A DNA stretch of 37,955 nt from a virus, in IMG/VR virus record IMGVR_UViG_3300026078_000013, positions 1-37,955 of that record; one strand, written 5' to 3'. A program made the translations under genes and the position numbers. The notes beneath the pieces were generated by a model. It made no database searches, was not told the origin of the DNA, and worked only from the letters and a program-made list of their open reading frames with translations. How positions within the stretch are numbered: the stretch's first letter is position 1; each line of letters opens with the position of its first letter. Positions 1 to 37,955 of the stretch are shown here, in pieces.

Positions 1-127
1 CCAAAGGAAGACCCCGTCTATCTCACGACAGTCGGGGCCAAGTGCCTCAAGGGGGTTGTCAGGGGACTGGTTCTGACAGGGAGAGGCATCGCTAAGTTTA
101 AGCAAGAACGGAGGGCGCATCCTAGAA
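1..127. repeat. Left copy of 127-bp terminal direct repeat (assembly overlap)
   Basis: Bases 1-127 are identical to 37829-37955. A perfect repeat of exactly 127 bases at both contig ends is what a de Bruijn assembler run with k = 127 leaves on a circular or circularly permuted molecule. I therefore read it as an assembly overlap, not a biological long terminal repeat. Headful-packaging P22-like phages assemble this way because their DNA is circularly permuted. The genes at 0.2 kb and 37.8 kb are therefore neighbours. Confidence 0.95.
12..37 (-). promoter_or_regulatory. GTGA-tetraloop hairpin upstream of the 37.8 kb gene
   Basis: On the minus strand this reads CCCCG-A-CTGTC-GTGA-GATAG-A-CGGGG, a 10-bp stem (one G-T pair, one A-A mismatch) capped by a GNRA-type tetraloop. 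It ends 30 bases before the GTG start at 37809, counting across the circle junction. Two other hairpins with the same GTC-GTGA-GA core lie 29 and 35 bases before the scaffold and small-terminase starts. No T-run follows, so it is not an intrinsic terminator. A second inverted repeat (TGTCAG at 57-62, CTGACA at 73-78) sits beside it. The function is unknown. The duplicate copy is at 37840-37865. Confidence 0.5.
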
Positions 128-190
128 GGACTTCTTCTTGCGGGTGCAGGATCATCCTTACGCATTTTTTGGATTCTTGCAAGTGATTTT

Positions 191-418
191 TTATGGGTGT
201 TCGTTAGGAGGAATAGGAAGCCTTGTCCAATAGGTAGGCCACCATTCGCCATCTTCTGCATAGGCGCCACAGAAGACCAGACTCCAATAACCTCTGCCGT
301 CTATTTCTGACTTCCACCAAAAGACAGTTTCCATATCGCGATTGTCCCACGCAAGGATATGCGTACCATCCTTAGGGGCCGAATCAATATGCTGCCAAGG
401 TGAAACCATCCAACTCAT
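191..418 (-). CDS. DUF551-like small phage protein
   Basis: A 75-residue protein with the pattern W-x-H-I-x-S-A-P-K-D-G-T-H-I-L-A near its start and many tryptophans (EWWPTYWTRLPIPP near the end). This matches the DUF551-type family of small phage proteins (WxPIxxAPKDGTxIL). The family function is not known. It is the last gene of the leftward accessory run before the circle junction and overlaps the preceding membrane-protein gene by ATGA, so translation is coupled. Similar proteins occur in this genome at 13338-13589 and, more distantly, at 3005-3259. Confidence 0.8.
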   Translation of the reverse strand: MSWMVSPWQHIDSAPKDGTHILAWDNRDMETVFWWKSEIDGRGYWSLVFCGAYAEDGEWWPTYWTRLPIPPNEHP

Positions 419-552
419 GCCGTACCTCCAAACAATATCATCGCCCCAGCAGCGGCCATGAGTCCAATCCCAAAGGCAAAGGCCATATCAAGCGACCATT
501 CTTTGAGGTCATAGCCGTTCAGGCGATCAGAAAGCCATTTCCATGCACTCAT
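415..552 (-). CDS. Small single-span membrane protein
   Basis: A 45-residue gene. It starts MSAWKWLSDRLNG and has one predicted membrane segment at about residues 22-42 (MAFAFGIGLMAAAGAMILFG). A ribosome site (GGAG) lies 8 bases before the ATG at 552. The stop overlaps the start of the DUF551-like gene (ATGA), and codon phasing fits the surrounding operon. I do not recognise a family. A membrane micro-protein in the accessory early region could be a superinfection-exclusion factor or a modulator of a host enzyme, but that is only a guess. Confidence 0.7.
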   Translation of the reverse strand: MSAWKWLSDRLNGYDLKEWSLDMAFAFGIGLMAAAGAMILFGGTA

Positions 553-561
553 GTGTATCTC

Positions 562-774
562 CTAGCGCTTAGGACCGCCGATGCAGTACTCGCCTAGATA
601 CTTTTCAGCAAGCATCTTCACGACTCGGCAGCGAAATTCATCAATCCCTTCAGTCTCTGAACACACAAACATGGGGAAACAGTTCAGCACATGGTCAAGT
701 GCAGCCAATGCCCTAACATCGGGACTCGCAAAACCAAATAAAGGGACCTGCACATAGGTGGCTTCATCGTTCAT
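562..774 (-). CDS. Hypothetical 70-residue protein
   Basis: Unrecognised. A soluble, mostly helical-looking protein (DVRALAALDHVLNCF, then a basic end GGPKR). Its ATG overlaps the stop of the VRR-Nuc-type nuclease gene by four bases (771-774), so it is very probably expressed with it. Three cysteines are present (residues 32, 38 and 49), with no spaced zinc-binding pattern. It is a real gene by context, in an unbroken chain of overlapping genes. Confidence 0.65.
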   Translation of the reverse strand: MNDEATYVQVPLFGFASPDVRALAALDHVLNCFPMFVCSETEGIDEFRCRVVKMLAEKYLGEYCIGGPKR

Positions 775-1070
775 GACCTTCTCCAGTTCTTCACCACTGC
801 GATCACCTCATCCTCAGATGAGACAGTTACCATTCGCTCTCCGCGCCAGTCGCGATTGAACGCGGATTGGTTGGCGTTGAGTCCTCGACGTCCGTAAGCC
901 GTCAGCAGGTTCTTGGCGTCCACTAGGTGATTGACGCCCATGCAGCCAACCACGAAGTCAGGAAAGCCCGGGATGCCCGTATCGATCGTCTCAACGACCG
1001 TGCAGCCAAGGTTTCGAAAGCACTTAGCTAAAGCATCATGGTTGGCGTCTTTCTTGGATCGACGGATCAT
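771..1070 (-). CDS. VRR-Nuc / PD-(D/E)XK-type nuclease (resolvase-like)
   Basis: A 99-residue protein with the hallmarks of the small VRR-Nuc branch of PD-(D/E)XK nucleases. An early helix (HDALAKCFRNLG) is followed by GIPGFPDFVVG, carrying the catalytic aspartate D38. Then comes VDAKN (D51-A-K53), the D/E-x-K half of the motif with Asp in the acidic position. Stand-alone VRR-Nuc proteins can act as structure-specific DNA nucleases, and in phages they often sit in recombination modules in the place of Holliday-junction resolvases. Here it would serve the ERF/NinB pathway encoded on the other strand. Start and stop overlap both neighbours. Confidence 0.8.
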   Translation of the reverse strand: MIRRSKKDANHDALAKCFRNLGCTVVETIDTGIPGFPDFVVGCMGVNHLVDAKNLLTAYGRRGLNANQSAFNRDWRGERMVTVSSEDEVIAVVKNWRRS

Positions 1071-1426
1071 GTAGCCACCAACCGCGCGCGGCGAATTTCG
1101 GCATGGATGGACCGACGGCGCGCGTTTACCTCATCAGGAAAGCAGATAACGTCCTTTAGCTTGGCATCACCATACTCAACGTGATGCGGACAACGGTCGA
1201 TGCTGTCAGGAGATGTGCCGGAGATGTGGCCAATCTGGTGCGTATGCTCAGCACACATGGGGGCGTCACAAGTGCTCATGCCGAAGTCGCCATATTCATC
1301 TCGGCCAGCAAGGAGGTCCGTCACTTTGCCTTTTTTATCCCGAATGCAGCTGCGGGCAAGGAACGCAATGGGCGCATCGCAGAAACGTATGGCTGCCTTG
1401 TCGCACCACATACATTTCTGTTTCAT
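1067..1426 (-). CDS. Cys/His-rich hypothetical protein
   Basis: I start it at MKQKCMWC (ATG 1426), because this overlaps the upstream stop by ATGA and because the longer open frame runs antisense-like through that gene. It has 119 residues. C5 and C8 form a CxxC pair, followed by further Cys/His residues: a STCDAPMCAEHTHQIGH segment and a CPHH near residue 90. This looks like a small zinc-binding protein with one or two metal sites. The C-terminus is helical and basic (ARRRSIHAEIRRARL). Function unknown. Its position between the DUF1364 protein and the nuclease suggests a DNA-related role. Confidence 0.65.
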   Translation of the reverse strand: MKQKCMWCDKAAIRFCDAPIAFLARSCIRDKKGKVTDLLAGRDEYGDFGMSTCDAPMCAEHTHQIGHISGTSPDSIDRCPHHVEYGDAKLKDVICFPDEVNARRRSIHAEIRRARLVAT

Positions 1427-1719
1427 GCCGCCACCTCTCCTTGAATCAACGCCTGAGTCCGAAGGCACCCCTCCGCATGCGCAAGTCGGACGGTCTCGCG
1501 CGTGTAGCCTTCGGGGATGGGTGAGCGACCATCGACCACTGAATGGCAGCTCATACAACCGAAGGCGCCCATACAGTCCGGTGGCTTTAGGCCAGTGCCG
1601 GAGTAGCCGGACAATCGGTAGTGGCACAAAACCGTGTCATCGCCACCGCCAGTACAGCGCGGAAGCCTGATGAGACAAGGCTGGCCCTTTGCCATGCGGC
1701 GGGTGCGGGTGGATTTCAT
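1423..1719 (-). CDS. DUF1364-family protein (nuclease-like zinc protein)
   Basis: A 98-residue protein starting MKSTRTRRMAKGQ. It has the DUF1364 layout: a basic N-terminus, C-x-I-R-L-P-R-C, then VLCHYRL-x-G-Y-S-G-T-G-x-K-P-P-D, GCMSCHSVVDGR, and AHAEGCLRTQAL. The paired cysteines and the CHxxVD motif resemble HNH-type zinc folds. Members sit in the nin-like region of lambdoid phages, and nuclease activity is suspected but unproven as far as I know. The start at 1719 is chosen for the ATGA overlap with the upstream gene, since the ATG at 1728 would overlap further. Confidence 0.85.
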   Translation of the reverse strand: MKSTRTRRMAKGQPCLIRLPRCTGGGDDTVLCHYRLSGYSGTGLKPPDCMGAFGCMSCHSVVDGRSPIPEGYTRETVRLAHAEGCLRTQALIQGEVAA

Positions 1720-1940
1720 AAAGGCCAACTCGGCTCGTAATAGGCACAGTGCTCTTTCAACTCACCATGTCGATTGATAGATCCTCCAAGCGGCGAAGGA
1801 TTGCCACCGATCCAATAAAATGCCTGAGGCAACACAGGAATTTTTATGGGGAAATTACATCGACCATCGCCCGAAGGATGGAGTCGACCACTTTTTGCTG
1901 TATTCCAACAGGCATATTTGCAGCCGGTGCAATTCTTCAT
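1716..1940 (-). CDS. Small Cys-rich hypothetical protein
   Basis: A 74-residue protein with CTGCKYACW at the start (CxxCxxxC), a further cysteine near residue 28 and one near residue 66. This suggests a metal-binding or disulfide-rich fold, possibly a rubredoxin-like knuckle. It is aromatic-rich. Start and stop overlap both neighbours by ATGA. I recognise no named family. Confidence 0.6.
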   Translation of the reverse strand: MKNCTGCKYACWNTAKSGRLHPSGDGRCNFPIKIPVLPQAFYWIGGNPSPLGGSINRHGELKEHCAYYEPSWPL

Positions 1941-2197
1941 ACCCCAACCCTCAAATGCTCAGGCTTCTCGAATTCCTCGCAACGCGTGGTGGAATCTGTC
2001 TCGGCACCAGGATCGAGTTTGGACAATTGCCAATCCCATGCACTTTTAAGTTCATTGTGCCCATCCACCAATACGCGGTAGTCAAACCTAGACGGATGCT
2101 CAGCGAACTTCATCACCGTACATTTCCTTCCGACAAAGACCGGGTGAGCAATGGCGATGCGCGCCAACTCCCCCACCTTGAACCGAAGGTCGCTCAT
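1937..2197 (-). CDS. Hypothetical protein, SH3-like N-terminal part
   Basis: 86 residues. The first 55 alternate hydrophobic and charged residues in the style of small beta-barrels (FKVGELARIAIAHPVFVGRKCTVM, then YRVLVDG and a WDW turn). They resemble phage KOW/SH3-like proteins that begin with a functional-group statement such as GELARI. The last 20 residues are acidic and probably disordered. The function is unknown. It is coupled by ATGA to the HTH gene upstream and the Cys-rich gene downstream. Confidence 0.55.
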   Translation of the reverse strand: MSDLRFKVGELARIAIAHPVFVGRKCTVMKFAEHPSRFDYRVLVDGHNELKSAWDWQLSKLDPGAETDSTTRCEEFEKPEHLRVGV

Positions 2198-2397
2198 GCC
2201 ACTTTCTCCAAATCCCTAGACTTACGCGCAGCCCGATAAGCCGCAAGCCAACGAAAAGCTGTAGCACGATTTACCTGGAAGGCTCGCATAACCTGCTTCC
2301 ACGTCGGATCGTTAGTGCACATATCACACCAATCGGCAAACCGGATAGCCAATTCGAAGTTTGATCTGGCGCCCCCACGAAGCTCAATGAGTTTCAT
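2194..2397 (-). CDS. Small HTH DNA-binding protein
   Basis: A 67-residue protein whose residues 30-58 form a clear helix-turn-helix: WKQVMRAFQVNRATAFRWLAAYRAA. The tryptophan and RATAFRW sequence fit a homeodomain- or terminase-small-like recognition helix that inserts into DNA. No other domain is present. Candidate roles are early transcription control or an accessory factor for replication or recombination. Unlike the repressor at 5 kb, it is transcribed well inside the leftward operon. Confidence 0.65.
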   Translation of the reverse strand: MKLIELRGGARSNFELAIRFADWCDMCTNDPTWKQVMRAFQVNRATAFRWLAAYRAARKSRDLEKVA

Positions 2398-2573
2398 GTT
2401 TCCTCCTTAGGAGTGATTCCACAGGTGCATTCGTCCCATTCCATCGTGCCGGGACCGACGAGTAGGCCATCCCAATCCATGCAGAAGTGCCAACCAGCTT
2501 CCTTTTCCTCATGCGTCAAAGGAAGGCTATCGCTGTCCATCAAGGCAGCATAGCGAGCATTGGACATCTTCAT
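2394..2573 (-). CDS. Hypothetical 59-residue protein
   Basis: I start it at MKMSNARY (ATG 2573), which overlaps the upstream stop by ATGA. The longer frame begins inside the previous gene. The protein is acidic and has one H-x-C and one C-x-C (WHFCMDWDG, WDECTCG). It resembles the small variable proteins of phage nin-like regions. No family is recognised. Confidence 0.6.
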   Translation of the reverse strand: MKMSNARYAALMDSDSLPLTHEEKEAGWHFCMDWDGLLVGPGTMEWDECTCGITPKEET

Positions 2574-2758
2574 GGGCGCTTCTCCAAGGATTGTTCCCAA
2601 AAATCGGAGCATTTACCGGCAGTCCTAGCATCGCCGTGCTTAGGAAAATAGCAGTCGCCAAGTTTAATTGGCTCTATTTCATACCATTCCCAACATCCAT
2701 CTTTATCCATGGCAAGCCAATTTGCCCATTCCGGAGCATCTTTCCAATCTGGCTTCAT
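2570..2758 (-). CDS. Small Trp-rich phage protein
   Basis: 62 residues with the common phage pattern PDW-x-x-A-P-E-W-A-N-W-L-A-x-D-x-D-G-x-W-x-W-Y-E. This family occurs in many proteobacterial phages as a hypothetical accessory protein, often beside DUF551-type proteins. It is acidic, tryptophan-rich and without signal or membrane segments. The function is not known. Confidence 0.7.
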   Translation of the reverse strand: MKPDWKDAPEWANWLAMDKDGCWEWYEIEPIKLGDCYFPKHGDARTAGKCSDFWEQSLEKRP

Positions 2759-3012
2759 GCCGCAATCTCCAAATCAAGCGAAGGCTGGATAAGCGCGATA
2801 GCAAGCTTTGAGCCTTCGTCGGTGAGTAGATAGATAGCTACCCAACGGCTATCCGGACTGATGGTCTCCTCAACGATGCCTTGACGCCACATAGCGGTCA
2901 CCTGATCCCATACGGCGCCACTGGATGTATCGAGGCAAGTGGCTAGCTGGAAGACGCTGAGGGGAGCCAGAAGAAGCGCCTTGAGGATGCGGTCGTAGAT
3001 GTCCTCAGGCAT
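2755..3012 (-). CDS. Winged-helix-like small protein
   Basis: I start it at MPEDIYDRI (ATG 3012). The upstream extension is basic and lies inside the neighbouring gene. It has 85 residues: an N-terminal helix (YDRILKALLLAPLS), a second helix with LATCLDTSSGAVWDQVTAMW, then a beta-wing (RWVAIYLLTDEG). This is the order of an MarR-like or PadR-like winged helix, with the phrase VWDQVTAMWRQGIVEET as the probable recognition helix and wing. It may be a transcription regulator or DNA-binding accessory factor. Confidence 0.55.
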   Translation of the reverse strand: MPEDIYDRILKALLLAPLSVFQLATCLDTSSGAVWDQVTAMWRQGIVEETISPDSRWVAIYLLTDEGSKLAIALIQPSLDLEIAA

Positions 3013-3259
3013 GGTTTGGCCCCTGAGCAAGCTTAGCCTCCGGACGCATCGGCATCTTCGGAACAGGGCGGAAGAAAGCCACGGTAGACTCATCTCCAGA
3101 TGGGCGGCCGTCCATATACCAGCGCCCAGGGCGACCTTTCTCGCCGGGAATCCAGTCGGCGATCCGGTCAAACCAGAAGGCGGCATCTATGACTAGGTAG
3201 CGGCCTTTCTTGTCGGGGGTTCCTTGGAACCAGCCGGGCCATTCTTCGCTTGAGGTCAT
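3005..3259 (-). CDS. DUF551-like protein (divergent)
   Basis: 84 residues. W7-PGWF, then TPDKKGRYLVID and, near residue 60, TVAFFRPVP. This is the arrangement of DUF551-type proteins (a Trp-containing start, a G-x-Y-L-V strand, and VxxWxPxP or VAFFRPxP near the end). It is the first gene of the leftward operon after a 440-bp untranslated gap, so its promoter should lie in that gap. A weak ribosome site (AAGG) lies 11 bases before the ATG. Confidence 0.6.
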   Translation of the reverse strand: MTSSEEWPGWFQGTPDKKGRYLVIDAAFWFDRIADWIPGEKGRPGRWYMDGRPSGDESTVAFFRPVPKMPMRPEAKLAQGPNHA

Positions 3260-3701
3260 GTCAAGTAGCCTTTACATATTTTACAACCAACCACGGTTCC
3301 CCATTTTCCCTGTGACCGCTCTTTAGGGGAGCTATCAACCTCAGGTACTCATCATTCCCTGTTCCGGTTACCCGGTAAGAGGTTCTTAAGCCTCTCGACC
3401 ATCACCTTTCGGCAACGTCACAGTCCAGGTTGGCATGGGTGGGCCAGTGCCTGATTAGATCGCCTATCTTGGGTGCGCCCAGCTAGCGGCCATTTGCTTC
3501 GTCCATGAATGGACCCGTGCCCTGACGGCCAACGCCTGTAAAGCAGGCTTGACATAGGTTGTAGCGGGGAAGGAAACTAATCACAGGACACACCGCAATG
3601 GGTGTCTGCGATTCATGGACCCGCCAGTCCTTGAATCAAGCATGAGGGGAGGGTTGGAACTCCCCTTCATGCACCTATCCTTCATCTGTTCTAGATGCAT
3701 G
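3260..3701. other. 440-bp untranslated hairpin-rich gap
   Basis: No open frame of useful length exists on either strand. Visible structure: AGAGG/CCTCT around TTCTTAAG (near 3370-3395); TGGC/GCCA near 3430-3450; GTCCAT-GA-ATGGAC at 3501-3514, a perfect 6-bp repeat that could be an operator; GCCTG/CAGGC near 3530; GACAC/GTGTC near 3587-3606; and the strong inverted repeat at 3640-3672. A GCTTGACA is present on the plus strand near 3548 and on the minus strand near 3702, but neither has a convincing -10 box. This may be a promoter plus leader for the 3259-191 operon or a non-coding RNA. Confidence 0.4.
3640..3672. repeat. Near-perfect 12-bp inverted repeat
   Basis: GCATGAGGGGAG (3640-3651), the 8-base loop GGTTGGAA, then CTCCCCTTCATGC (3660-3672). 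This gives twelve pairs with a single bulged base. It lies just downstream of the AT-rich orphan gene on the minus strand. No T-run follows on either strand, so it does not look like a standard intrinsic terminator. It could be an RNA 3' end, a processing site, or a protein-binding palindrome. Confidence 0.6.
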
Positions 3702-4511
3702 TCAAGCGTTTCTAATGAAACCGTACACAGTAAGCATAGAAACGCCACCCTTACCGATGTAGACATCATGATCCTGAATGATGTAATCCGGCTGCGCCTT
3801 AGCTAAAAAGTCAAGACGTTCTTGGACGCTATGAAACCTATCTCTTCCGTTAAGAATGGTTATTACTAACGGATTATCGCCCTCGTGAAAACAGATAGGC
3901 ATATGCCTAAGAATATCTTCCAACTTGTGAGTTATAGGCCCAGTGAAATCAAGCCATGCCGCATTGCGTTGGTAAAATTTTTCAAAGAAGATTTTTCTTT
4001 CATGGACCGAAGATCCGTAATCTGTGAACAACATGGTTGCATAGGTATGCATGTCCATAAGAAGCAATCTATGCGATCTAGTACCTCTTTTTGTTCCTGA
4101 TCTGTATTTCTTTTGAGCCCTCTTTCTAGAGTAGAAAATTTCCCCTCGACCATAGGGTATAGATCTATCTTGGATATGTGAGTCGTGAGAAATTTTTGGC
4201 GAAAGCTCAGAAAAAGGAATAGCAAGTCGACTCTTCATATAAACCGATCGGCTATGTTCAAGGCCGAGAAAGTTTGCAAACGGCCTTTCTAAACGAAGCA
4301 TGTTTTCGAAAGTCCAGTTCAATCCTGGAAATGAAAGAAGCTTGACGAATCCCATTCTGCTTTCAGGCCAGAATGAAAGGATATAACGAAGTACTTTTAG
4401 ACGTTGCGCATGCTTTAAATCACTCTGTCCATACTCATCAGAGTGGTAGTTGCCTATGAAATCACTTCTACCAGCTTCGGTAAGAAGCTCTCCAAATGAA
4501 AGCTCCTCCAT
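3702..4511 (-). CDS. AT-rich orphan protein (269 aa), candidate cargo gene
   Basis: The largest gene of the left arm and clearly richer in A and T than its neighbours. I recognise no family. The N-terminal half is mixed (RLKVLRYILSFWPESRMGFVKLL, GLEHSRSVYMKSRLAIPFSEL). The middle is strongly basic (YSRKRAQKKYRSGTKRGTRSHR). The last third is more hydrophobic (LLLMDMHTYATML) and ends with GKGGVSMLTVYGF. There is no signal peptide and no clear membrane span. It is immediately followed by the untranslated gap and preceded by only three bases after the winged-helix gene. Composition and isolation suggest recent gain. A defence, exclusion or anti-defence role is possible but not shown. Confidence 0.7.
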   Translation of the reverse strand: MEELSFGELLTEAGRSDFIGNYHSDEYGQSDLKHAQRLKVLRYILSFWPESRMGFVKLLSFPGLNWTFENMLRLERPFANFLGLEHSRSVYMKSRLAIPFSELSPKISHDSHIQDRSIPYGRGEIFYSRKRAQKKYRSGTKRGTRSHRLLLMDMHTYATMLFTDYGSSVHERKIFFEKFYQRNAAWLDFTGPITHKLEDILRHMPICFHEGDNPLVITILNGRDRFHSVQERLDFLAKAQPDYIIQDHDVYIGKGGVSMLTVYGFIRNA

Positions 4512-4514
4512 ACC

Positions 4515-4844
4515 TTATCCCCTATAAGAAAGCGACTTGTAACGAAGGCACGCACTGGCATGGCGATTAGGGTTCCGACCCATGCCAGCGATGCTCATGA
4601 CGCCATCTTGGATGGCCTTACGAAAGATCCAGCCCCAGGCCTTGTCATTGGTCGGCGCCGCATAGCCCATGCGCCTAGCAGCCTCCGTGACGTGCCAGGC
4701 CTCAAAGTATTCGTTGATGCCCGCATAGGCGCACAGAAAGCCATAGGCAAGCGCAGGCCACTCGTAGTCACGATCTTCGGCGGCATCCAACGCTTCCGCC
4801 ATGCCGATATCGCGCCGTCTAATCCCTTGAGACATCGAAGTCAT
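4515..4844 (-). CDS. Winged-helix-like phage protein
   Basis: 109 residues. The body follows a layout I know from small phage proteins: an acidic N-terminal helix, WPALAYGFLCAYA, then a middle EYFEAWHVTEAARRMGY, then P-x-N-D-K-A-W-G-W-I-F-R-K-A-I-Q-D-G-V. It ends N-x-H-A-S-x-C-L-R. The pattern PTNDKAWGxxFRxAxxxGVI resembles a winged helix often found next to phage replication or resolvase genes. Its role is unknown. It lies directly after the repressor in the leftward transcript, with GGGG before the ATG. Confidence 0.6.
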   Translation of the reverse strand: MTSMSQGIRRRDIGMAEALDAAEDRDYEWPALAYGFLCAYAGINEYFEAWHVTEAARRMGYAAPTNDKAWGWIFRKAIQDGVMSIAGMGRNPNRHASACLRYKSLSYRG

Positions 4845-4863
4845 ATAACCCCCGTTGAAGATC

Positions 4864-5073
4864 CTACGTGGTAGGTTTTTGATCCTCAGGAAAGAGGATT
4901 GCTAGCACTTCTAGATCGAGTAAGGAGGCCATCTGTTTGGCCCTAGCCGGGCTTAGAAGAAGCGTTCCGTTCTCATAGCAGGAAATGGTGGGCTGAGTGA
5001 CGCCCATGGCCTCCGCGAGCTGTTCTTGCGTGAGGTTGGCTTTCTGACGTGCTTGAATGAGGTCTGTGCGCAT
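4864..5073 (-). CDS. HTH_3 (Cro/CI-type) repressor
   Basis: 69 residues with a textbook HTH_3 domain: LIQARQKANLTQEQLAEAMG (helices 1-2), VTQPTISCYENG (recognition helix), then SPARAKQMASLLDL. There is no oligomerisation or cleavage domain, so it is Cro-sized. I choose M at 5073 rather than 5115: a -10 box (TAATAA) lies seven bases before this ATG, which makes the transcript leaderless like lambda cI from PRM, and no ribosome site is present. The stop codon lies inside the hairpin CCTAC-CAC-GTAGG. It sits at the divergent promoter pair and is the obvious lysis/lysogeny or early-timing regulator. Confidence 0.85.
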   Translation of the reverse strand: MRTDLIQARQKANLTQEQLAEAMGVTQPTISCYENGTLLLSPARAKQMASLLDLEVLAILFPEDQKPTT

Positions 5074-5080
5074 GGTCAAC

Positions 5081-5108
5081 TTATTACACAAACGCATATC
5101 GGTGTCAA
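5081..5108 (-). promoter_or_regulatory. Leftward repressor promoter (PRM-like)
   Basis: On the minus strand, TTGACA (5108-5103), a 16-base spacer, and TAATAA (5086-5081). The expected start of transcription falls at or next to the repressor ATG at 5073. The -35 is preceded by GC, giving GCTTGACA as in the rightward promoter. The spacer contains ACACCGATATGCGTTTG, close to the ACACATATTCGTTAG of the facing promoter, so both may carry an operator half for the same repressor. Confidence 0.65.
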
Positions 5109-5155
5109 GCATCACTTACTTGCTTAAGAATTTTTCCTAATCCACTAAAATTTGC

Positions 5156-5184
5156 TTGACACATATTCGTTAGGGGCATAATCT
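5156..5184 (+). promoter_or_regulatory. Rightward early promoter (PR-like)
   Basis: TTGACA at 5156-5161, a 17-base spacer, and TAATCT at 5179-5184. The start is expected near 5191, about 23 bases before the first early gene, whose leader carries GGGGA as ribosome site. It drives the chain of overlapping genes up to about 10 kb. The spacer (CATATTCGTTAGGGGCA) shares ACA-ATATTC with the internal promoter at 10040. Confidence 0.8.
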
Positions 5185-5213
5185 ACACCCATCAACCACG
5201 CAGGGGACATGCC

Positions 5214-5447
5214 ATGACTCAGACTTTCAACCAGCGCCGCGCTATCCAGAAGTATTGCGAAGTACAGCGCTCAGCTCGCTCGCAATTCCGTTCGGATGCC
5301 AAGAACGTCTATGACTTCAAGTGCCCTCCTGGAGTTCCTGGCAGTGCCCCGCAGACCCTCTCGCGTCTGGACACCCGGCGCTTCTGGGTGGGTCTGGCCA
5401 TCGTCATCGTCATCGTAGCCGGTCTGCGCGTGGCGGGGGTGCTGTGA
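5214..5447 (+). CDS. First early gene: small C-tail-anchored protein
   Basis: 77 residues. The N-terminal half is basic and helical (QRRAIQKYCEVQRSARSQFR). Residues 57-76 form one membrane segment (WVGLAIVIVIVAGLRVAGVL), giving a protein anchored by its C-terminal tail with the basic part in the cytoplasm. As the first gene from the strongest early promoter it may act on a host target straight after infection. I know no homologous family. The stop overlaps the next start (TGATG). Confidence 0.7.
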   Translation: MTQTFNQRRAIQKYCEVQRSARSQFRSDAKNVYDFKCPPGVPGSAPQTLSRLDTRRFWVGLAIVIVIVAGLRVAGVL

Positions 5448-5698
5448 TGGCCTCTGTCATTCATACCTATGCCGCAGGCCGGCTTGGCTCCCTCACGTTC
5501 GGCATTCATGGAATGGCAGACAAGGGCTTTGCCGGGACTTTGGCGCTCAACTTCCACAACGCCGAAGACCTCTGCGGTCTCTGTGCTGGCTTCCATGGCA
5601 CGACCGCCGAGATGCGCGCCTTCGCCGCTGAGCTTATCCGCCACGCCGACATCACCGATGCCAAGCAGGCCGAGATGGATGCGGAGGTGGCAGCATGA
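5447..5698 (+). CDS. Hypothetical early protein
   Basis: 83 residues, started at the ATG that overlaps the upstream stop (TGATGG). The longer frame begins inside the previous gene. The N-terminal half is glycine-rich and strand-like (RLGSLTFGIHGMADKGFAGTL). The C-terminal half is helical (AEMRAFAAELIRHA, then AKQAEMDAEVAA). No family is recognised. Overlaps on both sides (TGATG, ATGA) show an intact operon. Confidence 0.65.
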   Translation: MASVIHTYAAGRLGSLTFGIHGMADKGFAGTLALNFHNAEDLCGLCAGFHGTTAEMRAFAAELIRHADITDAKQAEMDAEVAA

Positions 5699-6000
5699 CC
5701 GCCGACAAGACCCGCACCCACTACGAGGCGCTAGTGAAGCAGGCGGCTGGCGAGAAGGTTGATGTGCTGGCTACCGGCGAATTGTCTACGCATCGCATCA
5801 TCCAATTGTCCGAACTGCATGATCGCGCTCAAGCAGAGCGTGTTCGCTACTTCTGTCACGCCATCACTGCAAAACAAATTGGTAACCGCGGAGCCATCCG
5901 GTATTTCTCAGCTAAGGCTCGCAAGTGGGAACAGATTCGCGAGCGAGCGTGTCGTCTTCTTTGCCGTGACTCACTCGCCCGCACCGGAGCCTCCGCATGA
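5695..6000 (+). CDS. Hypothetical basic early protein
   Basis: 101 residues, helical and increasingly basic towards the end (KARKWEQIRERACRLLCRD). There is no known motif. The overlap of four bases at both ends indicates translational coupling. The charge suggests possible nucleic-acid contact, but nothing more can be said. Confidence 0.6.
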   Translation: MTADKTRTHYEALVKQAAGEKVDVLATGELSTHRIIQLSELHDRAQAERVRYFCHAITAKQIGNRGAIRYFSAKARKWEQIRERACRLLCRDSLARTGASA

Positions 6001-6341
6001 ACGCGCAGAAGGTTCTGGTTACTGCGGAGGTAGATGTCACTCCTGAAGCGCTCGCCGCTTTGTTCTGGGAGATGGCGTCCGACAAGATGGCCGACTTCTT
6101 CGCCGAGCTTGATCGCATCGCTAACGGAAAACTGTGCTTTCAGATGGCCTGGGTTGTCCAGGAAATCCAGGAGCGCGCGGACCGAGGCGACCACCGGGCG
6201 CAGGTGGCATTCCAGACGATGCTTACGCATGCACAAGGCTACGCCGAATCGGCGATAGACCTTCGTTGCTGGAATGCCAAGCGAGAAATCGACCGCATGA
6301 CGAAGGGCTATCTGAACGCCATTGCCGGAGGTGAAGCATGA
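5997..6341 (+). CDS. Hypothetical early protein
   Basis: 114 residues, all-helical in appearance: VTPEALAALFWEMASDKMADFF, then MAWVVQEIQERADRGDHRAQ and a closing helix CWNAKREIDRMTKGYLNAIAGG. It resembles the small helical proteins of phage early operons that carry a W-x-M-x(n)-D-F-F element. No function is assigned. It begins with MNAQ, as does the next gene, because the ribosome-site/start region GCATGAACGCGCAG is repeated at 5996 and 6337. Confidence 0.65.
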   Translation: MNAQKVLVTAEVDVTPEALAALFWEMASDKMADFFAELDRIANGKLCFQMAWVVQEIQERADRGDHRAQVAFQTMLTHAQGYAESAIDLRCWNAKREIDRMTKGYLNAIAGGEA

Positions 6342-6664
6342 ACGCGCAGGGGCAGAGGGTGGATGTGGCGAAAGACGATGACGCGTGGGTAGCCGTCGTT
6401 AGCGATGGCGTCTATACCCGCTGTGATTCAGACCCAATCGGCGAAGGTCGCTACGTAAGTCATGTACGCGCCCGTACCGAGCTGCCGGAGGGTGCAAAGC
6501 TTTATCTGCATCGCTTCACCGCCGACGATGACGTGCAAGAACTGGTGGATGCCATTAAGGCATTCAGGTCTGTGCGCGGATCGTTCATGGCGCTAGGCAA
6601 GCAAGACAAGCGAACGGTCCGGCTATGGGAAGCCCTCGCCCGCGTCGGAGGTGCGCAGTCATGA
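6338..6664 (+). CDS. Hypothetical early protein
   Basis: 108 residues. The first half is strand-rich (DAWVAVVSDGVYTR, then GAKLYLH), followed by two helices (VQELVDAIKAFRSVRG, then KRTVRLWEALARVGG). The GAKLYLHRFT piece resembles the PLYTHP ending of Ea22-like modules found further along this operon, so it may be a minimal relative. No established function. Confidence 0.6.
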   Translation: MNAQGQRVDVAKDDDAWVAVVSDGVYTRCDSDPIGEGRYVSHVRARTELPEGAKLYLHRFTADDDVQELVDAIKAFRSVRGSFMALGKQDKRTVRLWEALARVGGAQS

Positions 6665-6906
6665 ACAACGTGCACTCGATCTTCTGCGGGCTGCTGGCTC
6701 CGTACACGCCGCCGCCCACCCTCGAAGATGTCCTGACGCCATGCGAAGTAGACATCAGTGTCGGCTTCCACGCTGAGCCGATCTACGTCACGCCCGATCC
6801 GGATACGGTGAAGGAAGCCGCTGCGGAGGTGCTGGAGAAGCACCAGCGCGAGTTTACCGACGTGATCGTGCGGATGATTCGCGAACAGAGCCGGAGGGTG
6901 CGCTGA
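6661..6906 (+). CDS. Hypothetical early protein
   Basis: 81 residues, started at the ATG overlapping the previous stop. The N-terminal half is proline-rich and probably extended (LLAPYTPPPTLEDVL). The last 35 residues form one charged helix (VKEAAAEVLEKHQREFTDVIV, then RMIREQSRRVR), which may be a coiled coil. Not recognised. Confidence 0.6.
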   Translation: MNNVHSIFCGLLAPYTPPPTLEDVLTPCEVDISVGFHAEPIYVTPDPDTVKEAAAEVLEKHQREFTDVIVRMIREQSRRVR

Positions 6907-7109
6907 TGTGCCTCGCCGATCTGTACGACTTCACCCCTGAACAGCGCGCGTCGATTGCCAGCGTCGAATGGCTTCGCGCCATGCGCGAGGTAGTCCGCCG
7001 CGAGCGCAGCTTTGCGCGCGCCAACGTTTCCATGCCGGCCAATGCGGGGGATGCGAACCCCTGCGCTGAACTCGCTGCGGCCGGCGCCTATTTGGAGGAT
7101 GTGGCGTGA
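6906..7109 (+). CDS. Hypothetical early protein
   Basis: 67 residues. It begins MCLADLYDFTPEQRASI, followed by a basic helix (WLRAMREVVRRERSF), then an alanine-rich tail. No family is known. The start overlaps the previous stop by TGATG, and the stop overlaps the next GTG by GTGA. Confidence 0.55.
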   Translation: MCLADLYDFTPEQRASIASVEWLRAMREVVRRERSFARANVSMPANAGDANPCAELAAAGAYLEDVA

Positions 7110-8017
7110 ATATGAGTCTTGAGCAGGTTCGCGATGAGTTGCACAAAGAGGCATGTAACGAGAGACCCGGGTATCAAGGTGGCGGCAAGTGGCTGGACAG
7201 ACTCGCCGACGCCATCGATGCCCACCTTACCCGCGCTCCGGTGCAGGTGACGGATGAGGATGTGGAGCTGTACAAGAAAATCCATTCGGAAGGCATGGCG
7301 ATATACGATGCCAAGGAGCGCGAAGCTGGTCGTGCACCTCGTCTACAGGCAAGCATCGATGCCGGCACCAAGCATGCGATCAAACATATCTCCGCGCGTC
7401 TGGCGCAGCCTGTGGTGGCGATGCCGACATGGCTTCAAGGTCTTGGCGATTCGGTTGAACGAGTACGCAATGAGGGCGATGGTTGGTGGGTGCCTTGCTC
7501 TGGCTGCTATGAATCGGAGGATGGGCATGCATCAACGCACTATCCATATAGCACCGAACTTCAATGCCGCATTGGAAACGGATGTGATGAATGTGGCGGC
7601 CTCGGAGCAGTGTGGCTGGTGTGGCATGAGGCAGATGAAAATTTCGCATCCAAACCTCACCCGCAAGCCGCGCAGGGCGGGGAGGCGCAGGGGGAGGCGG
7701 TTGGTGAATACCTCGCGAACGTCGACGCGCATGGCGGCGTCCGGTGGATCAACGGCAAGCCTCCGCATGGTGCCAAGCTCTACACGCACCCCGCCGAGCG
7801 CGCGGCCGTGCCGGATGGGTGGCTGATCGAGTTCAGTCGCCTGCTCGAAGATTACGTAGGGGCCTGCTGCGAGACGGCTGTGTGGAACGCCACGCAGTCT
7901 ATCCAGCCGGCAGAGGGCATGCGTTTTCCTAAGCCTCGACTCGCTAAGCTCATGGATCACGTCAACACACTGCTCTCCGCCGCCCCGACGCTCGCCGGGA
8001 AGGATGCCAAGCCATGA
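7106..8017 (+). CDS. Ea22-like mosaic accessory protein A
   Basis: 303 residues, or 301 if the ATG at 7112 is used instead of the GTG. It is built from short cassettes also found in the paralogue at 11555-12547: HLTRAPVQVTDED, SARLAQPVV, PHPQAAQGGEAQGEAV, YTHPAERAAVP and LSAAPTLAGK. Unrelated segments lie between them. One carries a small Cys cluster (CSGCYESE..., CRIGNGCDECGG), a likely zinc site. Ea22/Ead-like phage proteins show the same patchwork with PLYTHP and APVxVPD linkers. Lambda Ea22 is thought to modulate host behaviour during development. Here the role is inferred only from architecture. Confidence 0.65.
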   Translation: MNMSLEQVRDELHKEACNERPGYQGGGKWLDRLADAIDAHLTRAPVQVTDEDVELYKKIHSEGMAIYDAKEREAGRAPRLQASIDAGTKHAIKHISARLAQPVVAMPTWLQGLGDSVERVRNEGDGWWVPCSGCYESEDGHASTHYPYSTELQCRIGNGCDECGGLGAVWLVWHEADENFASKPHPQAAQGGEAQGEAVGEYLANVDAHGGVRWINGKPPHGAKLYTHPAERAAVPDGWLIEFSRLLEDYVGACCETAVWNATQSIQPAEGMRFPKPRLAKLMDHVNTLLSAAPTLAGKDAKP

Positions 8018-8187
8018 CCATCCATCCCATCACCCGCACGCGCCCCAACAGTCTCATCGGCTGCGATGCACCAACAAACGACCAGCGCCTAGCCGAGTGG
8101 TACTTCAAGTTCTACAGCGCAGGCCATCACCGGAACCGCAAACCTCGCCAGCGAGTTAAGCCGCGGATTAGGGTTGTTAACGACTGA
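8014..8187 (+). CDS. Small basic hypothetical protein
   Basis: 57 residues. Its ATG overlaps the Ea22-like stop (ATGA). It begins MTIHPITRTRPNSLIG, has a central RLAEWYFKFYSAGHH, and ends very basic (NRKPRQRVKPRIRVV). Such composition fits a small nucleic-acid-binding protein. It is short, but phasing with the gene before it supports it. No family recognised. Confidence 0.55.
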   Translation: MTIHPITRTRPNSLIGCDAPTNDQRLAEWYFKFYSAGHHRNRKPRQRVKPRIRVVND

Positions 8188-8225
8188 ACATCAATCGCCG
8201 GCCATGTTCGGCAAGGGAATTCAAG

Positions 8226-8774
8226 ATGGGAATGCTTAACATCAATGATGATGAACTCAAGGCCGCCATCGTAGAAAAGGCTGCTGACGAAATCCTTAGT
8301 CAAGACGATGACCTTTCAAAGCTGATCTCTAAAGAAGTCAAGTCGCGTCTGGATGCCATTTTTAGGGATCGCGCTGAGTCTCAAATTAAGAAAGCGATTG
8401 ATGAGGCCGTGCAGGGTTCGTTTGATCGCGAGTATCACCGCATTACTAATTTCGGCGAAACGGTAGGTAGTCCAACCACGATTCGTAAGGAGCTGGAAAA
8501 GACTATCAGCGCCTATTGGAGCGACAAGGTTGATCCTCGTTCTGGAAAAGCCACTGATAGCAGCTACAACGCCGTGACACGCGCTGAGTACCTAATGACG
8601 CAAGTATGCGCGCAGGACTTCACTGATGGTCTCAAGTCCAGCGTACTCAGCGTCACCGGCGCACTCAAGGACGGACTTCGTGTCCAGCTAGCGAAACACA
8701 TGGACGGACTTCTTAACGAACTTTTCCACATCAAGAGCTTGCAGGACCAAGGCAAAGTAGAGAAGCCTTGGTAA
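8226..8774 (+). CDS. Hypothetical helical protein upstream of the annealase
   Basis: 182 residues, almost wholly helical and charged: ELKAAIVEKAADEILSQ, KLISKEVKSRLDAIF, then AESQIKKAIDEAVQG. It has a tyrosine/tryptophan patch near residues 98-101 and a C-terminal helix that could dimerise. AAGGGAA precedes the start, and it is somewhat richer in A and T than its neighbours. Its place directly before the ERF gene suggests a partner of DNA annealing or replication, but no motif shows this. It is the best remaining candidate for an unrecognised replication factor on this strand. Confidence 0.65.
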   Translation: MGMLNINDDELKAAIVEKAADEILSQDDDLSKLISKEVKSRLDAIFRDRAESQIKKAIDEAVQGSFDREYHRITNFGETVGSPTTIRKELEKTISAYWSDKVDPRSGKATDSSYNAVTRAEYLMTQVCAQDFTDGLKSSVLSVTGALKDGLRVQLAKHMDGLLNELFHIKSLQDQGKVEKPW

Positions 8775-8823
8775 CGAATTCCCAACACCGCGCACGCCGG
8801 GTTGTAGCGTGCGGAGATTTCAG

Positions 8824-9633
8824 ATGAACGCCATCGTTCGGCATGAGCAGCAAGACGAAACGACGATGCTTGCCATTATCTCCCGGGCAGCGGCAGACCC
8901 GAGTGTTGATATCGACAAGCTGGAGCGTCTCCTGGCCATGAAGGAGCGTATGGATGCCAAGATGGCGGAGCAGGCATTCAACGACGCCATGAACCTGGCA
9001 CAGTCGGAAGTTCGTGCCATCGGATGGGACAAGCAGAACGGCCAGACACACAGTGCTTACGTGACCTACGCGAAGATGGATGCGGCTATTAGGCCCATCT
9101 ATATCCGTCATGGCTTCGCCCTGAGCTTCGATACAGGCGAGCCGGCCAATCCGCAGGAAGTACGCTTCATGTGCTACGTGAGCCACAAGGACGGGCACAC
9201 GCGTACGTACAAGGTCGACATGCCAGCAGATGGCAAGGGTGCCAAGGGTAATGACGTGATGACCCGGACGCATGCCTTTGGATCGGCGACGAGCTACGGG
9301 CGCCGCTATCTCCTCAAGATGATCTTCAACGTCGTGGAAGCGGCAGAAGACGATGACGGTGTGTCCGCATCCAAGGTCGAAAAGGCGAAGTCGCAAGCCC
9401 AACTGGCCTGGGAGGAAACATGGAACGCCTTATCCGAGGATCAGCGCGTGATGCTCACCGAGTTCTCCCAAGAGATCATCCAGATCCTTGCATCCGGTGA
9501 TGCCGAATCTGCGCGCGACACCATCGCCACCAAGGGACTGGACGGCGACGAGATGTACGCCCTCTATGGCCTATTCAACAAAGAGGCTCGCAAGGTTCTT
9601 GGACGTGCCGTTTTCACCAAAAGGAAGTCGTGA
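8824..9633 (+). CDS. erf: ERF-family single-strand annealing protein
   Basis: 269 residues from the ATG at 8824, which has GGAG ten bases upstream; the ATG at 8809 has none. It is ERF-like. The N-terminal region has NDAMNLAQSEVRAIGWDKQN, a YVTYAKMDAAIRPIY segment, and the signature GSATSYGRRYLLKMIFNVV at about residues 154-172. This matches the G-S-x-x-x-Y-x-x-R-Y-x-L motif of ERF (P22 Erf). Erf proteins form rings on single-stranded DNA and anneal complementary strands, which lets circularly permuted phage genomes recombine into circles. It fits the headful-packaged genome. Overlap with the NinB-like gene indicates joint expression. Confidence 0.93.
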   Translation: MNAIVRHEQQDETTMLAIISRAAADPSVDIDKLERLLAMKERMDAKMAEQAFNDAMNLAQSEVRAIGWDKQNGQTHSAYVTYAKMDAAIRPIYIRHGFALSFDTGEPANPQEVRFMCYVSHKDGHTRTYKVDMPADGKGAKGNDVMTRTHAFGSATSYGRRYLLKMIFNVVEAAEDDDGVSASKVEKAKSQAQLAWEETWNALSEDQRVMLTEFSQEIIQILASGDAESARDTIATKGLDGDEMYALYGLFNKEARKVLGRAVFTKRKS

Positions 9634-10043
9634 TGAAGTCTGTAACGCTCCATGACTGGCAACTCTACGGTGAAGAACCCATGAGCCGGGCGCAGCAGAA
9701 CCTTTTCAATGCTGCGTGCGAGTGCCTTTCGACCATGCAGTGGCATGGCGGCTACCTGAGCCATGACGACGTGCGGCACATCCTCACGGCGATGGTTCTC
9801 AGCTGGCGGATCATCCCGGGCTTGGACATGGGTGATGGCAAGCCTTCGGTGATCGTGCTGCCGCGGTCTTCTAAGGAACTTTCCAAGTCGAAGGCTACGG
9901 AAGCGATCCAGATGGCGTTCTGTCTCGGTGACGACCCGTCGCAGTTCGGTCTTTCCTGCAATCCCGTCCAATGGTCCCAAGTGGTCAGGCTGGCTCGGGG
10001 GATCAGTGATTCGGATGAAGAATTTTCTCTTAGATACGCTTGA
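9633..10043 (+). CDS. NinB-like (lambda Orf family) recombination mediator
   Basis: 136 residues from the ATG overlapping the erf stop (TGATG). NinB features visible: an N-terminal helix (SRAQQNLFNAACECLS), QWHGGYLSHDDVRHILTAM (the W-H-G-x-x-L-S-x-D-x-x-K/R signature), then GKPSVIVLPRSSKELSKS and a final helix. Lambda NinB (Orf) binds single-stranded DNA and SSB and lets Red work without RecFOR. Placement directly after an annealase supports the call. The 3' end contains the -35 box of the promoter for the RNA block that follows. Confidence 0.8.
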   Translation: MKSVTLHDWQLYGEEPMSRAQQNLFNAACECLSTMQWHGGYLSHDDVRHILTAMVLSWRIIPGLDMGDGKPSVIVLPRSSKELSKSKATEAIQMAFCLGDDPSQFGLSCNPVQWSQVVRLARGISDSDEEFSLRYA

Positions 10044-10068
10044 CAAATATTCCATATAGTAATATTGT
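10040..10068 (+). promoter_or_regulatory. Internal early promoter for the RNA block
   Basis: TTGACA at 10040-10045, a 17-base spacer, and TATTGT at 10063-10068. An alternative -10 TAATAT at 10060-10065 would give a 14-base spacer. The -35 overlaps the final codons of the NinB-like gene. The element reads GCTTGACAAATATTC, nearly the same as GCTTGACACATATTC of the main early promoter, so the repressor may control it too. The start is expected near 10075, just before the structured RNA. Confidence 0.6.
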
Positions 10069-10106
10069 TGTTCTTAAGGGCGTGCCGCCCTCCGCGGCTT
10101 GAGGGC

Positions 10107-10198
10107 ATTAGAGAGGTGGTTTGCTGCAATCCCTAGCGGCCGACGGGTGGAGAAAGATAGCGAAAGCGATTCTTCGAGCAGTCAACCACCTCTCTAAT
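10107..10198 (+). ncRNA. Structured RNA closed by a perfect 15-bp stem
   Basis: ATTAGAGAGGTGGTT (10107-10121) pairs perfectly with AACCACCTCTCTAAT (10184-10198). After a 2x2 internal loop the stem continues CTGC/GCAG. Inside are a CCC/GGG element and the hairpin AAGATAGC-GAAA-GCGATTCTT, a GNRA loop with one mismatch and one bulge. No coding frame is present. Just upstream, GGGCG-TGC-CGCCC and GCCGC-CCTCC-GCGGC are two mutually exclusive short hairpins. A dedicated promoter and the tRNA-like element nine bases later suggest a processed small RNA. It matches no ribozyme or riboswitch I can name. Confidence 0.55.
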
Positions 10199-10206
10199 CG
10201 ATTTAT

Positions 10207-10299
10207 GGCAGTTGCCCTAGTGGAGCAGGCGAAATCAATCCGCCTGAGCTGGTTCGATTCTAGCGGGAATGCACAGGGTTCGATGCCCTGCAACTGCCG
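10207..10299 (+). tRNA. tRNA-like element, long variable arm, UCA in the anticodon loop (degenerate)
   Basis: GGCAGTTG (10207-10214) pairs over 8 bp with CAACTGCC (10291-10298), followed by G as discriminator. A normal T-arm (CAGGG-TTCGATG-CCCTG, 10274-10290) precedes it. The central hairpin CAGGCG-AAATCAATC-CGCCTG (10226-10246) has TCA in its middle, and a second arm GCTGG-TTCGATT-CTAGC (10248-10264) fills the variable-arm place and itself looks like a T-arm. The 8-bp acceptor plus 5-bp T stem, discriminator G, long extra arm and UCA recall selenocysteine tRNA. But U33 is missing, the loop is nine bases, the D-arm is reduced, and no CCA is encoded. It could be a decoy or a decayed tRNA. Confidence 0.5.
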
Positions 10300-10317
10300 C
10301 TTACAAAGGAGAGCGTG

Positions 10318-10620
10318 ATGAGTGAAGCGAAGCATACGCCTGGGCCATGGCATGTTCTGAATCATGGGCCGCATTACAACAATCCACGCATTGACCATCT
10401 GGAAATTGCTTGGACCGAACATGGCGAGCTGGTTACCGAACTTGTTTACGGCAAAGAAAATGCCGACTTGATATCCGCATCGCCTGATCTTCTGGCCGCC
10501 CTTGAGAGAATGGAGCACGCTTTTCACCTTCTACTCCAGAGTAAGCCGGTTCGCGACGCCGATGAAGTTCTCGCCGAAGCACGCGCAGCCAAAGCCAAAG
10601 CCAAAGGCCACTCCCTATGA
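10318..10620 (+). CDS. TPGPW-family phage protein
   Basis: 100 residues from the ATG at 10318, preceded by AAGGAGAG. The start KHTPGPWHVLN, the middle ENADLISASPDLLAALERM and the alanine-rich end match a widespread family of phage accessory proteins (TPGPW...ANARLIAAAPDLLEAL). The function is unknown. It opens the second group of early genes, after the RNA block, and overlaps the next gene by ATGA. Confidence 0.75.
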   Translation: MSEAKHTPGPWHVLNHGPHYNNPRIDHLEIAWTEHGELVTELVYGKENADLISASPDLLAALERMEHAFHLLLQSKPVRDADEVLAEARAAKAKAKGHSL

Positions 10621-10925
10621 CGAGTTACACAGATGAGCAGGTGTTCGAACATGCTCAATGGCAACAAGGTGAGACAAAAAGAATCATTCTTTCTTTGCTA
10701 GACGCCCGCACCCGCCTGCAAGCGGAGGCAGAGGAATCGAGGAAGGATGCAGATCGCCTCGATTGGCTGGCAATCCAGCATGTCGAAGTTATATCACTGG
10801 CCAGATATGGGGCACGCCTAGTGTTCATAGCTTCGCCTCACTGGGATGAGGAAGAAGACTCACCTGAGCCTTGGGAAATCCGAGAAGCCATCGACTCCGC
10901 CCGAGCCAAGAAGGGGGATGTATGA
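10617..10925 (+). CDS. DADRLDWL-type phage accessory protein
   Basis: 102 residues. A helical first half (LLDARTRLQAEAEESRKDADRLDWLAIQ) leads into a strand-rich second half and the closing IREAIDSARA. The RKDADRLDWL...REAIDxA arrangement is common in phage early proteins found next to Ea22-like and TPGPW proteins. No function is known. Confidence 0.7.
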   Translation: MTSYTDEQVFEHAQWQQGETKRIILSLLDARTRLQAEAEESRKDADRLDWLAIQHVEVISLARYGARLVFIASPHWDEEEDSPEPWEIREAIDSARAKKGDV

Positions 10926-10960
10926 CCACCAACCATAAAGACGATGGCGGTGCGGCTTGA
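10922..10960 (+). pseudogene. 12-codon remnant, duplicate of the 11131 gene start
   Basis: ATG overlaps the previous stop and encodes MTTNHKDDGGAA then TGA. The first 14 bases (ATGACCACCAACCA) are repeated exactly at 11131, where they begin a full-length gene (MTTNHEHLRK). This looks like a duplication or recombination joint that left a start fragment behind. The following frame from 10960 (MNAAVCPLCLAVGV) stays open in phase with the 11131 gene, but its codons have no obvious coding character. Confidence 0.4.
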
Positions 10961-11029
10961 TGAACGCGGCCGTATGCCCTCTCTGTTTAGCCGTCGGTGT
11001 ATCAAAAATTTACTGCGAGGAGAGCGAAC

Positions 11030-11134
11030 GTGAAGTGGCTGATGAACCCGGACAACAACCCGACGATTCTTCTTATCGCGCTTGCGATTGTGACTCTATG
11101 CGTAATAACGAGCTTCGGAGTAGCCACACCATGA
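11030..11134 (+). CDS. Small membrane protein with strong ribosome site
   Basis: 34 residues from GTG at 11030, preceded by GAGGAGAG with seven bases of spacing. After KWLMNPDNN comes a single membrane segment (PTILLIALAIVTLCVITSFG). The stop overlaps the next start (ATGA). It lies in a different frame from the longer open frame covering this interval. The ribosome site and the coupling to the next gene make it the more plausible product. Confidence 0.55.
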   Translation: MKWLMNPDNNPTILLIALAIVTLCVITSFGVATP

Positions 11135-11562
11135 CCACCAACCACGAACATCTGCGCAAAGTGGCGGAGAAGGCGACGCCTCAAGATTTCGATTCGGCAG
11201 AAATCGTTGCAAAAGAGGGATGGATAGAATGTCCGTGTTGCAGCGGTGAAGGTTCGGTTGAACTAACCGCCGATTACTGCAATTACGACAATGAGGCTCT
11301 TGGCGTCCAGTTCTACGGTGTCGGACCTGCTTATGTAAACGCCGAGGAGTTCTATCGAACCCTCAACCCCACCACAGCCATCGCCCTGCTTGACGAACTC
11401 GCCGCGCTCCGTAAGGAGAATGATGGGCTTAGGGCCGTAGTGATGGATATTTTGAAGCTGGCGGATGAGCATCGAGCGGGAGGCTGTCGCATCTTTCAAG
11501 TCATGACCGATTGCCCACTTACTGAAGCCGCCCGTGCAGCCATCGGAGACAGCCATGAGTGA
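11131..11562 (+). CDS. Ead/Ea22-type accessory protein with Cys pair
   Basis: 143 residues from the coupled ATG at 11131; an in-frame extension to 10957 exists but is less likely. Features: an N-terminal VAEKATPQDFD, a zinc-knuckle-like ECPCCSGEG, an Asp/Tyr-rich middle, and TTAIALLDELAALRKENDGLRAV, the helix typical of Ead/Ea22 proteins (ALLDELAALR...). It probably belongs to the same family of modular early accessory proteins as its neighbours. Function unknown. Confidence 0.65.
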   Translation: MTTNHEHLRKVAEKATPQDFDSAEIVAKEGWIECPCCSGEGSVELTADYCNYDNEALGVQFYGVGPAYVNAEEFYRTLNPTTAIALLDELAALRKENDGLRAVVMDILKLADEHRAGGCRIFQVMTDCPLTEAARAAIGDSHE

Positions 11563-12547
11563 GATGACGCTTGAACATGGCATCAGCGGACTTGTCGACG
11601 TACTAATCCGCAACCTTTGTGGGCGTAGTGGTTTTGATGCAGCCTTTGACGTCGATCACGAAGTGTTGCGTGAAATAGAGGACGAAATGGCTACGGCCAT
11701 TAAGACGTTCATCAACGCCCACCTCACCCGCGCTCCGGTGCAGGTGAGGGATGAGGATACGTGGATTGTAGCGCGGGCATTGTTCAATTCTCGCAAGAAC
11801 AATGTCCCCATGGGGGTAGACCGCGAAAAGGTTTGGCAAAAGGAAAAGGGGAATTACTTCATTGATGCACAGTGCGCTAGCGCTACCCTCTCCGCGCGTC
11901 TGGCGCAGCCTGTGGTGGCTGACGTAGAAAACTTGGTGGCAAATCTGCAATCCGTCCGTGACCGATGGATTGCCTCCACCAAACACGATGGCCTAGATGG
12001 TGATTTCGACATCCTTCTAGAAGCCATTAACTACATCAAACGCTCCCAACCCCACCCGCAAGCCGCGCAGGGCGGTGAGGCGCAGGAGGAGGCTATCGCT
12101 TGGATGACGCCAGAATCAATCGGCCACCTAGCAAAACAGAACGGTGTGGCTCATGTTCCAGCGTGGAATGTTTCTGGCGATGGTCGTGTGCCTGTCTACA
12201 CGCACCCCGTCGAGCGCGCGGCCGTGCCGGACGACATTCGAGTAGCCCTGGACGAATGCCGGGCTGATCTTAATTATTTATTCGGTCGTGTCGCAGCGGA
12301 TAGATCGTTCTGCCAAGCCGCTGCCGATTCACTTCGACACAAGCTGGATAAGGTAGCCAGATTCCATGAGTCGCTCTCCGCCGCCCCGCCGAAGGTGGCG
12401 GTTTCGGATGCTGACATTGATAGGGTGGCGAAGATCATTGCCGACCACATTGGTCACGGCATGCGCGAGAAGTGCGAGCGCACCGCGAAAGACATCGTGG
12501 AATCCCTGTCCGCCGCCCCGACGCTCGCCGGGAAGGAGAGGTGGTGA
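11555..12547 (+). CDS. Ea22-like mosaic accessory protein B
   Basis: 330 residues from ATG 11555 (MSEMTLEHG). The shared cassettes appear in the same order as in protein A: HLTRAPVQVRDED, SARLAQPVVADVENL, PHPQAAQGGEAQEEAI, YTHPVERAAVPDD, and LSAAPTLAGKE, plus an extra partial LSAAPPKV. Between them lie unrelated segments such as AWMTPESIGHL and a long helical piece with RAAADSLRHKLDKV-like character. Such linker-and-module design marks Ea22-like proteins that exchange parts. The variable segments are probably what act on a host or rival phage. Confidence 0.65.
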   Translation: MSEMTLEHGISGLVDVLIRNLCGRSGFDAAFDVDHEVLREIEDEMATAIKTFINAHLTRAPVQVRDEDTWIVARALFNSRKNNVPMGVDREKVWQKEKGNYFIDAQCASATLSARLAQPVVADVENLVANLQSVRDRWIASTKHDGLDGDFDILLEAINYIKRSQPHPQAAQGGEAQEEAIAWMTPESIGHLAKQNGVAHVPAWNVSGDGRVPVYTHPVERAAVPDDIRVALDECRADLNYLFGRVAADRSFCQAAADSLRHKLDKVARFHESLSAAPPKVAVSDADIDRVAKIIADHIGHGMREKCERTAKDIVESLSAAPTLAGKERW

Positions 12548-12765
12548 TGAAACAGGAAGTAGCGCTGCGCAAGAAAGATTATGTGCGCCATGCGGAGGCC
12601 GAAGGAAAGGTGGCGGACAGCATGGAAGTGCGCATGGCGTTGATCGCCCGAATGCAGGCGGGCGAGATAACTCTCGCTGATGTCCAGTTGCAACTAAAGA
12701 TGATCAAGGCATCTGCGAGGAAGAGCGGCATGACAACGCGTGCACGCGCGTTTCGAGAGGGCTAA
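12547..12765 (+). CDS. Small basic helical protein
   Basis: 72 residues, started at the ATG overlapping the previous stop (TGATG). It is highly charged and helical (KKDYVRHAEAEGKVADSM, then VQLQLKMIKASARKSG) and ends TTRARAFREG. This could be a small DNA- or RNA-binding protein. No family recognised. Confidence 0.6.
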   Translation: MKQEVALRKKDYVRHAEAEGKVADSMEVRMALIARMQAGEITLADVQLQLKMIKASARKSGMTTRARAFREG

Positions 12766-12768
12766 GCC

Positions 12769-13341
12769 ATGACCGACGAGCAGAAGGTGCGCGAGGCGTT
12801 CAATGCGTGGCATGAAATGCCTGAACACGACTCGGGGCCGCGCGATGCGTGGGAAGCTTGGCAAGCCGCATGGCAAGCCGCCCTCTCCCACGCCAGCGCA
12901 ACTGCCGAGGAAGGGTCGGTGGTTGGCGGTGAACCTGTTGCGTGGAAGGTAGTCGATGCCAAGGGAAAGGTTTTCACGATTTACAACAGGAGGCTCATCG
13001 AGTCCATTAAGGCCAAGGCCATAGAGATTGGCTCAACCATTAAAGTGACTGCACTGTGCGAGATGGCGCCAAAAGGATGGCTGTGCATGCGAGAACCTAA
13101 TCACGATGGTCCTTGCGCGGCATATTCAAATTTCGCGATGGTGCATGACTACACCCGCTCAAGAGAAGCGATGGATGCGTACAGGTGGCGCGAGTTTTGC
13201 CGCCAGATAAACGCTTCCGATCCAGTTAGCAATGAGGCTTCGACGATTCGCAACATCATCGACGACGCTATCAATCTCGGGTCGACGTGCCTAGATATGC
13301 ACGTAGACCAAGCCATCGCGGCCAAGAGGGGTGAGACATGA
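12769..13341 (+). CDS. Ead/Ea22-like protein with PVAWK module
   Basis: 190 residues. The N-terminus (VREAFNAWHEMP...DAWEAWQAAWQAAL) is the F-x-x-W...AWEAWQA repeat found in many phage Ea22-like proteins. It is followed by GGEPVAWKVVDAKGKVFT, the usual PVAW linker with a small strand domain, then a cysteine/histidine-bearing stretch (GWLCMREPNHDGPC). The C-terminal part (EAMDAYRWREFCRQINA) is a separate helical module. The function is likely host interaction, by family only. Confidence 0.65.
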   Translation: MTDEQKVREAFNAWHEMPEHDSGPRDAWEAWQAAWQAALSHASATAEEGSVVGGEPVAWKVVDAKGKVFTIYNRRLIESIKAKAIEIGSTIKVTALCEMAPKGWLCMREPNHDGPCAAYSNFAMVHDYTRSREAMDAYRWREFCRQINASDPVSNEASTIRNIIDDAINLGSTCLDMHVDQAIAAKRGET

Positions 13342-13589
13342 AATGGCGGCCGATTAGTGAGGCGCCTAGGGATGGTACTAGAATCCTAGTATCTGATGGC
13401 AATCGAATTTGGCTTAGCTATTGGACTAAATGCGACATTTATGTGCCATCCACCAAGGAGCCTTTTAGGTATGGACGATATGAAGAGCGCATGGGCTGGT
13501 TTGATTACGATGATGATGGAATTGTTAGGCCAATCCATAAGAATCTAACCCATTGGATGCCGCTGCCTGAGCCGCCGGAGGTGGGGTGA
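13338..13589 (+). CDS. DUF551-like small phage protein
   Basis: 83 residues: MKWRPISEAPRDGTRILVSDG at the start and THWMPLPEPPE at the end, which are the two conserved edges of DUF551-type proteins. Acidic and aromatic-rich between them (WFDYDDDG). Coupled to its neighbours by four-base overlaps. This is the second clear DUF551-like gene of the genome (compare 191-418). Confidence 0.85.
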   Translation: MKWRPISEAPRDGTRILVSDGNRIWLSYWTKCDIYVPSTKEPFRYGRYEERMGWFDYDDDGIVRPIHKNLTHWMPLPEPPEVG

Positions 13590-13759
13590 TGAGTTACGCA
13601 TTCGTTCTAGTAATACTCATGCGCGGATACAACACTTTCAACACATCTGCTGTTCAGGTTGGTCCGTTCTATTCCGCGCAGTCCTGTCTTGATGCAAAGA
13701 AATCTGTACTGGATAGACAGCTAGTTGTGGACGCTTATTGCGTAAAGGTGGATCGATGA
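13589..13759 (+). CDS. Small possibly exported protein
   Basis: 56 residues, start overlapping the previous stop (TGATG). The N-terminus (MSYAFVLVILMRGYN) is hydrophobic but short for a membrane span. The remainder has two cysteines (C33 in FYSAQSCLDAKK and C51 in VVDAYCVKVD), a spacing that fits one disulfide. A similar YxxxxxCxxA...CV pattern is found in many small periplasmic phage-encoded proteins. Not named. Confidence 0.55.
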   Translation: MSYAFVLVILMRGYNTFNTSAVQVGPFYSAQSCLDAKKSVLDRQLVVDAYCVKVDR

Positions 13760-13884
13760 AACTTCTGCTTGGAACACCAGGATGGGGATGGAAGATGTTT
13801 GGGCTTACTGGAGGCAAACCGGGGCGAAGATGGTTTATCGGCTTCTCGAAGAGGGTTTCGGATGAAGCACATGACCTTCAATGA
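13756..13884 (+). CDS. Very small Gly/Trp-rich protein
   Basis: 42 residues, coupled to the previous gene by ATGA: MKLLLGTPGWGWKMFGLTG followed by a basic GKPGRRWF and FSKRVSDEAHD. It overlaps the next start in another frame by 23 bases. Supported only by phasing, so moderate to low confidence. Confidence 0.4.
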   Translation: MKLLLGTPGWGWKMFGLTGGKPGRRWFIGFSKRVSDEAHDLQ

Positions 13885-14020
13885 TCTAGTCCTATTCATC
13901 ATGCGCCGTGATGGCCTATCGCCTCATGTAGCCATCGTACATGCCTTGACGATCAGCAAGAGAGATCGTAGGCGCATCAAGAAATCAATCCGAAAAGGAG
14001 AGACGAATGTTCAAGCCTAA
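13862..14020 (+). CDS. Small basic helical protein
   Basis: 52 residues from ATG 13862, with AGAGGG upstream; ATG 13871 is an alternative. TFNDLVLFIMRRDGLSPHVAI then HALTISKRDRRRIKKSIRKG, a hydrophobic helix followed by a strongly basic one. It may bind nucleic acid. No family recognised. AAGGAG within its 3' end serves the next gene. Confidence 0.5.
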   Translation: MKHMTFNDLVLFIMRRDGLSPHVAIVHALTISKRDRRRIKKSIRKGETNVQA

Positions 14021-14312
14021 GCCCAAGAGGCAAGAAAGCTCCACCAAGGTTTACGAATCAAATGAACCAAAGATCGTCAAAGCTCAGGCAATTGAGTTTC
14101 AGATGGGTGAAAAGGTTCTTGTTGAACACATCATTACGGGAATCAAGATAGGAGCCGACGGAGAACCTATTTATGATCTTAGACCTAGCCCTGATAAGGT
14201 ATCCAGTTTTATAACTCCATATTATGCATTTCGTTTCTTAGAAAGAAGGCAGTCATCCATTAGGAGAACTAGCATTGATGGCGAATACAGAACGCCAGGA
14301 AACGAAACATAA
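14007..14312 (+). CDS. Last rightward gene, hypothetical
   Basis: 101 residues with AAGGAG eight bases before the ATG. The N-terminus is basic and disordered (PKPKRQESSTKVY). The core is strand-rich: GEKVLVEHIITGIKIGADGE then YDLRP, a probable small SH3-like barrel of the KOW type (V-x-V-x-G-x-I). It ends only two bases before the facing lysis gene. Confidence 0.65.
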   Translation: MFKPKPKRQESSTKVYESNEPKIVKAQAIEFQMGEKVLVEHIITGIKIGADGEPIYDLRPSPDKVSSFITPYYAFRFLERRQSSIRRTSIDGEYRTPGNET

Positions 14313-14314
14313 AA

Positions 14315-14578
14315 TTATGCCTTCTTAGGCTTCTTCCAGCATCCTTGCGCTAGTCCATACTGATTGTGCGCAAGGATCTCCTTGGCTGTCTGGTCGGTTA
14401 GAACATCGCCAGATCCAACAAGGATGGGCGACCAACCACGGCACACATCAATCTTAACGATTGGCTTAGGGACGCATCCAGTCATCACGAAGACGACCAG
14501 CAGCGGAACTAGGGTTAGAAGTAGCCACATCCTGCGCAGGCGCTTGCGGTAGCTGCGAAACCTCTGTGTCAACGTCAT
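14315..14578 (-). CDS. Rz1-like outer-membrane spanin lipoprotein
   Basis: 87 residues. A basic start (RFRSYRKRLRR), a hydrophobic signal (MWLLLTLVPLLVVFVMTG) and a lipobox-like MTG-C at about residue 35, so it should be a lipoprotein with C35 as modified residue. Its start lies inside the Rz-like gene in another frame, the usual arrangement of overlapping spanins. It is longer than lambda Rz1 and not proline-rich, so the assignment rests on the lipobox and on position. With Rz it should fuse inner and outer membranes at lysis. Confidence 0.75.
   Translation of the reverse strand: MTLTQRFRSYRKRLRRMWLLLTLVPLLVVFVMTGCVPKPIVKIDVCRGWSPILVGSGDVLTDQTAKEILAHNQYGLAQGCWKKPKKA
14319..14330. terminator. 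Weak convergent terminator candidate
   Basis: GCCT-TCTT-AGGC hairpin between the two converging operons, within the last codons of the spanin gene. Read leftward it is followed by ATAATTTTATG, and read rightward by TTCTTCC. The stem has only four pairs, so termination may be weak or need Rho. No better hairpin with a T-run is visible at the junction. Confidence 0.3.
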
Positions 14579-14765
14579 GGCGTGTCTCCACGGCCTGAGC
14601 GGCCTGATTGGCTGATTGGGCTTCCTGAGTGGCGTTATCGACCTTAGCCTGTTGATCGTCTTTGCCTTTTCGCATACCGGCTAGATAGGCTGAACCAAAG
14701 GCTACGATCAAGACGCCAAGCGCACAGATCCATCCCCAACACTTAGACCAAAGGGAAGAAAGCAT
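14466..14765 (-). CDS. Rz-like inner-membrane spanin
   Basis: 99 residues. One N-terminal membrane segment (CWGWICALGVLIVAFGSAYLAG, about residues 9-30), then a positively charged turn and a long glutamine/alanine-rich periplasmic helix (QQAKVDNATQEAQSANQAAQ), as in i-spanins. It overlaps the lysozyme stop by TAATG and contains the start of the Rz1-like gene. It would span the periplasm by pairing with the lipoprotein. Confidence 0.8.
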   Translation of the reverse strand: MLSSLWSKCWGWICALGVLIVAFGSAYLAGMRKGKDDQQAKVDNATQEAQSANQAAQAVETRHDVDTEVSQLPQAPAQDVATSNPSSAAGRLRDDWMRP

Positions 14766-15211
14766 TAGTCGGTCTCCGGGGAATCAAAGATGGCCTTCTC
14801 GGCCTTACGTCGGTTGACGAGACCTTGCATAACCTTCCCTGCGGCCTTGTTCCACACCAAGAACTGACTTGATGCTCCGGCAATATCGCCGCGACGAAGG
14901 CACTTAAGAAGGGTCGAAGTTCCTAGATTTCCTATGCCTATATTGTAGGCTAGCGATACTAAGGCGCCCTTCTGGCTGCATGTTAAAGGCACCCCGTAGC
15001 CGTCGATGGACTCTCCAAGCTTATCGATGCGCTTCTGTAGATCGGCGTCAGCCTGCGCTTGTGTCCATACCGTGTTAGGACCGATATCCATACCTGTGGC
15101 ACCCCAGCCAATAGTCCATGGCTTACCACCAGTAGCTGGATCCGGATAAGCATGGAGCTTGCACTTTTCCCAATCAGTGATCAGTTTCCAAGCAACCTGT
15201 TGCCACTTCAC
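14765..15211 (-). CDS. Endolysin, GH24 lysozyme
   Basis: 148 residues, GTG start overlapping the holin stop (GTGA). GH24 catalytic triad: E15 (DWEKCKLHAYPD), D24, and T33 (PWTIGWGATG). The C-terminal part has the family landmark SLAYNIGIGNLGTSTLL and LVNRRKAEKAIF. It cleaves the beta-1,4 bond of peptidoglycan in the periplasm. No signal peptide or SAR segment is visible, so it depends on a holin to cross the membrane. Confidence 0.93.
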   Translation of the reverse strand: MKWQQVAWKLITDWEKCKLHAYPDPATGGKPWTIGWGATGMDIGPNTVWTQAQADADLQKRIDKLGESIDGYGVPLTCSQKGALVSLAYNIGIGNLGTSTLLKCLRRGDIAGASSQFLVWNKAAGKVMQGLVNRRKAEKAIFDSPETD

Positions 15212-15435
15212 GGTTTGTCCTTTGGTGCATTCTGACGATAGTGCTTGGCTAGGATGCCCGCTAGAGATATGCCATATAGCGCATTCTTGGCAGGTCCCGG
15301 GATATCGTCATATCCAACCCAGCCGGCTACCTCATTGTAGATGTCAGGAAAGGGAAGGATGGCGGCAAGAACCCAGGTAGATGCCTGCCGCCACACGGCG
15401 CGAATATCGGTATTGATGCGGTCACGCCATGGCAT
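15208..15435 (-). CDS. Putative holin (DUF7940-like)
   Basis: 75 residues directly before the endolysin. It has a hydrophobic segment (TWVLAAILPFPDIYNEVAGWV), a short turn, and a second one (NALYGISLAGILAKHY) ending in a basic tail (RQNAPKDKP). That is a two-span holin with a polar tail. The WRQASTW...PGPAKNALYGxSLxGIxAK arrangement occurs in a family of small phage proteins annotated as holins. The gene order holin, lysozyme, Rz, Rz1 supports it. Confidence 0.75.
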   Translation of the reverse strand: MPWRDRINTDIRAVWRQASTWVLAAILPFPDIYNEVAGWVGYDDIPGPAKNALYGISLAGILAKHYRQNAPKDKP

Positions 15436-15440
15436 GGGCG

Positions 15441-15608
15441 TTACTCCAAAGACTGTAAGTAGGCGATGGCATCTTCTTTGGACTGGAAGATATGCGTCAC
15501 ATCAGATGGACTAATTGATTTTGACTCAACAGTATCAGTTGATGCCATATCAGTCGAAAAATTAGTTGTGCGCGGACCGGGAGTAATTATAATGATTGGA
15601 CTAGACAT
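15441..15608 (-). CDS. Small Thr/Ser-rich protein upstream of the holin
   Basis: 55 residues if started at ATG 15608 (MSSPIIIITPGPRTTNFS), which has AGGA eight bases upstream; ATG 15617 would add three residues. The C-terminus is helical (HIFQSKEDAIAYLQSLE). No signal sequence. It sits between the homing-endonuclease gene and the holin. Its start lies only 17 bases from the divergent ATG of the endonuclease, so that gene was probably inserted at its 5' edge. Function unknown. Confidence 0.5.
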   Translation of the reverse strand: MSSPIIIITPGPRTTNFSTDMASTDTVESKSISPSDVTHIFQSKEDAIAYLQSLE

Positions 15609-15625
15609 TGGAATCATCCTAAGAC

Positions 15626-16141
15626 ATGGGAAAGAAAATACGACCGCTACCTACGAAAGCGTACCTCCATGAAATTTTCATCTATGACCCAGAGACCGGC
15701 CTATTTCATAGGAAAACAAATAGGCGAAGATGGAAGGCTGGTCAGTTGTGCGGATCTTTAACTACCGATGGATACATAAACATCAATGTCGACCGTGCCA
15801 TTTATCGGGCGCATCGTCTTGCATGGATGTATATGACTGGTGAAGACCCATGCCTAAACATCGACCATGCAAATGGAATAAGAGATGACAACAGATGGTC
15901 AAATCTCAGGCTTGCAAATCAGTCAGATAACATGTGCAACCGACCGACAAAAGTGTCCTCTTTAGGTCTTCCCAGAGGTGTAAATCAAGGACGGAATGGC
16001 AAATATTTTGCACGAGTAAAAAAGGGAAGTGTCATCCTGCATCTAGGAACGTTTTCATCAGTTAATGAGGCAAAGGCTGCTTATGAAGCAGCATCCTTAG
16101 TTCTACATGGGAAATTTAAGTTCCATGATCCTTCGGCTTGA
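15626..16141 (+). CDS. HNH homing-type endonuclease with AP2 domain
   Basis: 171 residues on the strand opposite to all neighbours. Residues about 15-105 form an HNH_3 domain: YDPETGLFHRKTNRRRWKAG, then YRAHRLAWMYMTG (first His), NIDHANGIRDDNRWSNLRLA (D-H-x-N-G-x-x-x-D-N-R-x-x-N-L-R), and NQSDNMCNR. Residues about 112-165 are an AP2 DNA-binding domain (SLGLPRGVN...YFARVKKG...LGTFSSVNEAKAAYEAA). Such free-standing phage HNH/AP2 proteins cut intron-less alleles and copy themselves in. It is AT-richer than its surroundings, and its end overlaps the stop of the minus-strand membrane gene by 26 bases. Confidence 0.93.
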   Translation: MGKKIRPLPTKAYLHEIFIYDPETGLFHRKTNRRRWKAGQLCGSLTTDGYININVDRAIYRAHRLAWMYMTGEDPCLNIDHANGIRDDNRWSNLRLANQSDNMCNRPTKVSSLGLPRGVNQGRNGKYFARVKKGSVILHLGTFSSVNEAKAAYEAASLVLHGKFKFHDPSA

Positions 16142-16403
16142 GATACGGGGCTTGCATGTATATCGCGTTAAGGTAGTCCTGCATTTGATCTACTTTACGC
16201 GATTGGTTTACATAAAGAATAGCTCCGATGAGTCCAAGAGAGATCATAACTACACAGCATGTCGTTGCAATCCAAACCCCTACACCACCAGCATTGATAT
16301 GAATTTCTTGCCGATGACTTCGATCTACAGAATGAAGTCTATCCAGAGATCTTTCTAGCCCCTGGAAAGCCTCAATGATCCGATCTGCATCCCCCATCTC
16401 CAT
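16116..16403 (-). CDS. Small membrane protein of the lysis/tail region
   Basis: 95 residues. A helical cytoplasmic part (ADRIIEAFQGLERSLDRLH) leads to one membrane segment (VWIATTCCVVMISLGLIGAILYV, about residues 43-65), followed by a short external tail. With its neighbour 16406-16648 it makes a pair of one-span proteins before the lysis genes, possibly holin accessory or antiholin proteins. AAGGA lies ten bases before the ATG. The last codons overlap the inserted endonuclease. Confidence 0.6.
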   Translation of the reverse strand: MEMGDADRIIEAFQGLERSLDRLHSVDRSHRQEIHINAGGVGVWIATTCCVVMISLGLIGAILYVNQSRKVDQMQDYLNAIYMQAPYLKPKDHGT

Positions 16404-16405
16404 AT

Positions 16406-16648
16406 CTAGTCGTTCCTTATGGGCACGTTTAGTTTACCTGCGATCTCGTAAACCACTCGAGATAGCCTCTGTAGTTCAGAAAATACCTTGTCCATAGCAG
16501 CATTCTTTGCGTAGTTCTCAGCCATATGTAGCTTAAGCTGCCCCAATTCGACTTTGTTTCGATTAATCGACATAACTACCCATACGGCAAACGCCACCAG
16601 GAATGGAAGAAACAAACCTATCGCCCACTGAAGTATGGCGACGTTCAT
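16406..16648 (-). CDS. Small membrane protein, holin-accessory candidate
   Basis: 80 residues from ATG 16648, which overlaps the upstream stop (ATGA) and has GGGG before it. An N-terminal membrane segment (LQWAIGLFLPFLVAFAVWVVM) is followed by a heptad-rich helix (KVELGQLKLHMAENYAKNA, then VFSELQRLSRVVYEIAGKL). This layout resembles small phage membrane proteins with XhlA-like coiled coils that accompany holins. Role inferred from position. Confidence 0.6.
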   Translation of the reverse strand: MNVAILQWAIGLFLPFLVAFAVWVVMSINRNKVELGQLKLHMAENYAKNAAMDKVFSELQRLSRVVYEIAGKLNVPIRND

Positions 16649-16989
16649 GATAACCCCTTTGTTATAGAGGTTCCTGCGGGCAAAGATGGCGGCGTAGGCC
16701 AAGTGATGTCATATGGGAACCCCTGCTGGTTAGGCACGTCCCTCAAAGCCTGACGGTATGCAGACCACTGTGTTTTCTGGAAAGAATCAAGCGGCGCGTC
16801 AGATACCTGGGTCCAGTCACAGACTCTAAGCATACCATCACGCTGTATTCGGCATCGCGCTTTTAAGGTGAAATCCATCAATTCTGATGGGATGGTTTCT
16901 GAAAGCGTTTCACCATCCATGAGTTCATCGCCTGATGAAATAGATCTGTATCCAGTTCTTGTAATGGCGAACATAGTGTCATCGCTCAT
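16645..16989 (-). CDS. Putative tail fibre assembly/chaperone protein
   Basis: 114 residues from ATG 16989 (MSDDTMFAITRTGYRSI). After a strand-rich first half comes WSAYRQALRDVPNQQGFPYDITWPTPP. The W-x-x-Y-R-x-x-L-R-D-x-P-x-Q...P...W-P-x-x-P motif is the ending of XkdW/DUF4376-type and other tail-fibre-assembly proteins that sit directly after a fibre gene. It overlaps the tail fibre gene end by 11 bases. It probably helps fibre folding or attachment. Confidence 0.75.
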   Translation of the reverse strand: MSDDTMFAITRTGYRSISSGDELMDGETLSETIPSELMDFTLKARCRIQRDGMLRVCDWTQVSDAPLDSFQKTQWSAYRQALRDVPNQQGFPYDITWPTPPSLPAGTSITKGLS

Positions 16990-19315
16990 AGCGGTACCCT
17001 GTGATCCATATAAATGCTCCACCACTACCCGGACTGCCCGTATATCTATACTGTATGGCCTGTGATGAATCCGTAGGAATATTGAAATTTACTGTTTGGT
17101 CAACTGGCCGCATAAATGCCAAGACAGCAGTCGATGGTGACACAGATGAATTGGTCAAAATAAGTAGCTGGTTGGCTGTATTTTCACCAAAGATAGTTGC
17201 TAGTCGAGCAGTGCTAGGAACGCCAGATGCGAGACTTATACTGGTGAGAGATGCTGCCGTTCCGCCATTCAATACAAATAAGCTGGCATCATTAATATCT
17301 ACCAGATACATGACTTCATTGTTGTTGCTGTCATGATAGAAATTAAGAATGGCTCCGCCAGTTGTAGTTCTTACTGACCCAATATACCTTCTGGTTATAT
17401 CTCCTGTCTTCGACCTTGCCGTTCCAATGTAAGGCGAAGCCGGAGCCGTCGAAACACATTCGATAGCCGCCGTACCTGCGTTATCGTATAGGTATACATG
17501 GTAGAACGTCGATGCGGACAGTGATAGGCTGGAAAGAGTCAACGTAGATGGTATGTTTTCAAGAATTCCGGTGGAAGGAATGACTGCCGAACCATTACTT
17601 ACACTGATGGATGTCGTGCTGTTCCAAATGATCTTGAGTCCGGATATGTAGTCACCTGGAATAGCGCCAGCAATATCCGCAGCCACAAGTGAGCGAAATC
17701 CAGGTGCAGATGATGAACCAGATGCTGGCCCAGCAAACACTAGGTTAGCATTCTGATTAGCTAGCGTTACTGCAATCGTCCCTGATGTAGTTACGGGAGA
17801 TGATGCAACGCTGAACAAGGACGGCATCGTGAGGCCAACACTTGTGACCGTTCCTGTGCTTGCGGCAACCCAAGAGGGTAAGCCAGAACTTACGCCAAGA
17901 ACCTGTCCCGCCGAACCCACTGCCAGACGTGTTGCCACCCCCCCTGATCGAATGGTGATGTCGCCATTCGTTGTCATAGGAGAAAGGGCGTTATAAGCGG
18001 CATTAGCCGAAGTTTGTCCCGTGCCTCCCTGGGCAATAGGGACCGTCCCCGTGATTTGAGAGAACGGAAGCGATGGGATGTCAGCGGCCACCAGCGATCG
18101 GAACGAGGGTGCTGCTGGCGATCCTGTGGAAGGTCCGGCAAGGACAAGATTAGCGTTCTGGGTTACCCACGAAAGCGCTAGCGTTCCACTCGTCGTTACC
18201 GGCGACCCAGCGACACTGAACTGTGCCGGCGCGGACAGACCAACGCTAGTCACTGTTCCAGATGATGCAATAGGCTGCCAAGAAGGCGCTCCACTTACGA
18301 CAGTAAGGACATAGCCATTAGTGCCGACTGCCAGCCTGGCATTGTGTCCAGAAGCGTAAACGAGCAAATCTCCCGCCGTTGTTAGCGGAGAAAGGACATC
18401 AAAAGCCGCCAGGGATGTCGACTGACCCGTACCCCCTCTGGCAATGGAAAGTTGCCCAGTCCACCCAAGAGCTAGATCGGTAGCCTTTAGAAGCGCTGTT
18501 GCCGGAGTACCGCTTAGCGTCAGCGTTACATTAGCATCATCTGTTTTAGTGAGAGCTTGGCCCGATCCAATATCGGAGGCAGGAATGGTTCCTACAGTCA
18601 GCGCAGCGCCAACTGTGGATTGCTTTACATATTGTCCCGTACCTCCCGTGGAAGAAAGATCACTACCGGTTCCTCCATAGGCAACGCCAACGATTGAGGC
18701 ATGCCAAGTACCCGTAGTAATGGTTCCAACAGTAGTGATAGATGGCTGCCCAACGTAGGATGCATCGATGTCGATTGTTGGAAGACCTGCAATCGCATCG
18801 CCATCTGTCACCGAGATGCGATTGGCCGTCCCGGTGATTGTCGCAGGCTTATATCCGACAATCCGTCCCTTGGCATCGCGCGCAATAGCAAAAAGAGCAC
18901 CAACCCCTGTATTTGGCACATCGGCTAGATCAATCGTCGTGATGCCGTTGGCGTCCACGGTAAGTGTGATATCACCAGACGTTCCTAGAAAAGCATCTGA
19001 AATGTTGTACCAACCCTTCGATAGAGTTGAATCGCTACCGTAGTACTGAGTTGGTCCTGGCACATCCACATCACCATCCAGGGTCACAAGGACAATACCC
19101 TGAGCCAATGATCCATAGGTGATGATCGAGTTCGTTCCAGTCACATTGGAAGTGATAGGAAGGTATTGCCCCGAAGGTGGCGTCACGGAACCGCCAGATT
19201 CCTCTAGATCCGTGACTCGGCTTTCTAGGTTGAAAAGGTACTGATAAAACGGATACGTCGGAACGCCCGACGTATCGGTGTACTGGCTCTGAGCCTTTGG
19301 AAGCGGGATATTCAC
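16979..19315 (-). CDS. Tail fibre protein with repeated beta modules
   Basis: 778 residues. The N-terminus (FYQYLFNLESRVTDLEESGG) is a short coiled-coil-like joint to the previous fibre or adaptor. The shaft is low-complexity Gly/Thr/Ser sequence with two kinds of imperfect repeats: IARGGTGQ...PSW (about residues 289-350, again 424-485) and GTVTSVGL...SLVAADI (about 353-413, again 488-548). Phage fibre shafts commonly carry GGTGQ modules. The last 230 residues are a distinct, probably receptor-binding tip. It replaces the P22 endorhamnosidase tailspike, so the host receptor is different. Start overlaps the preceding stop by ATGA. Confidence 0.85.
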   Translation of the reverse strand: MNIPLPKAQSQYTDTSGVPTYPFYQYLFNLESRVTDLEESGGSVTPPSGQYLPITSNVTGTNSIITYGSLAQGIVLVTLDGDVDVPGPTQYYGSDSTLSKGWYNISDAFLGTSGDITLTVDANGITTIDLADVPNTGVGALFAIARDAKGRIVGYKPATITGTANRISVTDGDAIAGLPTIDIDASYVGQPSITTVGTITTGTWHASIVGVAYGGTGSDLSSTGGTGQYVKQSTVGAALTVGTIPASDIGSGQALTKTDDANVTLTLSGTPATALLKATDLALGWTGQLSIARGGTGQSTSLAAFDVLSPLTTAGDLLVYASGHNARLAVGTNGYVLTVVSGAPSWQPIASSGTVTSVGLSAPAQFSVAGSPVTTSGTLALSWVTQNANLVLAGPSTGSPAAPSFRSLVAADIPSLPFSQITGTVPIAQGGTGQTSANAAYNALSPMTTNGDITIRSGGVATRLAVGSAGQVLGVSSGLPSWVAASTGTVTSVGLTMPSLFSVASSPVTTSGTIAVTLANQNANLVFAGPASGSSSAPGFRSLVAADIAGAIPGDYISGLKIIWNSTTSISVSNGSAVIPSTGILENIPSTLTLSSLSLSASTFYHVYLYDNAGTAAIECVSTAPASPYIGTARSKTGDITRRYIGSVRTTTGGAILNFYHDSNNNEVMYLVDINDASLFVLNGGTAASLTSISLASGVPSTARLATIFGENTANQLLILTNSSVSPSTAVLAFMRPVDQTVNFNIPTDSSQAIQYRYTGSPGSGGAFIWITGYRYER
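17672..18460 (-). repeat. Internal repeats of the tail fibre gene
   Basis: Two tandem copies of an approximately 135-residue unit, made of the GGTGQ module and the GTVTSVGL module, differ by scattered substitutions. The DNA copies keep long matches, for example TTAGCGTTCTGG against TTAGCATTCTGA and the CTTGTGACCGTTCC region. They offer a route for unequal recombination that would lengthen or shorten the fibre. Confidence 0.75.
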
Positions 19316-20121
19316 GGCGTAGCCACAGTTCCAATGGCAAGGAACTGGAAGTTGACCGTCACGGTGATATTAGTTCCGCTAGCTGTTCCACCCTCATTGA
19401 CATTGAATCCAACCTGAAATCCGGTAGTCGAAATGCTAATGACCGAAGGGATTCCATAGAAGCCGTTGGGAGTAATGCCATTTCCCGTGGGTGACACATA
19501 GACGCGTGGTGGCGAGCTGAACGCCGTAGCGAACGTCACATTACCTGTCGTGGTATGCGCTCCGCTAGCAGGCGCACTACCAGCACCTTGCAGGATCATG
19601 AGTGAAGTCGCTGGTGTAGTTGTATCCGCAATCAGTGTCTTGTCCATCGTGACGCTGATATTGGCCGGTGGAGGTGGGGTTGTGGCGTTCTGCCAGAACA
19701 CTACAGTTCCGTCCGTTCCAACAACCTTACCTGCCTGCCCTGTGGGGTCAGGAATCTGCTTGATGGGCTGCCAAAGAAGATTGGATCCGTCATTGGTTAG
19801 AAAGTCACCCGTGACGAGAGCCGGGATAGAAAAACCAGGATCAGCGCCAGACTGGATGTTATTTCGAGTCTGGATAGTCGTTCCAAGCGCATCTTTAAGG
19901 ACGGCTCCATAGGTACCCGAGCCCCATACATCCGTAGTCAGTCGTCCGGCTGCATCAAGCAACACCGGATTAGCGTTCAGGACGGTAAGCGAAGGATCCG
20001 AATAGGTGTTCTTGAGTGTCGTCAAATCCGTTTCATAGAACGTGATCGAGCCACCATTGTTAACCTGGCCGTTGTTCAGGAAATACTGATTGAACTGGCC
20101 GAGAGGGCGAAAGCTTGCCAT
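19312..20121 (-). CDS. Tail fibre/adaptor protein with head-binding-like N-terminus
   Basis: 269 residues after the strong ribosome site AAGGAGG. The N-terminal 60 residues (GQFNQYFLNNGQVNNGGSIT, then FYETDLTTLKNTYSD, then PVLLDAAGRL) match the tail-attachment domain seen in many podovirus fibres and spikes: G-G-x-I-x-F-Y-x-T-x-T...K-x-T-Y-x-D...N-P-V-x-L-D-x-x-G-R. The C-terminal part (VYVSPTGNGITPNGFYGIPS) is strand-rich. It may bind the tail and hold the larger fibre encoded next. Confidence 0.8.
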   Translation of the reverse strand: MASFRPLGQFNQYFLNNGQVNNGGSITFYETDLTTLKNTYSDPSLTVLNANPVLLDAAGRLTTDVWGSGTYGAVLKDALGTTIQTRNNIQSGADPGFSIPALVTGDFLTNDGSNLLWQPIKQIPDPTGQAGKVVGTDGTVVFWQNATTPPPPANISVTMDKTLIADTTTPATSLMILQGAGSAPASGAHTTTGNVTFATAFSSPPRVYVSPTGNGITPNGFYGIPSVISISTTGFQVGFNVNEGGTASGTNITVTVNFQFLAIGTVATP

Positions 20122-20130
20122 GGTCCCTCC

Positions 20131-22260
20131 TTAGGGCTGGGCGCTCTGATTGACGGATTGCGACATGAGATCGGCTGCGGCTTTAAGATCAGGGTCTTTC
20201 TTTTCCTTGGCCGTAACGCGAAGAGCGGCGATGGCCGGAACAATTCCCTGCACTGGTGTATCGACTTTCGTGGCAAGGAACTTGACAAAGGTCGGGTTGG
20301 TCATGAGGCGAGCGGCTAGATTGGCCGTGCCAGCAGCACCGGCAATGCCAGCGGCCACGCCAGGATGACCGGTAAAAAGAGAAGTCATCAAACCTGTAAG
20401 GGCAGTAATCTGTGCGCCGGCCGGAGCTGTTCCAGAAGGATTGGAGAGGTACTGAGAACCTTCTCGAATATTGGAGGCCACTTTGGCAATCGAGTCCATG
20501 TTCTTTGAGAATTGAGGACCATAGCCATCAAACAGAGTCGACTTAGCCTGAGGACTTAGCTTGTTCCAGTTTGTCAGGAAAGTGCCCATATTGAACTGAT
20601 CGCCAGCAGCATTCTGCTGGCTAGGATTGGCCTTTCCAAGGCGATTAATCATGGCCGCCGAAACCACCTTTTGCTGATCCGGCTGCAAGCTTCGCATTAC
20701 ATTTTCAATAGTGGTGTTTCCCTCTTTCGTGCCAGCCGTGGCGGCACTGAACACAGACTCAGGACCACCATTCTTGTCCACGATACGCTGCAAAGTGTCG
20801 ATGCGTTCCTGACCGGACTTGTAGAAAGCATTGGCATCTTCCCATGCCTGCTTTGCCTGCGGGCCAGCATTCTGGGCAGCTTGCTTCATGTCATCCGATA
20901 GAGCTCCATAAAGCGCCTTAAGCTTGCTCCTAGGCAGGTCCGAAGTGAGCTGGAAGTCGCTCAACTGATCGCCTATCATGGAACGGATTTTCTTCACCGC
21001 ATCATAGGGAAGGGTTCCTCCACCTTGCGTGTCGGCAGCAATAGCCTGTTCAAGCTGAACAAGCTTTGGATTCTGCATCAGGGCTGAGGTGTTCTTAGCG
21101 CCAGCAATGGCTGCATTGATATCGGCGAGCGTTTGCTTTGTCTGTCCGATATCCACTGGCGTTGTGGATGGCACGTACTGATCGAGCTTGTTGTAAAGAT
21201 TTTGGGACTGCTGCTTAAAGCGATCCACAAAACCGCCAGGACCACTTACGCCTTGGACAATGGCCTGTCCAGCCGAACCGCTGTCAGCTCCAGGCGAAAG
21301 AGAATCAGCAAGCTTGGAAATCCTATCGGAAACCTGGTCTCCTTGACGCTGTGCAGCATTTTTCATGACTGTCACAGAGCCGGGCGTCTTAGAAAGAAGC
21401 GACTCGGCACCCTGAGCAAGCGGTCGCTGCGTAGCCTGTCCCACCGTAGGGACCGTTCCAGCATTCGCGAAGTCGGCGATGTTCTGTGCAACGACCTGGC
21501 GACCGGCCTCACCTCCTCGTAAAGCGCCCTGAACAGCAGCCTGCCCAATGGCTGGCGCAGCAGGAGCAAGCCCACCCACTAGGCCTGCTGCAATCTGTCC
21601 TACCGGGCCGGCGCCAGCCTCCTTGGCTCCTTGCGAGGAAAGGCCACCAGTAATGGCAGAAGTTCCCTGCATGGCGGGATTAGAGGCCATGATGTTTCCT
21701 ACGGCCGAAACCGTAGGATTTGCTGATCCAGCCAAAGCCCCGCCTACACCGATGCCTCCAGCGGCACCAGCTAAGCCACGCTCAGCCGCACTGACGAATC
21801 GCTCCGTCTTGGATAGATCCTGAGGATTTGGTACGCCGGCCGCGTTGAGCGCCATATCAGCAGCGTCACCAGCCGTACCAAAACGGTATTGCGGTCCAGC
21901 CCCTGCTGCTTCTAGCCCCTTATTGGCAAGCATCGTGACTGGGGCAAGTACGATATCCGGAATGGATGCCAGGCCATGGGCTACGTTTCGACCAGCCAGT
22001 GAGAGTGATCGTACGGCCTGGTCGCCAAGCGATGGCGCCTCTTGCACCGTCTGTGAAGCGCTTTTCACGTTGGAGAAATCCGGTCCCTTAGAGCCAAACT
22101 GAGCGTCAAATTGCTGTTTGGCTTGAGCGCGCGCATTGTCATCAGGCAACTGCGGGGCAATTACCTGAGAGAAATACTGCTGCCTCGCTGCTTCCCGTTG
22201 ATCGGCAGGAAGCGCCTGATACTGCGGGCTAGAGGCGACTTGGCTCCATGGCTGTGCCAT
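20131..22260 (-). CDS. Ejection protein, gp16-like
   Basis: 709 residues from ATG 22260, which overlaps the previous stop (TAATG). It is alanine-, glycine- and glutamine-rich, with small hydrophobic stretches (AAGGIGVGGALAGSA, then VGQIAAGLVGGLAPAAPAIG) and long helices. The third and largest of three consecutive such proteins, it matches P22 gp16 (609 residues) in order and type. Those proteins leave the virion before the DNA and form a channel through the periplasm. Identity is too low to transfer details, so the call rests on order and composition. Confidence 0.75.
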   Translation of the reverse strand: MAQPWSQVASSPQYQALPADQREAARQQYFSQVIAPQLPDDNARAQAKQQFDAQFGSKGPDFSNVKSASQTVQEAPSLGDQAVRSLSLAGRNVAHGLASIPDIVLAPVTMLANKGLEAAGAGPQYRFGTAGDAADMALNAAGVPNPQDLSKTERFVSAAERGLAGAAGGIGVGGALAGSANPTVSAVGNIMASNPAMQGTSAITGGLSSQGAKEAGAGPVGQIAAGLVGGLAPAAPAIGQAAVQGALRGGEAGRQVVAQNIADFANAGTVPTVGQATQRPLAQGAESLLSKTPGSVTVMKNAAQRQGDQVSDRISKLADSLSPGADSGSAGQAIVQGVSGPGGFVDRFKQQSQNLYNKLDQYVPSTTPVDIGQTKQTLADINAAIAGAKNTSALMQNPKLVQLEQAIAADTQGGGTLPYDAVKKIRSMIGDQLSDFQLTSDLPRSKLKALYGALSDDMKQAAQNAGPQAKQAWEDANAFYKSGQERIDTLQRIVDKNGGPESVFSAATAGTKEGNTTIENVMRSLQPDQQKVVSAAMINRLGKANPSQQNAAGDQFNMGTFLTNWNKLSPQAKSTLFDGYGPQFSKNMDSIAKVASNIREGSQYLSNPSGTAPAGAQITALTGLMTSLFTGHPGVAAGIAGAAGTANLAARLMTNPTFVKFLATKVDTPVQGIVPAIAALRVTAKEKKDPDLKAAADLMSQSVNQSAQP

Positions 22261-24041
22261 TAGCCACCCCACAGGTGCGAGTAATCAGTCTGGCCTTGCG
22301 GCGCTTGTGACTGCCCCGGCTGGCTCTGAATAGCATTGCCTGTAACCTCAGGTGCAGTCATGCCTGCACGCGTCAGAACGCGCTGAAACGATTGCTGAGC
22401 TGATGGACTGACGATCGAATGCCTATTAGCGGCAATGCCCATGCCCGAGTTGTACTGATCCTGTAGGGCAGAAAGCTTTCCACCGATGAGCTGGACAAGG
22501 GTGCCTACAGCAGCATGAAGCTGAGCAGGAGATTGCGCCCCGTCAAGATTCTTGAGGTTTTCTTCAATGTCTGCCTGAGACCCGCCGCTAGCGCGCCAAA
22601 CCTTGGCAATTTCATCGGCAGCAGCCTTACGCACTGTATCGAAGCGAGCAATACGAGGGTCACCCGTTTCGCGTAGGTAGGCATTCCCAATACGGTTAAT
22701 CGTCTGGATATCCGAGTTGTTGAGCGCATCCGCAGCATCGGAAAGCGTACCAAGATGCTCAGCCACGGTGTTAAGCGCGTTGATCGTCTGAGCCTCCTTG
22801 CCCGATGTGAAGCCCTTCAGGGTGCCTTGACGAGCATTGTAGTTAACCGCATCAAAGGTAGGGTCATAGGAATTGACGGCCTGAGCGATCTCCGAGGCGC
22901 CAATCTCTCCACCCTTGGAGGCGCGATAGACCTTGGGAACGGCCATGCGTCCTTCGGCAATCGCCTGGATCATGTGCTGCATTCCCGGATCGCTAATGGA
23001 CTGCAAGAAATCCTGGCCGGTCTTAGTCTGGTCGCCAATCTTTGCAGCCGTACCTCCCTTATCGGCAGGACCTCCAGGAATGGGCTCAAGATTTCCACTT
23101 CCATCGGGAGCAAAGCGATATCCAGATGGCGCTTTCGCCTGTTCGGACTTTGCCGGTGTATAGCCAAGTCCGGAAGACGTAGGCTGCTGCATCTGATTGG
23201 CAACTCTCTTAAGCCATGCGTCGACGCTATCCGTGCTTTCTCCGGTCTGGATACGTCGGTTTGCTTCTTGCAGGTAAGGGGCCATGGTGTCATTAGCCAT
23301 GGGCGATCCGCTTGGCGTTTTAGGCGCAGCGGAAGCCTGGGGCACTTGACCACCAAGGGAGCCGTAATCGGGCTGCTCAAGCCTTCCCGTGTGTTTATTC
23401 AAGAACGCCTGAATCGTGCCGCCTCGACCATCGGGCACATTCACCGTTGAATAGTTCGGATTGGTTGCGCGCGGATCGAGTCCTACCTTAATCCGGTCGG
23501 CTTCGGCCCGCTGTTCTGGCGTCAATTGTGCATAGAGGTCATTACGATTCTTCTGCTCAGCCGTAAGCCCAGCAGTGAGCACTGAAGGCGGAAGGCCCAT
23601 AATTTGAGCGCGGGCCGACTCCATGAGTGGTTCGGCTTCTGCAAACGTTGCAGGAGCCGTTTTACCTTGAGCGGCGCCAATGCGATTCAGGTAAGGCCGT
23701 ACGGCATTCTGATAGGCCGACTCTTTGGCTTGAGGCGTTGTCTGACTATCAAGATACTTAATGGCTCCACGAAGACGCACTAACTGACTATCGCCGGCTG
23801 CTTGATAGGAATTCGCCTGATCAGGGTTAAGAGCTGCTGCCTGAGCATAGGCATCTGGATTGCCTCCAATAATCTGAGGAGCCAGCGCACGAATAGCCTG
23901 CGTATCCGACTGCTGCTGCTGCGCCTGCTGCAAAACAATATTACCCATGGCATTGCCGCGAGCGGTCTGAATGCCCTGCTGAAATGCGCCGACAGGATTG
24001 GGCTGCTGGATAGCGGCGGCGACATCATAAATGTTAGCCAT
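22260..24041 (-). CDS. Ejection protein, gp20-like
   Basis: 593 residues. The N-terminus (VAAAIQQPNPVGAFQQGIQTAR) is shared by many podovirus injection proteins. The rest is helical and glutamine-rich (NIVLQQAQQQQSDTQAIRAL), with a proline-rich middle that may be flexible. The C-terminal third (INRIGNAYLRETGDPRIARF, then DEIAKVWRASG) is a helical domain common in gp20-like proteins. It overlaps the gp7-like gene by one base pair set (TAATG style). Longer than P22 gp20 (471). Confidence 0.78.
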   Translation of the reverse strand: MANIYDVAAAIQQPNPVGAFQQGIQTARGNAMGNIVLQQAQQQQSDTQAIRALAPQIIGGNPDAYAQAAALNPDQANSYQAAGDSQLVRLRGAIKYLDSQTTPQAKESAYQNAVRPYLNRIGAAQGKTAPATFAEAEPLMESARAQIMGLPPSVLTAGLTAEQKNRNDLYAQLTPEQRAEADRIKVGLDPRATNPNYSTVNVPDGRGGTIQAFLNKHTGRLEQPDYGSLGGQVPQASAAPKTPSGSPMANDTMAPYLQEANRRIQTGESTDSVDAWLKRVANQMQQPTSSGLGYTPAKSEQAKAPSGYRFAPDGSGNLEPIPGGPADKGGTAAKIGDQTKTGQDFLQSISDPGMQHMIQAIAEGRMAVPKVYRASKGGEIGASEIAQAVNSYDPTFDAVNYNARQGTLKGFTSGKEAQTINALNTVAEHLGTLSDAADALNNSDIQTINRIGNAYLRETGDPRIARFDTVRKAAADEIAKVWRASGGSQADIEENLKNLDGAQSPAQLHAAVGTLVQLIGGKLSALQDQYNSGMGIAANRHSIVSPSAQQSFQRVLTRAGMTAPEVTGNAIQSQPGQSQAPQGQTDYSHLWGG

Positions 24042-24766
24042 TAGCCGCCTCCACTCATCGCAGCAAAGTTGAAGTTCCCGCCACTTGGCGCCGATCCATA
24101 ATTAGACCAGTAATTCCCCATGTTGTTGCCTAAGGTATAGCCAGATCCTTGGCCGCCTCCGCCAAATGGGTTGCCATAGTTCTGGAAGTACTGGCCACCA
24201 ATGTTGCCAAGCTGGTTAAGAGTATTCCCCCAGGCATTCGCGCTATTGGCATAGCTAGAGGCTCGGGCCTGTCCGGAATCGATCGAGTAATTACCGATAT
24301 TGCCTGCCATGTTCGCGCCAAGGTTTCCAAGTGCATTAGCACTCGTCTGCCCCTGACCGGCCATGCCGGCAAGCTTGTTCCAGTAGTTATTGGCGTATTG
24401 CGTGGCAAGACCCTGGCCTAGCGCGATGCGATCAGCATCAGCGCCGCCCCCGAACAGATTGCCTCGCGCCGCCGCGCCAGCATCCAGGGCTTTCGTTCCT
24501 TGCTGAACGGCGAACTGATAATCCGGCGAGTTGCTGAATCCAGATGTATCACCACCTAAATACTTCTGCTGTAGGTTGACCGCATTCTGACCAGCCTGCA
24601 AGAAAGGCTGCTGATCCTGCCGCGTTTGATCGTATTCACGGCGTTGCTCATCAATAGCCGCCTGGGCGGCCTTCTGCTGAGCTTTGGCGGCTGACTTTCC
24701 GGCACTAGATGACAACAGGCCTCCGCCAATGGCGCCTACAGCTCCGATAGCAGCTCCCCACGGCAC
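24041..24766 (-). CDS. Ejection protein, gp7-like
   Basis: 241 residues from a GTG preceded by GGGAGGG. It starts with a glycine-rich hydrophobic stretch (AAIGAVGAIGGGLLSSSAG), then a glutamine/alanine helix (AQQKAAQAAIDEQRREYDQT), RQDQQPFLQAGQNA, and a Gly/Asn/Tyr-rich end. P22 gp7 (229 residues) has this size and role. The motif R-x-D-x-x-P-F-L-x-A-G is typical of this phage DNA-transfer protein family. It is packaged in the head and ejected first. Confidence 0.85.
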   Translation of the reverse strand: MPWGAAIGAVGAIGGGLLSSSAGKSAAKAQQKAAQAAIDEQRREYDQTRQDQQPFLQAGQNAVNLQQKYLGGDTSGFSNSPDYQFAVQQGTKALDAGAAARGNLFGGGADADRIALGQGLATQYANNYWNKLAGMAGQGQTSANALGNLGANMAGNIGNYSIDSGQARASSYANSANAWGNTLNQLGNIGGQYFQNYGNPFGGGGQGSGYTLGNNMGNYWSNYGSAPSGGNFNFAAMSGGG

Positions 24767-24770
24767 TGGC

Positions 24771-25127
24771 CTACCCTCCCGCCTGCGAGGCGATCAATTG
24801 ATGTTCCTCATGGATCTTCACTTCACCATGCCGAGAGACATTGTGAATGCAAAGAACCATCGTGTTATCCATTAGCGATTCAAACGTGTGCTTTTTGAAA
24901 GCTGGTACGAAGATAGGAAATGGCGCGTCATAGCGCTTTCCCTCAAATAGCACGGCACCACGCGCCAGATAGGACGTATGGTCGAACTGGTGGCTATGCT
25001 GAGGAATGATGGTACCAGCCTTGTCAATGATCATTTCCTTGATCCATACGCCGTCGGAAGCAAGATACTCATTGCCATAAGGTTGACACTCGGCACGGCA
25101 TGCGCAGTTTTCGCAAGGATTAGACAC
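24771..25127 (-). CDS. Cupin-like protein with N-terminal Cys cluster
   Basis: 118 residues, GTG start with GGAG ahead. The first 14 residues hold four cysteines (C5, C8, C10, C14). The rest is a cupin-type barrel: IIPQHSHQFDHTSYLARGAV with H44, H46 and H50, then PFPIFVPAFKKHTFESL with H80, and a closing strand. The His set would bind a metal such as iron, and the Cys cluster a second metal. It has only a two-base gap to the oxygenase gene. Cupins of this kind may bind or sense small molecules. No reaction is proven. Confidence 0.7.
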   Translation of the reverse strand: MSNPCENCACRAECQPYGNEYLASDGVWIKEMIIDKAGTIIPQHSHQFDHTSYLARGAVLFEGKRYDAPFPIFVPAFKKHTFESLMDNTMVLCIHNVSRHGEVKIHEEHQLIASQAGG

Positions 25128-25128
25128 G

Positions 25129-25725
25129 TTATCTCCGAATGCAAATGATGAGTGTGATGCGTTCTTCGTCGGAATCGTTCTTGACCCAATGAAGCTTGCT
25201 ATTGTCGAAGGTATAAAGATCGCCTGGCATGGGCCTTAGTTCGTCTGTTTCAAAGCAGAATGCCTGATCCTTATTACCCTTCAATTGTATGGCAAACTTT
25301 GAGTAATACTCGGCATGCCATCCGGTGTCGATATGAGGAAGAACCTCGCCATGCGGAGGAATTCGGGTAATTAGGACGCCTCCTAACTCCTCTCCCACCA
25401 CATGCCTGAAAACCTTAAACACAAGCTCCTTGACGGCGGGAATAACTTCTACGCATGGATACCAGACTGATTCGTGGGGAAGCTGTGTAAACGAATGGGC
25501 ATCATTCTTGAAGTTCGACCAGTCGTTGTATCGAACCCAGATATCTGAAACCGATCCATGCGGCCCTTGATAGCGATCCGTCCTAAGCGTGTGCTGATTC
25601 CATAGCTCCGGATGACTTTCAAGTTCCTTGACGGCCTCAGAAACATCAAAGGCGACATGAAGCGACCGGATGGGAAGCGCTTCATGTACTTCTTGATCGC
25701 CCTTTTCCCAAGTGGCGCGCATCAT
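25129..25725 (-). CDS. 2-oxoglutarate/Fe(II) oxygenase, aspartyl-hydroxylase-like
   Basis: 198 residues. The C-terminal half has the 2-His-1-carboxylate site: LPHIDTGWHAEYYSKFAIQL (H131-x-D133), PGDLYTFDNSKLHWVKN (H179) and ERITLIICIRR (R189 as probable 2-oxoglutarate ligand). This resembles the aspartyl/asparaginyl beta-hydroxylase family. Such enzymes hydroxylate side chains of proteins or small molecules, using iron and oxygen. It overlaps the gp10-like gene by ATGA and lies in the head/tail cluster, so its substrate may be a virion protein, but that is inference. Confidence 0.8.
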   Translation of the reverse strand: MMRATWEKGDQEVHEALPIRSLHVAFDVSEAVKELESHPELWNQHTLRTDRYQGPHGSVSDIWVRYNDWSNFKNDAHSFTQLPHESVWYPCVEVIPAVKELVFKVFRHVVGEELGGVLITRIPPHGEVLPHIDTGWHAEYYSKFAIQLKGNKDQAFCFETDELRPMPGDLYTFDNSKLHWVKNDSDEERITLIICIRR

Positions 25726-27152
25726 CCGACGGTTCCTTGGACCACGATAACGCCCCCCATAAGGTCGCGCTTACGAGGGCTTGAGCAACGAACCCGATAG
25801 ACGCGGTGACGCGTCCTTCCCTGACGCGTGAAGACCGGCCTAACCTCATACTGGCCTACGGCACCGATGGATTCCTGATCCCAATTTGACCAGTTATTTC
25901 CGCCATCATCGGAATACTGCACTCGCACATAATTGTCAGGCGTTGGAGAAGGCGTTTCGATCTGACCTACTTGCATAAGCAACTCAAGGCGATTGACAAG
26001 AAGAGTGTTCTGATTGTCTGCCAAGATTCCTGTGGTACGCTCGGACTCAAATTCCTGATCGCCTTCTAGCATGTAGTCCCAATCGACTTCCCAGATAATG
26101 CCGCTCTGGAAGTCACCGGCATACCATTTACCATTCCAGAAGGTCATCGAGTTCGGACGCCAGCGATTCAGACCATAGGACTTACGGCGATGCCAGATCT
26201 TGGCTGATACATCCCACCCCCACGTCGTTCCATCGGGGAAAGTCCAATAGCAGACCTTGTGCCCCGCGCTTTCCCATACGAAAGCGTATGACTGGTCCCA
26301 GTTGAGTCCTCGGATGGATTCCTCGATCGGTCGCGTAGAAATGCGCTGCGGCGAGTAACCTGCCAAAACATAGAAGATGCCGTCATTTCCAAGGAAATAT
26401 ACGGTGTTGTCCATATTGGCGACGGTGAAACGTCCGCCACATCCACGAGTCAGCGTGATCTGCTTGGAACGGAATGGCTGGCTAGTCGCCTGGACCGTCT
26501 GGAAGAACTCTGTGGTGGTCTCCGAAAAAAGGATCAGCTCATTGTTGGTGACGGCTAACGATACGAGAAGATCAGGCGCCACTTCCGAGGTGAACTGATC
26601 AAGCGTGTTGTAGTCCAGAGCATTGGCCGGCGCTGATGGAAAGGCAAAACGACGGCCCGGCTCAATCTGAACAATGTATCCGTTGATGAAAACGGCATTG
26701 ATACCGCCCGGATAGCCGGTATCCGTGATCTGCACAAAAGAGTTCGTCGTGGTGTCGAAAACATACCCCGATGATCCATTGACGATGACTATCTGATTGC
26801 CTGGAACCGTAAGACCGAGCTGATTATGGGCGAACTGAACCCGACCCACGCCGGGAATGGTTCCACGGGAAACATAAGTGAGATCGTTGTTGATCTGGTA
26901 GAGCGTTGTGCCAACGACTGCGAAGAACTTACCTTCACAGTTGTAAGTGCCACGCACAGGAGGGCTATTCCCACCCTCCTCGGTGATCTTCAAAGCCTGT
27001 CGAAGGCCGGGCGGCGTTTTCAAGATTGACGGCGTACGCGTTCCATCGGTCTCAGCCTGCGTCGGAAGCCAGTTAAGGCAATCCTGCACAGACCAAGGCT
27101 TGGTTTCATCGGCATAGAAGCCGCCAACAAGAGGGATGGGCGTATATCTCAT
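25722..27152 (-). CDS. Packaged-DNA stabilisation protein, gp10-like
   Basis: 476 residues, close to P22 gp10 (472). The start (MRYTPIPLVGGFYADETKPWS) followed by VQDCLNWLPTQAET and TPGLR is the family opening. The body alternates strands with FTRQGR-type turns and repeated hydrophobic strands as in the gp10 beta-propeller-like hub. In P22 it closes the portal after packaging, together with gp4 and gp26. The neighbouring gp4-like gene supports the call. No gene for a tail needle (gp26) is recognised nearby. Confidence 0.88.
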   Translation of the reverse strand: MRYTPIPLVGGFYADETKPWSVQDCLNWLPTQAETDGTRTPSILKTPPGLRQALKITEEGGNSPPVRGTYNCEGKFFAVVGTTLYQINNDLTYVSRGTIPGVGRVQFAHNQLGLTVPGNQIVIVNGSSGYVFDTTTNSFVQITDTGYPGGINAVFINGYIVQIEPGRRFAFPSAPANALDYNTLDQFTSEVAPDLLVSLAVTNNELILFSETTTEFFQTVQATSQPFRSKQITLTRGCGGRFTVANMDNTVYFLGNDGIFYVLAGYSPQRISTRPIEESIRGLNWDQSYAFVWESAGHKVCYWTFPDGTTWGWDVSAKIWHRRKSYGLNRWRPNSMTFWNGKWYAGDFQSGIIWEVDWDYMLEGDQEFESERTTGILADNQNTLLVNRLELLMQVGQIETPSPTPDNYVRVQYSDDGGNNWSNWDQESIGAVGQYEVRPVFTRQGRTRHRVYRVRCSSPRKRDLMGGVIVVQGTVG

Positions 27153-27209
27153 GGGCAGTACTTGAAGGTCTTCCTATGCCTGATTTTTAGAGCGCAACAC
27201 ACCACATCT

Positions 27210-27623
27210 CTAACCTACGTACCACGATTCTCCATTCAAAGTTCGGCCAGAATATCCCTGCGGCCACGGGATCGCCAAAATCGGCTGAATCGGCGTCGCT
27301 ACAGCCACATCGCGCAGGAGATCGGCCATTCCCTTAAGAGCCATGGCCTGAACCGTTGGTAGTGGCGTAACGCCGTATTCAGGTGAAAGAACGATTGCCA
27401 AGTTGGCTGCAATGGCCTGCATCGCCTCATCAGGCAGTGGAAGGTCATCCGATGGACTAGCCACCGGAGACCATCCAAGCGCCGTGCCGTCCGCCTCAAT
27501 GCGCGCCATCATGCCGTTCAAAGCATCAATGGCCGTCTCCATGTCAGCATCCTTCACCGACTGAATCGGATCGATGACCTGAATGAGCCTAAGGGCGCGC
27601 GCAACAAGGTTCTGGACCTTCAT
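27210..27623 (-). CDS. Head-tail connector, gp4-like
   Basis: 137 residues, shorter than P22 gp4 (166). It has the layout of P22 tail accessory factor gp4: an N-terminal helix (LVARALRLIQVIDPIQS), AIDALNGMMARIEADGTALGW, then PLPDEAMQAIAANLAIVLSPEYG and a final strand part. It would sit under the portal after packaging. AAGGAG precedes the ATG. A 57-base gap follows before the gp10-like gene. Confidence 0.88.
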   Translation of the reverse strand: MKVQNLVARALRLIQVIDPIQSVKDADMETAIDALNGMMARIEADGTALGWSPVASPSDDLPLPDEAMQAIAANLAIVLSPEYGVTPLPTVQAMALKGMADLLRDVAVATPIQPILAIPWPQGYSGRTLNGESWYVG

Positions 27624-27632
27624 GGCAACTCC

Positions 27633-27983
27633 TTACGCGATGATTCCGCCACTCTGCAAGGACGAAATGAGGGCGTTTAACTTCGTCTGTAGCTCAATAA
27701 CATCGGTTCGAAGGCCATTAATGGTAGCGATCGCGGCATCACGGTTAGCCGAGGTATCCCATGCGCCCGCCGCCGTTCCGGTACCGCCCGCAGGAGCGGC
27801 AGCAGGAACCGTGGCGCTTGCAGGAGTAATGCCGGCCTGGGTTAGAACGCCACCGCGAACACTGGCCGACGGCGCAGGAAGGACAAAGCTACCCCCTGCG
27901 ATAGTGGCAATTTCACCAATAGTTACAGCGGCGCGGCCGCCATTTCCCTGGCTTGCATAAAGCTGAGTACTTGCATTTGCCAT
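27633..27983 (-). CDS. Small virion protein, head-fibre-like
   Basis: 116 residues. It begins AVTIGEIATIAGGSFVLPAPS and VRGGVLTQAGITPASA, then a Gly/Ala/Pro-rich linker and a C-terminal helix (AWDTSANRDAAIATINGLRT, then DVIELQTKLNALISSLQS) that could trimerise. This matches the small head-fibre or head-decoration family found after the coat gene in several podoviruses. The ribosome site is GGAG. Confidence 0.65.
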   Translation of the reverse strand: MANASTQLYASQGNGGRAAVTIGEIATIAGGSFVLPAPSASVRGGVLTQAGITPASATVPAAAPAGGTGTAAGAWDTSANRDAAIATINGLRTDVIELQTKLNALISSLQSGGIIA

Positions 27984-28026
27984 GTTGTTCTCCTAGAAGG
28001 AGGGGAGCCGAAGCTCCCCATCCTTG

Positions 28027-28215
28027 TCAGCCAGCGCTCTGAGTAACGACGCCCGAGTTATTCCAAAGCTGCCCAGCTACATGCGGATCAGCGGTCGGAA
28101 GATCACTCAGATAGACCGGATTGGTTTCGACAGTGCCCACGCCAATCGGAGCCGTCCACCAGGACGAGCTGGAGCGCTGGGCCACATTGGGATTGGTGAT
28201 GACAGGTGCAGCCAT
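28027..28215 (-). CDS. Small virion-associated protein
   Basis: 62 residues directly after the coat gene: ITNPNVAQRSSSSWWTAPIG, then ETNPVYLSDLPTADPHVAGQLWNNSG. A short strand-rich protein with a tryptophan pair and a VAGxLWNNxGV ending like those of small phage surface proteins. AAGGAG precedes the ATG. It may decorate the head. No experimental family is known to me. Confidence 0.6.
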   Translation of the reverse strand: MAAPVITNPNVAQRSSSSWWTAPIGVGTVETNPVYLSDLPTADPHVAGQLWNNSGVVTQSAG

Positions 28216-28226
28216 ATCAGTTCTCC

Positions 28227-29429
28227 TTAGGCCGGGGTAAGCAGGGCCGGGTTATTGGTGATGCGAGCCGCCCATTCCGGACGAAGCGCGCCAAAGCCGT
28301 ACATGATGTCGAAGCGCGTCAGGTTCATGTCATTCACCAAGGACGAACCCTCAGTCACGCGCATGCTGATGCCATCAAACTGGCGACGCGAGTTCTTCCA
28401 ACCCGACAGCTCGGGCAGATCCACAGTCACGAAAGCGAAGGCTTCCGGACGGTAGGCCATGGAGATGCCGTAAGTCGCGCTCGCCGGCTGATCGATGGTG
28501 ATAGGAGCATTATCGGCCGGCGAATTGGTGACGTTCTTTTCCGAACCCGTCACGGTCAACGCCGGATAGATCTGAAGCGCACCCGTGCCGCCCGCATAGT
28601 CCGAAGTCACCACGAACTGACGCAGATAACCCAGGCTGACCTTGGTCTGAGGATGGACGGCAACGACGCCCGTAAAAGTGATGATCGTGCCCTGCGGAAT
28701 CGCACCGGTACCGGTATCTACATTAATGGACGAGCCAGACTGATTAGCGCCATTCACCAGATAGCCCGTGCCGGCGCCATTGGTAAACACCGGGGTGACG
28801 GTCGAAGCGGTCCAGTCGAAACCCGAGGCGCGGCCCATGACACCATCTTCGTACTGCACTTCGATCTGCTTCTGGGCGTTGAACAGGCCTGCCAGTGCCG
28901 GAACCAGAGTGGTTTCCGACGAAGTGTTCATCAGCATCTTCATGGTCGACGGACCAGCGCCGTTGTCCATGATGTACTTTCGTGCGATGTTGGCATACGC
29001 AAGCTGAGTCCACTGAGCCGCAGAGCCCGGCCCGGTCTGATTCGGGATGGACTTGGCGGCCAGGTTCTGGACATTGGCCTCGACAGTGACGGCCAAGTCG
29101 GCGACCTGCTGCGACAGATAGCGACGGTCAAACTCCTCGATATCCAGCGCCAGTTCCGCACTGGTGTACTGCACCGAGAAATTAAGCTGATCCACGATCT
29201 TCACGGGACGAATGATCGTCTGCAACGGCGCAGGCTGAGCCACGCGACCGGAAGTCACGACGGCGTGCTGAGGGATCGGCACCCGCAAGGTATCACCAAT
29301 GGCCGGCGCGCCTTCCTTAAAGGAATCGTCGTAGGTGCGAGGGATGGTCTTGATGAACGAAAGGGCTTCGCTGAATCGCATCAGAGCGCGATCAGCGATC
29401 ATGTCGGTAGTAAGCAGCTGATTAGCCAC
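28227..29429 (-). CDS. Major capsid protein, P22 gp5-like coat
   Basis: 400 residues from GTG, with AAGGAG upstream. P22 coat features: an N-terminal region (MIADRALMRFSEALSFIKTI), SFKEGAPAIGDTLRVPIPQ, VKIVDQLNFSVQYTSAELAL, then the inserted beta domain region (SGSSINVDTGTGAIPQGTII), and a C-terminal strand part (MRVTEGSSLVNDMNLTRFDI). P22 gp5 has 430 residues. It forms the HK97-fold shell with the help of the scaffold encoded before it. Clear by position and motifs. Confidence 0.93.
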   Translation of the reverse strand: MANQLLTTDMIADRALMRFSEALSFIKTIPRTYDDSFKEGAPAIGDTLRVPIPQHAVVTSGRVAQPAPLQTIIRPVKIVDQLNFSVQYTSAELALDIEEFDRRYLSQQVADLAVTVEANVQNLAAKSIPNQTGPGSAAQWTQLAYANIARKYIMDNGAGPSTMKMLMNTSSETTLVPALAGLFNAQKQIEVQYEDGVMGRASGFDWTASTVTPVFTNGAGTGYLVNGANQSGSSINVDTGTGAIPQGTIITFTGVVAVHPQTKVSLGYLRQFVVTSDYAGGTGALQIYPALTVTGSEKNVTNSPADNAPITIDQPASATYGISMAYRPEAFAFVTVDLPELSGWKNSRRQFDGISMRVTEGSSLVNDMNLTRFDIMYGFGALRPEWAARITNNPALLTPA

Positions 29430-29447
29430 GATTGGCTCCTTGGAAGG

Positions 29448-30362
29448 TTATTTGCCCTTCTTTCGCCATTCGGCAATGCGCTGAGCGGTGGTCAAGCCGG
29501 GATCATTGATATCCACAGAAGGCTTGCCAGCGCCAGTCACCGTCTTAGGCGGCGGAGGGGCGGAAGTGGTCTTTTTCGGCAAGGGCGCAGGAGTCGATGG
29601 CGTGTCCACATCTTCTTTCTGCGAGCCACTTTCAAACTTTTCGGCCAACTTGGCGATCTCGCGAACCTGCTGCAACTTGGGCAGCTTGTTGATTCGCTCC
29701 GCTTCCTTGAGGTTGGTTGCCAAGTGATGGGCAATGTCTAGGTCATGATCGTCACCCATGAACAAATCGGTGAGGCCCTTAAAGGCCGGATCCGTGTTCA
29801 ATGGAGACTCAACAATGTCCTGCCACGTACCATCACCCGCGCGTTCCTCAAATGCATCAATGCGGGCCTTGAAGCTATCAGCGGCTTTGGCTTGTTGTTC
29901 CTGCTCGGACTTAATGCGCGCTTCTTCTTCGCGCTTAGACAACTTCTGCTCCACCAGATAATCGGTGTAGCGTCCATGGTCGAAGTCGAAATCTTCCAGA
30001 GTTTTAGCCTTCGGCTCGTCCTTTACAGGATCGGCCTTAGGGGGACTTGCCTGGAATTCACGAAGCATCGCCTCACGGGTCCGGGCCTCGGTGACCTGCC
30101 TTTCCCGTTCCAGCCTTTCCTTCATCCAGCGAGGTAAGCGTTTCTCTTTGCCTGCCTGTGGAGAGTCCGCGTCTGGCGCGTCGCCTTTCTTTTCCCCTTC
30201 CGGGGGCACAACTGGCTTTTCAGCCTTGGCTTCTGGCTCCTTCGCGACTTCCTTAACCGGTTCGGACTTAGGAGTCTCGACAGTAACCGTATAGCGGGTG
30301 TCGGTGGATTTCAGCTCACGCGGAGCTTCCGTGGTGACGGCCACGTTATTTTCAGTTGACAT
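29448..30362 (-). CDS. Scaffolding protein, gp8-like
   Basis: 304 residues, nearly the size of P22 gp8 (303). It is highly charged and low in complexity: KEVAKEPEAKAEKPVVPPEG, a long central helix (RWMKERLERERQVTEARTRE, then EQKLSKREEEARIKSEQEQQ), and a basic helix-turn-helix-like C-terminus (TTAQRIAEWRKKGK) that would bind coat protein. Placed between portal and coat as in P22. A tetraloop hairpin stands 29 bases before its start. Confidence 0.85.
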   Translation of the reverse strand: MSTENNVAVTTEAPRELKSTDTRYTVTVETPKSEPVKEVAKEPEAKAEKPVVPPEGEKKGDAPDADSPQAGKEKRLPRWMKERLERERQVTEARTREAMLREFQASPPKADPVKDEPKAKTLEDFDFDHGRYTDYLVEQKLSKREEEARIKSEQEQQAKAADSFKARIDAFEERAGDGTWQDIVESPLNTDPAFKGLTDLFMGDDHDLDIAHHLATNLKEAERINKLPKLQQVREIAKLAEKFESGSQKEDVDTPSTPAPLPKKTTSAPPPPKTVTGAGKPSVDINDPGLTTAQRIAEWRKKGK

Positions 30363-30391
30363 CTTACTCGCCTTCTGGTTGGGGTCAATAG

Positions 30392-30405
30392 CCGTCTCAC
30401 GACGG
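30392..30405 (-). promoter_or_regulatory. GTGA-tetraloop hairpin in the scaffold leader
   Basis: On the minus strand CCGTC-GTGA-GACGG, a perfect five-pair stem with a GNRA-type loop, between the portal stop and the scaffold start. Same loop and closing GTC/GA core as the hairpins at 12-37 and 34421-34432. There is no T-run after it. It might be an RNA-processing or stability element that sets scaffold amounts relative to portal. Confidence 0.5.
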
Positions 30406-30416
30406 TTGGTAAATCA

Positions 30417-32549
30417 TTATTTCGGATAGCCTCCGGTGTAGATATCCTGATCGACCGGAGCCGTCATAGGCATAGACCCGATGGCAGGCATCATCTGGCC
30501 GTTCTGGATCATGGTCTGATGGCCCTTGGCCTCATTGCCTGGAATCTTGGAGACGGCCTCGGCTGTCTCTGCCTCGATCTTCTGGGCTTCGGCCGGCGCC
30601 TTTAGCATGATTTCTTGGGCGCGGGCCTGATTAAGCTGAGCCTGGCTCTGGCGGTGCTGGGCATCGGCCAGCTTAAGCGGGTCAGGCTGCGGTGGAGGTG
30701 GCGGCTGATCACCTTCACCAGGCGGAAGAATGCCGGCATTAACGAGCTGCTTTCGTATAGCCTCCACATACATATCAATGCCAGGCACATCCAGCGACTT
30801 GATGAGCAGGAATTGACCAATGGCACCAATCGGACCTGGCGTCTGAGCCAGAGTCTGCCCAAGGTCTGCAAGCTCCATCCGAGCCGTGTCATAGCTCTTG
30901 CCGACCGTGCAAACTACGTCAAACTTGCCACGCGTCAGGTCGTTTTCGATATGGATCTTTCCGTCTTCTCCAATCACCGGATGGTTGATCTTGACGTATT
31001 CCTCAGCCATATCATCGCCAAGAATACGGATTGATCGCTCAGCGTCGTAATAAGCCGGGATGGCATCTACAAGGATTTCGCCAAGGCGCTTTAGTGCCTT
31101 CACCTGATTGTCGATATAGACAAAGTTGGCTGTGTCAGCTTGGTTGTTTCGGGCCATGATCGCCCGGCCGCTTGTCTCATTGGATTGCGCCCCGAGAGAC
31201 GCGTCATAGACGCCAAGTGTGGCCTTAAGCTCATCTCCGCTGATCGCTGCAAGGTTAGCCAATGCTTGAGGAAGCTGAGGCATAGGCTCGCGTTGCGGGC
31301 GCGCATTGGGATTCTGTGGATCGATGTTGTACATGAGCACAGGAGCATCGTCATAACCCATGCGCTCATATTGTGTCTCGAAGCCCTTTACCATCGCCGC
31401 AGTGGCTGTCAAAGGACTATTGGGAAGCTTGGCCGTCACCTCGATCATCGTGGACATTTCGAAGTTATGGACGGTCTGTGAATCACGACCAAAGCGGGTC
31501 ATGCCGCTAAAGATCTGCTTGCCTTCGATAACCACCAGATCGCCCCATTGAGGAACGATTGGGATCATCGTGCCACCCCACTTGGTGGGCTCTTCCAGCT
31601 TGCCGTTGCCGTAAACCAGGCAGGAATAAACACAGTTGGTCTCGACCTCGCGGACCATATCCCTTCCATCGGCGTCCTGCTTGATCGTCACAGGAGCCCA
31701 TACAGGCTGTCCCGTGGCCGGATCAACGGGAGGATTAGCCATCTTGTCCTTGACAAGATCGAACTCGTCGGCATCGACTACGGCGCCGTCCGAGAGCATG
31801 TAGATTCGCTTGGTCTCAGGCTCCGTATACCAGTATTCGGCAATACGAACCTCATCCTCATTGAACCATTCGCGATCATAGCTATCAGTCGCATTCGTAA
31901 CATCAAAGCTAATGATGGGCTTATCCGGCCACCTTTTCTTGAATTCCTCGCGCGGGATAAGCTCCGTAATGAACCAATAGCGAGCATCGGATCTATCGAA
32001 CTCGCGCGCCGATGGGTCGCAGAAGCATGTCATGGGATCAAGGACGGTCTTGATGCATAGCCGTTGATCGAAGCTATTACCCGTCTCATATTCAGCCATG
32101 ACGCGAAGGACACCATAGCCACCGCCGCAAGCCCATTGAAAGGCTGTGTCATAGGCATTTTCAGCCGATGACTGAACTTCGATGTTCTTGATCAGTCCGT
32201 TATAGATGTCAGCGACATCCTTGTCGTTGTCCTCCACTGCCCGAACCTTGATGTTCGGCTTGTTCTTGAGCTGCTGTCCGGTGACGCGTCGGATCAACTG
32301 GCGAATCCGGTTGAACTCATAGTTCGGCTTATTGCGACGCTTGGCTGTGAGATAGGTATCCCACTGCTTACCTGCAACAAAGGCAAACTTCATATCCGCT
32401 ACGCATTGACGGCGCTGCTCCGTATCGAACTGGAAAGCATCCTCCGAGCGCTCCAACATGAGCTTAGTAAAGTCATCGCGCTCACGCGTCTTGACAGGTT
32501 TAGGAGTGCCGCGTGGAGGGTAAGTCTTACTGCCTGATTTCTTAGCCAT
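30417..32549 (-). CDS. Portal protein, P22 gp1-like
   Basis: 710 residues (P22 gp1 has 725). The early part (RSEDAFQFDTEQRRQCVADM, then KFAFVAGKQWD) and YEFNRIRQLIRRVTGQQLKN, then PNIKVRAVED are the P22 portal opening. Further on, AYDTAFQWACGGGYGVLRVM and DPMTCFCDPSA follow the family order. The C-terminus is a glutamine/alanine helix (DAQHRQSQAQLNQARAQEI), the likely barrel. The dodecamer is the DNA entry and exit channel. GGAGG precedes the ATG, two bases after the terminase stop. Confidence 0.93.
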   Translation of the reverse strand: MAKKSGSKTYPPRGTPKPVKTRERDDFTKLMLERSEDAFQFDTEQRRQCVADMKFAFVAGKQWDTYLTAKRRNKPNYEFNRIRQLIRRVTGQQLKNKPNIKVRAVEDNDKDVADIYNGLIKNIEVQSSAENAYDTAFQWACGGGYGVLRVMAEYETGNSFDQRLCIKTVLDPMTCFCDPSAREFDRSDARYWFITELIPREEFKKRWPDKPIISFDVTNATDSYDREWFNEDEVRIAEYWYTEPETKRIYMLSDGAVVDADEFDLVKDKMANPPVDPATGQPVWAPVTIKQDADGRDMVREVETNCVYSCLVYGNGKLEEPTKWGGTMIPIVPQWGDLVVIEGKQIFSGMTRFGRDSQTVHNFEMSTMIEVTAKLPNSPLTATAAMVKGFETQYERMGYDDAPVLMYNIDPQNPNARPQREPMPQLPQALANLAAISGDELKATLGVYDASLGAQSNETSGRAIMARNNQADTANFVYIDNQVKALKRLGEILVDAIPAYYDAERSIRILGDDMAEEYVKINHPVIGEDGKIHIENDLTRGKFDVVCTVGKSYDTARMELADLGQTLAQTPGPIGAIGQFLLIKSLDVPGIDMYVEAIRKQLVNAGILPPGEGDQPPPPPQPDPLKLADAQHRQSQAQLNQARAQEIMLKAPAEAQKIEAETAEAVSKIPGNEAKGHQTMIQNGQMMPAIGSMPMTAPVDQDIYTGGYPK

Positions 32550-32551
32550 GC

Positions 32552-34114
32552 TCAGCCTCCGAACACATCGGCTCGATGGCCGAACGAATCGCGGGAAAAT
32601 TGGGTGGTAAAGTTGAGATTGATACTTTCGTGGACGGGAGCCACAGGCTCAGCGAAGGTCAGGGCCACGGCATCCCATTCATCTGGCGAAGGAACGCCGC
32701 GGCGTCGCATATCTTCTTTCTTCTCGAGCTTCAAACGAGTGTTTGAGTCGTAGCCATAACGCGGGCCACAAGCATCCGCTTGGAGTGAATCCGAGTCAGG
32801 AATGGAGACGCCGGCAGGATCTTGAAGCCAGTCATTGGAAGCCATCCACATTTCGGCTCGGCGATTGAGTGGGCCGCCCCCTACTTCTTTGCCGCTCTCA
32901 TCGATCCTTGGTGGCTCCAAAGGCGAACTGCCGAAGTTAACGGCCTTCACGATGTCGCCGTATCCCATCTCAACCAAGCGGTCATAAACGCCCGCCCCAA
33001 TGCCGCCAACGTCGATAAACATTCGGGCCGGATGCTCAGTATCCAAGACCTGTTTACACCAGCCAGCAGTCTGCATCGTATCCAGCTTATGCCGAAGCTC
33101 GACCTTTGGAATCTTGCGACCTCGGCGACGAGCCATTGCTGACCCATCGTCACCAAAACGAGCCGGGTCAACGCCTACAATGAGTGGACCCGATTCCTCA
33201 GCAGTGCCTTTGCGCGCCCTAGCGATAAGCTCTGGCTTGATATAGCTATCATGACCAGACATCTGGAATGCCTCAGCTGCTGTAGCCGGGTATTCCTGCT
33301 TGAATAGCGATGGGTCTTTCAGTTCTTCGATCTTGTTACGGCGCCACGCCATCTGCTGACTATCGAGACCGTACAGCTCGGCATATTCCTTTTCCTCGGA
33401 TGTGTACTCAAGCGGCACATCCTTGCGGTATTCCTCTTGCCAGAACCATGGAACGAAGATAGCGATGAAATCGCCCTTTCCCGATTCGGCATCGCGCCAT
33501 TTCTGATGAAATAGGTTCCCTACACCGTTGGCCGTGGACTCAAGAATGATTTCCGTTCCATCCGCATCAGGAACAGCTTGTAGGACGCCAGCCGCGTGGG
33601 TGTCCGCGTGCGGCCAGAATGCGGCCTCAGACCCATGGAATAACTGAATCGTACTCGAGCGCCCCACACCTTTTGTACCAGCCGTACCGACCTTATAGCC
33701 TGAATCAAGTCGATCGAAGAAAAGCTCTTTGGCGTTTGCGGCTCCGGTTGAAGGCCGAACGGCGATGGGGCAATGCTCATGATAGCGATTCACCATCTCA
33801 AAGAGGTTCTGGGTAGCCTGATCCTCATGCGTGAGGATGAAGGTTCGGATGCCCTTGCGCCAGGTTGAGGCGTGATAGAAGCGAGCGCCAACGTAAGTCG
33901 AACAGCCCTGCTGACGCCCCTTGAGAATCAGAGCCCTAACCTTTCCAGTTTCAGTGAGCTGTTGCTCAAGCTTCTCATGGATATGCTGCTGAGCAGCATT
34001 AAAAACGAAAGGTACGACCTTGCCCGACTTGGATCGGATCTTGAGGCAGTTGCGCGAGTAAAAGGGCAGATCATCCTTTAGCCTTGCGCGTGCGTCTTCC
34101 TCACTCAAGGCCAT
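32552..34114 (-). CDS. terL: Terminase large subunit, P22 gp2-like
   Basis: 520 residues from ATG 34114 (MALSEEDARARL), with GAGGAA upstream and a short overlap with the small-subunit gene. ATPase: Walker A KGRQQGCST (about residues 65-73), Walker B TEIILESTA (187-195, catalytic E192). Nuclease: IVGVDPARFGDDG (D316), MFIDVGGIGAGVYDRL (D368) and SPDEWDAVALTF (D481), the three metal-binding acids of the RNase-H-like domain. It pumps and cuts the concatemer. Headful packaging, like P22, is inferred from the relatives. Confidence 0.95.
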   Translation of the reverse strand: MALSEEDARARLKDDLPFYSRNCLKIRSKSGKVVPFVFNAAQQHIHEKLEQQLTETGKVRALILKGRQQGCSTYVGARFYHASTWRKGIRTFILTHEDQATQNLFEMVNRYHEHCPIAVRPSTGAANAKELFFDRLDSGYKVGTAGTKGVGRSSTIQLFHGSEAAFWPHADTHAAGVLQAVPDADGTEIILESTANGVGNLFHQKWRDAESGKGDFIAIFVPWFWQEEYRKDVPLEYTSEEKEYAELYGLDSQQMAWRRNKIEELKDPSLFKQEYPATAAEAFQMSGHDSYIKPELIARARKGTAEESGPLIVGVDPARFGDDGSAMARRRGRKIPKVELRHKLDTMQTAGWCKQVLDTEHPARMFIDVGGIGAGVYDRLVEMGYGDIVKAVNFGSSPLEPPRIDESGKEVGGGPLNRRAEMWMASNDWLQDPAGVSIPDSDSLQADACGPRYGYDSNTRLKLEKKEDMRRRGVPSPDEWDAVALTFAEPVAPVHESINLNFTTQFSRDSFGHRADVFGG

Positions 34115-34385
34115 CAAGCCATTCCTCATGCGATTGATTGGGGCCATTGGTTACATGGCTTTCGGCGCGAGAAAGCTTAGGAGCGGCATATTCGCCGAGT
34201 TGAGCAAGAAGGCTTAACGCCTTATAGGGATCATCCGCCGCTACCCGTGCAAGCCACTGAGAGACGTTTTCAGCGTTATCCTCAAGAAGGCGCTGGATAG
34301 TATTCTTGAACTCTCGGGTCGCCTTGTTGGAGGCGCCAATGGGCCTTCCGGCTGGATTTCCAGATTGGCCTTTCTTAAAGGTCAT
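34101..34385 (-). CDS. Putative terminase small subunit (DUF5681-type)
   Basis: 94 residues. It starts FKKGQSGNPAGRPIGASNKA, the DUF5681 signature, followed by a helical region (REFKNTIQRLLEDNAENVSQ) and a C-terminal acidic tail. Proteins with this start are often found next to TerL and act or are annotated as small subunits. It is smaller than P22 gp3 (162 residues), so the assignment rests on position and the basic DNA-contact N-terminus. The stop overlaps the TerL start. Confidence 0.7.
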   Translation of the reverse strand: MTFKKGQSGNPAGRPIGASNKATREFKNTIQRLLEDNAENVSQWLARVAADDPYKALSLLAQLGEYAAPKLSRAESHVTNGPNQSHEEWLDGLE

Positions 34386-34420
34386 GGCCTGATGCGCTTT
34401 GTACTTAACAAGTTAGCGAA

Positions 34421-34432
34421 TGTCTCACGACA
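34421..34432 (-). promoter_or_regulatory. GTGA-tetraloop hairpin before the small-terminase gene
   Basis: Minus strand TGTC-GTGA-GACA, four pairs, 35 bases before the ATG. The flanks hold further inverted repeats: TGTACT-TCAT-AGTACA at 34442-34457 and ACTT-AAC-AAGT near 34400. These lie between tRNA-Leu and the terminase gene, where transcripts must be cut to free the tRNA 3' end. It shares the CTCACGAC core with the other two sites. Confidence 0.45.
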
Positions 34433-34463
34433 AGCACTTTATGTACTTCATAGTACAACTATT

Positions 34464-34541
34464 TGGTGCCCCGTGAAGGACTCGAACCTTCATATCTAGG
34501 GATTTTGAGTCCCCTGCATCTACCAATTCTGCTAACGAGGC
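34464..34541 (-). tRNA. tRNA-Leu (CAA), short variable arm
   Basis: Acceptor GCCTCGT/ACGGGGC, U8 A9, D-loop with TTGGTAGA, anticodon arm GGGGA-CTCAAAA-TCCCT (anticodon CAA), T-arm GAAGG-TTCGAGT-CCTTC, discriminator A and an encoded CCA. The body follows bacterial tRNA-Leu, but the variable region has only six bases (AGATAT) where leucine tRNAs normally carry a long arm. Length 78. Confidence 0.9.
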
Positions 34542-34543
34542 AT

Positions 34544-34619
34544 TGGAGCGAACTATGGGACTTGAACCCATAACCTCAGACTTGGAAGGACCGCGCTCTG
34601 CCTATTGAGCTAAGTTCGC
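34544..34619 (-). tRNA. tRNA-Gly (TCC)
   Basis: Acceptor GCGAACT/AGTTCGC, U8 A9, D-arm GCTC/GAGC with AATAGGCA loop, anticodon loop CTTCCAA (anticodon TCC), T-arm ATGGG-TTCAAGT-CCCAT, discriminator T, encoded CCA. The anticodon stem has one T-T mismatch (CGGTC/GTCTG). Only two bases separate it from tRNA-Leu, so both come from one transcript. Length 76. Confidence 0.92.
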
Positions 34620-34651
34620 TTATTACTTTTGGCATAGGCCATATAGCCTAC

Positions 34652-34679
34652 TTGCATAACACGTATTACGTGGTAATCT
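34652..34679 (+). promoter_or_regulatory. Plus-strand promoter with palindromic operator
   Basis: TTGCAT (34652-34657), 16 bases, TAATCT (34674-34679), the same -10 as the main early promoter. The spacer contains the perfect palindrome CACGTA-T-TACGTG (34660-34672), exactly where a bound protein would block RNA polymerase. The downstream genes include a ribbon-helix-helix-like protein, so autoregulation is likely. Confidence 0.65.
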
Positions 34680-34704
34680 GTTTCCACCAACCAAGGAGAC
34701 AGCC

Positions 34705-34869
34705 ATGAACACCAACCTCAAGACCTGGATCGTCATCAACTCTGCCGGCAATGCCATGACTGATCCGATGACGATGGAAGCGGCCCAGAAGAAGGCTAAC
34801 GCGATGAATGCGACCTGCCTCAAACATCAGATGTCCGGCTCCTACAGCCTCAAGTACGTGGGTGAGTGA
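34705..34869 (+). CDS. Small protein of the plus-strand island
   Basis: 54 residues with AAGGAG nine bases before the ATG. It reads MNTNLKTWIVINSAGNAMTD, then a methionine/alanine-rich helix (TMEAAQKKANAMNATC) and SGSYSLKYVGE. The strand-helix-strand order suggests a tiny mixed fold. It is coupled to the next gene by TGATG. No family recognised. It could be the partner of the regulator in a small two-gene module. Confidence 0.65.
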   Translation: MNTNLKTWIVINSAGNAMTDPMTMEAAQKKANAMNATCLKHQMSGSYSLKYVGE

Positions 34870-35078
34870 TGAACCAAGTAGAGCGTAACAAGAAGTACAG
34901 GGAACGCCTCAAGTCAGAGGGGATCAAGAGGGTAGACCTTAAGATCCCTTCGGCTCAGTATGCAGCCATCCAATCTAAGCTAGCCAAGGGTGAAACGGTC
35001 ACCTCTTGGCTTTTACAGCTTGTGGCAGATAACACATCGCCAATCTGCCACGCGCGCATTGTTTGGTCAGGGCGGTAG
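34869..35078 (+). CDS. Ribbon-helix-helix-like regulator
   Basis: 69 residues from ATG 34869. NKKYRERLKSEGIKRVDLKI (basic helix plus N-terminal strand), then PSAQYAAIQSKLAKGETVTS and WLLQLVAD. A strand with alternating K-R-V-D-L-K-I followed by two helices is the Arc/MetJ-type fold, and the YRERxKxEGxKRVDLxxP start occurs in many phage proteins of this kind. Its last 15 bases run antisense over the 3' end of tRNA-Pro. It probably binds the palindrome in its own promoter. Confidence 0.7.
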   Translation: MNQVERNKKYRERLKSEGIKRVDLKIPSAQYAAIQSKLAKGETVTSWLLQLVADNTSPICHARIVWSGR

Positions 35079-35140
35079 GATTTGAACCTACGGCAACCGC
35101 GTTCCAGGCGCGGGACTCTACCAGACTGAGCTACACCCTG
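35064..35140 (-). tRNA. tRNA-Pro (TGG)
   Basis: Acceptor CAGGGTG/CGCCCTG with the C1-G72 pair typical of proline, U8 A9, D-arm with TCTGGTAG, anticodon arm CCGCG-CCTGGAA-CGCGG (anticodon TGG), T-arm GTAGG-TTCAAAT-CCTAC, discriminator A, encoded CCA. Position 33 is C instead of the near-universal T. Its 3' end overlaps the stop of the plus-strand regulator gene. Length 77. Confidence 0.9.
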
Positions 35141-35151
35141 ATTTTGATCGG

Positions 35152-35224
35152 TGCTGGCAGTAGGCATCGAACCCACGACCTACCGCTTACAAAGCGGCTG
35201 CTCTGCCATCTGAGCTATGCCAGC
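35152..35224 (-). tRNA. tRNA-Thr (TGT)
   Basis: Acceptor GCTGGCA/TGCCAGC, U8 A9, D-arm GCTC/GAGC with AGATGGCA loop, anticodon arm GCCGC-TTTGTAA-GCGGT (anticodon TGT), T-arm GTGGG-TTCGATG-CCTAC, discriminator A. The full CCA is not encoded (ACC then G), so the host must add it. The upstream protein gene reads into its 5' half. Length 73 without CCA. Confidence 0.92.
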
Positions 35225-35425
35225 GTTAAGATTACTGGAAGAGATGACGCCATAGTTACTTTTTGTCATCGCGATTTGGGCCTTAACATCCAGCCACGAC
35301 TTATATGCTTGAGCGATAGAAAGACCCGTACCGACACAAGAATTTAACCCAACGTGGTCTTGGCATATCCAGCGGTCCCATTGCAAAGGACCACCACGGA
35401 TAAACCAGATTCGTGGCTTATTCAT
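35180..35425 (-). CDS. Hypothetical protein running into tRNA-Thr
   Basis: 81 residues. The start overlaps the previous stop (ATGA), and the first 55 residues look coding: NKPRIWFIRGGPLQWDRWIC, then GTGLSIAQAYKSWLD. The last 15 (IAQMAEQPLCKR at the end) are the translation of the tRNA-Thr 5' half, the usual false-looking tail. Either the real protein ends this way, so that translation and tRNA maturation compete, or it lost its original stop. Function unknown. Confidence 0.55.
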   Translation of the reverse strand: MNKPRIWFIRGGPLQWDRWICQDHVGLNSCVGTGLSIAQAYKSWLDVKAQIAMTKSNYGVISSSNLNAGIAQMAEQPLCKR

Positions 35426-35688
35426 GCCCCACCTTTCCTAGAAACATCCACTTCATCGGGAGTGAACTGACTGGCGGCCAAGGTGAGCAATCCAACCACC
35501 TCCCATTTAGACGGACAGTCGCCGAAGCATCCCACTTTCAAGGATCCGTCGTCATAGCCCTCAACGAACACTAGAGTCTCGGGAAGGCTTTGCTGATTGC
35601 GCTCATACTCGTCAGCTAACCATCGGAGCCGGCCGGGAATATCGGCAAGCGATACCTGGATGGGAAAGTCAACGAGCGTAAGGGTCAC
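35422..35688 (-). CDS. Hypothetical protein
   Basis: 88 residues. SLADIPGRLRWLADEYERNQ (helical) is followed by a strand-rich middle (LPETLVFVEGYDDGSLKVGC) and a helix near the end (KWEVVGLLTLAASQF). The PxxLxWLxxxxE...VxVxGxxxDG pattern resembles several small phage proteins without known role. Coupled to both neighbours by ATGA overlaps. Confidence 0.6.
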   Translation of the reverse strand: MTLTLVDFPIQVSLADIPGRLRWLADEYERNQQSLPETLVFVEGYDDGSLKVGCFGDCPSKWEVVGLLTLAASQFTPDEVDVSRKGGA

Positions 35689-36068
35689 TTCTTAGCCTCA
35701 TCCTTACTATGGTCGCGAAGTTCGCGATAGGGCCATCGTGTGCTACGACCATAGCCTCCCTTCCCTTTTTCTGAAGAAGGCGCCTCTACATATGACTTCT
35801 TAACCTGAATCCATCCGTCCAATTCCTTTTGGAATACCCAAACGTATGTGAATCCAGGCTCCATACCCAATTCATGCCGTTCTTTGAGCCTTTTGTCGTT
35901 AGCTTTCTGGCGTTTTACCGATTCTCGGGTCCTCTTCTTCAACCACCACCATTGCTTAATCCACTCCTTAACAGAGTAGCGCTTAGGCTCAATAGTACTA
36001 GTTGAGACGAACTGATATCGACCCTTGGATGGCTTATCTTCCTTGGTAATAGTGATGGATAGGCTCAC
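35685..36068 (-). CDS. Basic hypothetical protein
   Basis: 127 residues from GTG overlapping the previous stop (GTGA). A very basic central helix (KEWIKQWWWLKKRTRESVKR, then QKANDKRLKERHELG) with three consecutive tryptophans, followed by a strand-rich part (FTYVWVFQKELDGWIQVKKS). It could be a nucleic-acid-binding or virion-internal protein. No family recognised. Confidence 0.6.
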   Translation of the reverse strand: MSLSITITKEDKPSKGRYQFVSTSTIEPKRYSVKEWIKQWWWLKKRTRESVKRQKANDKRLKERHELGMEPGFTYVWVFQKELDGWIQVKKSYVEAPSSEKGKGGYGRSTRWPYRELRDHSKDEAKK

Positions 36069-36214
36069 TTGACCTTCACCCCAAACTTCTTAGCAATCGA
36101 CCGATCCGACTTGTTATCGGCCTTCTGAGCCTTCTTGACCGCGGCCGGTGCGCCCTTGAACTCCACGCGAGCCTTGGCGCCAGGGATCATGGTGGACTTG
36201 GACTTCATCTTCAT
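36065..36214 (-). CDS. Small Lys-rich protein
   Basis: 49 residues: MKMKSKSTMIPGAKARVEFK, then AAVKKAQKADNKSDRSIAKK. Fifteen lysines and arginines make it strongly basic and probably disordered. It is the most downstream of a group of small basic genes at 36.0-36.7 kb. Possibly packed with the DNA or binding RNA. It is coupled to the next gene by GTGA. Confidence 0.55.
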   Translation of the reverse strand: MKMKSKSTMIPGAKARVEFKGAPAAVKKAQKADNKSDRSIAKKFGVKVK

Positions 36215-36218
36215 GATT

Positions 36219-36356
36219 TTATCCAATATTAGGGAGCTTGGACCGGAAAGGCGAAGTTACCTTCAGCCATACCAGGCAATAAATGGCTTGACCAACGCAA
36301 TCGAAGAGGCTTTCGCAATAGATCGAGCGACGTGGAACCTTGTAGTAGCCTTTCAT
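36219..36356 (-). CDS. Small hypothetical protein
   Basis: 45 residues with GAGG eleven bases before the ATG: MKGYYKVPRRSIYCESLFDC, then VGQAIYCLVWLKVTS and a basic tail. The middle is moderately hydrophobic and could touch a membrane. Three cysteines. Supported by spacing and ribosome site only. Confidence 0.45.
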   Translation of the reverse strand: MKGYYKVPRRSIYCESLFDCVGQAIYCLVWLKVTSPFRSKLPNIG

Positions 36357-36375
36357 AGATATTTCCTCATCCTAT

Positions 36376-36513
36376 TCACTTGCGCTTCCTCTTGGATTGG
36401 CGCTGAACGGAATATCCGATGGCGATGGCTTGCTTGATCGGCTTTCCAGCCTTAACTTCGGTCCGGATGTTCTCGGATCTGGTTTTATTGGATATGCCTT
36501 TCTTGAGAGGCAT
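36376..36513 (-). CDS. Small basic KAGKPxKQAxAIxxSV family protein
   Basis: 45 residues: MPLKKGISNKTRSENIRTEV, then KAGKPIKQAIAIGYSVQRQS, ending KRKRK. This is a clear member of a widespread tiny phage family with the signature MPLKKGxSxKxxSxNIxxExKAGKPxKQAxAIAxxxAxKxKRK. Its function is not established, and it commonly sits near head genes in podoviruses. Coupled to the gene before it by a one-base gap after the stop. Confidence 0.8.
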   Translation of the reverse strand: MPLKKGISNKTRSENIRTEVKAGKPIKQAIAIGYSVQRQSKRKRK

Positions 36514-36514
36514 A

Positions 36515-36691
36515 TCAGTCGAACGACCTAAGCGTTTTGGCTAATCGAGCCCGACGACCCTCAACACCTTTCTTCTTAGCCGCCGCATTCAGCTTCTTGG
36601 CCGGGATCTTCTCGCCCTTCTTGACGCCAAGCTCCTTGCGGAGAGCGCCCGGATGCTTGATGGCGCCTGCGATCCACTTCTTAGTTGCCAT
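36515..36691 (-). CDS. Small basic KKWIxxAIKHPGAL family protein
   Basis: 58 residues from ATG 36691 (MATKKWIAGAIKHPGALRKE), then a lysine/alanine-rich stretch (EKIPAKKLNAAAKKKG) and RARLAKTLRSF. This family (KWIQxAIKHPGALHxxLGVxxGxKIPxxKLxxAAxK) is frequent in podovirus and siphovirus structural regions. It is very basic, so it may be a virion-internal DNA-binding protein. The longer upstream frame lies inside the previous gene and is rejected. Confidence 0.85.
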   Translation of the reverse strand: MATKKWIAGAIKHPGALRKELGVKKGEKIPAKKLNAAAKKKGVEGRRARLAKTLRSFD

Positions 36692-36908
36692 TTTCTCCAC
36701 CTCGGTCAAAGTCAGCAAGCAGGAGATTAAGAGACTTCTCAATATCTGGCTCACTCTCAACCCTGTGAGGCCCAGGCATAGTAGAACTAGCAATCACTTT
36801 TCTGTCCTCTGAATACTTACGGTAAACCGTAAAAGGTTCCCGAGGAAAATCTAAATGAATATATTCAACACCATTACCGAACTTATTGGCAAGATTTGTC
36901 ATAGTCAT
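36681..36908 (-). CDS. Hypothetical acidic protein
   Basis: 75 residues from the ATG that overlaps the previous stop (TGATG). MTMTNLANKFGNGVEYIHLD, then PREPFTVYRKYSEDRKVIAS, ending in an acidic helix (EPDIEKSLNLLLADFDRGG). No known family. It overlaps the next small basic gene by 11 bases. Confidence 0.6.
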   Translation of the reverse strand: MTMTNLANKFGNGVEYIHLDFPREPFTVYRKYSEDRKVIASSTMPGPHRVESEPDIEKSLNLLLADFDRGGENGN

Positions 36909-37372
36909 CACACCGAAGCATCAAGCCTATACGGCCCATTGTCCATCGGATAGGTGGCCGATGGATATAGTGGACTATCAAGTACAGTAAAGCTGAACTC
37001 GGCGTTGTATTCCTCGCCATTGTCCAGTGTGACGGTCGCCAGCAAACCACCCCAACCGGCGAAGTTGAAAGTCACATCAATCATGGTTTCGCGCTGACTT
37101 GGAGCAATACGCGGATTCGCCATATTGATAGACCAGGGGGAAGTGGTTTCCCACCGCACAGACGTGATGAGACGCCCAGGGGGTAGCGCGCCGTTAAAAT
37201 TGGCTACCACGCATCGCCTAGCCCGGCGACGAACCCTGGTGACGTTCTGGCGCGACAGGGTATAGCCACTGACATAGGTTCGAGTGGTTCGCCCCAGCTC
37301 CTTGCAATCAGCAATGACCGGAGGAGGTCCTGACTGATCAATTTCTGGCGTAAAACCAATGAGGGTCGCCAT
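36908..37372 (-). CDS. Putative virion surface protein, strand-rich
   Basis: 154 residues from ATG 37372, overlapping the previous stop (TAATG). The protein is beta-rich: GRTTRTYVSGYTLSRQNVTR, then RRARRCVVANFNGALPPGRL and TSVRWETTSPWSINM. The end (TVTLDNGEEYNAEFSFTVLD) reads like a jelly-roll or immunoglobulin-like strand set. Together with the next upstream gene it probably forms part of the virion, but no domain name can be given. Confidence 0.6.
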   Translation of the reverse strand: MATLIGFTPEIDQSGPPPVIADCKELGRTTRTYVSGYTLSRQNVTRVRRRARRCVVANFNGALPPGRLITSVRWETTSPWSINMANPRIAPSQRETMIDVTFNFAGWGGLLATVTLDNGEEYNAEFSFTVLDSPLYPSATYPMDNGPYRLDASV

Positions 37373-37809
37373 TAGATTTCCGCCCTCACTGCGAAGATCC
37401 CCCAGCATAAATGCTGATCTGTGCTTTCGCTCAAGTCCATGGGATCCGGAGATACAGGCGATATGGTAGTAAACGGATTGGTGTAGTCCCCGTCGGGGTC
37501 CGTTAACCCATAGGCCGAGGTAGCGGTAGCGTCCAACGAAATTGTAGTCATGCGAACGCCAGAAGTTCCCATGGAATAGGATGGCAACACATAAACATTG
37601 TAACCCTCTAAATTCTGCAATGTAGTGCTAGAACTAAGGCTTACAGCTCCCGTGGAGCTTACGGCAATCGTCAGAGTTCGCTCATTTCCGGGGTTAGTGA
37701 AGTTATGGGAATCACCCTTAGCCATGAAGCCGGAATAAAGCTGATTGGCCTGGTTATCCCAGACCTGAACTGTGCAGCTTCCGACATCAAAGGCGTTTTG
37801 GTAGGCCAC
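37372..37809 (-). CDS. Putative virion protein, strand-rich
   Basis: 145 residues from GTG 37809. A series of strands rich in Ser/Thr/Asn: CTVQVWDNQANQLYSGFMAK, then PGNERTLTIAVSSTGAVSLS, LEGYNVYVLPSYSM, and PDGDYTNPFTTISPVS. Composition fits an external beta-sandwich such as a decoration or adhesion protein. It is the first gene after the circle junction on the minus strand. A GTGA-loop hairpin lies 30 bases upstream. Confidence 0.6.
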   Translation of the reverse strand: MAYQNAFDVGSCTVQVWDNQANQLYSGFMAKGDSHNFTNPGNERTLTIAVSSTGAVSLSSSTTLQNLEGYNVYVLPSYSMGTSGVRMTTISLDATATSAYGLTDPDGDYTNPFTTISPVSPDPMDLSESTDQHLCWGIFAVRAEI

Positions 37810-37948
37810 CTAACTCTCCGGCATGTAGCCAAAGGAAGACCCCGTCTATCTCACGACAGTCGGGGCCAAGTGCCTCAAGGGGGTTGTCAGGGGACTGGTT
37901 CTGACAGGGAGAGGCATCGCTAAGTTTAAGCAAGAACGGAGGGCGCAT
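37787..37948 (-). CDS. Tentative small ORF across the circle junction
   Basis: 53 residues if started at ATG 37948 (also position 120 in the left copy); a further in-frame ATG exists at position 165 of the left end. It reads MRPPFLLKLSDASPCQNQSP, then DNPLEALGPDCREIDGVFLW. It overlaps the start of the next gene by 23 bases in another frame and has only a poor ribosome site. The same bases hold the two hairpins described at 12-78, so this may be an untranslated leader instead. Confidence 0.25.
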   Translation of the reverse strand: MRPPFLLKLSDASPCQNQSPDNPLEALGPDCREIDGVFLWLHAGELGGLPKRL

Positions 37949-37955
37949 CCTAGAA
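37829..37955. repeat. Right copy of 127-bp terminal direct repeat
   Basis: Identical to bases 1-127 over its full length, up to the last base of the window. See the left copy. Removing one copy closes the genome at 37,828 bp. Confidence 0.95.

Follow-up and report, generated by a model that had tools for sequence, protein, structure and literature searches.

A conserved RNA module with variable inserts in phages, and a tRNA-like counterpart between two early genes

Introduction

What is specified by a long untranslated interval between two early genes of a phage, and where else does its RNA occur? The question is raised by a viral record, IMGVR_UViG_3300026078_000013 of IMG/VR, the whole of which (37,955 bases) is referred to here as the window. 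A preliminary description of this DNA placed a promoter, two mutually exclusive GC hairpins, a branched RNA and a tRNA-shaped element in tandem between a NinB-like gene and a TPGPW gene, and proposed that a small RNA of about 90 nt is cut out beside a tRNA-like end. The locus was compared with related viral contigs, with phage and bacterial genomes and with the Rfam families.

The intergenic locus and its neighbours

The interval is as described: 274 untranslated bases (10044-10317; Table 1) separate the last base of the NinB-like frame, 10043, from the TPGPW start codon, an ATG at 10318. The NinB-like frame has no Pfam or PHROG match. No near nucleotide relatives of the region were found in a search of 50,697 phage records. 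Covariance models of all Rfam families, run on the window region and on carriers of related RNAs, gave no match at threshold at the locus, the sole weak match being tRNA-Sec at 10207-10298; the earlier statement that the structured RNA fits no Rfam family thus stands. Judged against Rfam 15 and the open PubMed Central literature, the locus is previously uncatalogued. Folded as one strand, the 251-nt region gave a z of -2.5.

Table 1. Coordinates of the features of the locus in the window
Feature	Position	Strand	Basis or remark
Erf-type annealing protein ORF	8809-9633		upstream of NinB-like ORF
NinB-like ORF	9630-10043		name from the preliminary description
Candidate sigma-70-like promoter, TTGACA-17-TATTGT	10040..10068	+	overlaps NinB-like stop codon; 10/12 consensus match
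GC element	10084..10106	+	GCCGC 10084-10088/GCGGC 10094-10098; CCTC 10089-10092/GAGG 10101-10104
92-nt stem element	10107..10198	+	15-bp stem, two hairpins; z -5.6
Spacer CGATTTAT	10199..10206	+	identical in L002, L003 and L004 between the two slots
P1 5' strand GGCAGTTG	10207..10214	+	matches P1 GGCAGTG/GGCAATG of R1 in relatives
Slot-interior hairpin CAGGCG-AAATCAATC-CGCCTG	10226..10246	+	minimum-free-energy fold
T-arm-like hairpin GCTGG-TTCGATT-CTAGC	10248..10264	+	sequence and fold
T-arm-like hairpin CAGGG-TTCGATG-CCCTG, abuts P1	10274..10290	+	fold; tRNA-Sec T-arm alignment
P1 3' strand CAACTGCC	10291..10298	+	fold
Ribosome-binding site AAAGGAG and ATG of TPGPW gene	10305..10320	+	sequence
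TPGPW ORF	10318-10620		phrog_1273 (PHROG of unknown function)

The promoter-like site over the NinB-like stop is present, with TTGACA at 10040-10045, TATTGT at 10063-10068 and a predicted start near 10075. It is the best of two such sites in 1.1 kb, where shuffled sequence gave 0.5 +/- 0.7. In the relatives L002, L003 and L004 another conserved block lies at this position, and no further carriers of that block were found. Judged from its letters, the site is a possible promoter of this phage's own. The two mutually exclusive GC hairpins are also present; alternatively, the same strands could form a tight H-type pseudoknot. The GC element is near-identical across L002, L003, L004 and L007. Just 5' of the stem of L068, at about 2247-2273, the same topology is seen by eye in different letters (CTCG/CGAG with CCGCG/CGCGG), and its loop lengths suit a pseudoknot.

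The stem element and the composite to which it belongs

All parts of the branched RNA were found as described. The perfect 15-bp stem pairs 10107-10121 with 10184-10198 and encloses one hairpin of GCUGC (10123-10127) with GCGGC (10136-10140) and a second one with a GAAA loop at 10162-10165. The fold of the 92-nt RNA reaches -40.4 kcal/mol, against -23.1 +/- 3.1 in shuffles. The element recurs in L018/L068 with 81% identity over 110 nt, and its homologue there (L068 2274-2364) has a fold z of -6.0. In an alignment fitted to both sequences, 28 pairs of the window and L068 are unchanged, one differs on one side, three differ on both sides and none is broken. A scan with the core pattern CTGCAATCCCTAGCGGC returned L018/L068 as the one true homologue; two other matches, in unrelated sequence, were chance. 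Only one close homologue of the element was thus found, and the sequence comparison points to a real, conserved and rare element.

Two viral contigs, L002 and L003, carry the NinB-like protein at 95-96% protein identity. Both keep the GC element, the ends of the long stem, the spacer, P1 (the outer stem of the downstream element) and the ribosome-binding site; the interiors of the stem element and of P1 are unlike those of the window. In L004 and L007 a near-same composite of about 330 nt lies 3' of an SSB-like gene, a different context, so the composite moves as a unit. In L068 the stem element stands upstream of another module within one shared noncoding stretch. A search of plasmids with the L003 region gave no match. 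The proposal that the unit is a separate RNA of 92 nt, made from a dedicated promoter and excised beside a tRNA-like end, found no support, because in relatives the stem element is part of the longer composite, which measures about 330 nt in L003 and L004 and lacks this promoter. Release of such an RNA in the window phage is possible.

The tRNA-like element

The second element begins 8 nt past the 15-bp stem. Its outer stem of 8 bp (10207-10214/10291-10298) resembles an acceptor stem and is stacked, with no base between, on the hairpin CAGGG-UUCGAUG-CCCUG; on these two features the earlier claim of a tRNA shape holds good. The element is tRNA-like and no recognisable tRNA gene, since ARAGORN called no tRNA and the best Rfam match, tRNA-Sec, reached 20.4 bits where the threshold is 47 (E 0.2 when all families are counted). 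An anticodon arm with a 7-nt loop and U33 is absent from the element. The hairpin that stands there instead has a loop of 9 nt, AAAUCAAUC, with no U immediately before UCA.

The R1 module

In L002, L003 and L004 the slot framed by P1 holds an RNA other than that of the window, here called R1. Its consensus consists of P1, GAAUGCGCAGUGGUGAUGCGC (hairpin P2, with a 7-nt loop), an insert of about 30-190 nt, and GCCGGGAUCACCUCCGGC (hairpin P3), which abuts the 3' strand of P1. P1 has 7-8 bp and is followed by about three unpaired bases; P2 and P3 each have 5 bp. The loops of P2 and P3 are mutually complementary. Two short patterns derived from R1 matched 18 and 29 viral contigs, and a scan with the pattern AATCGATTTATGGCANT returned known loci and chance matches only.

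A covariance model of R1 was built from 21 sequences, with the loop-loop pairs left out, and gave 46 matches in 43 loci at E < 0.001. Among 44 distinct rows, 95.1% of the cells were paired, against 31-50% for slid structures. Changes on both sides occurred in 15 of the 23 pairs, and 149 cells were changed on both sides, against 39.7 +/- 4.8 in shuffles; none of 500 shuffles reached the covariation score. The loop-loop pairs were paired in 94%, as the types GGUGA:UCACC, GGCGA:UCGCC and GCUGA:UCAGC, and this pairing owes nothing to the model, from which those pairs were absent. Members found later, outside the model, retain the scheme (such as L092 with an altered P2 stem, L095, Kintu, S72 and SOVA965). 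R1 is almost certainly a conserved RNA structure, and it is absent from Rfam. Support from covariation in relatives is strong for R1, and for the 92-nt element consists of few changes, which are compensatory. The preliminary picture of a structured locus with a tRNA-like second element was correct; the strongly covarying, widespread family proved to be the module of the downstream slot.

Some candidates were not retained. L057 (Bradyrhizobium, 22.5 bits) was judged doubtful and left out, and L028, L036 and L038, which show the P3 pattern only, were treated as chance. Tandem pairs of modules were seen in single phages at L009 7671-8104, L041 2711-3291 and L042 10535-11378, and the two modules of L009, like those of L041, have different loop types. 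The loop-loop pairing could also form between molecules instead of within one.

The window slot can be aligned with R1 by its frame. P1 reads GGCAGTG or GGCAATG in the R1 modules of L002, L003, L004, L019 and L043; the window, L002, L003, L043 and L019 have P1, the ribosome-binding site and the context in common. ACTGCC and the next 20 nt are kept in L002, L003, L004 and L043, and ACAAAGGAGAGCGTGATGAGT at the TPGPW ribosome-binding site is kept in L002, L003 and L043. The hairpin at 10274-10290 occupies the place of P3. With filters off and E up to 10, the model gave no R1 match at 10207-10298: the slot lacks P2, P3 and their loop-loop contact, with P1 kept and the flanks conserved. The slot is very probably homologous to the R1 module and, since P2 and P3 are lacking, may have decayed or diverged from it.

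Carriers and genomic setting

R1 was found in prophages of Ralstonia, Stenotrophomonas, Xanthomonas and Acidovorax, and in the phages CUB19 (Stenotrophomonas), Kintu (Xanthomonas), S72 and SOVA965. Two surveys, covering 149 genomes from a single bacterial family and 274 from the class that contains it, serve as a specificity control for the model as well; they gave few matches outside the genome on which they were centred. Two of these, L092 and L095, are convincing; three weak ones (about 28 bits) lack the conserved hairpins where read. This rarity in widely sampled bacterial genomes is as expected of a phage element.

The nearest genes, on a simple reading of ORFs in place of a gene caller, are varied and mostly co-directional with the module, and P1 often ends 10-20 nt ahead of a ribosome-binding site or start codon. 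An intrinsic terminator lies within 100 nt after 3 of 45 modules, against 1.35% of random stretches, the numbers being small. A tRNA on the same strand is found within 500 nt of 9 of the 45 modules. Conversely, the 340 kb covered contain 26 tRNAs, of which 22 fall within 500 nt of a module, in neighbourhoods that make up about 15% of that DNA; these counts are not independent, as some carriers are related. The window itself has four tRNA genes (Leu, Gly, Pro and Thr) on the minus strand at 34464-35224, with about 440 nt between the pairs and no R1 module near them.

Exchange of inserts

The sequence comparisons show that the inserts are swapped between phages as cassettes. L021/L056 and L054 have 40-nt flanks that are 97-100% identical around unrelated inserts. 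The insert of L054 is 91% identical to that of L013, the flanks of the two being unrelated, and is also found in phage CUB19 (87% to L013). Like flanks with unlike inserts were further seen, by eye and with a weaker measure, in L011/L013/L022, L012/L095, L017/L025 and L002/L004. Compared with shuffles, the inserts are barely more structured (mean z -0.36). The insert of L002 holds a tRNA-Ser (ARAGORN; Rfam 40 bits), and the L025 insert, by eye, resembles a derivative of a tRNA. Acinetobacter phage Silvergun follows the composite of CUB19 up to the slot, where no R1 match was found, and then has a tRNA gene. L002 and L043 are two viral records of one IMG genome (2823745047), each with an R1 module; P1 and the ribosome-binding site are near-same in the two, and the inserts differ.

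These alignments are best explained by a locus with two or more slots, among them the stem element and the P1 slot; the frames are conserved and the interiors exchanged between phages.

Comparison with known RNAs

In our reading of its secondary structure, R1 is connected like a tRNA: a Watson-Crick helix between the two loops serves for the elbow, and the insert for the anticodon arm. As in class II or selenocysteine tRNAs (RF00005, RF01852), P1 corresponds to the acceptor stem and P2 and P3 to the D- and T-arms, with the loops in contact and P3 directly on P1; in addition, the window version has the T-loop-like UUCGAUG. R1 differs from tRNA in that the loop-loop helix consists of five Watson-Crick pairs, a hypervariable insert replaces the anticodon arm, and there is neither a CCA end nor a callable anticodon.

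The function of GOLLD and ROOL is, to our knowledge, not known, in contrast to their structures. R1 is likewise found in phages and prophages, adjoining tRNA genes and with a variable insert. However, its structural unit (P1-P2-insert-P3) is different and much smaller than GOLLD (RF02032) or ROOL, and it also occurs as a stand-alone module of 91-226 nt between early genes. GOLLD and ROOL lie near tRNA islands and have elaborate structures with kissing loops, and variable linkers, and the GOLLD linker sometimes holds tRNAs (PMC12286853). With E up to 5, 1 or 0.5, no Rfam match to either family was obtained in the window region, L002, L003, L004, L008, L009, L068 or L071, and none at the gathering threshold in L115-L118.

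The put RNA of phage HK022 acts as nascent RNA, which binds RNA polymerase and causes read-through of terminators. It too is a structured RNA of phage early operons; compared by description, R1 differs in its operon positions and in the exchangeable insert. The RNA of the window has a promoter-like site directly 5' and yet is some 5 kb inside the run of early genes, and other carriers vary.

Interpretation of the locus

We read the locus as a modular, stable phage noncoding RNA in which a clamp displays an exchangeable insert, and put this reading a little short of an even chance. The RNA would be transcribed with the operon, in the window perhaps additionally from the promoter at 10040, and would fold into a compact, stable form acting in trans. 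The R1 clamp would hold and display the insert, much as GOLLD and ROOL hold their variable linkers, and the insert would meet a changing partner, as its fast replacement suggests. For the window slot, with its tRNA-like interior, the best guess is a tRNA-mimicking decoy or a cargo. We infer stability, action in trans and the decoy or cargo role, and the mechanism as a whole is tentative. The varied neighbours, the terminators and the company of tRNAs argue against R1 as a dedicated leader of a single gene. Against a stable RNA, the spacing of 10-20 nt to the start and the co-directional genes would fit a cis role as well; moreover, the window lacks P2 and P3, the inserts are weakly structured and the 92-nt element has one close homologue.

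Antitermination in cis, by which the nascent RNA would let polymerase pass the terminators of the operon as put does, remains the main rival, although we consider it unlikely. The modules lie on the operon strand, with one per strand in some phages (G001, G016, G025), and terminators follow some of them; PMC9378689 indicates that compact RNA structures are capable of such activity. However, the modules are mostly not just 3' of an early promoter, that of the window being well inside the early run, and others lie beside tRNA genes or ahead of terminators; a swappable insert of 30-190 nt would be unexpected in an element that binds polymerase. The frequent end of P1 shortly 5' of a start codon with its ribosome-binding site would also suit a 5' leader, either a riboswitch or an mRNA stabiliser, that controls translation of the next gene. 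Such a leader is rather improbable, given that the downstream gene varies among carriers, that three modules run into intrinsic terminators and that tRNA genes come next in CUB19, Kintu and S72.

For the window itself, a decayed phage tRNA beside an unrelated stable hairpin, with no RNA function left, would account for an element that is tRNA-like yet below thresholds, and in which P2 and P3 are absent and R1 is lost or replaced. We hold this to be improbable as well, because P1 is one base pair longer than that of L003 and still perfect, the 92-nt stem is kept through compensatory changes relative to L068, and the flanks are strongly conserved. Membership in the GOLLD or ROOL family, as a divergent form, would agree with the shared genomic setting and with the principle of a variable linker; it is very improbable in view of the small size of R1 modules, which can stand alone between two genes, and of the Rfam results for the window region and the scanned carriers.

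Beyond the modular stable RNA at this locus, a wider picture is conceivable, though doubtful: an RNA cassette system in phages of several proteobacterial hosts, in which a tRNA-shaped clamp with a covarying loop-loop helix would carry exchangeable payloads (structured RNAs, tRNAs or tRNA-like decoys), which phages would trade at conserved stems and employ either against host RNA functions or as substitutes for them. As a small, independently folding module in sequenced phages, R1 offers a tractable handle, by which it can be deleted, its inserts swapped and its partners pulled down, and the present work yields a covariance model for the family. In the window and in Silvergun, nature itself has put a tRNA-like sequence and a tRNA, respectively, into the slot.

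Large noncoding stretches upstream of tRNA clusters

In CUB19, Kintu, S72, SOVA965 and Silvergun, tRNA clusters are immediately preceded by a large conserved noncoding stretch (about 500-700 nt). Such a stretch is found at L008 2527-3230 (OM638088.1 41067-41770) and also in L115, L116, L117 and L118. It consists of conserved blocks parted by swapped inserts, has tRNAs as its only Rfam matches, and probably deserves a family of its own. The published account of CUB19 refers to six tRNAs and to no noncoding RNA. Within the large noncoding RNA of Silvergun lies a tRNA match of 126 nt (L118 1797-1922, 39 bits) that contains a long insertion, and the three short ORFs annotated there, CDS_0049 to 0051, look spurious. 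In Kintu, an insertion close to the 5' end of the large RNA contains the small annotated ORF gp66 (L115 1595-1816). On the minus strand of L068, positions 8039-8289 give a weak tmRNA match (17.9 bits) with a tRNA-like 3' end and ACCA, which may be an attachment-site copy of the end of a host tmRNA.
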